NCBI GenBank assembly: GCA_037178675.1
Contig: JAYMGJ010000508.1
Location: forward strand, 1-64,000
Direction: 5' to 3'
Origin: Scleroderma bovista
Taxonomy: Eukaryota > Basidiomycota > Agaricomycetes > Boletales > Sclerodermataceae
Length of the DNA stretch: 64,000 nt
Each line of letters begins with the position of its first letter. The stretch's first letter is position 1. This document shows positions 1-64,000 of this stretch, one piece after another. The notes under the pieces were generated by a model. That model was not told the origin of the DNA and did no database searches. It saw nothing but the letters and a program-made list of their open reading frames with translations. Position numbers and translations under genes: made by a program.

Positions 1-1374
1 GTGGTATACGCACGAACATCACAGGAGTGCTCTCAAGTGCTAAGTGGAACGGCACAGGTTTTCCTCAGGTGCAACTTCGAACCCAAATATACTGTACGCG
101 TGCATGATCAAGAGGAGCTCAATGTTTCGGACTATAGATTCCAATGGATATTCCTGGACGCTGCAAGTGTTCCAGGTCTATAAAGCACTTCGTCAACTTC
201 ATCCGTGCGGACCGGTCTGTTAGGGGATCGAAACATTGGGGTAAGTCCGAGTTGTGAACCTATGACGCTCCATCTGTACCAAAACCAAACACAAATGTAT
301 CTAGTGATTCGCGACTTTTCGGTAATGCTGTGCGATAGCCAGAATAGTCATAGCTAGAGGTACGAAGTCACTATTAGCAAGTGCTAAGCTATTACAAGAT
401 CATACCAAGACATTAAGTCAAATAGAATAAGTCTGATTGTGTCAGGGCGTACAAACGCTAAGTAAACTAAGTAATAAGGTGGGCGGTCAGTGTCGTCACC
501 GTCAGTGATAGCGGTCGTCTGTTGGTGGTGGCCTAAGTGTATTGGGTATGACTATACACATTGTTTGTAAAAGTCGCTCAGGGGTCACCGAAAAGTCGCG
601 TATTACTATTGGTACAGTCATCTCCCGCGCCCTGGGGGCCGCACCGAGCTGAAAGTTGTACTAGTCGTTACAGCCGTTTTCAATTACAGTAAAACCAAAA
701 ACCAAAATGTGGTGTGTGGAAATTGCCAGAAAGGACCTGGGCCAAAAGTAGCCCTAGATACCTGTGTAATCACTGATAGCGCTTTCAATGAATCATAGCC
801 ACCGTGCAGACGACGGCCACCTACTGGCCACCTCCACCACGGGGCTGGCAACGGACTACCATTTTAGCACGTTGACAACAGCCAGTGACCACCACCACCA
901 GCGTGAAAACGACAACGACAACGGCCATCTCCACCACCCCAGTATGTCGGCGACAGCCACCATCAGCGCGATAACGACGACGATGACGGCCACATCCACC
1001 ACTGTGCAGGCGACGGGAACCACCCCCACCCGCAGTACCACGACCACAACAGCCCCACCACCTCGCGACCAGTGCTTTCCGGAAACTCCCACAGACCAGG
1101 TTTTGGTTTTGGTTTTCCCAGAACAATTGAAAACAGCTGTAATCGAGCCTACATGGTCTCAGGGAAATCTCGCCACTCTTCAAAGATATGCAGTGGGATG
1201 GGCCACAAGTCTGACACCGCATCTGTGCCTGGGTCCTGTCTTCACATTAAAGTCGAGTCCTTAGTCTGCCTAGGCTGTGTTAAAGTTATGTCATAACTTC
1301 TGCCCCCAAGACCGAGTCGGAACATAAATTTGATGGACTCGTGGTGTGTGGCTTCATCCTCTCCTCTTTCCAGG
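1..1374. other. Mostly non-coding left flank with a degenerate GC-rich minisatellite
   Basis: I see no convincing gene here. An open frame covers the first 183 bases but resembles nothing I know. Between about 790 and 1075 the sequence is a degraded tandem array with a period near 65 bp, built on a core like cgac-acggccac-tccaccac. It creates open frames rich in His and Thr on the plus strand and Gly and Val on the minus strand; I regard both as artefacts. The extreme right end may hold the first exon of the receptor gene that follows. Confidence 0.4.
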
Positions 1375-1414
1375 TTCCGTGGGCGAGTATCTACCTCCCT
1401 TCGATATTCCAACG

Positions 1415-2880
1415 ATGAGCCATGCAAAATTCGACTTCGGGACGAGGATAGGCATGCTCTTCCAGGTTGAGGCATTCGCTACCTCGGCACTTGCCGTCAC
1501 GGGCCTCTTGCTCTACATCGCTGTACGTTTCCAATGCGGTGGCCACTGTCTGTCGATATCCACATAATTGACATCCACCACAGTATAACGCCGTCGCAAT
1601 CAGGCGAAATGCTTCACGAAGGTGGTCGACAGAAACACACATACATTACTACTTCCTCAACCTCCTTATCTGTGACCTTATCCTCTCTACCGGTATGTAA
1701 CCTGTGCAGCCTGGCTCGCCTTCCCCGCCAATTGACAGTGGATTTCTCCAGGTGGATTGCTAGACATCAAATGGATAATCGATGCAGTGCGTCACGTTCA
1801 CACTGTGCGCAAGTCTGCCTGCCTTATTCAGTGAATCCACCAGGGCGTTCATTCAGGCCCCGTGTGCACCGCTCAAGGTATTTCCCCATTGTTTTGCACT
1901 GCCAGACGCTGATCCCTTCTCGCCCCTAGGCATTCTGAAGCATATCGGTGGTGTCGGAGTTGCACTCAGGTATGTCTCGAGGCAGGTTTATAGGCACTCA
2001 CGTAACAAGTTCACATCGTAGTACGATGGTATGTTAGTGACACAACATATTACCTCAAGGAAACTGATTGGAAACAGGCTATTGCGTTGCACATGTTGCA
2101 AGTACTTGCGCTTCGCTGGAGGTCTCCGCCGAAATTTGCCCTCGTCGTGGTGGCTATCATTTGGCTGATCATCCTCCTGCTGTCGGTCGTGCCCAATGTA
2201 ATTCAACACAACATATATGGTCCCACTGGGTATTGTAAGTCGTCATGGACCTGGCTTGGCTCGACATTCTGCCTGACACCATTGCATAGGGTGTTGGATC
2301 AACGGAAGCATTGCGGAGAAAATCTGGCTCCAATACATCTGGATGTGGTTGGCGGCTCTACTGAATGTCATTGCATACGTGTTGTTTGGCCTCTATATCA
2401 AGCGGTGGCAGGAAAAATGGGAACAAACATCTTTTATGTGTTATGGTGCACAGTGGGATGAACGAGTCACAGCCAATCAGATGTTCTTGTAAGTGATTCC
2501 ACCACTAGTTCTTGCTTGTCGTCCTGAATGATACTAATGTGTATCGCTATAGTTACCCTTTGGTGTACGTTATAGTGGTAGGTCGTCCCGCGTTCCATTA
2601 TTGACCTCTGCTAAGCAAGTGACAGGTGCTGCCCATCTCAGGAGCCCGCTTTGCTGGATTCAGCGGTAATGTTGTACCCTTCGCTGTGTTAGCTCCCACG
2701 GATGCGCTATTTGCATTATCTGGCTTCTTCAACGTGGTCTTGTTTGCTTTCACCCGCCCGAGCCTCGTATGCAAGTGGAACCGCCCATGTGGGACGCATT
2801 CGGCGCCGCTAGCTCATAGTACCTCTGCAGGAAGGGTAGAGCATCACTTTTCTAGGGATGACAATCGACTCTGGTGCTGA
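1415..2880 (+). CDS. GPCR-like seven-helix membrane protein, with a 7-nt microexon
   Basis: Multi-pass membrane protein resembling the large family of Agaricomycete receptors related to Git3/cAMP-receptor-type GPCRs, expected at the plasma membrane; the ligand cannot be read. Exons that close in phase: 1415-1522, 1584-1692, 1752-1786, 1844-1877, 1930-1969, 2022-2028, 2078-2234, 2290-2488, 2553-2577, 2626-2880. Family landmarks in order are LLDIKWIIDA, VCTAQGILKHIGGVGVAL, LALRWRSPPKFALVVVAIIW and WLQYIWMWLAALLNV, with hydrophobic helices between them. Exon 2022-2028 is only seven bases (TACGATG) and restores both frame and the conserved VALSTMAIA stretch. The start is uncertain: homologous-looking codons (VGEYLPPFD) continue upstream to a possible acceptor at 1373, so a short first exon is probably missing. 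The last residues after position 2770 could also be spliced differently. Confidence 0.75.
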
Positions 2881-4325
2881 TGGGATTGACACTCTGGAAA
2901 CCGGCTGGTCTAGGTTCCAATATGCATCTTTGCCTCCACTTTCCGAGGTCCATATGATCCTGATTCTACATAGACGATGTTCATTGTATGTATGTACTTG
3001 TTTCATTACCAAGCTGTAATCATAATACAATGGATTTTGCACGACTGGTTTAATCCTGCTACGCATGACAGAGATAGAAATACTATTATCACCGACTCGA
3101 GGCACCATATATATAGTAGTGCAGGTACCCTTGGGAATCAGTTCCTCAGGCACAAGTCGCTGTCCATTTCTGTTTTCGTCCCGGACTATCATCTCGAATT
3201 GTGGTCTCGATAATACACATGTCGACTCCTTGTCGGCTGGCAATGGCAATGGCGTGCACATATGACAGGATTGACATACCCCTAGCTAGGAACATTGTCA
3301 AGGAGGATTTGGCTGTGAAGACACTTCAACGCCATTTTTTTCTTCGGTGAAGATACTTCAGCCCCCAGGTGTGGGGCAGATGCGTGAGGAGGGCACTGAG
3401 ACGACATTGGCAGACCATACCCTCCAAATAGGCTACCCAATTGACATACCATGTCTGTCGGATGGTTTTGCGGTTTCGCCAAACAACTTTGTGTTTGCGT
3501 TAAGTATACAGCAGGAAAGCCCGAGCGCCAGTATACAATACATCGAACCATTCTCCTTATCGCCCTGTAATTGTGATGCGGACGTAACGAAGACCAGGGG
3601 CCAATATTTCAATGCCGTAATGCTGTGCACTGTGCAGAGCATAATCGATGGCTGTGTATGGCTGTGGGCGCATCAGAGTGCTGCTTGTAACTGGCGCCAT
3701 CGATATCATCATCATCACCGTCACCATCAAAGCAGGAATCCATCACACAGGAACTCTAGTACGTCCACCTATCATACAACGGTAACGTCGTGTACATCCT
3801 GGATCTCCACGGTATAATAACTCAACGCATGGCGACTCGGGCATGAACAGCCTCACTGCACCGCGTCATGTTAACCTTCCTCAATGCTCACCCTTGCAAT
3901 ACTTTTTTCTGATATCATCACGGCAGTGATCGATGATCCTTTACTCGGGGTTGACTGTCAACTGGGATGTCTACAGACAGTGCCTTGCTGGCTGGCACTG
4001 CAACGACCAGACATCCCCTTCTTATTTTCTGCACTTGGCTAGGCGGCGGGCCAATATCTGCGGTCTTGAACTGCCGCGTTGTCGTCGTCATTGACCCTGC
4101 CAGGCCACGCCAGTGGCACCCCACCAGGCCCAGTCTATATCTTATAACCCCGCAGTCGGGCGTGTTTCGCCGTTCTCGCTCTCCTTTTCTACCCTTTCAT
4201 CTCCTCTTCTGCCTCCCTCCTCGTTCAGTGTTCGAGGTGTAGCTCGCCTATTTTCTTTATCTGTTCTCTCTCTTTACGCATCGTTCGTCTGTTGTCGATA
4301 ATATAACTACCACAGCATCTTCATC
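2881..4325. other. Intergenic, no supported gene
   Basis: Open frames of 150 codons or so occur on both strands (for example minus 2809-3261 and plus 3347-3817) but none resembles a known family or extends cleanly by splicing. A short run of atc/cat triplets lies near 3705-3735. Pyrimidine-rich sequence from about 4165 to 4290 is likely promoter and leader for the next gene. Confidence 0.35.
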
Positions 4326-4981
4326 ATGCACCATTCGTACTACTCAACCTCGCCCGTGGCTCAATACCCCAATCCCAACCCCGGCTCGCCAGCGCGCGCG
4401 AGTCCACCATACGCAGCACACGCACACACGCATGCACATGTACACCCCACGCACACCTCCACCAACCCCACACTCTCCCCGGTGCATGCACCTGCCCGCA
4501 CATCTCGCGCGGACGTCTCCACGGCCATGCACAACCTCATCCTCGCAATGAAACATATTCAAGAAACGCTCCGCCTCTGGTCACTCGAACAGGCATCGCC
4601 CGAGCAGGTATCAGACTGCTACATGCAATTCGGCGTCGAATTCAACGTTATCGTGCATGCGTTTGAAGAGTACGGGATCGGTACTGGGTGCGTTCCTTTT
4701 CTTCCCCTTCCTCTTCGTACTACTTTCCTCCCCCGCACCACCCGCGTCCCCTGGTACAAAGAATGAACTCGCACTGAGTGGCATTCAACAGTGACCTGCA
4801 TTCCATCCCTGCAGCTCTCCGTTCCGCACTTGAAAACCTCCTCGGCGAGGACGCATCACCTGCGGCATTGGAGATGTACATGCCCGAAATCAGAGGGCTC
4901 CTGTATGAGCTTCTGCAGGGCCTCAAGGCAAAGCAGGGTCCGTGGAAAGCGGCTACCCACGGACGGGCTGCTACCACGTAA
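4326..4981 (+). CDS. Short protein resembling the N-terminal domain of Bud6/Aip3
   Basis: Two exons (4326-4687 and 4792-4981) give about 183 residues. The first 60 are low complexity, rich in Pro, His and Ser. The rest (helical; LILAMKHIQETLRLWSLEQ, then VSDCYMQFGVEFN, then LRSALENLLGEDASPAALEM) resembles the N-terminal region of Bud6/Aip3, an actin- and formin-associated polarity factor. Full Bud6 proteins are several times longer and carry a C-terminal coiled coil; this gene stops right after the N-terminal module. A gtaata sequence just before the stop could be a donor, but I found no continuation within the next kilobase. It is therefore either a stand-alone small paralogue or a truncated gene. 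Family assignment rests on remembered pattern only. Confidence 0.55.
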
Positions 4982-6577
4982 TAGTCCGGTCGTATGAAGA
5001 TGAAATGTGCAAGAAGGATATTCCATGGGGGTTCTACAAAACGTACCCCCCCACGAAGTGATATGTTGACTCGATTATTTACCGATTTCACGATTCTAAT
5101 TCGGAGGACCTTGACAACGAACTCATTCCTTTACCATTCTACATATCACGGGGTCGTGCATCGGATTCGCAGCGTCGATATTGTTTTTATCGTAATGTAT
5201 TTATGGATTGGGCATGCATGGATTTCAACGTAGGGGCGCGTGGTCGCTGGGTTTTGCATACGTACATATTTAACGCGTTTATTTACACGGACACCAGTCG
5301 AATGGATGGAGATGCGATACAATTATTTAGACGGTATGGCTTCGATACTAGTCCATCCTACGCATTACATTTGAATGTTTGGTTTAGGAGCACTGCCATG
5401 AGTAGAGATCTCGTATCCTGTGGCATCGCCACAAAGGACAGCGCTTAGAACTACTTTTAGTGAGCGGATGCTATCTTGTCTCCTGTGTCGGCTGGTTCCG
5501 AATAGTTCTGGGCATCGAAGCCACGAACCCCTATACTTGGCTGGCATTCATGTGGATGGTAGGTGGTTTTTGTGGGCCTGTGCCACGACCTCCCTTGATT
5601 CCGAGCTTATGGATGTCGCCCTTGGAGCCACTGGACCGGCAACCGAAGAAAGTCAAAGGGGTTAACTTGCCTCTCTCCAAAAGCATGGTCGTCAGTGCCT
5701 CGATATATCGTTTACCTCAGATCCGATAAAAGGTAGGAGAGCCACTGTGAACACCGCAGTTGAGATGATGGACAGGAATGTCGTCCTCGGCGGCATCATT
5801 CGTGTACGAACGCAGGTGGTCGTGCAATAGAAAATAAAATTCCATGGTGAGTATCGGTGTCTTCGTGTCTTTGGGGTATGTCTTGTCGATGCCCACTGAT
5901 TACATAAATGCACAATGTTATTTTTTTTCCTAGTTCCTTTACTCATCTTGGGGAGAACTACTTTCTAACGGTAACATCTTCTGAGCTGTGGCGGCGCCCT
6001 TTAGATGGCCGTTGAATGCGCGCCAAATATTCACCTACTACAACCTCCCCAGTCGAAAGCCCCACAATTCAACACTCACGGCGAGACTCGATCGATGCAT
6101 TCCTCCTGTTTGGGGCCATTGCTTCTTTAGCACGAGACGCTAGAACCCAAACCTTGGATTCAAGCTGTCCGCACTTACTAGTCTGGATATCAGACTGTTT
6201 ATGGAGTGCTCCTCACACTTTCAAGCAAGAGTACCTTCACTTGTGTCTCTGGCCGACCTCTCTACGTATCCTCCACTCCCGAGTCCCCGCCACTTCATGT
6301 GGACGTTGAACGACAATCAAAAAAATATGTAGCGGTCGATTTCCTGCGGTCAGATTCTTTTTTGACAAAGCATGGGGTCACTAGACGGTATGCTCTTTGT
6401 TCCATGACGATATGGCTTCCTGGCTGTGCCGAAGGAAGGTATTGTAGAAAGTGGTCATTCAGGGGTCCTGAGGGTCCTAGGTGGTATCGGTGGGGCGTCG
6501 CTGGACAACGTCCGGATGCCTTCGACATCGGAAGCATATGTACTTGCTTATGGCCAATTTTCTGCTGACTGCTGGGC
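4982..6577. other. Intergenic, no supported gene
   Basis: Several open frames of 80-120 codons, none recognisable. The frame at 5460-5729 contains a hydrophobic stretch (GWFRIVLGIEATNPYTWLA) that could be a gene relic, but I could not extend it. Confidence 0.3.
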
Positions 6578-6787
6578 TCACAAACTCCCATCAGACGTTC
6601 CCTGTTTTTCCATTTCCACCAACTCATCATCCATTACAGTAATTTCTCCATGTAGATAAACAAAATCTAACATGTGTTCTATCTTGGGCGATATCTCCAG
6701 ACAAGGTTTGGTGCTTTTCACTCCGAGGATGTCCCAACTACCGACAATCGGACAACGTATGTAGGACACGTCGCACTTAATTCTCAT
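6578..6787 (-). pseudogene. Fragment of a second DUF6593 gene (C-terminal part only)
   Basis: The encoded CLEISPKIEHMLDFVYLHGE followed by ITVMDDE lines up with the C-terminus of the gene just upstream on the same strand (LEIYPDLGHMLDMVILTFIY, then VEKLRMDDE). The N-terminal two thirds of a DUF6593 domain are absent: only 20 bp separate this fragment from the stop of the intact gene. It looks like the remains of a tandem duplication. It could alternatively be an alternative terminal exon of the intact gene, since an acceptor-like tgcag precedes it. Confidence 0.45.
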
Positions 6788-6807
6788 CTGCAGGGATTTC
6801 CCTCTTA

Positions 6808-7475
6808 CTACCCGTCAAACCTAGTGGAGCCCTCGTCATCCATCCGCAACTTCTCGACGTAGATGAATGTGAGGATGACCATGTCCAGCATATGCCCCAG
6901 ATCAGGATAGATTTCAAGGTAAGGATCATGTTTTGAACCTACGATGCCGTAGCTTCGTCGATGTGGCCTCGCCAACTCTCGGCAGGTAGTATCGTCTTGG
7001 TATAACTACCGACAGTAATCATCAGAATAAGGATGACGGATGGACATGATATGACATACCACAGCCACAGAGGGGTCATGTATGTCCCATTTATATGGAC
7101 GACCATCTGGGCCCGTGAATGCTCGTTTTCTGCAAGCGTAGTGTATACATGAGCATATAAACAACATCATACACGTAGATGAGCTGTATGTAGCACTCAC
7201 GGCCGCCAGAAACCAGTTCGGGGTATGAACTCATTTGTCTTCATCTCTTTTCCATGAAGTCGCATTATAGAGGTACCAAACGGGTGCCATTCGATCTCTC
7301 CAATAGCGTCAAGGCTATCCTGCATATCATTTGGACTCGTGTTTGGCACGACTTTGTAGATTGTCGTCGTGCGTACTCCAAGGCGGAAAGGTGTGGAAGT
7401 CTTGTAAAGGACCTGACCAGCCTCGTTGGTCATAACCGTGTTTCGCACGGACTCGGAAGAGAGACTGAGACGCAT
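6808..7475 (-). CDS. DUF6593 domain protein
   Basis: Three exons on the minus strand (7475-7201, 7129-7060, 7005-6808) close in phase and give 180 residues, normal for this basidiomycete family. Landmarks in order: RNTVMTNEAGQVLYK, RTTTIYKV, IGEIEWHPFGTS, RKRAFTGPDGRPYKWD, ARPHRRSYGIV and LEIYPDLGHMLDMVILTF. These match the conserved blocks I remember for DUF6593, a domain of unknown function found in multigene families of mushroom-forming fungi. No signal peptide and one C-terminal hydrophobic stretch. The introns are 71 and 54 nt with GTGAGT and GTATGT donors. Confidence 0.85.
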
Positions 7476-7749
7476 GGGAAATGCTGATATCTGTTACATG
7501 AATGGCATCCTTGGGCGTCCACTTTTATGTGGTGTGCTGTGCGTCTTATGGCGATGGCAATGAAAGAGTTTGAGTCTGACGTAATAATTCTGGTTCAAGT
7601 GAGTGTGACTACCAGTCTGTGTCATGAATCAGAATCACCTCCATGTGAAGCAGTCATCGACATCCCCGTTGATATTTCATTCTAGTAACCCACCAGGTCA
7701 GCCAATATAGGCCACTCTCTTACTTGAAACATGTCGAGTCAGTGGATGT

Positions 7750-8240
7750 GGCAGCAGCTGTACATACAGCCATAACTTGAAAGGGAGGCGCAGCGCTGGT
7801 CGGACGGGTCCCACTGAAAATCCGTGCCGAACATCGGCTTATGTAATGAACTCATCACGTGACCGAACACGTCTCGCGTTTGGCTGACAAACGAGCATCG
7901 AACTTCCACCCACCATCTCTTTGCGAACATCGACGAGAATGAACAAGCGGAAACTAGCACAAGAAAACGATGATGACCTCGAATCGGAGGCACTTGATCA
8001 ACCACGAAAGCTGCCTGCAATTGGGACATGTACCAGTGCTCGGCCACTGGTTGTCTCCCGCACGGCGTTCAACAGGCCCACTGTGGCCACCACATTGACT
8101 GGTAAACCGCCCTCTCGTACGCAACCACGCACAATGACCCACGATCTGCCATTAGCTAGCGGGTATACATCGCGAGCGCATACAACACGAGCAACAAGTG
8201 TACCTCCTAAACCATCCTCATCCACCCGACTGCCCATGGC
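7750..8240 (+). repeat. Duplicated 5' end and promoter of the kinesin gene (copy 1 of 3)
   Basis: From roughly 7840 to 8240 the sequence matches 10340-10758, including the upstream stretch cacgtgacc...cgaacttccacccacc, the start codon and the first 100 or so codons. Similarity stops abruptly at about 8241: here cccatggcgaccgctgct, in the kinesin cccatagcgcgtgtcccc. This marks the fusion joint of the chimeric gene. Confidence 0.8.
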
Positions 8241-8835
8241 GACCGCTGCTTTCGGGCTCTTCATCGCTGCTCTGGCCACACCTCATGCTAAGGGTGCCGG
8301 GGCTCTCTACCTTGCCGAAGACGGTGACAGCAAGACGGTCTTACTTGTCACGGCTCGTCATGACCTCTTCCCACTAAACGAGGGGCCTAATGTCAACCCC
8401 GCCCCCACAAACACCAGCCTGCTTCGTTGTGATGTTCTCCTTCTCGATACCAAGGCGCTCGATAACCTCGTCGAATCCATCAAGATCACGATCAAAGGAC
8501 ACGGCGTAATGGCCGAGCTCTACAACCAGCTGATTGAGGAGTTGCAGGAGAGGGAGCCTGGCGAGGACAAGTTCGACGTTGAGAGGGCTACGGAAGAACG
8601 GAAGAAGTATCAGATGTTGAACGAGGCCAACGAGGCGATGGAGGCCCTTGACAAGTTCCACGACGGAGTGGAGCCAACCGAGCCAGCGCGTCATAGGCCA
8701 CCTCGTCCGCTCCCTTCTATCACTCTTGGCGCTGGCACGGAAGGGTTCACCGAAGACTACGCCATTATCGAGCTCGACAGCTCCAAGATCGAGACGGCCT
8801 TTAGGGGAAATGTGATTGACCTTGGTATGTTTTAA
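7939..8835 (+). CDS. Chimera: kinesin N-terminal tail fused to trypsin-like protease
   Basis: The first 100 residues (MNKRKLAQENDDDLESEALD onward) are the disordered N-terminal tail of the kinesin encoded at 10383, about 90% identical. From position 8241 the frame continues as a different protein, beginning FGLFIAALATPHAKG and containing TARHDLFP. The latter looks like the His motif of a trypsin-like serine protease; a Ser motif (GDSGS) lies downstream at about 9120 in a broken frame. The ORF stops at 8835, but a GT donor at 8824 and acceptor at 8876 would add exon sequence starting GTKIPLKEFTLKM, which soon shifts frame. Any product of this gene would lack the catalytic Ser. It probably uses the kinesin promoter. 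Whether it is expressed cannot be told. Confidence 0.65.
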   Translation: MNKRKLAQENDDDLESEALDQPRKLPAIGTCTSARPLVVSRTAFNRPTVATTLTGKPPSRTQPRTMTHDLPLASGYTSRAHTTRATSVPPKPSSSTRLPMATAAFGLFIAALATPHAKGAGALYLAEDGDSKTVLLVTARHDLFPLNEGPNVNPAPTNTSLLRCDVLLLDTKALDNLVESIKITIKGHGVMAELYNQLIEELQEREPGEDKFDVERATEERKKYQMLNEANEAMEALDKFHDGVEPTEPARHRPPRPLPSITLGAGTEGFTEDYAIIELDSSKIETAFRGNVIDLGMF

Positions 8836-8876
8836 TCTATCTCACTAAGACTGCCTAGCCTGACTGTTATACCCAG

Positions 8877-9470
8877 GTACGAAGATTCCGCTCAAGGAGT
8901 TCACATTGAAGATGTGTCCCCGCACCGATGCCACCACTGAACCTTTAAGTATCCGAAGCACCGCCTCGAACTTCGGGATATCATCCAGGAAGAGTGGATA
9001 AGCAACCCGGATATGCTCGACCACGACGGTGAACCGTGCCTCTTAGTCATAAAAAACGGCAAAACCACCGGCATCACCATGAGCCATGCTACTGGCATCT
9101 AAGTCTGGGGTCTTCTCTCCCCCTGGCGATTCGGGCTCTATCGTTGCTGACGGCCGTGGACGTATTGGCATCAGGACAAGCAACAAGCGAGAACGGCTGT
9201 TTAACACTCTCTTGCTCTTGACGGAGCCCTCTCTCATTGGCCTACGAGCATTTAAGCAAGTTTTACAGCATTTCACTTCCAAATAGAAAGTTCCTGGACA
9301 GCCCAAGTTTTCGAGTAATTTTGCAGATGCTGGTGGCCTCCTCATCGGCGGTGCTGGCAAGACGGAGTCCTCGGACATCACGTATGCAAACGCCCTTCTT
9401 CTCACTCTTGCAACGCATCAAGGACAATCGGTTCCTTGATGCCCACTTCTGTTACCCAGTCATGGCCTAG
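8877..9470 (+). pseudogene. Decayed 3' half of the protease gene
   Basis: Continuation of the protease half of the chimera, broken several times. After a frame change near 8940 the sequence reads RLELRDIIQEEWISNPDMLD and GEPCLLVIKNGKTTGIT, then hits a stop at about 9102. Another frame carries SGVFSPPGDSGSIVADGRGR, the expected Ser-motif region, with roughly 30 family residues missing between. About 150 bp of unrelated sequence then interrupt before GGLLIGGAGKTESSDITYA. At least two frame changes, one deletion and one insertion make this non-functional. Confidence 0.7.
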
Positions 9471-9576
9471 GTGCCGCGACATTGACCAGAATGATATCGG
9501 GGGCGCTGAGGGCCGAGGCGGTGAGAGGTGGAGCCGTCTCGTTTCTTACACTCCTTTCATTATCTGGTTATTGGTG

Positions 9577-9759
9577 CAGATGAATGCTTTGACTGGTGTT
9601 CATCTCGTTTCCTTTTTCGTACACCTCCTTGTCGTAGTTGTTCAACTTGGGCACTTGGTACTCGAGTGCTATGCGGCACTTGACTATCTTCTTGCTGATC
9701 ACCTCGGTCCTCGCCGTCGTGACTCGCTCATAGTTTTCCGTCCTCAAGATTTCACTTTA
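9577..9759 (-). pseudogene. Coding-like orphan fragment, unknown
   Basis: About 60 codons are open on the minus strand, with a composition that looks like real protein (VTTARTEVISKKIVKCRIAL, then EYQVPKLNNYDKEVYEKGNE). Stops bound it on both sides and I do not recognise the family. It may be a relic of another gene in this rearranged stretch, or chance. Confidence 0.25.
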
Positions 9760-10382
9760 TAACTTCGTTCTACTCCTATGTATGCACCATCGTCAACCGC
9801 CGAGGCTGACGATGTATCATGTCACCTCCTAGGTCTCAGGAATATCATCTTGGACAAGGATATATGTCACCTGAGTCCCGACTATGCTCGACCAGGAAAG
9901 GATGTATTCTCTGTAATGATAGCCACGTCTGATGTTAGGTATTCCGTGAAGTAATTTTAGGGCGTTCATGGGTTTTGTTAAATCCTCTAGTATGGACATG
10001 CTGACACGATATGAAGCCACCATCCTCGCAAAATGCATATCAGCTAGGTGATGCGGTTAAGTATGAAATTACATGCGTAGTTGGCGCGTTTACTGAGACT
10101 GAGACTGGTCCGTCGTACTCGACTGTGATCTGTGAGGCTCAAGGGAAATCCAGGACACAGCGATCGTTTGAACAGCGTCGTTGAACTCCTCGATCCCTGG
10201 TTGCTCTCCGCTGGCGCCAAGTGAAGACACAACTTGCAGCACATTATCCGACGATCACATAGGTTATCCAACTTGCAGGATCAAGCTGTGCGAGAGCTAG
10301 TATGTCTTGCACACGGACGAAGGTGAGTTTGAGGGGTAACCCCTTCACGTGACCAGACGCGTGTTGCTTTTTCCAAAACAAA

Positions 10383-13300
10383 ATGTCGCGTTTACAGCGG
10401 ACAAGCGAAATCGAACTTCCACCCACCGTCTCCTTACGAACGACGGCGACGAGAATGAACAAGCGGAAACTAGCACAAGAGGACGACGACGACCTCGAAT
10501 CAGAGGCACTCGATCAGCCACGAAAGTTGCCTGCAATTGGGACATGTACCAGTGCTCGGCCACTGGTTGTCTCCCGCACGGCGCTCAACAGGCCCACTGG
10601 GGCCACCACACTGACTGGTAAACCACCTTCTCGTCCGCAATCACGCACAACGAGCCACGATCTGCCATTAGCTAGCGGGTATACATCGCGAACGCGTACA
10701 ACACGAGCAACAAGTGCACCTCCCAAACCATCCTCGTCCACCCGACCACCCATAGCGCGTGTCCCCTCAGGGAGCTTGACAAATGGGATGATAGCACGCG
10801 AAATGGACGCAGAACGCGCCAAGCTCTCACAACTCGCTGCAAACCACCTCGCACTTTCTCGCGAACTCGCATCCGCAAAAGAAATCGAACTTGATAAACG
10901 TCGTGCATTAGTCGACGCAGCAGACGAGCTCGAACGATTGCGTATCAAACATCAGCGCGAAATCGTCGATCTTGAACTCGAAGTTGCACGACGTGCACGA
11001 GAGGCAAGGGACCGAGAGGCAGAACTTGGAAATGTGCAAGAGGACTTGACGAGTGCTCGAGAAATGGTGGCGAAGTTGAGGTCGGAGGTGGCACAACATG
11101 CGAATAGGCAGGTGACGCTGCACGCGCAGATTGACGCGCTTCAGGCGGAAAAGACGGCGTTGCAAAGGCAGCTGGACGAGGTGTCGTACGCGTCAGGGAA
11201 GAGCGCACTCGAGTATGCAGATGCAAGGCGAAAAATCGAACAGTTGGAGAGGGAGGCGAGGGAGGCGGAAATGGTGAGAAGAAAACTGCACAATATGGTC
11301 CAGGAACTCAAGGGAAACATACGCGTATTTTGTCGCGTGAGGCCCGTTCTTTCGCATGACCTCGTGGCTCCGATCGTACCGGGATTGCGACGGTCGGGAT
11401 CATCAGCGGACGGGAGCGAGGAAAGAGGTGCTGTTGCAGATATATCGTTTCCGGATCAGATGGATCACCGCGAGATTGTTATTTCGTCGACGAGTTCGAG
11501 CGCAACGGGACAGGAAAGGAAGGAGCTTCACAGTTTCGCGTTTGACAGAGTAGGATGTTTCAGGAGTCTTTTTCCGACTGTTGATTGTGTTATTTCACAG
11601 GTATTTGAACCAGACGCCACGCAGAGAGAGGTGTTCGAGGAGATATCGCTACTTGCGCAGAGCTGTGTCGATGGGTACAACGTTTGTATATTTGCATATG
11701 GCCAGACGGGCTCTGGCAAGTCATTTACCATGGAGGGCGGTTCGGTGCGTGCTTTCGCGTTCTATGTAGCTCGAATTAACCATAGTAATTCTCGTGCGAT
11801 AGACAGAGGCAACAATGGGAATGATACCTCGGGCAGTCAATGAGGTGTTCCGAGCAGCAGAGACCCTCCGGGATAGAGGATGGGAATACAAATTAGAAGG
11901 CCAATTTCTGGAGATTGTACGTCCTTCGCACTGTATACGCGACGAAATGGTATTGCTCATGGCACGCACACCATGTAGTACAATGAAACTATCAACGACC
12001 TTCTCGGTAAAGGCGAATTCGATAAGAAAAAGCACGACATCAAACACGAAAAGTTGCACGGCTCCATACCCTCCACACGCGTAACAGACGTCACCGTCCA
12101 TCCTCTCACTACACCCCATCAAGTTACTACACTCCTCCAGCTCGCCAACTCTCGCCGCACAGTTGCAGCAACACTCATGAACTCTCGTTCCTCGCGGTCT
12201 CATTCTGTATTTACATTACGCGTATCGGGGTATAATGAACAAACCGGCACGCGATGTGAGGGATGCTTGAATCTGGTTGATCTGGCGGGAAGTGAGAGGT
12301 TGAGTGCGAGTGGTGCTGCGGGTGATAAGGAGAGGCTGAAGGAGACACAGAGCATTAATAAGAGTTTAAGTGCACTGGGGGACGTTATTGCTGCTCTTGG
12401 AGAGAGTGGTAGGGGAGAGAAGGAGTCGAGGGGGGCTGGTGGGGCTGGTGAGAAGCATGTGCCGTATAGGAATTCAAAGGTGAGTCTCTTTTGGGAGGTT
12501 CTTCTGCGTTTGTTGTGCATCTTGCCATCCATCCTGCGTCCTGTCCTCGCCTGTTTCTTGCGGTTTCTGCCCTATTGGTTGCTGTCCGCGTTCGTCTGGC
12601 TTTAAGTTTCATTTCTTCTTCATTTTATGAAAGTCCGTCGCTGGTTTGATCTTTTACTGACGCTGTGTCTCTTCTTGCTGGTAACTCTCCTCTTCCTAAT
12701 GCCTGTGCTCTGTTTGCGATTGTCGACGATCTCGTGGCGTTTGCACATGGCCGATTCCCTGGTATTTGGTGACGGGCTTGTTCCTGCTGGCCCATTAACT
12801 GATTTGCCATGGTAATAACCGCCGCCACCATCGTCATTATGAAAATGCCTTCACTCCTTCTGCACTCCACTGATACATCATACGTCATTGCGATAATGAT
12901 TTTGACTCGGGACCTTGGGCAGCTCACGTATCTTTTGCAAAATTCGCTGAGCGGGAACTCGAAGACACTGGTGTGTATCACTTTCACTTTCCTTTTCAAC
13001 GTCGGACGGTCATGCCACTACTCCACCACCCACTGCCGCCACCGTATCTGCGGTTCGTGCCAGTTCGTGGTTCGTGGCGTACCGCACGCACGCACGCACA
13101 CCTGCCGTACGTGCGTGCGGTGCATTGTCAAGGCTATTGCGTGGCATTGTCGTGTTCGTTCTACAGCTCACTAACCTGTGTATTTGGATTTGGCTCGTAG
13201 ATGATACTCAATTTGTCACCTCTAGCAGCTCATCTGGGGGAGTCGCTAACGTCGTTAAGGTTTGCTACCAAGGTAAGTATTTCTTCTCTTCTTTTTCTCC

Positions 13301-13453
13301 ACTTTTGTCTCGTTTCTTTCCTCTTTTTCTCTGTCCCCTATTGACTCTCCGATCGCGATCGTAATTGTGTGGACAATGAATGATGTTTGTTGTTTGTAGG
13401 TGAACAGTACGACGATTGGGACGGCTAAGAAGCAGCTCCGCGGGACGGGTTAA
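10383..13453 (+). CDS. Kinesin-14 (C-terminal motor, Kar3/Klp2-like)
   Basis: Seven exons close in phase: 10383-11549, 11601-11744, 11803-11916, 11979-12479, 12923-12970, 13201-13272, 13400-13453, giving 699 residues. Residues 1-130 are a basic disordered tail; about 140-320 form a coiled coil; then the kinesin-14 neck ([18 protein letters not shown]) leads into the motor. Motor motifs are all present: P-loop AYGQTGSGKSFTM, switch I NSRSSRSHS, switch II VDLAGSE, and LTYLLQNSLSGNSKT. The family moves toward microtubule minus ends in spindle assembly, nuclear migration and karyogamy. The protein ends soon after the motor, as in Kar3. Introns four and five are unusually long here (443 and 230 nt). 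An in-frame second ATG at 10455 is the one shared with the chimera at 7939. Confidence 0.92.
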
Positions 13454-13795
13454 TCTGACTTGAGAGGGGATGTACCCGTGGATTAGCGCGGAGATGATGG
13501 TTGCTCATGCACACTCATTTTACTACTCCACTGTTCTCGTCTTGATTTGCTTTGTCGATGCACCGGTCTCTGTTCAGTGTTCTTCGCTCTTCGTTTCCCA
13601 ATGCCAATCGCGCGCAGTGACTTTCACTCAGCCACTCGAGGACTAGAGCAATTCACTCTCAACCCTGCCAGGAACGAGTCCTAGTAGTTTTATATTATTG
13701 CCCTATATAGGACTATTTTTCGCCATCGATTTCAATTTCTGATCATGAAGCCGAAGCACAAGTTATGTACAATATGAGTGATAACAGTGAGATCT
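13454..13795 (+). repeat. 3' flank of the kinesin gene, duplicated at 22099-22460
   Basis: The sequence after the kinesin stop, including gtacccgtggattagcgcgg and the downstream catgaagccgaagc segment, recurs after the broken kinesin copy. It shows the duplicated unit includes the terminator region. The next gene, the NLR, ends only 34 bp beyond. Confidence 0.7.
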
Positions 13796-13829
13796 TGAAA
13801 AAAAAAGGTACTCCTAGTACTAACAAGAC

Positions 13830-16800
13830 TCATTGTTTTGCAATATGCCCCATATAGTTACACTCCATCCACCTGGAACCATGAACCATCCTACTCAAGT
13901 CAAGCTTGGTATGTTTCCCAATAACAAATAAGTTATGGGGTGAATATAATGATGGTCTTGGCATATATGATGGAACCCACAGAAGCAGATGACCTTTTGG
14001 GCTAACAATCCATCCACCAACTTTGTCTAACTCTACTAAAGTCCTGACATTAAAATCACTTTCTGGGATATACACATTGGAATCCAGTAAGGCATGAGAT
14101 GGGTTTGAGGAATAGCAGAGTGAGTGAGGGGGCTGTCTTGGAGAATTCAAGTCAGAGTGTGGCAGATTAACTACAGCATCTGTAGGACAATCCCACATAT
14201 GTATGGTATTGTCAAATGAACCAGACACAACCCTCTGACCATCTGGTGAGAATGCTACTGAGTATACTGAGTAAGTGTGCCCTGTGAGAGGGCTACACAA
14301 CTGTAGTCCAGTCTCAGCATCCCATAAACATATGGTCTTGTCCCGGGAACCTGATGCAATCCTCTTGCTATCTGGTGAGAATGCCACTGGACCTACTGCC
14401 TCAGTGTGCCCTGTGAGTGGGCTACCCAGCTGCAGTCCAGTCTCAGCATCCCACAAACATATGGTCTTGTCAAGAGAACCTGATGCAATCTTCTTTCCAT
14501 CTGGTGACAATGCCACTGAGCATATTGAGTCAGTGTGCCCTATGAGAGGGCTACCCAGCTGGAGTCCAGTCTCAGCATCCCACAAACATATGGTCTTGTC
14601 TTTGGATCCTGATGCAATCCTCTTTCCATCTGGTGAGAATGCCACTGAGTATACTGAGTCAGTGTGCCCTTTGAGAGGGCTACCCAGCTGCCATCCAGTC
14701 TCAGCATCCCACAAACATATGATCTTGTCATGGGAACCTGATGCAATCCTCTTGCCATCTGGTGAGAATGCCACTGACCATACTGGGCCAGTGTGCCCTG
14801 TGAGAGGGCTACCCAGTTGCAATCCAGTCTCAGCATCCCATAAACATATAGTGTTGTCAAGGGAACCTGATGCAATCCTCTTCCCATCTGGTGAGAATGC
14901 CACTGAGTGTACTAGGTCAGTGTTCCCTGTGAGAGGGCTACCCAGCTGCAGTCCAGTCTCAGCATCCCACAAACATATGGTCTTGTCAAGGGAACCTGAT
15001 GCAATCCTATTCCCATCTGGTGAGAATACCACTGAGGATACCAACTGAGTGTGCCCTGGGAGGGAGCTACTACCCAGCTGCAGTCCAGTCTCAGCATCCC
15101 ACAAATATATGGTCTTGTCAAGGGAACCTGATGCAATCCTATTTCCATCAGGTGAGAATGCCACTGAGCATATTGTGTTAGTGTGCCCTGTTAAAGGACT
15201 ACCCAGCTGCAATCCAGTCTCAGCATCCCACAAACATATGGTCTGGTCTTGGGAACCTGATGCAATCATCTTGCAATCTGGTGAGATTGCCACTGAGCAT
15301 ACTAGGTCAGTGTGCCCTGTGAGAGGGCTACCCCACTGCAGTCCAGTCTCAGCATCCCACAAACATATGGTCTTGTCCCAGGAACCTGATGCAATCCTCT
15401 TGCCATCTGGTGAGAATGCCACTGAGGATACTAGGCCAGTGTGGCCTGTGAGAGGGATACCCAGCTGCAGTCCAGTCTCAGCATCCCACAAACATATGGT
15501 CTTGTCAAAGGAACCTGATGTAATCCTCTTGCCATCTGGTGACAATGCCACTGAGCATACTGCATCAGTGTGCCCTATGAGAGGGCTACCCAGCTGCAGT
15601 CCAGTCTCAGCATCCCACAAACATATGGTCCTGTCTTTGGAACCTGATACAATCCTCTTCCCATCTGGTGAGAATGCCACTGAGTCTACTAAGTCAGTGT
15701 GCCCTATGAGAGGGCTACCCAGCTGCAGTCCAGTCTCAGCATCCCACAAACATATGGTCTTGTCAAGGGAACCTGATGCAATCCTCTTTCCATCTGGTGA
15801 GAATGCCACTGAGTATATTGAGTCAGTGTGCCCTTTAAGAGTGCTACCCAGCTGCAGTCCAGTCTCAGCATCCCACAAACATATGGTCTTGTCCCAGGAA
15901 CCTGATGCAATTCTCTTGCCATCTGGTGAGAATGTAACAGAGATCACCCCATCATCATGTCCCCTTATTGTTAACTGAAGGTTTGGCCAGCATGGCTGTC
16001 CTCCATCAACAATTTGGGCCAAATTTGAGTATTTTGGTGAGAACTGTTTATAAATGATGGACTGCACTGGAGTGAATGGCAGAGCTGAGATGTACAAGTG
16101 TGGGGTGCTTGCCATGATGGCACCACCAAAGGCTCGGACAAACCTGATGGCATCTCTTGCTATTGCTGACCCCTGTTTGAGTGTATCATCCTTCTAAACA
16201 TTCTCATTAGCAGTGTTAGTTGGGATCAACTTCATAGTAAACATACCTCCAACCATGAAGCTATAGTTGCCAGGTGTGAAGGCACAATATTGAGCACCTT
16301 CAATAAGCTGAGTGCTTCAATCCAGAAGAGCAATTTGTCCTTCAACAGCACTTCCATCTCTTGTGCAAAGTTCCTTACAAACTGTGTGTCCTGAATATGA
16401 ATGGCACATAGTCGACAGGCATAAGACAAGTGAGCAGGGATGTATTCATGAACCCGCCAGTCAAGGTCAGTGACCTCAGAGTTTGGTAGGTAGGAGGTTT
16501 CCAATTGACAGATATTGAAACACAACCCAGTTTGCATGACTCGAACACAAGACCAAGCAAGCTGACAATGGATATCTTCCATTTCGATAGCAAACTCCAT
16601 ACTCCGTGCAGGATTGGTCAAGAAGTCGTAGAATGATGCATGTAGGGCACGGACTGGAGTTGATACATCAGCAATGCCACTTAGCAGGGCACCCATCGGG
16701 TTGAGGATCGCCTTGACATCAGAAACATCAATGTCGGGGAAGTTGCGCCGCATCACATTCAACGACACCACCGGGAGAGGCTCCTGGGTCCACACTATTT

Positions 16801-19476
16801 GCCGCATCACGGAGCGGAATCGTGCAAGTGCCTTCGGTTTGCTCTCGACGATGTCTCGCAGAATGGTAAGGTACATGTCGTCCAAAAGTCCCTTGCTCTC
16901 CCCAGGCGAAACGGAGATCAGGTCCTCATATCGCTCCATGGCTGAGAACCCAGCCTTGTGTGATTTGATGAACTCGCAAGCCAACCGAGCCCACTCGAAC
17001 AACCCATCTGCCAGCCGTACGAGGCATGAAATTTCTTCAGTAGAGAAACGATCCATCAGTCTTCCCAGCTGATCAGAAACGTACAGACGAATATCATGTT
17101 CAGCATTCGCAATAGAGATGTCGTTCATGGATTTGGACGTGATGTGTGGAATATCCTGCAGGGCCTCCATGATGTCAGGTAAAGGGCGGGATGTAATGAG
17201 AACACGAAAGCTGGACGGGAGCTGGGCAACCTGTGTGGAAGCGAGAACGCTGAGAATATGTTTCCGGGAGGCCTCGACACCGGTCTCGTCGAGTGCATCG
17301 ATCACAATGACCACTCGTCCAACCATAGACGCTGCTGCTTTAGAAATGGGATCCAAAATGAACTTCTGCCACTGCTGCTTCACATCGCGCGTGGTGGATA
17401 GAGCCTTTTCATTTGCAATGACCTCAGCTACAATCCTCTTGAAAGTAGGGTCGCGATCAGCAAGATCATGTGCGATTGTGGTGAATATCTTTTCGTGGCG
17501 ACGTTCCGCCTGTTGATCGTGGGCAAAGCAGAAACACGACCCAAGGGATCCAAGAGATTTGAACCAGTTAGCGATGGTATGGGCGATGGCTGACTTCCCT
17601 GTGCCTGCTTGGCCATGGAGCCACAACACCCGAGGGGTATTAGGCTCCGACTTGTTGATCCAGCCTATAATGTCCACCAGGATATCAACCCTCGTGCCTT
17701 CTAAACAGAGCTTGGTGGTGTCTAATCCAGCACCACCTGCATAGGCAAGCTGGCCAAGGGTAGCCTTTTGATCTGCATGGCAATTGCTCAGGACAAGCCA
17801 TAACCATATGGAACCTGTTCTCACCTATGGCTGAGACACTGTCTTTAATATCATTGATGCTGTTCAGGGCATGACGTATAACATCATCCAAGAGACGGAT
17901 GTCAGCTGAGATGTGCTCAGCCTTGTCAACGAGCCCGTGAACAGCCACCCATGTATCCCGGCATATAAGGTCCCGACATTGCTGTGTCAAGACATCCAGC
18001 GCATTGCCATAGGTAGTAATCGCAGTATTAGTTTCAGACCAAACATTCTTCAGCGCTCTTTGCCCTTCATAAAGACATTAGCCGAGCATTGAACCTCAAG
18101 CGCAAATATGACATACAAAAGTTTTTCATTTTAGAATATGACTGGACGAACACCACACAGTTGGGCATTAGTTTGGAGATTTCCGATAGAAGTTCCTTTA
18201 TCTGCACGACATTTGCGACGGTACGATCTTCAATGAGGAAGGCATAGACATGGCTGATTTTAGACAAGAGAGCGACGACTGACTCATCCACGGTGCTCTG
18301 TGCAATAATAGTCTGTGCATATATTAAATATGGTGCAATCTCGTATAACTTTGGCAGGTACCTGAGCGGCCCATGAGAGTGCGCATAAAGCTAGTTTCGC
18401 ATATGGGTGAATCTAAGCGCAATTTTAGTGACGTGTGCGCCAAAGGAAGGGGGTCGCACATTAGAAATTGTTTCGGCAACGGAGATGAAGACTTTAAGGG
18501 GTCGAAGACATGAATTCACAGTGTCGAGCTGGCTGTCCGGCATACTATGCATCTGCGACACGCCTGCTCGTGCAGCTTCGACGCTGGTACCTAGGTCCTT
18601 CACATCATCACCAGTAGGAGGAACCTGCGGCAGGATGAGACTGCAGTAAACCTAGTCCTGACCTTTTCTACCACTTACCTGGAAATGATCGGGTATAGAA
18701 TTCTGCGCTTCACAAACTTGCTGTGCAAGAGACGAAGCTGGGTTGGTGAGCGCATTTGTGACGATATTGTTGAGGTCATCCTACGATGAGGACCAAATAA
18801 GACCGGTGGTTAATACTCGATGACATGCGCATTGGCCCACATTTTGAACTTCCGAAGGGGGCGCGTCTGTCGATACCTCAACTGCTGAGACAGAAACACA
18901 GTGTGCAGGGGTGGCACTAGCGCTGATTGCGGTACCATGGTCGGTTGCGACGTCGGCATCGACGGCCTGGGTTTTGTGTCACCACAGCGATCAGAGTATA
19001 ATACAAGATAACATACAACTTGGCTCTGCGTGAGCGGAATGTGTACTGCGGATATGCCGGGGGCAGGGACTGTTGCCTGCGGACGGGATTACGCAATCTA
19101 CATGGTTGATAGCCTCAATGCGCCGCTGCACTTACCAAATTGATTGTACCAGGGTTTTGCTCGTTGAGAATGTTCCTTGAGGGGCTGCGGGAGAGACCGA
19201 ATAACACCTGTATTGCGGGGCATTTCAGTACGGGCATTTAAAATAATTGAAGTGCATATGTACCTCGCGACCACGAACCAAGGCATCCGAAAACCTGTTC
19301 TTTGGCTGGCTTGTACGAGGGTTGTCCCCAGATGATCCCTGCTGTCCCTTCGAAGGGGTTAGTTTGAAGAGCGACAGTTAAGTAAGGAGTGAATCCCAAA
19401 GCACCTCGGCAGCAAGATTCAGATTTTTTCTACGAGGAAAAGTGGGAAAGTGGTTCTTTTTGCTACGTTCTGGCAT
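13830..19476 (-). CDS. NLR-type protein: helical N-terminus, NACHT ATPase, 14 WD40 repeats
   Basis: STAND/NLR-class regulator of the kind linked in fungi to heterokaryon incompatibility and innate immunity. Confident exons: last 16193-13830, NACHT exon 17772-16247, and one ending at 17825; introns 53 and 52 nt close in phase. The NACHT domain has Walker A GQAGTGKS and Walker [11 protein letters not shown]. The last exon carries 14 WD40 repeats of 43 residues (one of 44), roughly 80-95% alike, consistent with two seven-bladed propellers, then a 95-residue tail. Further 5', exons around 18070-18290 and 18400-18650 encode helical sequence ([24 protein letters not shown]) like the N-termini of other basidiomycete NLRs. 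I place the start at 19476 (MPERSKKN), with several intermediate splice sites unresolved. Core 0.95 sure, start 0.4. Confidence 0.85.
14156..15960 (-). repeat. Fourteen tandem 129-bp units encoding WD40 repeats
   Basis: Each unit encodes a repeat of the form [20 protein letters not shown], then [20 protein letters not shown]. Units are nearly identical in DNA, a sign of recent expansion or gene conversion. Because 129 is divisible by three, the antisense strand also stays open over most of the array, yielding spurious ORFs of 257 and 309 codons. Confidence 0.95.
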
Positions 19477-19789
19477 GATTTCAGTGGTCTGCCGGTAGTG
19501 TTGCCGCAGAGGTGAGGTGAGGTGAACCGAAGTGTCAGTTGAGTTGATGCCACTTCGAACTGCAACTACAGCAACGTTCTCAGCCAATCAGAGCGCGATT
19601 ACTATACAGCAAAATTATGAGATTACTAGCTAATTAATAGGTCTGAAGCGTTGAGCCCCAGCTGGTCAAGCTCCGTGAATTTGCCTTCACTCATTGCAAC
19701 GTGCAATGAGCAGTGAACGGTGCACCAAGTCGTTACGGTAGTTACCGTATTTCATTGCAACCAAGTTACACGGCGAACGGTTGGGTAAA

Positions 19790-22098
19790 CCGCCTGCTTG
19801 TCCACAATCGCGCGCGACGAACCACGATCTGCCATTTAGCTGGCGGATATACATCGCGAACGCGTGCAACACGAGCAACAAGTGTGCCTCCCAAACCATC
19901 CTCGTCCACCCGACCACCCATAGCGCGTGTCCCCTCAGGGAGCTTGACAAATGGGATGATAGCACGCGAAATGGACGCAGAACGCGCCAAGCTCTCACAA
20001 CTCACTGCAAACCACCCCGCACTTTCTCGGGAACTCGCATCCGCAAAAGAAATCGAACTTGATAAACGTCGTGCATTAGTTGACGCAGCAGACGAGCTCG
20101 AACGATTGCGTATCAAACATCAGCGCGAAATCGAAATGTGCAAGAGGACTTGACGAGTGCTCGAGAAATGGTGGCGAAGTTGAGGTCGGAGGTGGCACAA
20201 CATGCGAATAGGCAGGTGACGCTGCACGCGCAGATTGACGCGCTTCAGGCGGAAAAGACTGCTTTGCAAAGGCAGCTGGACGAAGTATCGTACGCGTCAG
20301 GGAAGAGCGCACTCGAGTACGCAGATGCAAGGCGAAAAATCGAACAGTTGGAGAGGGAGGCGAGGGAGGCGGAAATGGTGAGAAGGAAACTGCACAATAT
20401 GGTGCAGGAGCTCAAGGGAAACATACGCGTATTTTGTCGCGTGAGGCCCGTTCTTTCGCATGACCTCGTGGCTCCGGTCGTACCGGGATTGCGACGGTCG
20501 GGATCGTCAGCGGACGGGAGCGAGGAGAGAGGTGCTGTTGCAGATATATCGTTTCCGGATCAGATGGATCACCGCGAGATTGTTATTTCGTCGACGAGTT
20601 CGAGCGCAACGGGACAGGAGCTTTTCACAGTTTCGCGTTTGACAGAGTAGGATGTTTCAAAGGTATTCTTCCGCCTGTTGATTGTGTCTTTCCACAGGTA
20701 TCTGAACCAGATGCCACGCAGAGAGAGGTGTCACGGCTCCATACCCTCCACACGCGTAACAGACGTCACCGTCCATCCTCTCACTACACCCCATCAAGTT
20801 ACTACACTCCTCCAGCTCGCCAACTCTCGCCGCACAGTCGCAGCAACACTCATGAACTCTCGTTCCTCTCGGTCTCATTCCGTATTTACATTACGCGTAT
20901 CGGGACATAATGAACAAACCGGCACGCGATGTGAGGGATGCTTGAATCTGGTCGATCTGGCGGGAAGTGAAAGGTTGAGTGCGAGTGGTGCTGCGGGTGA
21001 TAAGGAGAGGCTGAAGGAGACACAGAGCATTAATAAGAGTTTAAGTGCACTGGGGGACGTTATTGCTGCTCTTGGAGAGAGTGGTAGGGGGGAGAAGGAG
21101 TCGAGGGGGGCTGGGGGGGCTGGTGAGAAGCATGTGCCGTATAGGAATTCAAAGGTGAGTCTCTTTTTGGGAGGTTCTTCTGCGTTTGTTGTGCATCTTG
21201 CCATCCATCCTGCGTCCTGTCCTCGCCTGTTTCTTGCGGTTTCTGCACTATTGGTTGCTGTTCGCGTTCGTCTGGCTTTAAGGTTTCATTTCTTCTTCAT
21301 TTTGTGAAAGTCCGTCGCTGGTTTGATCTTTTACTGACGCTGTGTCTCTTCTTGCTGGTAACTCTCCTCTTCCTAATGTCTGTGCTCTGTTTACGATTGT
21401 CGACGATCTCGTGGCATTTGCACATGGCCAATTTCCTGGTATTTGGTGACGGGCTTGTTCCTGCTGGCCCATTAACTGATTCGCCATGGTAATAACCGCC
21501 GCCACCATCGTCATTATGAAAATGCCTTCACTCCTTCTCCACTCCACTGATACATCATACGTCATTGCGATAATTTTGACTCGGGACCTTGGGCAGCTCA
21601 CGTATCTTTTGCAAAATTCGCTGAGCGGGAACTCGAAGACATTGGTGTGTATCACTTTCACTTTCCTTTTCAACGACGGTCATGCCACTACTCCACCACC
21701 CACTGCCGCCACCGTATCTGCGGTTCGTGCCAGTTCGTGGTTCGTGGCGTACCGCATGCACGCACACCTGCCGTACGTGCGTGCGTGGCATTGTCGTGTT
21801 TGTTCTACAGCTCACTAACCTGTGTATTTGGATTTGGCTCGTAGATGATACTCAATTTGTCACCCCTAGCAGCTCATCTGGGGGAGTCGCTAACGTCGTT
21901 AAGGTTTGCTACCAAGGTAAGTATTCCTTCTCTTCTTTTTCTTCACATTTGTCTCGTTTCTTTCCTCTTTTCCTCTATCCCCCTATTGACTCTCCGATCG
22001 CGATCGTAATCGTGTGGACAATGAATGATGTTTGTTGTTTGTAGGTGAACAATACGACGATTGGGACGGCTAAGAAGCAGCTCCGCGGGACGGGTTAA
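19790..22098 (+). pseudogene. Broken second copy of the kinesin-14 gene
   Basis: About 90-95% identical to 10640-13453 including introns, but non-functional. The promoter and first 85 or so codons are missing. In the coiled coil about 64 bp are deleted near 20132, shifting frame. A small indel near 20620 (caggagcttttcac against caggaaaggaaggagcttcac) shifts it again. At about 20730 the sequence jumps from the start of motor exon 2 (DATQREV) to the middle of exon 4 (GSIPSTRVTDVTV), removing the P-loop and everything up to switch I. Switch II (VDLAGSE) and later exons survive, including the long intron. Its 3' end faces the APN2 gene. Confidence 0.9.
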
Positions 22099-22460
22099 TC
22101 CGACTTGAGAGGAGGCTTGGTGATATGTACCCGTGGATTAGCGCGGAAATGATGGTGACTCATGCACACACTCGTTTTACCACTCCACTGTTCTCGTCTT
22201 GATTTGCTTTGTCGATGCACCGGTCTCTGTTCAGTGTTCTTCGCTCTTCGTTTCCCAATGCCAATCGCGCGCAGTGACTTTCACTCGGCCACGAGTCGAG
22301 GACTAGAGCACTCCACTCTCAACCCTGCCAGGAACGAGTCCGTTCTAGTAGTTATATTATCGCTCTATTGTATAGGTCCATTTTTCGCCATCGACTTCGA
22401 TTTCTGATCATGAAGCCGAAGCGCAAGTTATGTATGATATGAGTGATAAGAGTGAGATCC
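22099..22460 (+). repeat. Duplicate of the kinesin 3' flank
   Basis: Matches 13454-13795 with small indels, including cgatcgcgatcg upstream and the segment around the histidine-free stretch atgaagccgaagc. Similarity fades after gagtgagatc. Confidence 0.7.
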
Positions 22461-22621
22461 GATGTGGTTGAGCTGTTGAAGCATCGGTGCCTTCCGACGC
22501 GCAGTGCACTGAAGTAGCGATATGACGTCGAGTAAGGGTTTGCGTTATGGAAACACCTGGCGAACAGGCTACCCCGGTAAGCGGTACAGTGGTGCGTACA
22601 ACTGTAGGAGCCGCCGGCGGG

Positions 22622-25186
22622 TTACCTGTTCTCGTTCTTGTCGCCGTGATCGCCATCATTGATACTCTTCGTCGACGACTCCCGCTTCACGTCGGCCGAC
22701 CATTTGAAGAAGTTGCAGCGATACGCGTGGTTGACTTCGTCACGTGGCCGTTCCCCTTTGCCCTTGTCCCAACCTGGGCCTACCGGTCTGGAAGTACGCA
22801 TGTATACATGCATACACCGTGTTGACAGTCAGTCTCAGTATGGAGAATGGATGTGGATAGGGGGATTTAAAGGTGGGTCATAGCCATAAACCAATGGATA
22901 AGCAAGGAAAAAGACAAACGCAAAAAAAAAAAGCCAACGGAGTTGACCGGAGGGGCAAAGAAATGGACGAATATGGGAGGAAGAGATAGCGATCGCACGG
23001 GAGGGCGGAACGATGATGCGAAGCCTTGGGCAAGTACGTACCGAGAACATAGAAAGAAGGTCTTTCCCTTATTGGGACCCGGCTTGTTCACGGTATAGAG
23101 CTTGGCGGGTTCACAGTGGACGTTGCATTTTGGGGGTTCGACAGGTGCCATGAGCTTGGACCACGCAGCTTTACTTCCTGTGGACGCTGCATCTGCGGGG
23201 CAGGTGTTTAAATTGAATCCCAAGTCTGTTGCAGCCGAGTCAGCTAGGGACAATGTAGTCTGGGAGGGCCCAGGCGTGCATAAGTCATCGTCGTCCTGAC
23301 AGTGAGAAATGCCTGATAAGCGGAGAGCTAGTTGATAATCTGATGCGAGAGAGCTACTAGCCGCAGAAGGATCAACGTCCGACAATGGCGGATCATCGGT
23401 AATCTTGTGCTCCTGAGATTGTGATGGGGGTGATGGGGGTGACGGAGATTGTGATGCTTGTGATGGGGATTGGGACTGAGATGACTGAGCGAAAAATGCA
23501 TTCAGGGTGCCTTTTCCCGCCGCTGAACCTGCTGCTGCATTTCTGAGTTTCTTATTCGGTTTAGCCCGCGTTGTGGATGCATCAGCCAACTTGCGTTTTT
23601 GGGGAGCTGAGTGCGGCGTTGGGGGTGTCTGCTGTTGTTGCAGCAGCAGTTTCTCTTGGGAACCCGATTTTGGAATGCCAGGCGATTTGGCTTTTGAGGA
23701 TGTGGTCCGTGGCGGCCCAGATTCGCAGGATACGTTGGGCAGATCTAGGGTCCCTGCACAGTCTGGCGGCACAGCCCCGGTGGCCTTTGACTCAGTAGAT
23801 GAGATAGCCGACGCCTGTAGAGGCGACGTGGACGGCGATCCCGATGCCGAATCCGAGACACCCATGGTTGTTGTCACCTTTGCCCCTCTTGCGAAGAATG
23901 TGGATAATAACGTCTGTTTTCCGGAAAACTCGTCCCAGCGGCGGGCTGCGAGCCGTGGGCGTGCTGCTAACCCGCTGTCGAGCGGCGGTGGGATTACCTC
24001 ACGAAGAGAGAGCTTTACTCCAGCGTCGGTCGTGATTTCGTCATGAAGATCAATGTATATCGGACAGTGGTCAGAGCCTTTGACGGAAGGTTGGATGTCA
24101 CCATGTTTGATCCACGGGAGGATCCCTCGCGTCGCCAGGATGTAGTCCACACGGGTGCCATAGTTTGTGTCCCGAGCACATATTTTGGTATTCCAGCCTG
24201 TGAAGATGTAACACATATGTATGGTGGCCAAGAAACATAAAAACGTGCGTCGTACATGTGTACATCCCTTTCCTATCGGGCCAAAATATTCGTAACACAT
24301 CGGACATGCAGCCGTTCGGGCCAATCCAGTCACGAAACCACGCGCGTGCGGGATGATCGTAAAACGTTGCTGCATTACTGGCGAGATGACCGTCGCAGTG
24401 GTCGAGTGGAGCTGAGCATATGTTTATGTCACCCACTACGATAACTTCTCTGCCTTCGGAGATCAGTTTGTTGACGCGCTCCTGCAATAGAAAGTGGTAA
24501 TTCATTTTGAAAGGCAGACGGGCATCAGATGTTTCGTTAGGGCAGTAAACATTGATAAGGATGAACAGGCCAAGATCTAGCACGAGGGCTCGGCCTTCGC
24601 CGTCGAGAGACGTCCAATCAGAGGGAGTGTCGGCATTCTCATCTGGCATAAGGTTCATTTCATGGGCACAAGGATATGAACGGGAGATATGGTCCTCCAG
24701 ACTAAGCGGAGGTTTTGGCTGCACGGACCCTGACAGACCCTCTTCCGCTTTGAGAGGAATGAGCCTGCGAGAGTCTGTGTAGATGGCAACACCACTGTAC
24801 CCGCCTTTGTTGGCGGGGAAGGAGAAAAATCCGTCAAAGGGATCCGGTGTGCCAACGTTGCGGTCAAGACTGCTTCGCGAGGTTTTCATCTCTAATTGCG
24901 CGCGTCGGATGGTCTGCAATGAACATGCGAAAAGAACGAGTGACGTATACCTTGGAAGCAGATGATGTCTGCCCGGAGATGCATTAAAATCTCCTTGAAT
25001 GTTTTGAACGCGTTCCATCTCGTGCGAAGTTCTTCTAAGCTTCCCGAGGCGAGAAGATAACGAACCGAAACTCACGGATGGTACTGGGGAAGTGTCCTAA
25101 CACCGTTCTAATGGCAAAGCCGCGGTCAGAGGATTAGTAGATGGCACCCGTGGCGGACTCACGATATTCCACGAGAGAATGCGCAT
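22622..25186 (-). CDS. APN2: APN2-type AP endonuclease (exonuclease III family, zf-GRF)
   Basis: Class II AP endonuclease for base-excision repair in the nucleus: cleaves DNA 5' of abasic sites and trims 3' blocks. The first exon (25186-25163) encodes MRILSWNI, then NGVRTLPQYHP, the acidic QEMKTSRSSLD (metal-binding Glu), GDINICSAPLDHCD, and GSDHCP with the catalytic His: the full EEP order. After a disordered linker the C-terminus holds a zf-GRF domain (CNVHCEPAKLYTV, FFLCSR, then YRCNFFKW in the last exon 22787-22622). The linker has one good PCNA-binding box, QTLLSTFF, and a second PIP-like GTLNAFF. The last intron is 254 nt. One early intron seems too short (36 nt), so exon 2/3 joining is provisional. 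The 3' end converges on the broken kinesin. Confidence 0.9.
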
Positions 25187-26186
25187 GGCGTGCCAGACTA
25201 GTATAGCTAGGATAATCAAGAGTAGCAGTTGTAGTCAACTTTGCTCCCTCACCGCTGTCACGACCCTGCAGTCCATCGGCCGCAATATCTCAACGAATCG
25301 CCCAAGGTTGTTCTTTATACAGCCGTTATCGTGCCACTCACACGTCTGTCTGCAAGGTCTTCTCGCTGCGGCTCGAGAAGTCCATTTACACCGCTTCGTC
25401 TATCTACCACTGAACCAGAGATACCAATGCGATCTAGGAAAACGTGCCTGCCTAGCGTGTGCCCACACGTCTGTTCCTCCGCTCACGGTCTTCCCCACCA
25501 CATCTAGCGCGCCCCAGTCCACCGATCTTGTCAACTCTGTCCCAGGGCACCGTGGTGCGTTCACTATGGTATTTTTGCCCCAGCCCATGATGGCGAAGCT
25601 CGATGACAGTCTATCACAACTGTTGTCGTGATTTAATGCGCTTCGTGGACACGTTGTATCAGCACCTCAGATCCCATCGGACTCATGGTCATGGCGTCAA
25701 TTTTCTTTTACGTTGACACTCTCTACCATATCCTGTCTTGAACAAGGCCACGGCCTCCTAAAACTTGTCTTTATGTACGCCGCAGACTGCGTGGAGCGTG
25801 GTGTGGTGCACCGAGATAGATTTTTAATTAACTCCTTGGTGAGTAACCCCTCGCCGAAGTCACCACCATGAGCCAGGGTCGTCCTTTTCGGCTTGGATCC
25901 TTAAGGCAATTACGCGCTGGCTCGATTCGCTGAGTAGTTCAGGACCTTCTCGTAACACTAAGCACGCACCGGAGAGAAAAGGCGGAGGAATGAATCTCGT
26001 GTTGCCCATCAAACGATGCCTGCATGAGGAGCATGGCCAGAACAATCCAAGTTTCATCCATATTTCAAAAGTCACAGCATCTTCATTCACCTTTCTTTCG
26101 ATCCCTGCTTTAAGACTCCAACTATTCTGACAAGGTCTTCTGCCACTACCTCCGGCTTATAACAAGTCCTTATCTTGCGGTCACCC
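25187..26186. other. Intergenic with unassigned coding-like fragments on the minus strand
   Basis: Minus-strand frames at 25400-25588 (MGWGKNTIVNAPRCPGTELT) and 25860-26090 (MNEDAVTFEIWMKLGLFWPC) look more protein-like than chance, and a gene of small exons may lie here between the two divergent neighbours. I could not join them in phase or recognise a family. Confidence 0.25.
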
Positions 26187-29100
26187 ATGAATCGAGGTAC
26201 GCGGGAAAACATGCCACGGTCGCGGTCCAGAAGTGCTCAAGCCAGGTCTGCAGGCAACAGCCGCAGGGCTTTTCGCAACTTCCACGATTCAGCATCAAGT
26301 CCTGGCACTTACTCTTCCCGCTTCGACGCGGACCCGAGAAGGAAGCAAACATTATTGAGCTTGGTGGACCTTCTATCAGAGTTGACCCAGGATGGTGGAC
26401 TGGAAGCAGGTTCGTTACCCATTTTATATAGTCGTGAGGCTGACAGTCAACCTTGCTCTAGATCTTACTTCCCCTCCTCCAGCTACAGAAGACGAGTTGC
26501 GTGAGCGTGAGTAATGCCCATTCTCCTCCATCTATTGTGACAACCTTTACCTACAGCTATGACGGCGGAGGAAAAGTTGCAGGCAGCAGGCGCGGAGCAG
26601 TTCTTCAAGTTCGAGAAGTAAGTCATCTCCCTTCACCCAGCGTATCCACTAAGTGCTTTCAAAGGCGAGTGGAGAATCTGGATAAGGAGGTCTGTGTAGC
26701 CTTCGCCATGTTGAAGTAATCTGACATTACCTTTGATAGCTTCGCAATTTTGCTAACGCGGCCCGTCAACTGGGGAGCTCTGTTGGCATCCTCTCTTCGG
26801 CATTTAAACTACGGGAGCGACTTACGAAAATTTTATTCTTGTTCCGAGAGAACGCCGCATCTCTCTTTCCTCGGAAAATTACTAGACATCCAAAGGAATC
26901 CCTCCTCAACCCGAATTTAATGGACCGGAAACGGCGTCACTCGACTTGGCGAATCCATCGTCCGCCCCCTGTTACGAAGTTGATTCTAGAGGATAACCTT
27001 CAGCCCGAAACATTACCGTCTCAATTTGAGAGCTTTGCCAGAGATGTCGTAACATTTCTCAATTGTCTGAATGAATTCCCAGAATTCACTGATGAAGCTG
27101 TTGACCAATCAATGAAGGCATTTGAAGGTGACTTGAAAGTAAGTGTCACAGCTCAATGCCCCCATAACGACAACTTAGGGAATGCCTGCCCGTCCAGTAT
27201 TGGGCTTCGTGCCTCGACGAGTATAAAAGTTAGCTTTTCCGATGAAATTTTCAATACGTCTAAACTCAGCAGCTCTGCGTTTAGGCCAGTTTCGATCAGC
27301 TGCTGTCCAGCGTTATGTACACGACTTGACCAGTGAGATTGGCGATCACGTTGACAATATTACTGTCACACTATCTATGTTTATCGAGATCGGTGGGTGA
27401 GGGAGTGCATCGTTTTCACTGTGCTGATAAGCTTTTTTATTCAGGTGTTCCTACAATCAGGTTCCATCAGCAACACGCTGCAGCCAATCTATTGAACTTG
27501 TCAACAGTCGCAACATTCTTCTCGGCCGTGACTGCATCAACCTTGCAATTCTCATCTTCGAGCACAGGAACTGTGCTTGCGGACGCTGTCAATGCCTTTT
27601 GGTTTTCATCATTGGTGTTCAGCATCGCTGCATCCGTGAATAGTCTTCTCGGACTAACGTGGAAACAAGCTATGTAGTAAGCGGTTCTTTTACTTCTTTG
27701 CGTCATGTCCTGTGCTAATTGCATCATTGAGCCGCTCTCCTGGGCACAGGGTGCCGTGGTGGGTGCTCATATGGATTAAACGATCTCCGCTTGTCTTCCT
27801 TGTCATGTCCGTTGCCTGTTTCTCGTCAGGCCTCATGCTTTTCACCTACTCCTCACATCAGGTGGGTGTGCTACGCCACTGGAGTTTTCATATGTTTGTT
27901 GAGACATTTATCTTACAGGGGCCTGTAACCTCAACCATAATCACCGTGCTAACGGCAAGTCGATGCTTGGTTGGCTCCACAGCCTCGTCTCATCCTTACT
28001 CCTCACAACAGGTCGTCACATCCTTTGGTCTTGCTGCTGTATCAGCATGGTTTGCATCTGAGCGATGGATATTTGTTCAGCACAGCGGTCAGAAGTGGCT
28101 TGGAGATGCAATTTCTGAGTTCGCCGGCCATGTTGCGGATCTTCGCATTGTTCGAGCATTGCGCTTTGTCACCGATTGGTTATGGGGATGTATCGCAGCC
28201 GTCTTCGCAAGGTTCAAACGTTTAGTAGACTGGGTAAATGTAACTCCAGCCCACCCGGAGAAAGATGAGCTGCCATTCTATGGCGATCCACATCAACCGC
28301 GGGTTCCCCGCCACCCCGTGCCTCCTCCACACTATCGTCACAACACACAAGAGTCCATAGCACCAATGCAACATCAAGAAATAGCCTTTTCTTCATGCTC
28401 AGATCTCACTGAACGTCGGATGTCCGCAGACGAACGCAGTGAGGACAGTGTGGCTACCGGACAGTCTCATGCCAGGCAACGTTTCGTGAACGCCATTCGC
28501 ACTGTGATCATGCTTCAATCTACTCAGACCACTGGCACTACGCGTCCGATGTCTCCAAGACGAGACTCCGCTTGGGAAACTCCACAGCTTACATCGCCAG
28601 GTCGATATGCGGACCCGAATGTACAAGCTCTGCGAAACCACCGTATGGCGACCAATATCGAAAAGCTGAAGATGCTTGGTCCTATTCAAGAACTGGCTGC
28701 ACATCAGGCTCTTGTGCGTCATCTCCAGTTCTCACCCAACGGGAAATATCTGGCTACATCTAGGTGCGATTGCCTATTTTTTTTTCTTTGCCTTGCTCAC
28801 ATTCGCTGTAGTTGGGACAGGACGTCAGTCATATTTCGGGTAGGGCAGAGCGGGGACCTTGCCACCCACCGCGTTCTTGTTCACGTACGAGGTTTCATTG
28901 GCCAAGTCGCTTGGTGAGTAAGCGCATTATGTCAAGTTTCGCGTTTGCTGACGACAGTTGCATAGGTCTCCTAATGGCCGGACGCTCCTGACTCGGCTCA
29001 CGCGTTCCGTAAAAGTGTGGACTGAGGTAATGTGGATTTCTGCATAATAGGGAGATAGCCGTGCTGATCGGGTTTTTCTCACCAGGATGGCGTATGCAAA

Positions 29101-30272
29101 AAAACGATCGAACGACAGAATGGTATCCAGTCCATCGTCTGGCTCCCAAACAGTGACGGTAAGATCCCTGACACGTTCCATGTTGAGTGTTTTTTCATGA
29201 CGGGTCACGATCAGCTTTCCTTTCGGTCGAAGGAAGCGAGGTTGTCAAGCTGGTGCGTAAAATCGTCTGTGTTCTATGACGATCCTAGCTGACACGCGTT
29301 TAGGATTTGACCGGGAAGGTGAGGTGCAAGTGCTGACATCTTTCAGTAGCTTTTTGCCTTACCACATGTCGTTAGGTACTGGATACTTACAATCTTGGTC
29401 AAGTTCGGCTTCATAATGTTGCGGTCACGGAGGACTGTGTGCGTTTGGTCGGCGTGGGGCCGTCTATCGCATCCTCTGAAGGGCCTCATCCTAGTCGGCA
29501 CACCAGAGTGGAGAAGCGCATTATAGGTATGGGCTCGTTTATGACCTTCTGGTATCTGCTCAATGTTCCCCATGACAGTTTACAACATGGAAAGAAAAAG
29601 AAAAGAGAGGTGCGTTCAGGCTTATGAGTGCAGGTTCAGTCGTTGATTACTCGTTTAGCCAAACCCCATTTGCTAATGATGTTCGCGATGTCACCATGGC
29701 AAGGAGAGCTTCCGTTGTCCTTATATCTCCAGAAAAGGTTGGTATTGTTTCCGAACCCTAGCAACTTTGTTTTCAACTTTTTATCAGGCACCTCCTCAGC
29801 TATGGAAGGTAGAAGTTGTCAGGGACAGAGATAACAATTGCCTCACTTCCCGCCTCACCCCGAAACATACATTCGTTCTCAAAGTTCATGTTGACTTTGC
29901 AGGCCCGTGCTACTTTGCAGGGAGGGATGACCAGTTCGTATGGTGTGCCGGAAAAGGTTCGTTCGTTTCTCACTGCCAGACATATTGTGACGAATTGCCG
30001 CAGCTGGAGACATACACATCTGGGACCGAGATACTGCGGCGCTTCTCCACTGTATACGTCCACCGCCAAGTGCGCTAGATCTGACGTGTATTGCATGGAA
30101 TTACGCAACGGACGATCCATTTTCGTTTGCGACGGGCAGTCATGACGGAGCAGTTCGTTTGTGGTCCACGTCAGCGCCACCGGAGCCTGATGCAAAATCA
30201 GAGAGTTCGTCATTTTACGACCAACATCCAGAAGGTGATCGGATGACAGTATTTTCTCTTCAATCTGGTTAG
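26187..30272 (+). CDS. Membrane-anchored WD40-repeat protein
   Basis: Long gene with a dozen or more short introns, near 1000 residues. Order of parts: basic disordered N-terminus; helical region (EEKLQAAGAEQFFKFEKRVE, then LRNFANAARQLGSSVGILSS); hydrophobic segments near 27480-28060 (LLNLSTVATFFSAVTA, WFSSLVFSIAASVNSLLGL, PLVFLVMSVACFSSGLMLF, STIITVLTAVTSFGLAAVSA), probably three or four membrane helices; a Pro/Ser linker; then a C-terminal propeller starting LVRHLQFSPNGKYLATS and ending GSHDGAVRLWSTSAPPEP. The propeller resembles Gid7/WDR26-type repeats, but membrane helices ahead of it are not a feature of those proteins. Role unknown; a scaffold on an internal membrane is a guess. The start is the first ATG in a frame open to the first donor at 26411. 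Confidence 0.75.
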
Positions 30273-30545
30273 CAGGTAGATCGTCATCCAGCGCAACGCT
30301 AGCGGGAAATACGTTTTGAAGAGCTATGGATTATTTATTATGTTTTGTGCAATAGGGGCTTAACTAGGTAATCTTCATTGTCTACTTGTACCGATAGGCT
30401 AATGTATGCTGCATCCTTGTTTACCGTTCTTAAAACGGTTGTAGAAATATGAAATGTATCAACGTTGCGGTGTGGTGGAGCTCGTCCATGAGCTTCTAAG
30501 CATATCACATCACCGTTGAGGGGGCAGTGCACATGTTGAAACAGA

Positions 30546-30573
30546 AAACCATACATACATACATACATACATA
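30546..30573. repeat. (CATA)n microsatellite
   Basis: Six to seven uninterrupted catacata units just 3' of the Bud20 stop codon, therefore likely in its 3' UTR. Confidence 0.9.
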
Positions 30574-30581
30574 GACATGTA

Positions 30582-31239
30582 CTAGACAACAACACCAGAC
30601 ATTAATATACTCGATTCAGATGTCCGTTTGGGTCCCTCCTTGCCAAGACCTGCAGCAAGCTCGGCCTCTTCTATGGTATACGCCGGTTCTCTGAGCGCTC
30701 GGCACCTTTTCTTGTGTACCTTGCTCTTCCAATGTGAATGAAGTGCAGTATCACTTTCGAAATACCTTCAAACAAGGGTGCACGGACGTGCTGAATCAGC
30801 GGTCTGGGCGTAATATGAATGATGCACAGCACCCAGTTCAGCTCACCTCGCACATTCTACGCAGTAGTGCTGCGCCAGACCCGGTTTTTCAAAATCGAGT
30901 GGTTGTGCCTCGAGTGCGGCACGATTCTGAGATAGGGGATGGCACACGAGAATTAATGATCATGCATTTTTTTACTTTCATCCCACCGAGAGCAACTCGA
31001 GTGGACGAGTCAGGCTGAGACGTAGTACATACTTTGGGATCGAGGTCGATCAGCTGTATCTGATCGAGATCTCTTGTGCGAGCCTGGAAAGTGTAGACAC
31101 AGGTGAGGGCTCGTCCGTAAATAAAAGCATTGCGAATGATTGAAAAAAGTCCCCAAGGGACGATGCGCACTCTGGTACGGGACGCTCTGTGGATGTCACG
31201 CTGCGATTTGTGGGTTCGAGAGCGACGTATACGGCCCAT
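30582..31239 (-). CDS. BUD20: Bud20-type C2H2 zinc finger, pre-60S export factor
   Basis: Four exons (31239-31171, 31083-31033, 30926-30847, 30765-30582) close in phase and give about 125 residues. The N-terminus is basic (MGRIRRSRTHK), followed by ARTRDLDQIQLIDLDPK, then QPLDFEKPGLAQHYCVECAR, RYFESDTALHSHWKSKVHKK, and EPAYTIEEAELAAGLG. This is the Bud20 pattern: one C2H2 finger flanked by conserved basic and acidic tails. In yeast Bud20 is a shuttling ribosome-assembly factor that helps export of the 60S precursor. Single-copy housekeeping gene; it sits head-on between the WD40 protein and the Cys-rich gene. Confidence 0.85.
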
Positions 31240-31572
31240 ATTATTTGTGGCAGCCTAACGTCTTTCGTGTGATGCCGTCGACGTGCAGTGTGCGGTGTGC
31301 AGCGTTGCAGGAACGGGGGGCCAAGGGACGACAGTGTTTGGGATCAGGCTTGCCAATGCATGCGGTGAAAAATTTGGCACAAGGCGACCACGTAAGCGTG
31401 ATTACTATACAAGATTGCTAATTGGCTTATTCGAATGCATCACTCCTCCCTCCCATCTCCTCAAAAAATCGACCGCCTCATGTCTGATGCCTGGGGATAG
31501 TAGTAAATGGTAAGTCACTTGTTGCGTGTACAAGTACCCTTTTTGAGCAATACCGTTGACATTACAGTAGAG

Positions 31573-32683
31573 TCACCGCGTCTTCAACATGGCTTGGTTC
31601 CTGCAAGTTTTCGAGCAAAAGTAATCGGCGTCACTCTGCGGATAGCGCTTGCACAAGATACAGGGGGCCTTCAATTTCAGTGTGACGGATTCCCTGTTCA
31701 ATTTCGACCGACGTTTTCCCCCCGGCCCAATCAATACCAGGATGGAAGAGAGAGTGGTTTGTTTTTTGGGACTCACTCTCGGTGCTTGATGGAACAGTAA
31801 CCCGTGCTGATACCGGTTTTGTCAACGTGAACGGGTTTTCCACAGTGCGGAATGGCACATGTAGCAGCAGGCTTTGCGGCGGGTACATTTGTCTTTCCTG
31901 CTTTTGTGGTCGCCGGGGGAGGCGCCAGAAAAGGAGCACTTCGGGCGGCTGGCTCTTCTTCCGAGTCCGTCGGGTAGGCACTCAGGTCCGTCTCCTCCCC
32001 CTCGTCGACTTCATCATCAGATGCAGAATCGCTCGGCGGATAATCAGAAGAATCATCATCTGTCATTAATATTCAGTAATGGAAACAAATAATAGCCACC
32101 GGTAAGTCTTTTCTTACCTTGGGTCACAGTCACTTGAGGTTTGGCTTGGGCTGCTTTCTTCACGTTGTGGCCAGAATTATTTTGGGATACATGATGATGC
32201 CGTACGACGTTGGGTAGGTTTGGCTTCGCGGGTTGCTTTCCCTGTACAGCAGTTGCTTGGTTACCTCCCTGAGCGGTGGTTGCCAGCGCTGCACAGGATT
32301 TCGTACAATAATCTGAATTTCTGAACTTGGGCTTCTTTCCACAGTACTGCAGATCGTGCATGTGATCAAAAGTGATAGTAAGTAATGGATCGTGACCTGA
32401 TCGGCACTTTCGACGACTCACAGCGCAGAGGATCGCTTTCTGGGGTGCGTTGGGTGCTGCCAGTGCTCGGTTAGTATGGCCGCCGGAAGGTTGGGCCACA
32501 TTGGGCAGCGAGCTGGCAGCAGCAGGCGTCCGTGCTTGTTTCGCCGCTGCTTGAGATGCACACGTCAAGCCACAATATTTGTGAGTGCCAAATTTCGCTC
32601 TCTTGTGGCAGTTCTACTGTCCCTTTTCAGCTTGGTGCACAAATTACGTAGAAACTGCGCACCTCGCAGTCATTCTGCGCCAT
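31573..32683 (-). CDS. Cys-rich protein with four YCxxxC-type modules; no PARP domain
   Basis: First exon 32683-32663 encodes MAQNDCE; the intron falls right after the Glu codon, exactly as in the PARP-like gene at 34570, showing common origin. Zinc-ribbon-like modules follow: ENCHKRAKFGTHKYCGLTCA; QYCGKKPKFRNSDYCTKSCA; CAIPHCGKP...GYCSIKHRE; CILCKRYPQSDADYFCSKTC. Between them are Ala/Pro/Gln linkers and an acidic stretch (DDDSSDYPPSDSASDDEVDE). Each module has the spacing of a treble-clef zinc site, so DNA, RNA or protein binding is likely. No catalytic domain is visible before Bud20 begins at 31239; the last exon end near 31500 is unresolved. Confidence 0.6.
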
Positions 32684-33335
32684 CGAGATTCGATAGTATT
32701 CAGGTTTATCCGCACAGGGAGCGAGCGAGTCGTCGATGTGGATAGGATTAGACTCGGAAATCGAATCGAATCGATGGTAGCAATGCCTCATGGTCGACAG
32801 CCTGGAGGCTCGGCACAATCCGCAACGCCAGGCAAGCCTATCCACATGGGCGGCCCGATGCAATAACCTATCTGGATTCTAAATCGGATGGACAGGGCTC
32901 GCTCAAATAGATCTTGGCCAGGGATGACCCCTTCTGTCCTTAATCAGACCTCTGTGGCCCCGGCATCTGCCAATTAATGTCAAGTGGTACGACTTTGCTT
33001 TTTTGTGTTCGAGATGAAATAAGAACCTCCTCGAATTTGAATTTTTTTCAGGGACCAGATCAAAACGCGACGCGTTGTATCCTCAATGCCAGCCGTATTA
33101 GAGGTAGAACGACTGCCGCCACGTTATGGCATATGTTCATAAACGGAGGTATTCGAACCAGCAGTTTGCAACGAGCTGCCTATCCGGTAGTCGGTATCTC
33201 TCCGGGTTCCTTCATACGACTAGTACCAGCATACCAAAAGAAGAAGCGTCAAGATCACGATTGTAAATGTATACCTTGGGCAAAGCTCCGCTCCACAGCG
33301 TATGACAGGAGTGATAGTCCAGGCTAGCCAGAATT

Positions 33336-34570
33336 TCATTTCTCCCTGGTATACATCACAACGTATCTAGGATTGATAGCGGCCGAATCTCGGACTACCA
33401 CTAGGTCGTCCATCAGAATCTGGGGGGAAGGGCTTCCATCAGCAGATAGAAGCGTAGGGTTTGGGTCAACTAACTGAGTTGTTTTTGTTGGGCAGTTGAG
33501 GTAGGACGACGTCGCATGCAATCATGACTCGATATGGGGAGCTCAAGCATGATGTTGCGTAGCGGTCTGCTCGAGAGGGGTTGGTGCAAGAGTAGAGGCC
33601 ATTCCCATGACTATATGCGCGGATACAGTAAGTTGGCCCTCAGTGAGTTGCCTCAGGTATACGACACACGCACCGTCCCTTGTTATGTGGAGCACCGAAT
33701 GCCACGCCCTTGAAAGCGGACTTGATAATGTTGCAGATACCGCACGAGGACCATGTGCAAAGAGCGGTTCCTTTGGTGCCCATGTCACACATGCATTGCG
33801 AGGCGTGGAATGTGCGCAGCAGTCGCACGCCCCCGCTCGACTTGAGCTTCTGGCTAATAACCAATAGTACATCATCTGGGGGATAAGCAAGATCGTGGAT
33901 TGGCACTGACGCATAGGATTCCTTTTCAGCGACGATGACAGGGGAATACGATATTTCGAATAACTTCTCGATCGTTGCTGAACCTGCATCTCTCCATCTA
34001 TCGTTCCACTCTCGTTCGACTGGTGGACCCAGTGCATCAGGATCAGCATGCTCGATTCCATCAGATCGCAACCACGCACATTCTCTCCACACGGTGCCCG
34101 ATGCGCTGATATCGTACATGTGCAATTCATCGGCCGCCTTGAACTGTGTGCATCTGGCGCACATCTGCCCGCTGGCCCCACCCTGGGGTAGTACTAGTAC
34201 GCTTCTGCACCGGATGCATCCTTTCACGAGCCCGATGTCTACACCCTGCCTGTAGTGCATGGTGAGTAGTACCCCCCACGAGGGGAGAGGACGAGATGCG
34301 CGACGCACTTTGCGTGATCGTCGGAGCAGAAGCCTCGAAGGTTCGGATCCTCCGCATTGTTGTTACAGCCCCTGATCTTACAAGGGGGGGATTTCGATTT
34401 TTTGGTGAGAGCAGCGCAGGTCCTACCGCAATACGAGTGTGTCACGCCCGAGATGTCTACGTACTTGGCTTTGATACCACAGACCTACCGTCCGCGTATT
34501 AGTATGCAGTCAGCACCGTGGGATGAGTTCGCACCTCGCACAAGTTACTAGCCTTGCGTGGAGAAGACAT
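33336..34570 (-). CDS. PARP-like ADP-ribosyltransferase with Cys-rich N-terminus
   Basis: Exons 34570-34535, 34484-34309, 34249 to about 33674, from 33610, then the last ending 33336. The first intron (50 nt) has a perfect TACTAAT branch site. N-terminal modules: CEVCGIKAKYVD...THSYCGRTCA, PCKIRGCNNNAEDPNLRGFC, and CIRC...MCARC. The C-terminal half matches fungal PARP-fold proteins: FHASQCMCDMG (triad His), CTWSSCGICNIIKSAFKGVA, HGNGLYSCTNPSRADRYATS (triad Tyr), and DDLVVVRDSAAINPRYVVMY. The third triad position, Glu in PARP1, reads Asp here (DDLVVV, where relatives have DELVV). Expected chemistry is transfer of ADP-ribose from NAD+. The intron between the last two exons appears very short (34-37 nt) and is provisional. 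Divergent from a NADAR gene 142 bp away. Confidence 0.75.
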
Positions 34571-34712
34571 CCTCGGTGGTGTGTTGTTGGGCGGCACCAC
34601 GTGTTTGCCACACCCTCGGAGGTCGTCGCCTCGGGGATGCAACGTGGTCGCGCCATGCACCCGAGCGTTGCATCATAAGAACAAGGGAAATTCATTGAAC
34701 CCGCATAGAACA
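34571..34712. promoter_or_regulatory. Shared divergent promoter of the PARP-like and NADAR genes
   Basis: Only 142 bp separate the two start codons on opposite strands, so the pair must share upstream regulatory sequence. It contains a CACGTG E-box-like hexamer near 34598. No clear TATA box. Confidence 0.55.
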
Positions 34713-35713
34713 ATGCCATTGACACCATCGATACTAGGAACTCGCACACACAACAGTGCCCCGTCTCGGTCTGCAACGCCGTCAACATACCAGGTCGATA
34801 TCGTACAGACTATGCGCGTCACGTCGGATGAGCCACTGACATCCGGCACGATCGACCAGATCAAGAAGCGTCTCGAGAGAGTGCTTCATCATGATCTCGG
34901 TGGATACACGTCAGGGGATGAAACCAAGCTAAGCATCACTCAGACGGGTTTGAACGTCGTGAGGGCAGCAGGGAGCCGTGACCGGACACTCTCATCCCCG
35001 CCCCCACCATCGCGGGCTCCGAAGACTGTGGGGGCCCGCCCAGTCCCAGCTGCGCCTCAGTCGCCGAAGCGCATCCTGTTTTACCATGCTCACGATCCAC
35101 ACTACGGCTTCACCAACTTCTCATCGGACCCTGTCGAATACCAGGGTAAAATATACCCTACAAGCGAACATCTGTTCCAATCACTAAAGGTGAGCAGATA
35201 TAGAGGTATCGCATTCCGAACCTAACAGTGCGTGCAATACATAGTTTCTACCTCACCGCCCAGAGCTCGCAGAACACATGAGAACATGCTCCCAACGACC
35301 ACGCGCCGTGTTCGATGAAGCCCACAGGTTTAGTCCCGAGGCCCGTCCAGACTGGCTCAAAGTCAGAATCGACATGGTGCGTCGTTTGGATTATTATGGG
35401 CGGCCCATCATGATGTTTTATACAGATGGATTTGGCACTATGGCATAAATTCACGCAGAACACGCACCTCAAGGACGAGCTTCTCTCCACGGGCGATGCT
35501 GAGCTCGTCGAGGTAAGCCGCACTGATGATCACTGCCGTTATCGAAGCTCACCGACAAATACATAGGACTCGGACAAGGACGCATTCTGGGGTGTTGGTC
35601 CTGACGGAAAGGGGGAGAACCAGCTTGGAAAAGCGTTGCAGAGGCTCAGAACAAAGCTGCGGGACGTGGAAATGGGTCGAGCCAAGACTGCTATGACAAG
35701 AATTCATCGATAA
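34713..35713 (+). CDS. NADAR-family protein (YbiA-like fold)
   Basis: Four exons (34713-35189, 35245-35376, 35426-35512, 35567-35713) close in phase and give 280 residues. The first 120 are a variable N-terminus; the NADAR domain starts at ILFYHAHDPHYGFTNFSSDP and includes YPTSEHLFQSLKF, then RPDWLKVRIDMMDLALWHKF, and finally FWGVGPDGKGENQLGKALQR. The YPTSEHxFQ and WGxGxxGxNxLG motifs are the family signatures. NADAR proteins act as N-glycosidases on riboflavin intermediates (YbiA) or, in systems paired with ADP-ribosyltransferases, as ADP-ribosyl hydrolases (established for some bacterial DarT partners). The neighbour across a 142-bp gap being a PARP-like enzyme makes the second role plausible here; that is inference. 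Confidence 0.88.
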
Positions 35714-35888
35714 AGCGTTACGACAACGGCATTCCGTCTTACAGTAGTTAATTTATCTGCGAACCGTTTCCATAAATATTCGCTCATGCCAAAACGTGGT
35801 CAGAGGCATTGATTTCATATCATTTCGAAGGGGAGAAGCAGTATCGCCCCCTTAGACCCCCAATGGCGCGATGTCGGCCGAGAACCGT

Positions 35889-38800
35889 CTACACAAGACC
35901 AACAAAACTGTTTCCACAGAAGAGACAGCGTTCGACGGCTTCCAATAGCTCCTTCACAATCCAGCTCCGTGCTGCAACGGGCATCCAACTATCATCATCC
36001 TTGGCCTGGCTCTGTGACACGGGCAGCAACGCCTTGCGGCTACATCCAATGCAGGTTCGAACCATCGAAGTCGATAAAATGAAAGACGTCACCGAGCAAC
36101 GAGCTAGATAGAACGAGGAAGAAGAAAAAGGCAATAAACCCACACGTTTTCGTACAAGTGGTCCCCACCGTGGGGCGTCCACAAAACGAAGCAAACTGAG
36201 CCCACTCACCCCAGGTATGGCCATTCAAACACGTCGCCTGGGTGATGTCCTGCAAAGGCACTCCGATGTGGCAGGCTGGACACACTTCGTGCAGACCTGC
36301 TATGTTGGGATCGATCTCGACCACCGCTTTCACCCTGTCCGACAAGGCTTGGGCCTCGCTAGATAGATCGGGAGGAGAACCGGGAAGAAGGGACTGGACT
36401 ACTACTCTCAGCACGAATGGAATATCGGCCGCTGCGGTCACATTGACGAAATTATGAATCAGCTTCGCCTCGTTCACATCGTGTCACAAGGGGAAGGGGA
36501 AGGGGGGGACATACGAGTGAGTGCCATGACAATGGCTGCAAGGTGACGAACCATGGTGCGTAGCACGCGATGAGATATTTCAGCCAGGTATTGCTGGGCG
36601 ACCTTGCCGCATTCAATGCGCATGTGTGGATCTTCACACAGTTTCTAAGTATTTGGGAGGATTAGGGCGATGTTGTCGAGTCACCCCCAACATCTACCCA
36701 CCCAGCAGCCATCCACAAGCGATAAACGCATTTGGAGCTGAAGCAAGCTATCCCAGCCGGAAAAATGCGTCTTGAAACTTGTGCGTAAATGCGACTTGCC
36801 ATCTTCGCGAAAACCGCCGTGGCCACATTCAGGAACGACAATGGCCCTCGAATCGTCCGGTGGCAGAGCTTGAGCCACTATTTCCAACAAACGAGGGCAC
36901 AGCTGCGCAAACCGGCCAGTATTGCCCAAGTGCAAAAGTGTTGGCCGGAGCAAGTGCATTGGAGCTGCCCTCGTCGCTGTGCATACGGATGACGCGTTAG
37001 TGCCCACGCATGTATTGTGAACAGGGAAGGGGGGCCAGCCAAAAGACCCGTCATTACCGCAATGAGATCCAGCCAGTGTTTCCTGCGCCATCCTCAAGAT
37101 CGTCTCATCATCAGGTGTCCAAAACGGTGCAGTGAGAAGGACGCATTCATGCTTCGCTTCGTGCTTGTAACTAAAGTCGGACGGTCTTAGTACCCTGTTA
37201 TACAATTATTAAAACGCTGTGGTTAGCTATATTTCACAGCCCCCCCCCAAGGAGCACGAATGTCCCAAAAAAAAAGAACATGGCGGTTCACGCACTCATA
37301 GATCCAGGTCAAGGTGGAGCAAGCATCATACGAAACCGAACCACTGGTTCGGTTGACATCTGCATAGTCCACACCAGCATCTGCACTGGCACGAACGAAA
37401 AATGCACGAGAAGCCTGTGTGAGTGCTTCAGACGTGATGGTCTCTGCACCCTCCACTGGTGAAAATGACGGGGCCACACAGGAAGGTGGCATCCAAGAGG
37501 GCTCAACCGAGAAGCTATGGATCGCGTGCAAGGATCCGTCCGAAAATGTGATGAGGAGGATATCGCGGTGTGTCATGTATGACAAGCCCGAAACGGTTTC
37601 TAAAGAGGACGATCCGGCCGATGATTTTTGCGTCTGGACCAGGAGTGTCCTTGGTCCGTGCCAGTGAGTGGGGGACGACGGGAGGGACCAGAGGTGCACG
37701 ATGCCTGGCTTGGCCACAACGAGAATCGGCTGTGGCCGGTCATGAGGAGTGTACAACTTTTTTTTTTCAGACGAGAGGGGCTTACATTTCGGCCTGGAAC
37801 GTTTATCCATTGGAGGGCAGTGATGGCACGTTTGTCGGGAACGAACGCGAGTTCTCGCAGTGGCTCGACACTAACATGTATGTTCTCGTTGCAGTCATAT
37901 TCGGCAACAAAGCCTGTAATGGCGGGGGGCACCTCGAGCATTTGAGCCACTCGAAGCAGGCCGACACCGCCATCCGCCACCCCGTATGCCAGCATCGCTG
38001 CGCCTGGGTCAAAGATTGTGGTCAGGGTTGATCAGCAAGTACGACGTAGAACAGGCGAATCTGACAGTGATTTGCTTCTATCGAGGCCCACGGCGACCAC
38101 GCCAGGTGCGTGATCCATTGCTCGCTCAGCTTCGACAGCGTGATGGGTTCTATTCGCGGTCCCTCGCTTTGATAGCCGCAAAATCTAAAAAATTCGGTCG
38201 GTTTCCGATCCAACATACGAGGTTGGCCAAATGACTACACTACCTGTACAGCGCAATCGTACCGCCACGGCTGCCGAGAGCGAGGATGGACGCGTCGACT
38301 GATGGAGTGGGGAGGACGCCAAAATCAGGTTGACGAGACCATGAAATACCTGGCGGGCACAAATCAGGTTGTATATCCACATGAGAAGCAAAGGGTGCAA
38401 CACTTACTAGTCGTTTGGATTTTCAAAACAGCCAATGCGTCCACTTCGCCGTGGTGTGTCAAGTTATCGACAAGCCAATCGGTCAGGTTGGCAATCTAGA
38501 AATAGTCATAGGATCTTTTTTTTCTTCTTGCATTGTCACTCAGAGAAACTTGCCATTGCCCACTCGCCATTGAGGTGGTTTTTCGTCGCTTCCCAGAGCG
38601 TGACGTCATGCACGGTGAGCACCGCGAGAATACATCTACGTGCACATATGTATATGCGTCCGTTGACCCAATGATCTCCCCAGTTAGCGCGATGTAGAGA
38701 GAAGTCAATACGCATTACGTACCTCCCGCGGCTGGACAGTGCGCTCGGAGAACACGCTACAGCACGAACAGAAACATCCAGCGATCCGAGCGTGATAGCT

Positions 38801-39242
38801 CCCCAGTCTGTGGATCGACCCCCAAGCACTGTGTATCCCCGAGACACAAACAGGAAAAACGACGTACCATCACATATCTCCGCCCACATCCGTTCGGGAA
38901 TACGCGACGTATCGAGCATCGTCCGATACCACCCAAGCGGCTTCTCGCTCACGTCGTCGCCTACAGGCAGCTTCAGCTCTGCAGGCGTGCTCAGGTTGAT
39001 TCCGTGGTCGGGAGTCTACTATCCACACCATTTGGGATCATAGCCGTCATCCATGCGTTTCTATGCGATCAGAAGGGAGGGGGATGCGGTCATGCGAGAG
39101 GCACGCGTACGAAGATGTATACCGCCGATTTGGTGGCGAGGCAGAGTTGACCGTCGTCTGTCCATTGGAGACAACGTTCGGAGGGGTGGGGTATGATAGT
39201 GGGTACTTTGAGTGCGGTGTAGATGGGGAGTTGTGCTGGCAT
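35889..39242 (-). CDS. TFIIIC subunit (TFIIIC-delta/zf-TFIIIC, GTF3C4-like)
   Basis: Subunit of RNA polymerase III general factor TFIIIC, which binds tRNA gene promoters. The N-terminus at 39242 reads MPAQLPIYTALKVPTIIPHP, then RCLQWTDDGQLCLATKSAVY, the start of the beta-propeller called TFIIIC-delta. Middle exons include GWYRTMLDTSRIPERMW, ITALQWINVPG and ILLITFSDGSLHAI. The C-terminus is a zinc-ribbon of zf-TFIIIC type: VCPACHIGVPLQ, CLNGHTW, then after the last intron ARCSVTSFILSTSMVRTCIG and a final ERCLFCGNSF. Roughly 850 residues over many small exons; only some internal splice sites were checked. It overlaps no neighbour and lies tail-to-tail with NADAR (175 bp). Confidence 0.8.
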
Positions 39243-40957
39243 TATGGACGTGGAGGGAAGCTGAGAGACTTTCTTTGAACGGGTTCTAGTTGTTGCACAT
39301 ACGGGCATATGACTGCCCGCCATGAGACATTTTGAGTTTGTTGTCTGATGACTGCTTACGTCATACACTGTACTATCAACTCAAGCAAAACTTGGTATTG
39401 CAACAATTGAGCGATATTCGTGAAGTGGAAGCTAATCTCATAGTATACGGATTCCGGGGGGATCCGCTGTGTACACTTCTCAAGTGGAACTATGGCACGA
39501 GATTTGCCAGTACTGTAGAGGTACGTTAGGAAGAATGCAGATCAAAATGACTACTATATAATGAGTCAATCTTCTGCTCCAATATGTTCTCCATTGTCGT
39601 CAATGGAAGGAAATTTTGCTGCCATAACACTTCAACCATCTGGGACAATCTGTGGTAGATATCATCTTGCTTGGATTGACGACGAATTCTGCTGTAGCAG
39701 GCATGAGTTTCAAAAAACGATTTGCAATGCGATCGACGTGTGTGCTCCTCCGTCTATGGAAATGTAATGCCACCACCGTCCATCGATCTGGGTCAGACTG
39801 TCACCTTGCTTGGATAGATGGCTCCGGGACGTCGCCCCGCCGTCCACCGGAGACATACTTCGGAGGGATATGTAGGTTATGACGGTTTGCACCCGTTGAC
39901 ACTTTCAAGTATGCGGTGAGATTGTGCTGATGTGCGGAGCGGCGATAGCATCTGCCGAGAAAGCATAAGTTCAATCCGGGTTGTTGCACATACGAAGACA
40001 AGGGAGCGCATCGCCAGAACCAATTGCAACTAAGGTGATCATTTGTGATCGAACCTTCAAGTCTTTGTCTTCCGGCTTCATGCCAGAAAGAAGGGAGCGT
40101 GAGATTTGCACTTTGGTCCATCCGTCATGTAGTGGGCGTTGCAAAGAGTATATGTAGGGTGCGCACCTCACAGTGGTCCAACTGGCTGCCTTGTTGCGCC
40201 CAATTAAAGCCCAACTGAGCGGGTCGTTTGTCAGATCTTGACCTGACCGCACTCTAGCCGAATTCAAGCGAGCCAAACAAGACTTACATTTGAGATTTGT
40301 GAACATGAGTATTATAGACTGCGAGCAATTGATGCGTCGCAGTGTTAAATAAACGCCATGGGGTGGCCTGCGTGAGAACGACACCTCCATGGGTCGAGGG
40401 GATGACGAGGAATGTCGAACGAGTATCGCGGTGAAAGCATCACTATGGTAAGGATCGTCTTCACCTGCGGTTGTGACCCCGTTGAAGGTGGGCGTGAAGC
40501 AAAAGATTCCCAACATCTTCGATTTGACTGTGCTGGTCAATGGTAGTGAGTAAATCATACTCACCGGTGGTAGACAAACGACAGTAATTGTTGACCAAGG
40601 GTGAGAGTACCAGCCAGTGGGCCACATTGCAAGAACATGAAAAGAAAACTATGTGGATTCCGAAGTAGTATGAGCCAGACACTGAAATACTGCACCTAGC
40701 ATGAAAGAAATATCATGGAACCCTACTTTCTCTGCCATCGCTCCGTTACTCGACGACGCCTGCAGGGGCGCCGAGGAGTGCAACTCTATAAGCTGCATCG
40801 AGGGTCTAGTGTATGAAAAAAGAAGCAAAGTTTTTCACTTATAGTGTCACATGTCACGGCACTGTGACAGGTGTCACATTTCTCCCATCATCGTCGTCTC
40901 CTCCCCGAACCCTCAAGACGATCATCCACGCCGTCCGACACCACTTCAAGACAAAAA
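39243..40957. other. Intergenic, one possible minus-strand gene
   Basis: A 218-codon frame at 39971-40627 on the minus strand (MLGIFCFTPTFNGVTTAGED, then YHSDAFTAILVRHSS) is longer than expected by chance but unrecognised. Pyrimidine-rich sequence immediately before 40958 is likely the eL33 leader. Confidence 0.25.
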
Positions 40958-41620
40958 ATGGGTTCAACAAGGTCAGTGCGCACAATCGTCGGCGTCTTCA
41001 TGGATGGAGCTATCATATGGGCCATGTATCGAGGTTTGGATGATGGATGGATACAGTCGAGAATGGATGGACCTCTTGCTGGCGTATTCCGATTGAACGA
41101 ACAGCGATCACTCACGCTCCACACTATGGCAGACTCTACTGCAAGGGCCGCGTCCTTGGACACAAGCGCGCAAAGCGCAACACCCGCCCCAACACTTCCC
41201 TTATTCAAATAGAAGGTGTTTCCAACAAGGAAGACGCTCAGTTCTACCTCGGCAAGGTACGTACATTCACCATCTTTCGTGAACCGCCGTTTTATGATCC
41301 TATTTTCTCCTTCCAGCGTGTTGCATATGTTTACAGGGCGAAGCGGGAAATCCAGGGGTCGAAAATCCGTGTTATCTGGGGGTGCGTTTACAATTCTCGC
41401 ATCTCATTCTCTAAACCAACTGACCTCTCGTGGTGGCATCCAACAGTCGCGTAACCCGTCCACATGGGAACTCCGGCGTTGTCAAGTCAAAGTTCGGCTC
41501 CAATCTCCCACCACGAGCCTTTGGTGCTAGTGTGCGCGTTGTACGTTATCATCGTCATCTCTCGCATTGCGTTCTTGATTTTTTTGTGTGCTTCAGATGT
41601 TGTATCCTTCTAACATTTGA
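40958..41620 (+). CDS. RPL33: 60S ribosomal protein eL33 (L35Ae family)
   Basis: Five exons (40958-40971, 41133-41256, 41317-41381, 41447-41540, 41597-41620) give 106 residues, the normal length. The first exon holds only MGST plus two bases; exon 2 starts [20 protein letters not shown]. Later [40 protein letters not shown] and [20 protein letters not shown] complete the family signature. Structural component of the large subunit. The first intron of 161 nt directly after a tiny first exon is a common arrangement in fungal ribosomal protein genes. Confidence 0.96.
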
Positions 41621-42638
41621 TTTATTCTCTGCTCCTCATCCTGTCAAGCCGACACTTCTTACATCGCTTGGAGAGAGGTCCCCTACATAGGTGTATTGCC
41701 ACAACATGACCATGTCATATGACACACATGAATACACACACAGATACTCAAAACTTGTTGCACATTGAGCAATTGACCTTAATCCTCGAGTGGAAGGGAA
41801 GTAAGTACCAGCATCAGGGTCACAGTGGCGGCGACTATCACTATCAACACTTTTCGCCACGACGCCCATCTGACACTACTGCTATCTCCGTCCCGTTTTG
41901 CGTACTCTCAGACAGGCCGCTCCGTGCGTGGCAATGTACCACGTCGATTACTCGTTTTCAATGAGACTCGCGTTCGTCAAAATGTAAGTCTTGTTGGGTT
42001 GACCCTTACAGCTTGAATTTGTAGCATCTATAGCGAACGGAAATTGGCCAAATGTCAAATTGAATGCTCCGTTCCTTTTCACCATCAATCTAGTGGGGAA
42101 TACTACTAGTCTGTAACCGCATCAGTGGGACATTCGATCAGAATTTGGTCCCTCTAGCAACATTGGCCCTCACATTATATCACGACGCCAACTTTCGATG
42201 CCGCGTGTACTAGCCTAGGGCCAAGTCTCAGAGAATGGCGACCACCTACCGAAGTTGAAACACCCAACGCATCATCTTCACCATGGCATCCGTCTTCCAC
42301 CTGAATTCGAATCACCCTGTTAATCAATTTGCGTTGCCTGTACTATGCTCAACATACAGCGACAAGTTAGTTAGAGACACTTTGGAAAAATAGTCCCTTC
42401 CTCGTGCTTTTGTCTACGAGGTCCGATTCCTGTACAAGATATAAAGTATAACCCTAACACCAGCTCAGCCGCACGTAGGCTGCCGTGCCCTTCCACGATG
42501 CGCCAACTTCAAATGTGAGTAGGTTGGTACGTATTGGTTGCTGTTGGAGGCTCAGAGTGAGTCATGAGTCCTAGAAAATCTCAAAATGTGTGAATAGTGA
42601 CTGGCTCTTCGGGTCCACTGTCATAACAAGCAACCAGG
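41621..42638. other. Intergenic
   Basis: A frame at 41816-42016 reads protein-like for 60 codons (FRHDAHLTLLLSPSRFAYSQ) and ends at a possible donor, but I could not extend it. From about 42615 the sequence is shared with 46015, the upstream edge of the argJ duplication. Confidence 0.3.
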
Positions 42639-44332
42639 ATGTGTGCTGGGCTGATCCCGAATACCAGGCTATCGAAAGCCGGGATGGTGACCAGGAAAGC
42701 TCTTTTCAAGCGGTTCTCATCGTCGACATCGACGTCCCCGACGACGACTATCACAGTTAAGGCGACCCCTTCCAAGGATCATCTACACTGCCCCCTACCC
42801 CAGGACATTCTCCCAAAAGGCTACCTACTTACTGGCGTAAACGCAGGTGTCAAAAAAATCCGACCAGGTGCACCACCGCCTCTCGACCTTGCAGTCGTCT
42901 TGTCCACCTCGTCCCGCCCCACCTCCGCGGCAGCATGTTTCACCCTCAACACTTTCCGCGCTGCACCCGTCGTCGTCTCCCGTGACGTCCTCCTCCAAAG
43001 CGGCGGCCGTGCGCGTGCCATTGTCGTGAACAGCGGCTGCGCAAACGCAGTGACAGGGAAGCAGGGCACAGAGGATGCATGGTCCATGGTCCGAGCTGGC
43101 GATGCACTCCTTCGCTCGCATGGGGTCTCCTCTGACGGAACGAACGAGACCCTTGTCATGTCCACAGGCGTTATTGGTGTGAACCTGCCCATCTCAAAGA
43201 TCCTTGCCGCCATCCAAGCCCAATCTTCCCCATCCTCGCCCTCATACGCCCTCTCGGCCACTCCGTCCGCCTACGACGCCGCAGCGCGTGCGTTCATGAC
43301 AACCGACACGTTCCCAAAACTCCGTGCTAGGTCATTCACACTCAAGGGCGATACGTACCGTATGGCTGGTATGGACAAGGGCGCAGGAATGATCCATCCG
43401 CGCATGGCAGGACCAGATGCCGTGGGAGGGTTACATGCCACGCTGCTCGGTCTCATTCTCACAGACGCACCTGTTTCTCCGCGCAGCTTGCAGAGTGCAC
43501 TGACGTATGCTGTCGATCGCAGCTTCAACTCTATCTCTATCGATGGGGACATGTCGACGAATGACACGATCATTGCCCTTGCTAACGGTGCCGGCGCAGG
43601 AGCAGAGCGGAGCGCCACGATCGAGGATATTGACGAGGAGACAGATCCGGATGCATATTGCGTTTTCAGGGACGAGCTGACCGATTTCGCGATTGATCTG
43701 GCAAAGCTTGTCGTGCGGGACGGAGAAGGAGCGACCAAGTTTGTCGAGGTGTCCGTCGAGGTATGTGCTCCCGATCATACACGGAACATACACCGACGCT
43801 AATCGTAACAACAGAACGCAGCATCGTACACCGACGCACACCGCGTCGCATCCACCATCTCCACGTCGGCACTTGTCAAAACTGCCCTATACGGCGAAGA
43901 CGCTAAGTGAGAGTCCCATCCCATTAACCGCTCACAATACACTACTGATGGACGGGCTTTCTAATACATTAGTTGGGGCCGCATCCTTTCATCAACAGGC
44001 TCGACACCCCTAAGCACTCCGCTCGACCCCACCTCTGTGAGCGTCTCTTTCGTCCCACCCGCGTCCTCTGCAAACCCCTCTCCACTGCCCGTGCTTGTGC
44101 ACGGCGAGCCTGCCGGTGCAGACGAGGAACGTGCGTCCGAGATACTGGGAGGAGACGAATTTGCGATTGTTGTGGATCTCGGTGGGCAGGGTGTAGGTGG
44201 GAAGGAATTGGCGAAGTACTGGACGTGTGATTTCAGCTATGTGGGTGTTTCCTCATGATTGCACAGTCTTGTGGTGTGCTCATACTTGGCGTGCAGGAAT
44301 ACGTGAGGATTAATGGGGACTATCGGACTTGA
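42639..44332 (+). CDS. ARG7: Ornithine/glutamate N-acetyltransferase ArgJ, mitochondrial
   Basis: Bifunctional enzyme of the arginine acetyl cycle: moves acetyl from N-acetylornithine to glutamate, in the mitochondrial matrix. Exons 42639-43760, 43815-43906, 43973-44240, 44297-44332 close in phase (505 residues, or 490 from the second ATG at 42684, whose MVTRKALFKRFSSSTSTSP is a good import signal). Landmarks: LLTGVNAGVKKI, IVVNSGCANAVTGKQG, ETLVMSTGVIGVNLPI, TTDTFPKLRARSF, MDKGAGMIHPRMAG, then HATLLGLILTDAP containing the Ala-Thr self-cleavage site, and NSISIDGDMSTNDT. It ends EYVRINGDYRT, the usual C-terminus. A shortened duplicate lies at 46030. Confidence 0.95.
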
Positions 44333-45185
44333 GCGGATGAGGAACGGCAAACGAATAAGTCACAGCAACAAGGATATAGATGCGATCAGAACAGCTGGAT
44401 TTGATTTGTTGTGAATGATGAACTTCAGTCTGCTTACCTGCCAACTTGTGGGACCTGACGGTGCCGAGCGAGATATTCTTGCAGATCCGGGCAATTGCCC
44501 TTCCTCAATAGGCCGACGCGATAACTGCAACTCTGACTCCGCGCGTCGTTGCCTCCGCCGACGCAGAAAGTTTTAAACGCCCGCTTACTGCATCAATCTG
44601 CAAAATTACCCGCAGGTATGGGCAATCTACCCTGCACTACCAATAGGTGAATGGTAAAATTTTCATTGCCCTATAGGGAGGGATCATTGCTATCAGCACG
44701 TTCATGAACGATTGAACCAAGGTAGTTCTGCAGGATGAAAATATATAAGGACCTCAGGTTTTTGTGCAACCATAACCAGCAGTGAAATATGTCTGTTTCA
44801 CCAGATTCTCAGAATGTCATATTTGAAGGAAGGAAATTGTCTTGGATAACTTCGGTGTGTGACAAAAAAATGTGTTGTGGCTGATAATCAGTAAAGGGCG
44901 ACCCCTCGATGCAAAATGAGGGGGTTAGGATAACCATCAATCACACACGAGCATGACATGAGGTGTACTTCGATGGTTCTCGGTCTACTAGCTGACACAT
45001 ATGTACAGGGGTGTATGAGGACAGAAACTGGCAGTGATTCACTATCAGGGTAAGTGTACTTACGACCTCCGGCTGTGAGTTGATCAGCAAAGCCAAACAT
45101 TCTCACCCTCAAGAGGATAAATAACGACCTACTTGGGTAGATTCCCCGTCAATGGAACCAACACATTGCAAACCCCATATTCATC
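44333..45185 (+). other. argJ 3' flank, part of the duplicated unit
   Basis: Sequence after the argJ stop (tgttgtgaatgatgaacttc, gcagatccgggcaa, gcgcgtcgttgcctccgcc) recurs at 46480-46700. The stretch 44850-45185 recurs at 46850-46982 just before the next paralogue, with a tgagttgatcag marker. No separate gene seen. Confidence 0.5.
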
Positions 45186-45851
45186 ATGTCCGACACGTCC
45201 CTTCCCTCTAAGGTGGCCATTCGCTCTGTGGTTAGCGATCAATTTGTCGGCACCACCGCCATCACCAGCGACGGTATCGCTACCAGGTTGGTGGTTGCTA
45301 ATCCCGTTATTAGCCTTCCTCCACCTCAAGTACGGGTCGCAATCGTTATGCCCACACATCGTGGAATTTACCTTAATTTTATAAACAGTTTCACCTCCAG
45401 AGAGTTGACGAAACACAGCCCATCTATGAAATCCGTGCTGGAAGTGAGTACGTCCGGGATGGCAAATCTGAACACGACCATGGGCTTGTCTTCGCTTTCG
45501 CCGACCCACCTGCTCAGAAGTTTGACATTAAAAAGCATTCTGTCTACACCTAAGCCGTTAACTTCCGTTTCGAACCTGATAGAGCAGCTGAAATGCATGA
45601 CGAAAACCCATTGCCGTAGCATTGTGAAATTTGGCACCAATGACGCACTCACTACCCGTACAATGAGCAAGGAGCGGATGCCGAGCGTTCTGTGCGATTT
45701 TTCACTGCCATTGTCGAATCGGCTCTAATACAGCACGTTTCAGATCCGCCTCCAACCCCTCAAGCTTGAGGATGAACTCGGCAACTCAGGATATCACCCT
45801 GGACAATTGTTCACAGTGAGGGATGCAGATGACGAGCCTCAGCATCACTGA
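45186..45851 (+). CDS. Small unknown protein, copy A (possibly decaying)
   Basis: Opens MSDTSLPSKVAIRSVVSDQF, then an intron after a Gln codon near 45331, then sequence in the frame of VDETQPIYEIRAG-like codons, and ends with IRLQPLKPEDELGNSGYHPG and DDEPQHH. The probable product is near 160-170 residues, cytosolic, Asp/Pro rich, perhaps beta-rich; I do not recognise the family. An in-frame TAA follows the codons for VYT near 45555 in the best reading, also seen in copy B, unless a very short intron (33 nt) is spliced there. Copy A has also lost the VPPGTRL segment present in copy B. Confidence 0.4.
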
Positions 45852-46029
45852 AACCCAGATTTTGTTAAAATTGTGTTCACAAAATTTAAGATTATCACCA
45901 TTATCGTCACTAATTTTCACATCTCCAAAATATTGGAATTCCTTGTGTGTTAGAACTTAGAAACTTGCTGTGACGACGCCGACAGCAGTCTAGCCCGTAG
46001 ACTCAGGGCAGTCGCCAGACTGTCATAAT

Positions 46030-46536
46030 AAGCAAACAAGGATGTGTGCTAGGCTGGTCCCGAATGCCGCTGTACCAGGCTATCGAAAGCCGGGCGGCGA
46101 ACACTCTTTTCAAGCGGTTCTCATTGTCGACATCAACTTCCTCGACGACGACCATCACAGTTAAGGTGACCCCTTCCAAGGATCATCTGCACTGCCCCGT
46201 ACCATAGGACATTCTCCCAAAAGGCTGCCCACTTACTGGCGGATGAAGAACGTGCGTCCGAGATATTGGGAGGAGACGAATTCGCGATTGTTGTGGATCT
46301 CGATGGGCAGGGTGTAGTAGGGGGGGAAGGAATTGGCGAAGTACTGGTCGACACTTCGATTTCAACTATGTGCGTGTTTCTTCTTGGTTGCACAGTCTGG
46401 CGGTGTGCCCTTACTTGGCGTGCAGGAATATGTGAGGATCAACGGGGACTATCGGACTTGGGCGGATGAGGAACGGCAAACGAATAAGCCACATCAGCAA
46501 GGATATAGATGCGATCAGAACAGAAACTGGATTTAG
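46030..46536 (+). pseudogene. Collapsed duplicate of argJ
   Basis: The first about 200 bp match the 5' end of the argJ gene (from 42620: gtgtgctgggctgatcccgaat, then the FKRFSLSTSTSSTTTITVKV codons and catctgcactgcccc). At 46240 it jumps straight to the 3' end (gaagaacgtgcgtccgag, ILGGDEFAIVVDLDGQG), so some 1.3 kb of coding sequence including the active site is missing. The mitochondrial ATG is changed to GCG, and the stop codon TGA has become TGG, so the frame reads through (YRTWADEERQ). No functional product possible. Confidence 0.9.
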
Positions 46537-46982
46537 TTTGATGTGGATGATGAATTCCAGTCGAGGGACCTGCCAAGTTGTGACACCTGACGGTGCTGAG
46601 CGAGATGCTCTTGCAGATCCGGGCAAGTGTCCTTCTTCAACAGGCGATAACTGCAACCCTGACTCCGCGCGTCGTTTGCCTCCGCTGAGGCAGGAAGTTG
46701 TGTAACGCTCGCTTCCTGCTTATGACCGCCCCTGATGTGACTTCTGTGCCTTGGTGGCCTAGACCTTATGAACAAGGTTAATGGAAGCAACTGATACGAC
46801 GTACAAGAAGTTCAAGGTCCATCAGCAATGCGCCCTATTTGAGGAGGATCGTTTGTACTTACGATCTCCGGCTGTGAGTTGATCAGCGAAGCCGAATACT
46901 CTCATCTTCGAGGATAAATAACGACCTACTTGGGCAGATTCCCCGTCACTGGAACCAACAGATTGCAAACCCCATATCCATC

Positions 46983-47693
46983 ATGTCCGACACGCCTCTT
47001 CCCTCTAATGCGGTCATTCGCTCTGTGGTTAGCGATCAATTCGTCGGCACAACCGCCGTCACCGACGACGGTATCGCTACCAGGGTGCCTCCCGGAACCA
47101 GGCTGATTGTTGTCAACCCCATGATTATAGTTCCTCCACCTCAAGTACGGGTCGCAATCGATGTTATGCTCACTGTCATGTGGAATTTACCTTGATTTTA
47201 TGAACAGTTTACCCTCCAAAGAGTTGATGGAACACAGCCCGTCTATGAAATCCGTGCTGGAAATGGGTACGTCCGGGATGACGAGCCTGAATACGTCCGT
47301 GGGCTGGTCTTCGCTTTCGCCAACCCACCTGCTCAGAAGTTCGTCTTTACCTATGTGGAAAAACATGCTGCCTACACGTAAGCCTTCAACTTCCATGTCC
47401 AACTTAATAGAGCGGCTGAAATGCACGACGAAAACCCACTGCTGTAGCATTGTGAAACTTGGCACCAATGATGCACTCACTGACCCGTACAGTGAGGAAG
47501 TAGCGGATACTCAGCGTTCTGTACGACTTTTCATTGTTATTGTCCAGATTTGAATCGGCTCTGATACAGCACATTTCAGATCCGCCTCCAACCCCTCAAG
47601 CCTGAGGATGAACTCGGTAACTCAGGGTATCACCCTGGGCAGTTGTTCACAGTGAGGGATGCGGATGACGAGCCTCAGAAGTTGACAGATTAA
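46983..47693 (+). CDS. Small unknown protein, copy B
   Basis: Paralogue of 45186-45851 and the better preserved. Reads MSDTPLPSNAVIRSVVSDQF, VPPGTRLIVVNPMIIVPPPQ, then after an intron (donor gtacgg near 47149) FTLQRVDGTQPVYEIRAGNG, YVRDDEPEYVRGLVFAFANP and PAQKFVFTYVEKHAAYT. The next codon is TAA unless a 33-nt intron is removed. The end is IRLQPLKPEDELGNSGYHPG then QLFTVRDADDEPQKLTD. Length about 165. The alternating hydrophobic pattern suggests beta-strands; a small beta-trefoil is conceivable but not shown. Confidence 0.45.
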
Positions 47694-48023
47694 GAGATAC
47701 CAGTACTAGTACGTTGGGTGTCTGGTAAAGGGTCACGTCATATATAAAGCATATATACAGGGGGGGATGGTTGTACGTTCGAGGGCAACAACTCGTATAG
47801 TCGACAATATGGGATTCCGACTGAGTTTCAATGCCCCCCACTGACTCGTTGTAAATCCAATACATCCCTCCTCTCGTATTGTCCTGCTGCTGGATTTTAC
47901 CTCACCGTAGACCGGCCCCAGACATCGCATGAGCTCAGCAAAGGTCTGAACTAGCTTTTAAGCAACAAGTGATTAGCAAGTTCCATAGCATTAAAAGTTA
48001 GCAGACTCCTTATACACCTGTCG
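47694..48023. other. Intergenic
   Basis: No gene seen. Contains catatataaagcatatata near 47737, a TATA-like AT-rich patch. Confidence 0.4.
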
Positions 48024-50239
48024 TTAATCCAAACTAGATACATGATCAATAAATCGGCCAATATATCCCTCCCCACCAATCGTGGTATCGTAATGTTCAG
48101 CTAGTTCATCCACTAATGTGATCAGATATGGGAAATCCACGTCCCCGACAACACCAATCCCGTCGGGGTACCATATCTTGTGCTCTTCATATGCCCATTT
48201 CCACTTCTGTTCCATCCGTTCGGAGGCAATGGTTGGAAATGAGGTCCAACATGCTCACCAAGAGAGATGAGATTTACCTACCAAATATCTAATGAGTTCT
48301 TTGTCACTTGGCATCACTTGCTTCCACACTTCGTTTGTTGTTTCTGCCTCCGGCTCGAGCGAGCTACGACAAAATATCCGAAACGAGTCAAGCGCGTACG
48401 GACCGACGCCCGGGAAGTGAGATATCGGGGTACATGGGTAGGGGGGGCTGATGCGGGCCTGAGACCGCGTTCGGCGGATGCACGGTCTCTGTGAGGCTGT
48501 CGTCACCTCTGCTTCCGGACATTGTAGATGGCTGCTAGGGTATCGCGGCGGGTCGTCCATGTAGCGCCGTGATATTTCTTTGAACCAGTTCGCTCGTTTA
48601 TTATACAGGCCCAGAGGGCGGAGGAGCTCTACGAGTTCATCCAGTGGCGCTGAAAATGTACATGAGCTGCCGAGGGCCGATGATACCAGGCGCAGAACAT
48701 CAATTGATGTGGAACAGACCGGTGTTCCGATCGTGTGCGTATAACTGGAAGACGTACCGTCTACGAGTTCACGAGGTGTCGGCCACTGATTCACGATCTT
48801 CCAGAAGATGGGTATGGCGGCACGTCCAGTAGTCACATTGAGCATTCTCACAGCGAGAAGAACCTTCCAGGGATCGTCACGTATGCTTTCTAACATGCGA
48901 CCATTAGCAAAGCATGATATACATGTACCTACAACATGTCTGAGGAATTGAACTTACCCTGAACTAATATCGGTTTCAACTTCCCTAGCATTATCATGAA
49001 ATCAGCATAAAGAGCTTCATACTTCTCTTGAGAGGCGATATAGGAGCCAGACGCCGGGGTCCATTCCACAGAAGTTGAGTTGTAAGTCATACAGACAGGG
49101 CTACCCACAGTTCTCGAGGACTTAGTCGATGCCAACCTGGTTGCTAGAGTAATTGGCTTAGGATCGGTGAGCAAATCGCGTCCAGCCACTGCAGGTGGTG
49201 TTACCTGCACAGATGCGGAATCGAAGTACTTGGAAATCCTCAACTGTGTGTTCGTAATCGCAAGTGGAGGAGCAGACTTGCATCGAGATACTCTAGGAGT
49301 GAAATGAGCCTCCTCGTTCTGAGCTGGACTGCTCTGCCTTGCACTCTTCCGGCGCCGTTTAGCCGCACTTGGTTTACTGGTTAGTGTGCTGGGACTGGGG
49401 CTTGAATGCTTGCGTTTGCGGGAGAAAGTGGAAGTGGTGTTATCCCCCACATGAGACCGCGGTTCGAGGTTAGGGTTCCACACCTCTGTCTTCCCCTCCT
49501 CCAGAACTCCTTTCACGTCTGAGAACCTCTTAGCGCAATTCCGCTTAACAATCTCTACTGCATCCAATACCATCCGACGACCCGGTTGTTCCGTCTGACA
49601 CCGTGGCCGAGAGGGTGTAGCTGCAGCGGACGGTTTCTCCAACGGCACCGGTCGAGGGTTCCGCACTAGACAAGAATGTCGTTCTTCGCATTCCGACATT
49701 ACTTTGGAATGAGCGGCATCACCTGCATTCTTTCGCCGCGGCTTCTTGGCCTTCGGAAGCACGTCCTCTGAAACCACCATACTGCTCGAGCTGGCCCTCT
49801 TTCGTTTCGTGCTGGGCCTGGGCTCAGTGAGGCACCGAGAGTGTACATCATCATGGCTGGCATGCAGCTTTTTAGACTCCGATGTTGGCTCAGGAGTGTA
49901 TGCAAACGATTGTCGCAACCACTGTGAGAGAGCAGGTGTTAACGGGGTAGCAGGCCTCACAGCGTTCATTGCTCTGCAGACCGGCGTGAAGGACAAAGCA
50001 CGAGTTGGACACTTCTGTGAGAACGCGAGACAACAGGAGACAACTTCATTTGCTGACAACCTAAGACAAACTCTCAAACTTTCCTTAGCTCTTTCCTTAC
50101 GATTATTATACATGGACCCACGCATTTGTCGAAGCGTATGCCATGAATGACTGAGTGGGTCGGAGTGGCTACCAGACTGTACTTCAAGCCCAGCCAACAA
50201 GGCCTTTAGGTGGGACTGGGTTGAAACCCAAGTCCTCAC
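48024..50239 (-). CDS. MBD4-like HhH-GPD DNA glycosylase with long disordered N-terminus
   Basis: Base-excision-repair glycosylase of the mismatch (T:G or U:G) type. The catalytic domain runs ESIRDDPWKVLLAVRMLNVT, AAIPIFWKIVNQWPTP, ELVELLRPLGLYNKRANWFK, then the helix-hairpin-helix and catalytic Asp in HFPGVGPYALDSFRIFC, and MPSDKELIRYL joined to KWKWAYEEHKIWYPDG at the end. As in many fungal MBD4-like proteins there is no methyl-CpG-binding domain. The 300-residue N-terminus is disordered, with several basic nuclear-import-like clusters (KRKRASS, AKKPRRK, AAKRRRK) and one good PCNA box, QLRISKYF. The start is uncertain: the first Met at 50239 lies in a palindromic stretch that may not be coding; MNAVRPATP at about 49970 is an alternative. 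Divergent from the DUF89 gene. Confidence 0.8.
50213..50235. repeat. Imperfect palindrome (ggact-gggtt / aaccc-aagtcc)
   Basis: A 23-bp inverted repeat with a two-base loop at the proposed 5' end of the glycosylase ORF. On the minus strand GGGTTTCAACCC resembles a pol III B box and TTGCTCAAGCGG, 60 bp upstream, an A box. It could be part of a decayed tRNA-derived element or an old tRNA pseudogene. Confidence 0.3.
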
Positions 50240-50429
50240 AACTGAACTAACGTTTTCTCACCGCTTGAGCAACTTCCCTACTTTTCTGCAAAGTAAGCTG
50301 GTCCCTGAGCGCCACGACAACCTGCTTGCTCAATAAAAAAGATGTTCGAGGCACCCTATCCTCCTTACAGTCCTCAGGATAAGCAGAGGTAAGCACCTTG
50401 CAATTGGTGACGGCATACGGCATGCTCAG

Positions 50430-52648
50430 ACCAGACGTCCACATCACCCAGCTTTTCGTGAGTTTGTTTGCATCGTTCCCGATGACATCTATATCTCTTA
50501 TGCAAACCGGTGAAGCTACGATATAGTGGTGAGACGATGGCCGATCATCATCACCAATATGATCGACCATGTCCATCGCCTGGTTCACGATATGACCATG
50601 GAAGCCCAAATCCTCGCCAGTGATAGGACTGATGATCGTGCACTCAATACCCAGCTGAGGATTGAGGAGGGGAAGGAAATCATTGCAAAGGCTAGCCGAC
50701 TCAAGTATCGCATGGCGAGGGACCAAGAACTCGAGTGAGCATTGCATATAAGCGGATGGCGTGCGGGTGGATGGGTTTACGATTCATCCCCCCTTTGCAG
50801 GAAGATACCCCAGGATGGCGAGATGTATATTGATGAGTATAACGCAGAGCTGGAGGAACTCGCTAAAGCAAAGAAGAACACTTGGCTCACTGCTCCGCGG
50901 CTCTTTACAGGGTGAGAATTTCCCTCTGAACGCACTCGAGAGCTCATCATATACACCCCGTATTCAGGTGCTACCTGTGCGTGCTCCAGGGCTCCATCCG
51001 TCGAGTGTATGTCATACCAAGACGTTTAGATATCGTCTACTTCGTTCCTTCTTTAACCGAACAACGTGCTGGGTAAACTTTGATCCGTTCTTTGCGCAGA
51101 AGGAAGTGATGTTCAAGAATAGTACGGCAGCGATACATCGTCAGGACATGTTTATTACCTCGTGGACACTGGTCTGATCACCAGCCACACAGAGATTGCA
51201 ACAACGATGCACGAATTAGAGAACGAAAAACACAAGCTCATAGAAGACCCCGACAAATTGTTTGTTCTCTTCAAGGAAATGATGCAGATGTGTCTTTGGT
51301 GCGTGTCATGCATACTTCGTGAGATGCCAAATGTGACACCGCACGTCCACAGGGGAAATGCGACAGTAAGATATCGTGATCAAGTCGCCGATGGGAATAT
51401 AAAATTGAACAGTCCTTATTCAGGACCTTGCTTTTTTGACAGATCTCACCCCCTCTGATATCGAGAACTTGCAAACTGTTGGGAGGGATGCACAACAAGC
51501 AAGAAAGGAGTTTATCCTTAGGGACGACCAAGAGGTAGTCTGGGACCATGTCCAAACATCGAAGCTTCAAGATGGAACCGTTGCGCGGTGCGATTTCGTC
51601 TTGGACAATGGTACATAGTAGAATATTCCCGTGATCCCGATTGACTCACCCATGACGTTTGCAGCGGGCTTTGAGGCAAGAACTCACGTCGGATGTGTAC
51701 TCTAGTGAAATCTTACCGTCCTGATAGGTTTTCACCGACCTCGTGTTCGCCGACTTTCTGGTTACCTGTACACCTTACTTTTCTAAAGCCGCCTTCCAGT
51801 GAGTAGTCGAAGTTAGATGATATTTCAGCTTATACTTCCCATAGTCCGAAGCTCTTCCCCTGGTTTGTTTCTGATGTGACTTCCACCGATTTTTATAAGA
51901 CCATCGAGTCTCTGTTGTCGCCTACGTTCTTTCTTGCGGACTCTGCGGTGACATCCGAATCTGTGCAGCACCTCAAGCAAATGGTCGAACGATGGCAGAG
52001 ATACCTGAAAGAGGGTATATTCTGCTTAAGCACCGAACTTGAAGACGGACACAAGAAGACACAGTTCTGGACGGGTCCATGGCCATACTGGTGTATGGAA
52101 GAGAAGGCGAATGAGTTGCATCAATGGCTCACTGGAAGCAGTTTAGTGATATTCAAGGTATGAGTTGACCTTTTACTGGTGTACCTTTTTTTACTGTCTC
52201 TTCAGGGCGATCTCAAGTACGTTTCGTATTCTTCGTGATGATGTCGCTACTGATACTTGTCGTTTCTTTAGCTATCGCAAGTACGTTCTTTTTGTGTGGA
52301 AATTGACGATTCGTGATCGAGGATGTACAGATTGACAGGAGACGTGAAATGGCCAGTATCAACGCCGTTCTCTACGGCTCTGGGTAATCTAATTCCATTC
52401 ATTTCAGTTGGACATTTTATGAGTGTTGTTTTAGGATCACTCGCAGGGTCCTTCCCGCTGCTGAGTCTTCGGACGAACAAAGCAGATATTGCGGTGGGTA
52501 TTCCACAAGATATTGCAGACAAATTAGACGAAAAGGACAAGGGTTGGAGGGTGAACGGAAAGTAAGTGCTACAGGATTGACATAAGCTTCGACGAGGCTG
52601 ACATACTGAAGGTATGCCCTTGTGAGCTTCCAACCTAAAGGTTCTTAG
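50430..52648 (+). CDS. DUF89/ARMT1-like damage-control phosphatase
   Basis: Metal-dependent phosphatase or carboxyl methyltransferase-like protein of the DUF89 family (yeast YMR027W, human ARMT1), thought to clear damaged sugar phosphates. Landmarks across about ten exons: SYDIVVRRWPIIITNMIDHV, EEGKEIIAKASRLKYRMARD, NTWLTAPRLF, FDPFFAQKEVMFKNSTAAIH, DLTPSDIENLQTVGRDAQQA, FILRDDQEVVWDHVQ, CDFVLDNG (metal-binding Asp-Asn), VFTDLVFADFLVT, FHPKLFPWFVSDVTSTDFYK, TGPWPYW, and FKGDLNYRKLTGDVKWPVST (second metal site). The end is YALVSFQPKGS. The first exon is unresolved; in-phase coding starts at least by an exon giving TSTSPSFS just before SYDIV. A minus-strand ORF overlapping 50247-50747 is a shadow. 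Confidence 0.85.
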
Positions 52649-53359
52649 TAGAAGGCTATGCGGCCATAGTTTGGGTCACAGAGAAGATATGTAGGTTGTG
52701 GTGTCTGTTGCGCGATAGATGTAAATAGGTGTGTAGACCAGTGTAAGTTTCGGCAGACTGAGTTGTTGGAATCGGTATCATGGGATACCGAGACATGTAC
52801 AATTCTCAGTCCAAGTGCCACCTGTCTAAAAAGTCGAAAGCTAGAAAACTCACAAGTCGATCATCGTCAATTCAGGATGATTAGCCCCTATCAGAATTCC
52901 AACGAATGTCAAGTTTGGACCCTTCTTTCCTTGCGGCTTAGGCTATCGTTGACCGATATCACCTTTCTAAATGACAGCATACGATAGCAGCGAGCATTTA
53001 TTGGCCGTGGGCTATTCGTCAGGGGAGAAGTAGTAGAAGGACGTGACCCAAACACAGGAGAGCAATAGCGGATTCTCTGGTTAGTCACGAGTTGAACGTT
53101 CGTCGGACATGAACTCCATGGCTGCCCCGTCTACTATGACGCTGCATCTGTAACAAAACGATCACATTTTTGGTACCCTGCGCATTTTTTCTTGTACCCG
53201 GTGTGTTTTTTTTTTCAGGTGTACCCTAATTACACTAGACAATGTGCAATACTACTATGGGCGTAAGTAAATACCCAGAGTCATACATCGTCATCGAAAA
53301 CTGGATCAACAATAAGACGATCTGCTAACTCCCGAGCAGTCCTATCAATCAGTGCGGGT
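52649..53359. other. Intergenic between two convergent genes
   Basis: No gene seen. Holds a T-rich run near 53206 and short poly-pyrimidine tracts. Confidence 0.4.
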
Positions 53360-54105
53360 TCATGTGCAAACGCCTTGCCTTGTTTGTTTGCAAAAACATT
53401 GAAATTGTTGCATTGCGTCAGTGTATGAGAGAGGGTTGCGTCCGTCAAGCAGAAATCGACCCATGCCGTTCCACCAGACCTGTCGCCAGTCAGTCACAGG
53501 CCCTCCGGTCCCGGCAACGCTTCGAATGAGTCATCGGTGGGGGTTCACATGCGACAATGCGCCGGTGAATGTCCAGTCGCTCTTGCGTCATAGCGAGAGT
53601 AATCCAGACAGGGGTGGTAAGAATGTTGCGATCCAAGTCATTGAGGCGAGACGGAATAAGCTTGCTGAATCCATATCGGAAGGTATCCTTGATCTGATAT
53701 TTCAAGGCAATGGTGATTAAGTCGGAGGGACAGATATCGCAATGACGGCTTTGAGTTGTTGGAGGGCATAGGAACGAGCGGCATTTGACTGGTACTTCTG
53801 ACCCAGATCCAGGATCTTAAGTAGTACTTCATCCTGCATTTTTCCAACATCCGGGCGCCACCTGAGGAATAACAAGCACGTTCACATCGTTCGCTCGTCA
53901 TTCATTCCGTCACACTCGAACGCCCCAATATCACTATGGCCAGTAAGCATCTCTCTGAACGTTGTGGATTTCTCCGAGAGAATGCTTCTGTGGACCTTGA
54001 AAAGTGAATTTTCGGCCCGCATGGTCAACGTGATTGGGATGGTGAATATGGTAAGAAGTAACAGCTTACCAGAAAGACATGGGTACCATCGGAATAGTAA
54101 AACAT
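53360..54105 (-). CDS. BTB/POZ domain protein
   Basis: Minus-strand exons read MFYYSDGTHVFL, VHRSILSEKSTTFREMLTG, then VGKMQDEVLLKILDLGQKYQ, ARSYALQQLKAV, LITIALKYQIKDTFRYGFSK, and finally WRQVWWNGMGRFLLDGRNPL with a last-exon stop at 53360. The YYSDG...F.VHR..L...S..FREM block is the N-terminal half of a BTB/POZ fold, a protein-protein interaction domain that is greatly expanded in Agaricomycetes. Short single-domain form (roughly 200 residues). One junction near 53530 needs a change of frame that I could not explain by a clean intron, and the exact 5' end is open, so this may be a damaged member. Confidence 0.6.
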
Positions 54106-54659
54106 TTGGTGGCGTCGAGGAGCAGGGGCCACTTTTGTTGAACGAAGGCAAGGTGGGTGTTGAAAATCCGACAGTAACAATTTGTTCATATACGGCTTTC
54201 TAAGATAGCCGAGGCACGAGGCGCCTCGTAGTAGAATATAGAAAACATATAAGCAGCGTTAGCCATCGGATGATGTCCACCGCGTTATGCTGGCGTTCTT
54301 CTGCCGGTTGTGGCTGTTCCATCACTTGCGGTCCACTCTCTCACCCGTTGCACTGAGCTACAAACGATCTTTCACCACGACATGAAACAACCACGCACAA
54401 GAACATGTCATCGCACACACGACCACTCAGTTATATGGACGCAATGCGTCGAAGCGTGGTTATGGGGACAACAACGAGACGGAACAGACGTAACGCGACA
54501 CTGCAGATGAATCGAGAAGGAATGGCGAGTGTGACAGAGAACGGGACCGTACGCGGGTCAGAGATGGTCATGACGGTGCTCGGGACGAAAGAGACCCTCC
54601 ACACGGCGTTCCGCATCCCCGGTGTGCGTCTTCGTATTATATAGCAGTGGACAATGGCC

Positions 54660-55684
54660 GAAAGATCGCGGTTTGCTTATGTCAACAACCGCAAAGGCTT
54701 CAAGTTCCTCCAGGCACGTTGGAGATAGCATTTCCACCCTTTCCACAGCACAGTCTTAGTAGATGGCCAGCCGATATCCACGCTGCTCATGAAATCATCA
54801 AGAAAACGTATGATCAAGCTCTTTATTACGTCCTGCGATCTGATGGTTTTCCGGATCCCACCTGGGTCTCCTTCCACATTGATGCACTCACTTCAACAGC
54901 ACTTCCTGTCCTCGAAGCACTTATCCCTAGTAGTGCCAGCCATGAGAATGAATCCTTGCCTCATGAGTGGGTGGTCGCTGTCGTAACACTGATCGAACAG
55001 GCAGTGCGAAATCTGCAGGACATGTCACACGTCGTTAATACGCTGTTCGCCCAGTTTTCTGTTAGGGATCAGTGCTGACTTCTTTGCTAGTGAGCAGCAA
55101 GAGGCTAGGATCCCCGAACTTATAAAGGAACTCAACAACGGTCAACGAGGACAGCCTCAGAAGTACATCTCCGTCAACTTGGACAATAGCTGTCACATCA
55201 ATATCAGTGAACTCGCTCATATCCTAGGTATCACTTGTATGACGCTTTGGCGAATTATGCGGAAACATGGCCTGAAGCGGAGCTACACTTTATTAAGCGA
55301 TGACGAGCCGCTGGACGTACTTGCAAGAAGCACAAACCGGAGTCCGGCTTCCGCTACTTGGGCATTGACGGCATCACGGGATTCGAGTCCAACAAAAAGC
55401 GGATATGGAGGTCATTGCGTCGTGTTGATAGGTTAGGTCAGCATTTATGGGAACGTTGTACAATTCAACGCAGGGTATATCACGTCTTTGTGATCCATGG
55501 AATCCTCGATGGCTACTGTCGAACGGTGTGTATTCAGGTATATTGACAGAATGTGCACAATACACTGCTGTACTCAGAATTAGAATGACTTCAACACCCT
55601 TCCAACGGGCACAGGATTTTTTGGATTTCATTGCAAAATGTATTAGCACTAAGAATTCATTTCTCTTCATCGGCAGAGCTTGAA
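54660..55684 (+). pseudogene. Decayed integrase-core (DDE) gene
   Basis: Frames in order resemble the basidiomycete family of proteins with an HTH and an rve-type integrase core. The first part (SRWPADIHAAHEIIKKTYDQ, HEWVVAVVTLIEQAVRNLQD) is followed by an HTH region (INISELAHILGITCMTLWRI), RSYTLLSDDEPLDVLARS, then in another frame GFRYLGIDGITGFESNKKRI, WRSLRRVDRLGQHLWERCTI and HVFVIHGILDGYCRTV. Family members have a block with WHxDGHHKL between the last two pieces, bearing the first catalytic Asp; it is missing, and the rest of the core is absent. Frameshifts and the deletion make it a mobile-element relic. Confidence 0.65.
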
Positions 55685-58110
55685 TTTAAGTTTGTATGTA
55701 TAACCCAAGACAAACAGATTCAAAATGAAACATCTATTGCCTTCATGTAGGATGATGACCCATCAAAGTCAGAACTGATTCCTCAACCTGAAAGTCTCCC
55801 GAAGGGCATGAAATCGGGGAAGAAGACATAACTAACAGTGATTCCGATGCCCACTATAGCTCCGGAGTTCGTACCTGCACAATATCCGGTGTGGGGAAGT
55901 TGCGGCAAGTAAGTATCCGCAAAGTAATTATAGGCTATAGAATAAAGATGATTAGCAATATATATTAGGAGTTGCGGGAATTTACTTACCCGCGAAAGCG
56001 GAGCACATAAGGATCATCTTTTGGCATAAAAGGTTTAGGAACTTTATATATCTTAACCACTAAGCATAGAATTGACGTCTACACCATTCCACTAGTGTTG
56101 AGTTAACTCACCCGTGGTTTGGATCCAGCAATGCCAAGGTAGCAGATAAAATCTGCAATCAAATGAGTGTTGTTCAATGGAATCGCTGTTTAAGCTTACA
56201 CGTGATAGCATGGAAACCTGAAGTGAAGAAAATTGCTACCCAGTACTGCAATGGTAATCAGTTAATATATCTCCCCTGACGAAGGACAATGAAACACACC
56301 ACTGGGACCCTACCATCCAATTCGATGAACGCGATAAGGATGACGGTGATATGGTGATAGATATGGAACACCGCTATCGTCCAAATGTGAACACTTGGAT
56401 AGTGGATAACGATGAACATACTGATAGACTTGCGAAGTAAAACCAAAAATACAGTGTCCAGAAGTTGGTAACATGTGAGATACAGGTTGAGCTTCAAAAC
56501 AAGCTCCAGTCTCTACGAGCATCAGGTATGAGACAACAGGCGACAGCGGTTGCATGCACTCACGGGGGTAAATGCCTCGTCCGAACAGATAGCACCGTAT
56601 GCACCTAGTCTATTGAAAATCGACCACCCTTCCATGCCCAAAAGCACCGCAATCGACATACTTGCCATGCTCACAAATAAGTCATAAATCCGAAAAGCCA
56701 TGGCCACTTTGGAGGACGGCATTCGATACTTCATGACTTTTCGCATACCAAACAAAACGGATAAGTAAGTGATAGACAGGGTGACCATGGAAGACAACGT
56801 TGGCATAGGGGCCAATTCTACAGATGAATCCATGACGTCTGGATGTGCGAGGACCATGATGCTTTTCAGCGATGGGAGATGACTTATAATGAGAAGATGC
56901 TGGACAGTACTTGGGGACGAAAACAATCACGATCTGAATTATAACGACAATGCCACGTCACTTACCTGACAGGCAGAATGCCTGCTCCTTAAAACTGAAA
57001 GGTTCACCACCCCTGACACCCTCCCACATGCGCTAGTAACCGCAACATCCATTTTACACCATATGTCGCCATAGGGACATTTCCTTTCTCTCCCTTGCAG
57101 AACGCCAGAGCTTTCGTGACTGTTCCGGTACGAGTGAATAGCATCTGAACAATACCTGCTGAGATGAACTCCGCGGGGTGGAAGGTAATATGGCTTACCG
57201 GCCACGATCTAGTAGACGTTTCGGTGATCAGCTGCACAGTTTCAGTCATACAGAGGCACATACCATCCTCAGCTCACCGCTCGACCTTTCAAAACTGAAG
57301 AGATTTGTCACTCTACGTTAGCAGCCACAGTCGAACTTCTCCATTTCTTAATCATTTTCCGCTTCCTTCCCGGACAAACGCGTGATTTTTGGGTTCGCTT
57401 CAAGTTGTTCCCAGTGGAGTGTACAGACGTGGCGATTATGGTGCAGGATAAATCTTTGGAATGAAATGAACTAAGATTACGGCCGCTACGACAAAGCTTA
57501 GGTCAAAGGACTGGTCGGGTCCTTTGACCACCACTGGTCACGTGACTCTGACGGAAGGTGAGCCAAATATCCGCTCATCTACATAGTACGATATCAACTC
57601 TCCATAATATATCCCTACCTCCATTCCGAAAGGCCTACACCTGGAGAACAAGAAACAGCTGGAGGTGAGTCCGATGCCCATCCCGTCATTGCACAAGGTT
57701 CGAAGTGGGGCAATTCATGGTCCAATAAGTATCCGCAAGATAATTGTAGGCTATACATTGAAGATGGTCAACTCCAGTACATTGACAGGCATCTAAATCC
57801 GCGGAAAGCTCATTTACCCGCAAACACGGCGTGATGGCCGTGAGATGGTACATTTGCAAATGGAAGCAGATAGGATCAATGCCCACACCATTTTTTTAGT
57901 CCCAGGTTAACTCAGCCATATGTTAGATCCACGACATTTCACGTCAATTATAATCTGAAATCAAATGAGAGACTCCGTACGGTAGTGTTCTGGGCACAGA
58001 TAGCGTAACATGAATTGAAGAAAACCGCCACCTTATGCTGCAGCAACAACACATTAATATATCCCTCGGCTAAGTATCAGTTAACACATCACTGTCCCCC
58101 TGCTGTTCAG
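55546..58110. repeat. Elongase block, left copy
   Basis: From the tail of the integrase relic (ctgctgtactcagaattag) to about 58110 the sequence is repeated at 60850-64000, in the same orientation and 5205 bp further right over the core. Identity in the first 1.9 kb is about 97%. The unit carries two elongase genes, one good and one relic. Confidence 0.9.
55783..56857 (-). CDS. Fatty-acid elongase ELO1 (GNS1/SUR4 family)
   Basis: ER membrane 3-ketoacyl-CoA synthase of very-long-chain fatty acid elongation. Order on the minus strand: VELAPMPTLSSMVTLSITYL, LFGMRKVMKYRMPSSKVAMA, YGAICSDEAFTP, RLELVLKLNLYLTCYQLLDT, VFLVLLRKSI, then after a 48-nt intron TVFHIYHHITVILIAFIELD with the HxxHH box, YWVAIFFTSGFHAIT, YFICYLGIAGSKPR, and the last exon AYNYFADTYLPQLPHTGYCA to the stop at 55783. 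Start 56857 (MVLAHPDV) is provisional; an upstream exon at 57249 (MTETVQLITETSTRSWP) may belong to it. Compared with its duplicate, the last exon departs from the family consensus (GYCAGTNSG instead of GSCAGTEFG), so this copy may be drifting. Confidence 0.75.
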
Positions 58111-58320
58111 GTCAATAAATGCGATAAGGGCGAGCGTTATGGGGTGATAGATATTTGCTATACGACCCACTGGATGCTGGATGTAAGAGAGAAAGTAAAT
58201 GCATGGAATCTTTGTCACAGAGAGCGCCACGTCATATATGTACCTGCCAGCGGGGTAAGTAGAAACCGGGAATCTCGGAAGAATTGTCCTGGATAAGAAC
58301 AGTACCGGACAAAGCAAAAA
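57686..58320 (-). pseudogene. Elongase relic ELO3 with lost His-box
   Basis: Reads NIYHPITLALIAFIDLNSRG where the good copies have FHIYHHITVILIAFIELDGR: two of the three box histidines are replaced (HxxHH to NxxHP). The last exon AYNYLADTYW runs into unrelated codons and a stop at 57686. Upstream exons (RLEL..., KYRMP...) are not recognisable. Clearly non-functional. Confidence 0.75.
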
Positions 58321-60849
58321 TCGTACATCTGATACGCATTGTCAACACTCGACTTCTGGAAGGCCATACATACGATAGAGCATCCAGGAAATCCCAGCGT
58401 GTCCTGCGGCGTTCCACGTATGGCAGGGACGAGTTCGAGAGTTATCGATATTTAGGTGGTATACTTCTCAGTCTGTTGTCGTTGTCATGCAATTGAAGAG
58501 CATTGAAGCAGCCTCGTCCCAGTGAAAAGCGGACATGGTGAAGTATGCATAGTGTAGATTTATCTCGACAAATTTGCAGGTGGTGATGGTGGCGGTGGTG
58601 GGAATTGCCAAGGCACCAGGTTCATAGTAGTTCAACCCACAGGAGTCGCACACCGGCGAGCGGCGCAAAGACGAAGCTAGAAATCAGATGTGTCGTGCAA
58701 AATGTGACGTGGTCTGATTTTGGGCTGCATGAGGCCCACACCAGCAAAAAGGGTTCTGCGGTGTTAATCAGTAGTTGGTACTATGAATAGCGGCACATTA
58801 AGTTCTTCACTCAAAGATCCAGACTGGCAGATGTCTCTGATAGGATTGAGAAAGACCGGGGATTTTTACATGGGGAGAGCGATCATGTTATATGGTACTG
58901 CAGAGGGAAACGGAATGGCGATATTGGATGGCAACATACGTGTGTATCTGATCATCATATGAGTGCGCTCAGTGACAACTCGGCCGAGTCTGAATGTCCG
59001 ATTGTCCCGTCCGTCACATATTCCCCTTCATGGCTGCTACATAGCAAAATGTTTTTTCCGATGTATATCACGTCCAGAGATCAAATGTGCTCCGGCACAT
59101 TGACGGGCATCACATACTCATCTGGTGGCGAGATCCATGGAATCACCTTGTTTAACAAGGTCACTCCCAGTCATCATTTCTTGGACGTCCGCGATACCTT
59201 GTATTTCAATGTCCGTCTCAGTCAGGAGTAGGTTGTGTGTATTGTCATCAACAAATGGTTTGGTAGTTTTTCGGTCTCCGTTTCAGTAAGTTTAGATGGG
59301 CGTGTCCGTGATACACTCCTGCACAGTTGTCACGCTTGTCGTGTAGTGGATCCATCCTATTTCTCTCTTGTTCTGCTGTCGAGTTCATCTAGCCATTCGC
59401 CTTCCACCCGTAAGTGTTCGCTGGGATGGTGGTAAATCAAAATTGCGCAGAAGGGACGATGATTCTACAAAAAAGCACGTCCCACTGTCAGTTACATATT
59501 TGATGGCGATGCGGAGAGCGTTGTGGCGGCAGGACAGACGAGCGGAACCCTCGAGATGTCAAGTCGCGGACGTTGACAGAACGGCCGTGCTGTATGAGAA
59601 ACCAGCGAGGATGGCCTGTGGAGTCAATGGTTTCCAGAAGAAGGTCGTCATAGCAGACAACAACAGTCTGAGGACACGTCAATGGAGTCAAGAAGCCGCG
59701 AGAGATCGTCCTAACGCCAGCAGAATATTGTCAGCAATTAGGTGCCCATGGCCATCCTGACTCGCGGGCTGGTGAAGCTCCTGATGATGGCGAGCAAATT
59801 GTCCTGGAAACGGACCGATAGCTCGAGTCATCACGCGGATCAGTCGAACAATCAAGCAGTTGGATTGAGAGACGCGTCGAACGAAAAACGTTCATGCAGA
59901 GAAAGAAGCTAAAACCACCTGACTTACCTATCGAAACTATGAGACAGCGCTCAGACGATGCAAATGGCTGCGGGAACTATACATATTGGTCGAGCGTGCA
60001 CACGGGCATGCACAGCGTTACAAACTACACGGAAACTGCTGAAAACGAAGTGAAAAACATCAGTATACGTCGAGTAAAGCTGAGGACGCGAACCTCACCA
60101 CCGTGGAATGCACCAGTCGAGGCACAGGGTGTCCCAAGTCGAAGATTTGTCTTTCGACAGGCCAAGGGCAGAGATGGGCGGTGGAACGGCCAGCAACCAT
60201 GATCGACGAGGTGATGATGGTGGCGGCGACATCAACTCAGCGCGAGTCGAGGCAGTGCTGCTGGCTGAAGATAGTCAGCATATTCGTCAAGGCCAAAACT
60301 TTTAAGACAAGGACTTGCTAGTATCATCCGAGGCAACCACCAACTATCCAGAGCGTCCGCGCGGAGTCGGTAAGCGTCGATGACAACGAAAATTGAAGGT
60401 CAACAAAGCACAAGGCAAAATGGCTTACCTAGCGAGCGCGTCCACCTGAGAACACTTCGAACCGTTTCTATGGGGTCTATAGATTCAGGCATCAATGTGG
60501 ACGGATCAATATCGTACCTATAGTAAACGTCAGTCGAGTGTTGGAGGGTAGAACACTTACCTTGGACGAGCCAACGCAATGCGGTCGATGTGGGGGCCTT
60601 GACGCGACGACGGAGAATCATTAAGTTACGGATGAAGTCCTGCGTGTTGCGATCAACACAGATATGCCAGCGCGAGTCACAAATACTTGCTCGTGTGCAC
60701 ACCACCTGGCACCTTCCTATAGTTTCTGCTAACTCATGTAATACGAATGTTGTTTGTGCTCTGTTGGCATGTTGTACATGATGTATCACGCGTTACACAA
60801 GGTGTTTGTCGTCGCCGGCGGCCTTTTTCTAGTCGAACAGTGTATACTA
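58321..60849. other. Region between the two elongase blocks, no firm gene
   Basis: Several coding-like pieces that I could not assemble: plus 58959-59231 (FFPMYITSRDQMCSGTLTGI), minus 58468-58668 with a GATA-finger-like RRSPVCDSCGLNYYEPGA, and minus 60420-60789 where two exons (TSTALRWLVQ then RYDIDPSTLMPESIDPIETV) join in phase. The last is the best candidate for a real gene or relic. Family unknown for all. Confidence 0.3.
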
Positions 60850-60987
60850 TTCATGCAATATGCACAACATGCTGCTGTACTCAGAATTAGAGGACTTTAG
60901 CACACACCCAGGACAAACACACATTCAAAACGAAACATCTATTGCCTCCCTATAGGATGATGACCCATCAAAGTCAGAACTGATCCC

Positions 60988-62062
60988 TCAACCTGGAAGT
61001 CTCCCGAAGGGCATGAAATCGGGGAAGAAGACATAACTAATAGTGATTCCAATGCCTACTATAGCTCCGAACTCCGTACCTGCACAAGATCCAATGTGGG
61101 GAAGTTGCGGCAAGTAAGTGTACGCAACGTGATTATAGCCTATAGAATAAAGATGATTAACAATATGTATTAGAAGTTGCGGGAATTTACTTACCCGCGA
61201 AAATGGAGCACATAATGATCATCTTTTGGCATAAAAGGTTTAGGAACTTTATATATCTTAACCACTAAGCATAGAATTGACGTCTACATCATTCCACTAG
61301 GGTTTGGTTGACTCACCCGTGGTTTGGATCCAGCAATGCCAAGGTAACAGATAAAATCTGTACTCAGATGAGTGTTGTTCAATGGAATCGCTGTTTAGGC
61401 TTACACGTGATAGCATGGAAACCCGAAGTGAAGAAAATTGCTACCCAGTACTGCAATGGTAATCAGTTAATATATCTCCCCTGACGAAGGTCAATGAAAC
61501 ACACCACTGGGACCCTACCATCCAATTCGATGAACGCGATAAGGATGACGGTGATATGGTGATAGATATGGAACACAGCTATCGTCCAAATGTGAACACT
61601 TGGATAGTGGATAACGATGAACATACTGATAGACTTGCGAAGTAAAACCAAAAATACAGTGTCCAAAAGTTGGTAACATGTGAGATACAGGTTGAGCTTC
61701 AAAACAAGCTCAAGTCTCTACGAGCATCAAGTATGAGACAACAGGCGACAGCGGTTGCATGCACTCACAGGGGTAAATGCCTCGTCCGAACAGATAGCAC
61801 CGTATGCACCTAGTCTATTGAAAATCGACCACCCTTCCATGCCCAAAAGCACCGCAATCGACATACTTGCCATGCTCACAAATAAGTCATAAATCCGAAA
61901 GGCCATGGCCACTTTGGAGGACGGCATTCGATACTTCATGACTTTTCGCATACCAAACAAAACGGATAAGTAAGTGATAGACAGGGTGACCATGGAAGAC
62001 AACGTTGGCATAGGGGCCAATTCTACAGATGAATCCATGACGTCTGGATGTGCGAGGACCAT
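60988..62062 (-). CDS. Fatty-acid elongase ELO2 (GNS1/SUR4 family)
   Basis: Near-identical duplicate of ELO1. All exons and splice sites are kept, including KYRMPSSKVAMAFRIYDL, YQLLDTVFLVLLRK and the FHIYHH box after a 48-nt intron. The last exon reads AYNHVAYTYLPQLPHIGSCA then GTEFGAIVGIGITISYVFF, closer to the family consensus than ELO1, so this is probably the functional member. The first-exon candidate upstream starts at 62454 (MTETVPLITEASTRPWP); there the preceding ATG of copy 1 is ATA. Stop at 60988. Confidence 0.78.
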
Positions 62063-62971
62063 GATGCTTTTCAGCGATGGGAGATGACTTATAATGAGAA
62101 GATGCTGGACAGTACTTGGGGACGAAAACAATCACGATCTGAATTATAATGACAATGCCACGTCACTTACCTGACAGGCAGAATGCCTGCTTCTTAAAAC
62201 TGGGAGGTTCACCACCCCTGACACCCTCCCACATGCGCTAGTAACCGCAACATCCATTTTACACCATATGTCGCCATAGGGACATTTCCTTTCTTTCCCT
62301 TGCAGAACGCCAGAGCTTTCGTGACTGTTCCGGTACGAGTGAATAGTATCTGAACAATACCTGCTGAGATGAACTCTGCGAAGTGAAGGGTAATATGGTT
62401 TAACGGCCACGGTCTAGTAGACGCTTCGGTGATCAGCGGTACAGTTTCAGTCATACAGAGACATATACCATTCTCAGTTCACCGCTCAACCTTTCAAACC
62501 TGAAGAGAATTGTCGCTCTACGTTAGCAACCACAGTTGAACTTCTCCATTCCTTACTGCAACCATTTTCCGCTTCCTTCCCGGACAAACACATGATTGTC
62601 GGGTTCGCTTCAAGTTGTTCCCAGTGGAGTGTACAGACGTGGCGGTTATGAGCAGGATAAATCTTTGAAATAAAATGAACCAAGATTACAGCCGGCTACG
62701 ACAAAGCTCAGGTCAACCGGGGGCAAAGGACTGGTCCGATCGGTCCTTTGCCTACCACCACTGGTCACGTGGCTCTGACCGGAAGGTGAGCCAAATATCC
62801 ATAGCCTCATCTACATAGTACGATATCAACTCTCCATAATATATCCCTACCTCCATTCCCAAAGGCCTACACCTGGAGAACAAGAAACAGCTGGAGGTGA
62901 GTCCGATGCCCATCCCGTCATTGCACAAGGTCCGAAGTGGGGCAATTCATTCCAATAAGTATCCGCAAGAT

Positions 62972-63099
62972 AATTGTAGGCTATCGGCCGTTACTACTAC
63001 GCACATGATTTGGGTAGATTACGGTAGTTTAGTGTGACATGCGGTAGTATTACCCCGAATACACTTAAATTGAATAAATAAATGAAAATTGTAGGCTAT
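62972..63099 (+). mobile_element. Short A-tailed insertion with 13-bp target-site duplication
   Basis: Copy 1 of the block has one aattgtaggctat; here two copies (62972-62984 and 63087-63099) flank 102 bp absent from copy 1. The insert starts cggccgttactactacgcac and ends in an A-rich tail (ttgaataaataaatgaa). Target duplication of this length plus an A-rich end is the mark of LINE-driven retroposition, so this is a SINE or truncated non-LTR element. Confidence 0.75.
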
Positions 63100-63306
63100 A
63101 CATTGAAGATGGTCAACTCCAGTATATTGACAGGCATCCAAATCCGCGGAAAGCTCATTTACCCGCGAATACAACATGATGGCTTGAGACGGTACATTTG
63201 CAAATGGAAGCAGATAGGCACCACTTTGTCAGTCCCAGCTTAACTCACCCATATATTAAATCCACGACATTTCACGTCAATTATAATCTGAGAGACTCCG
63301 TACGGT

Positions 63307-63874
63307 TGTAGGGGAAGGTGCGGGTTCGGGTGTTCGAGAGGACAGGAAGTGAGAGATGAGATGAGAGACGGAAGTGATTCGGAATTCGGACGGTGAATGC
63401 TGTAGATACGACAGGAAACTTGTGACTTCTTAGACTGAGGACTCGGACGTGAGATGCGGAACTGGGGGGAATCGGATTGCTGCAGCTCCAGGCTGCTACA
63501 GGCGGCTTAAGTACAGTACTAATGACGTCAAAGCGCGAGTGGCTCGACGTCCAAGCAGACAATGTATCTAAGGTACAAAGAATACGTCAAAGCTAAAATA
63601 CAAGGGGCGGCAAAGCACTGAGAGGGCCGTGCCTAAGGACATAGGGCGCGGGATCTAACCTGGCCGCTTCGGTGCGTCGTAGATAACATACGTCCGCCCT
63701 GCCCTTTGTGGGTCTTGCTGGTCGCAGGACGATCGATACCAGTTACCCGGTACCGATCATAACTCACCCCGAGGTCCGCGGAAGGCGTCCTCACCAACGC
63801 CCGGGCCCTCTCGAGTGCTTCGTAGATCGGAAATATTTCGTAGTTGCGTAGCTAAGTCGTGTTAGTTCCTTACA
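63307..63874. mobile_element. Solo LTR
   Basis: A 568-bp insertion relative to copy 1, starting TGTAGGGG and ending CCTTACA (TGTA...TACA terminal inverted repeat), flanked by cggt on both sides (63303-63306 and 63875-63878). The size, TG...CA ends, short target duplication and lack of coding sequence fit a solo LTR left by recombination of an LTR retrotransposon. Confidence 0.85.
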
Positions 63875-64000
63875 CGGTAGTGTTCTGGGCACGAGATAGT
63901 GTAACATGAATTGAAGAAAGCCGCCATCTAATACTGCAGCAACAATGCGTTAATATATCCCTCCGCGAAGTATCAGCTAACACACCGCTGTGCCCCTAAT

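What the first reader, a model, noticed from the sequence alone, without database searches (positions are those of the whole stretch)
33336..35713. Divergent PARP-like transferase / NADAR pair: candidate ADP-ribosylation write-and-erase module
A Cys-rich PARP-fold protein (minus, from 34570) and a NADAR-domain protein (plus, from 34713) start 142 bp apart and must share control sequence. In bacteria some NADAR proteins are partners of DarT-type ADP-ribosyltransferases and remove the mark; a eukaryotic PARP/NADAR divergent pair would be a fungal counterpart and, to my knowledge, is not described. Adjacency is seen directly; family chemistry is established; the functional link is inference.
Basis: partly seen in the sequence, partly recalled or inferred. 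Interest (0 to 1): 0.85.

Follow-up and report, generated by a model that had tools for sequence, protein, structure and literature searches.

The report
Recurrent fungal PARP–NADAR gene pair
In mushroom-forming fungi a gene for an enzyme that probably attaches ADP-ribose tags sits beside, and here starts back-to-back with, a gene for an enzyme of the kind that removes such tags; the pairing recurs in many species, which points to a write-and-erase system not yet described in fungi as far as I could find.

The parts
33336..34570 (-). Cys-rich PARP-fold gene, 296 aa, seven exons: 34570-34535, 34484-34309, 34249-34080, 34019-33911, 33853-33674, 33610-33475, 33419-33336
   Evidence: spliced model equals P0001 letter for letter; PARP fold
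34309..34570 (-). first two N-terminal Cys clusters of the PARP (C11-x2-C14-x16-C31-x3-C35; C47-x4-C52-x12-C65-x3-H69), probable zinc modules; a third (C82, C85, C101, C104) follows in the next exon
   Evidence: C14, C31, C35 invariant and C11, C47, C52, C65, H69 at 90% or more in the 40 homologues aligned; positions; zinc binding inferred
33336..34131 (-). PARP catalytic domain (residues ~111-296): H180, Y230, D274 at the H-Y-E triad places, and an inserted Cys cluster C184, C186, C196, C201, C204
34571..34712 (.). 142-bp gap between the two start codons; shared 5' control region
   Evidence: both proteins on one public 2283-nt contig that must be spliced
34713..35713 (+). NADAR gene, 280 aa, exons 34713-35189, 35245-35376, 35426-35512, 35567-35713
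   Evidence: Pfam NADAR E 4.6e-35
35079..35662 (+). NADAR domain (residues ~123-264); E152, K159, R187, W196, R200, E232, D237, W240 match E43, K50, R79, W89, R93, E125, D130, W133 of the oomycete NADAR
   Evidence: fold match to 2B3W and 8BAU
31570..32683 (-). downstream neighbour: Cys-rich-only gene (241 aa as modelled, last exon uncertain) with the same C-x2-C...YC-x3-C module; its two largest open stretches gave no Pfam match
   Evidence: that it belongs to the system is tentative

Best explanation
The two genes form a two-component reversible ADP-ribosylation module. The PARP-fold protein binds its target through its zinc-type Cys modules and uses NAD+ (H180 and Y230 hold NAD+, D274 takes the place of the catalytic Glu) to attach single ADP-ribose units. 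The NADAR protein removes them by N-glycosidic hydrolysis with E152, K159 and E232. The back-to-back promoter keeps writer and eraser in step, so that a potentially harmful mark is always accompanied by its eraser. Because the macromolecular linkage that NADARs have been shown to cut, in the papers read, is ADP-ribose on guanine bases of DNA or RNA, the most likely target is a nucleic acid. Shown: gene structures, residues, joint transcription, recurrent pairing, fusion of the PARP's Cys module to NADAR in two species; folds are predicted models. Inferred: catalytic activity, target, mono-ADP-ribosylation, biological role.
For: Pairing in 25 of 29 named species with both hits, 1.0-1.5 expected: 11 Boletales and 14 Agaricales (order looked up for three of them; the rest recalled). 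Tight cases: contigs of 8299 bp (Astraeus, ID866_8125/8126) and 8073 bp (Schizophyllum fasciatum), consecutive numbers in Suillus spraguei and Mycena crocata. A public contig with both that must be spliced; a second short one of 2081 nt (P0016/P0090). Second cluster on C346 with an intact 411-aa PARP (Pfam 49.8 bits, H-Y-E) divergent from a NADAR. Cys module fused to NADAR in Stereum and Collybia. NADAR residues kept and fold nearest YbiA and the ADP-ribose-bound oomycete NADAR. The one NADAR found in this genome without a Cys-rich neighbour (C131) has lost both key Glu. Of 27 paired PARPs, 21 keep H-Y-E or H-Y-D. NADARs cut guanine-ADP-ribose in DNA (PMC11543638, sections 11-12 read) and RNA (PMC11833690, passages).
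Against: No activity data. The third triad residue here is Asp, not Glu; 29 of 101 family members show neither acid there (4 of them gaps) and 13 of 101 lack the His; of the 27 paired PARPs, five depart from H-Y-E/D (both Schizophyllum have F for H) and one was too short to score. Orientation elsewhere not read. 47 of 76 named species in the NADAR table have no hit in the word-limited PARP searches, e.g. Boletus, Serpula, Phlebopus, so NADAR may be kept alone. YbiA-type NADARs also act on riboflavin intermediates.
Confidence: 0.6

Rival explanations
1. Metabolic NADAR: the NADAR is a riboflavin-pathway damage-control N-glycosidase (YbiA type), and the PARP beside it is unrelated; the pair shares only a promoter and old gene order.
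For: Glu at the E125 place makes it YbiA-type; PMC11543638 (passages) says YbiA-like members seem closely related to flavin-biosynthetic NADARs of plants and fungi.
Against: A second PARP/NADAR cluster in the same genome; the PARP's Cys module fused to NADAR in two species; pairing across two orders. A bacterial YbiA-type NADAR also serves as antitoxin to an ART (PMC11125620, section 7 read).
Confidence: 0.2
2. Non-writing PARP: the PARP-fold protein is a degenerate or binding-only ADP-ribosyl/NAD+ sensor, and NADAR clears free ADP-ribose derivatives or marks made by another enzyme (the canonical-looking PARP on C732, or a foreign toxin).
For: Asp in place of Glu here; loss of triad residues in part of the family; a canonical-looking PARP exists elsewhere in the genome.
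Against: 21 of 27 paired PARPs keep H-Y-E or H-Y-D; each of the five insert Cys is in 100 or 101 of 101, so the domain is under constraint; the C346 PARP keeps H-Y-E.
Confidence: 0.15
3. Protein, not nucleic-acid, target: a write-and-erase pair as proposed, but the PARP marks protein side chains and the fungal NADAR has gained activity on them.
For: PARP-fold relatives nearest in structure (tankyrase, PARP10, PARP14) mark proteins (recalled); the Cys modules could be protein-binding.
Against: In the parts read of PMC11543638, PMC11125620 and PMC11833690 the NADAR activity shown is on guanine bases of DNA or RNA; removal from protein is not reported there.
Confidence: 0.25

Closest known systems
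DarT1-NADAR (DarTG1) toxin-antitoxin system of bacteria
   Same: ART-fold writer gene beside a NADAR gene; the NADAR reverses guanine ADP-ribosylation (PMC11543638, sections and passages read).
YarT-YbiA pair of myxobacteria
   Same: YbiA-type NADAR encoded beside an ART (PMC11125620, sections 5 and 7 read, passages of section 6).
   Different: YarT is described there as a small stand-alone ART of a few myxobacteria; here the writer is a PARP with zinc-type modules, paired in two fungal orders. No sequence comparison with YarT was made.
Known fungal PARPs, Clades 1 and 6
   Same: PARP catalytic fold; Clade 6 (PARP6/8) has a cysteine-rich region with CX2CX9-19CX4C (PMC4245714, passage).
   Different: No WGR, PRD or UBCc match in Pfam; Cys spacing CX2CX16CX3C; extra five-Cys insert after the His. 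A 2010 survey (PMC2964712, passages) lists only Clades 1 and 6 in fungi.
Tankyrase catalytic domain
   Different: 18% identity; Cys insert lies after the His motif, not after the Tyr motif (place in tankyrase recalled). By sequence profile the only PDB hits at E up to 1 were PARP4 and PARP13 (E 0.85, 0.95).
Stand-alone YbiA/DUF1768 proteins of fungi
   Same: NADAR domain.
   Different: Here tied to a PARP gene; in C131 of this genome the unlinked NADAR has lost the key Glu.

Membership tests
NADAR superfamily (PF08719) | profile match above the curated cut-off | tested here: met
   121.7 bits against 35.1
NADAR superfamily (PF08719) | ADP-ribose-binding and catalytic residues E43, K50, R79, W89, R93, E125, D130, W133 (oomycete numbering) | tested here: met
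   all eight in the window protein; in 121 sequences each is kept in 114-120 except R93 (R 47, N 64). K75, Y84 and D86 of the same site are not kept (alignment read by hand)
NADAR, YbiA subfamily | Glu at the E125 place | tested here: met
   E232; 120 of 121 sequences, one gap
NADAR, BC4488 / DarT1-linked subfamily | Asp at the E125 place and the DarT1-specific Lys (K115 of E. coli C7) | tested here: not met
   E232; Asp at the K115/K75 place
NADAR superfamily (PF08719) | guanine-ADP-ribose hydrolysis | not testable with these tools
   needs enzyme assay
PARP / ARTD family | catalytic-domain fold | tested here: met
PARP / ARTD family | Pfam PF00644 above cut-off | tested here: not met
   16.2 bits against 26.7 for this protein; 24 of 40 members scanned match at E up to 0.1, best 5.7e-7; the C346 paralogue passes with 49.8
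PARP / ARTD family | H-Y-E triad | tested here: inconclusive
   H180 and Y230 kept, third place Asp274; family H 88, Y 99, E or D 72 of 101
PARP / ARTD family | ADP-ribosyl transfer | not testable with these tools
   needs enzyme assay
DarT toxin family | DarT profile match | tested here: not met
   only PF00644 matched, E up to 1 (first model) and up to 0.1 (corrected protein); that Pfam holds a DarT model is recalled
Bacterial ART-NADAR toxin-antitoxin system | writer and eraser genes adjacent and recurrent | tested here: met
   adjacent here and on C346; elsewhere by contig only, 25 of 29 species
Bacterial ART-NADAR toxin-antitoxin system | writer toxic alone, relieved by NADAR | not testable with these tools
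   needs expression test
Fungal Clade 1 PARPs | WGR and PARP regulatory domains | tested here: not met
   no such Pfam match
Fungal Clade 6 PARPs (PARP6/8) | UBCc domain in Basidiomycota members; CRR CX2CX9-19CX4C | tested here: not met
   no UBCc match; spacing CX2CX16CX3C
YarT family | sequence relation to YarT | not tested
   no YarT sequence was fetched

The most novel reading that the evidence does not exclude
Mushroom-forming fungi carry their own reversible base ADP-ribosylation of RNA or DNA: a zinc-module PARP marks guanines and a co-transcribed NADAR removes the mark, a eukaryotic counterpart of toxin-antitoxin pairs, used in genome or virus defence or in nuclear conflict between mated partners.
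Probability: 0.28. Interest if true: 0.92.

Novelty: new variant of a known kind. Interest (0 to 1): 0.74.

Why it matters
Authors of a NADAR paper state that the physiological roles of eukaryotic NADARs are unclear (PMC11125620, section 7). A recurrent PARP-NADAR gene pair names a candidate writer for a eukaryotic NADAR and so makes the question directly testable. Coprinopsis cinerea, a laboratory mushroom, holds a PARP of this family with an intact H-Y-E triad (P0177); the Schizophyllum commune copy has F for H and would be a poor test. The family also appears to add a PARP group to the two that a 2010 survey recorded for fungi (PMC2964712, passages).

Tried and rejected
Five-exon model of the PARP gene: rejected after the homologue alignment. 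PARP as DarT relative: no match. Cys-rich modules as zf-FCS/MYM: only 2 of 40 members matched at E up to 0.1, best 0.031. Third Cys-rich gene as a family: a search of the genome with it found only itself and a weak hit on C68 (E 0.335) whose translation looks to me like a retroelement. Other erasers in this genome: one macrodomain locus, no ARH match while 5 of 14 controls rang; the PARG search rang in no control, so it says nothing. C131 NADAR: no PARP in the 8 kb of frames I read; a motif scan of 20 kb gave only isolated, chance-like matches. C84: Cys modules but no PARP match in the genome search or the 20-kb motif scan. Distance-matrix agreement of 27 pairs, r 0.93: expected for any two vertically inherited genes, so not used as proof. 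The fold searches were not used to exclude any family.

Literature: nine answered searches in open-licence PubMed Central only. I saw the listings, passages of PMC9503650, PMC11833690, PMC2964712, PMC4245714 and PMC10789625, and passages plus two sections each of PMC11543638 and PMC11125620; none describes a fungal PARP-NADAR pair. A 2012 study that defined NADAR (De Souza and Aravind, recalled) was not among the listings and could mention one.

Full report
Observation. The window lies in a 52-Mb assembly of 850 contigs; its nearest named homologues are Scleroderma citrinum proteins. On the minus strand the gene from 34570 to 33336 splices into seven exons and a 296-aa protein; its six introns are GT-AG. 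A first model with five exons was wrong in two places, seen when relatives were aligned. The corrected protein is identical, 296 of 296, to a public protein, P0001. On the plus strand the gene from 34713 to 35713 has four exons and 280 aa. The starts are 142 bp apart and the stop-to-stop span is 2378 bp.

Pairing in other fungi. The protein database gives no gene order but gives contig lengths. The PARP searches returned 49 and 116 proteins, partly the same; the NADAR search listed 120 of 622. Of 67 named species in the merged PARP table and 76 in the NADAR table, 29 are in both; in 25 of these a PARP and a NADAR lie on a contig of identical length, which I take as the same contig, against 0.98 (50-Mb genome) to 1.53 (30-Mb genome) species expected under random placement. 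The tail probability printed there (below 1e-38) treats species as independent, which they are not, so it should not be taken literally. By recalled order, 11 are Boletales and 14 Agaricales; three were looked up. Of the four misses, Schizophyllum commune and Abortiporus biennis compare different assemblies by their gene-name prefixes; Mycena filopes and M. metata are misses within one assembly. Thirteen of the 25 are on contigs under 500 kb. Real adjacency is indicated by the 8299-bp contig of Astraeus (genes 8125 and 8126), the 8073-bp contig of Schizophyllum fasciatum, and consecutive numbers in Suillus spraguei (1419140/1419141) and Mycena crocata (1130147/1130148). In the other pairs with two printed numbers these are not consecutive; such numbers need not follow position (recalled). 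PARP-only species (38) cannot be judged because the NADAR list was cut; NADAR-only species (47) may reflect loss of the PARP or the word-based search.

Transcription. P0001 and P0050 (NADAR, 99% identical to the window over 88%) are both on a single contig of 2283 nt from source 'lgn', which I take to be assembled public reads (recalled meaning of the label). Both proteins run to the stop codons seen here, so unspliced they need at least 2372 bases; the spliced length with the gap is 1876. Unless two contigs share that length by chance, the contig must be spliced RNA, joined across the region between the start codons: both genes are transcribed in one sample and their 5' ends meet or overlap. 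A second short contig (2081 nt, P0016 and P0090) comes from another species. This is joint transcription, not a measured co-expression.

The same genome. Four NADAR loci were found: this one (C507), C346, C84 and C131. On C346 an intact 411-aa Cys-rich PARP with H-Y-E (86360-84790, minus; Pfam 49.8 bits) and a broken-looking second PARP (about 88.1-87.3 kb, minus) lie upstream of, and divergent from, a NADAR at about 89.1-89.8 kb (plus). C346 and C84 NADARs (68% identical to each other, 55 and 58% to C507) are each followed on the same strand by two Cys modules of the PARP type. The C131 NADAR has V and Y in place of the two key Glu, and no PARP was seen near it. Searches with either Cys-rich PARP found no further locus, but neither found the other, so their reach is short. 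A canonical-looking PARP is on C732.

Fusion. In Stereum hirsutum (P0237, Russulales) and Collybia nuda (P0112) NADAR proteins carry the PARP's Cys module: two full-motif copies in Stereum plus a third, looser one, and one in Collybia. By that pattern 1 of the 120 listed NADARs has it (P0112; P0237 came from the PARP search). This ties the two enzyme types at the level of domains, whatever the cause of their gene order.

How it most likely works. A PARP-type writer guided by zinc-type modules and a NADAR eraser, transcribed from one divergent promoter. Bacterial and oomycete NADARs cut ADP-ribose from guanine in DNA (PMC11543638), phage NADAR too (PMC11125620), and bacterial and phage NADARs do so in RNA (PMC11833690), so a nucleic-acid target is favoured. 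Asp in the third triad place suggests mono-ADP-ribosylation (inference). Toxicity of an unopposed writer, and a role in defence or conflict, are guesses by analogy with DarT1-NADAR and YarT-YbiA.

Limits. Order and orientation elsewhere were not read; the contig-length test cannot separate close adjacency from loose synteny on long contigs. Of the 27 paired PARPs, 12 read H-Y-E, 9 H-Y-D, one was too short to score, and five depart: Hygrophoropsis (H-Y-G), Leucogyrophana (H-Y-Y), Mycena galericulata (gap), Schizophyllum amplum (F-F-D) and S. fasciatum (F-Y-gap), partly perhaps through wrong gene models. The literature search covers open-licence papers only.

Noticed in passing
window 31570-32683, minus: Cys-rich-only gene directly downstream of the PARP, with two clear and further looser C-x2-C...YC-x3-C modules and an acidic middle; no Pfam match for its two largest open stretches and no other convincing copy found in the genome.
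   Followed up: partly
C346:87300-88100, minus (L019): Second PARP-like gene, apparently partial or broken, between the intact Cys-rich PARP and the NADAR.
   Followed up: partly
C131:151653-153130, minus (L022, L023): NADAR with a long proline-rich front part that has lost both catalytic Glu; probable pseudo-enzyme.
   Followed up: partly
window 36040-37870, minus: Gene with a TFIIIC zinc finger tail-to-tail with the NADAR gene (zf-TFIIIC 28 bits on the 36043-36483 stretch; extent of the gene not worked out); would serve as a synteny control.
   Followed up: no
P0058 (Mycena pura), P0096 (Cyathus striatus): Proteins with two NADAR domains in tandem by eye, on the same contig as a PARP of this family.
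   Followed up: no
G000: Four NADAR loci against one macrodomain locus and no ARH match in the assembly: NADAR is the most numerous ADP-ribose eraser type among those searched.
   Followed up: partly
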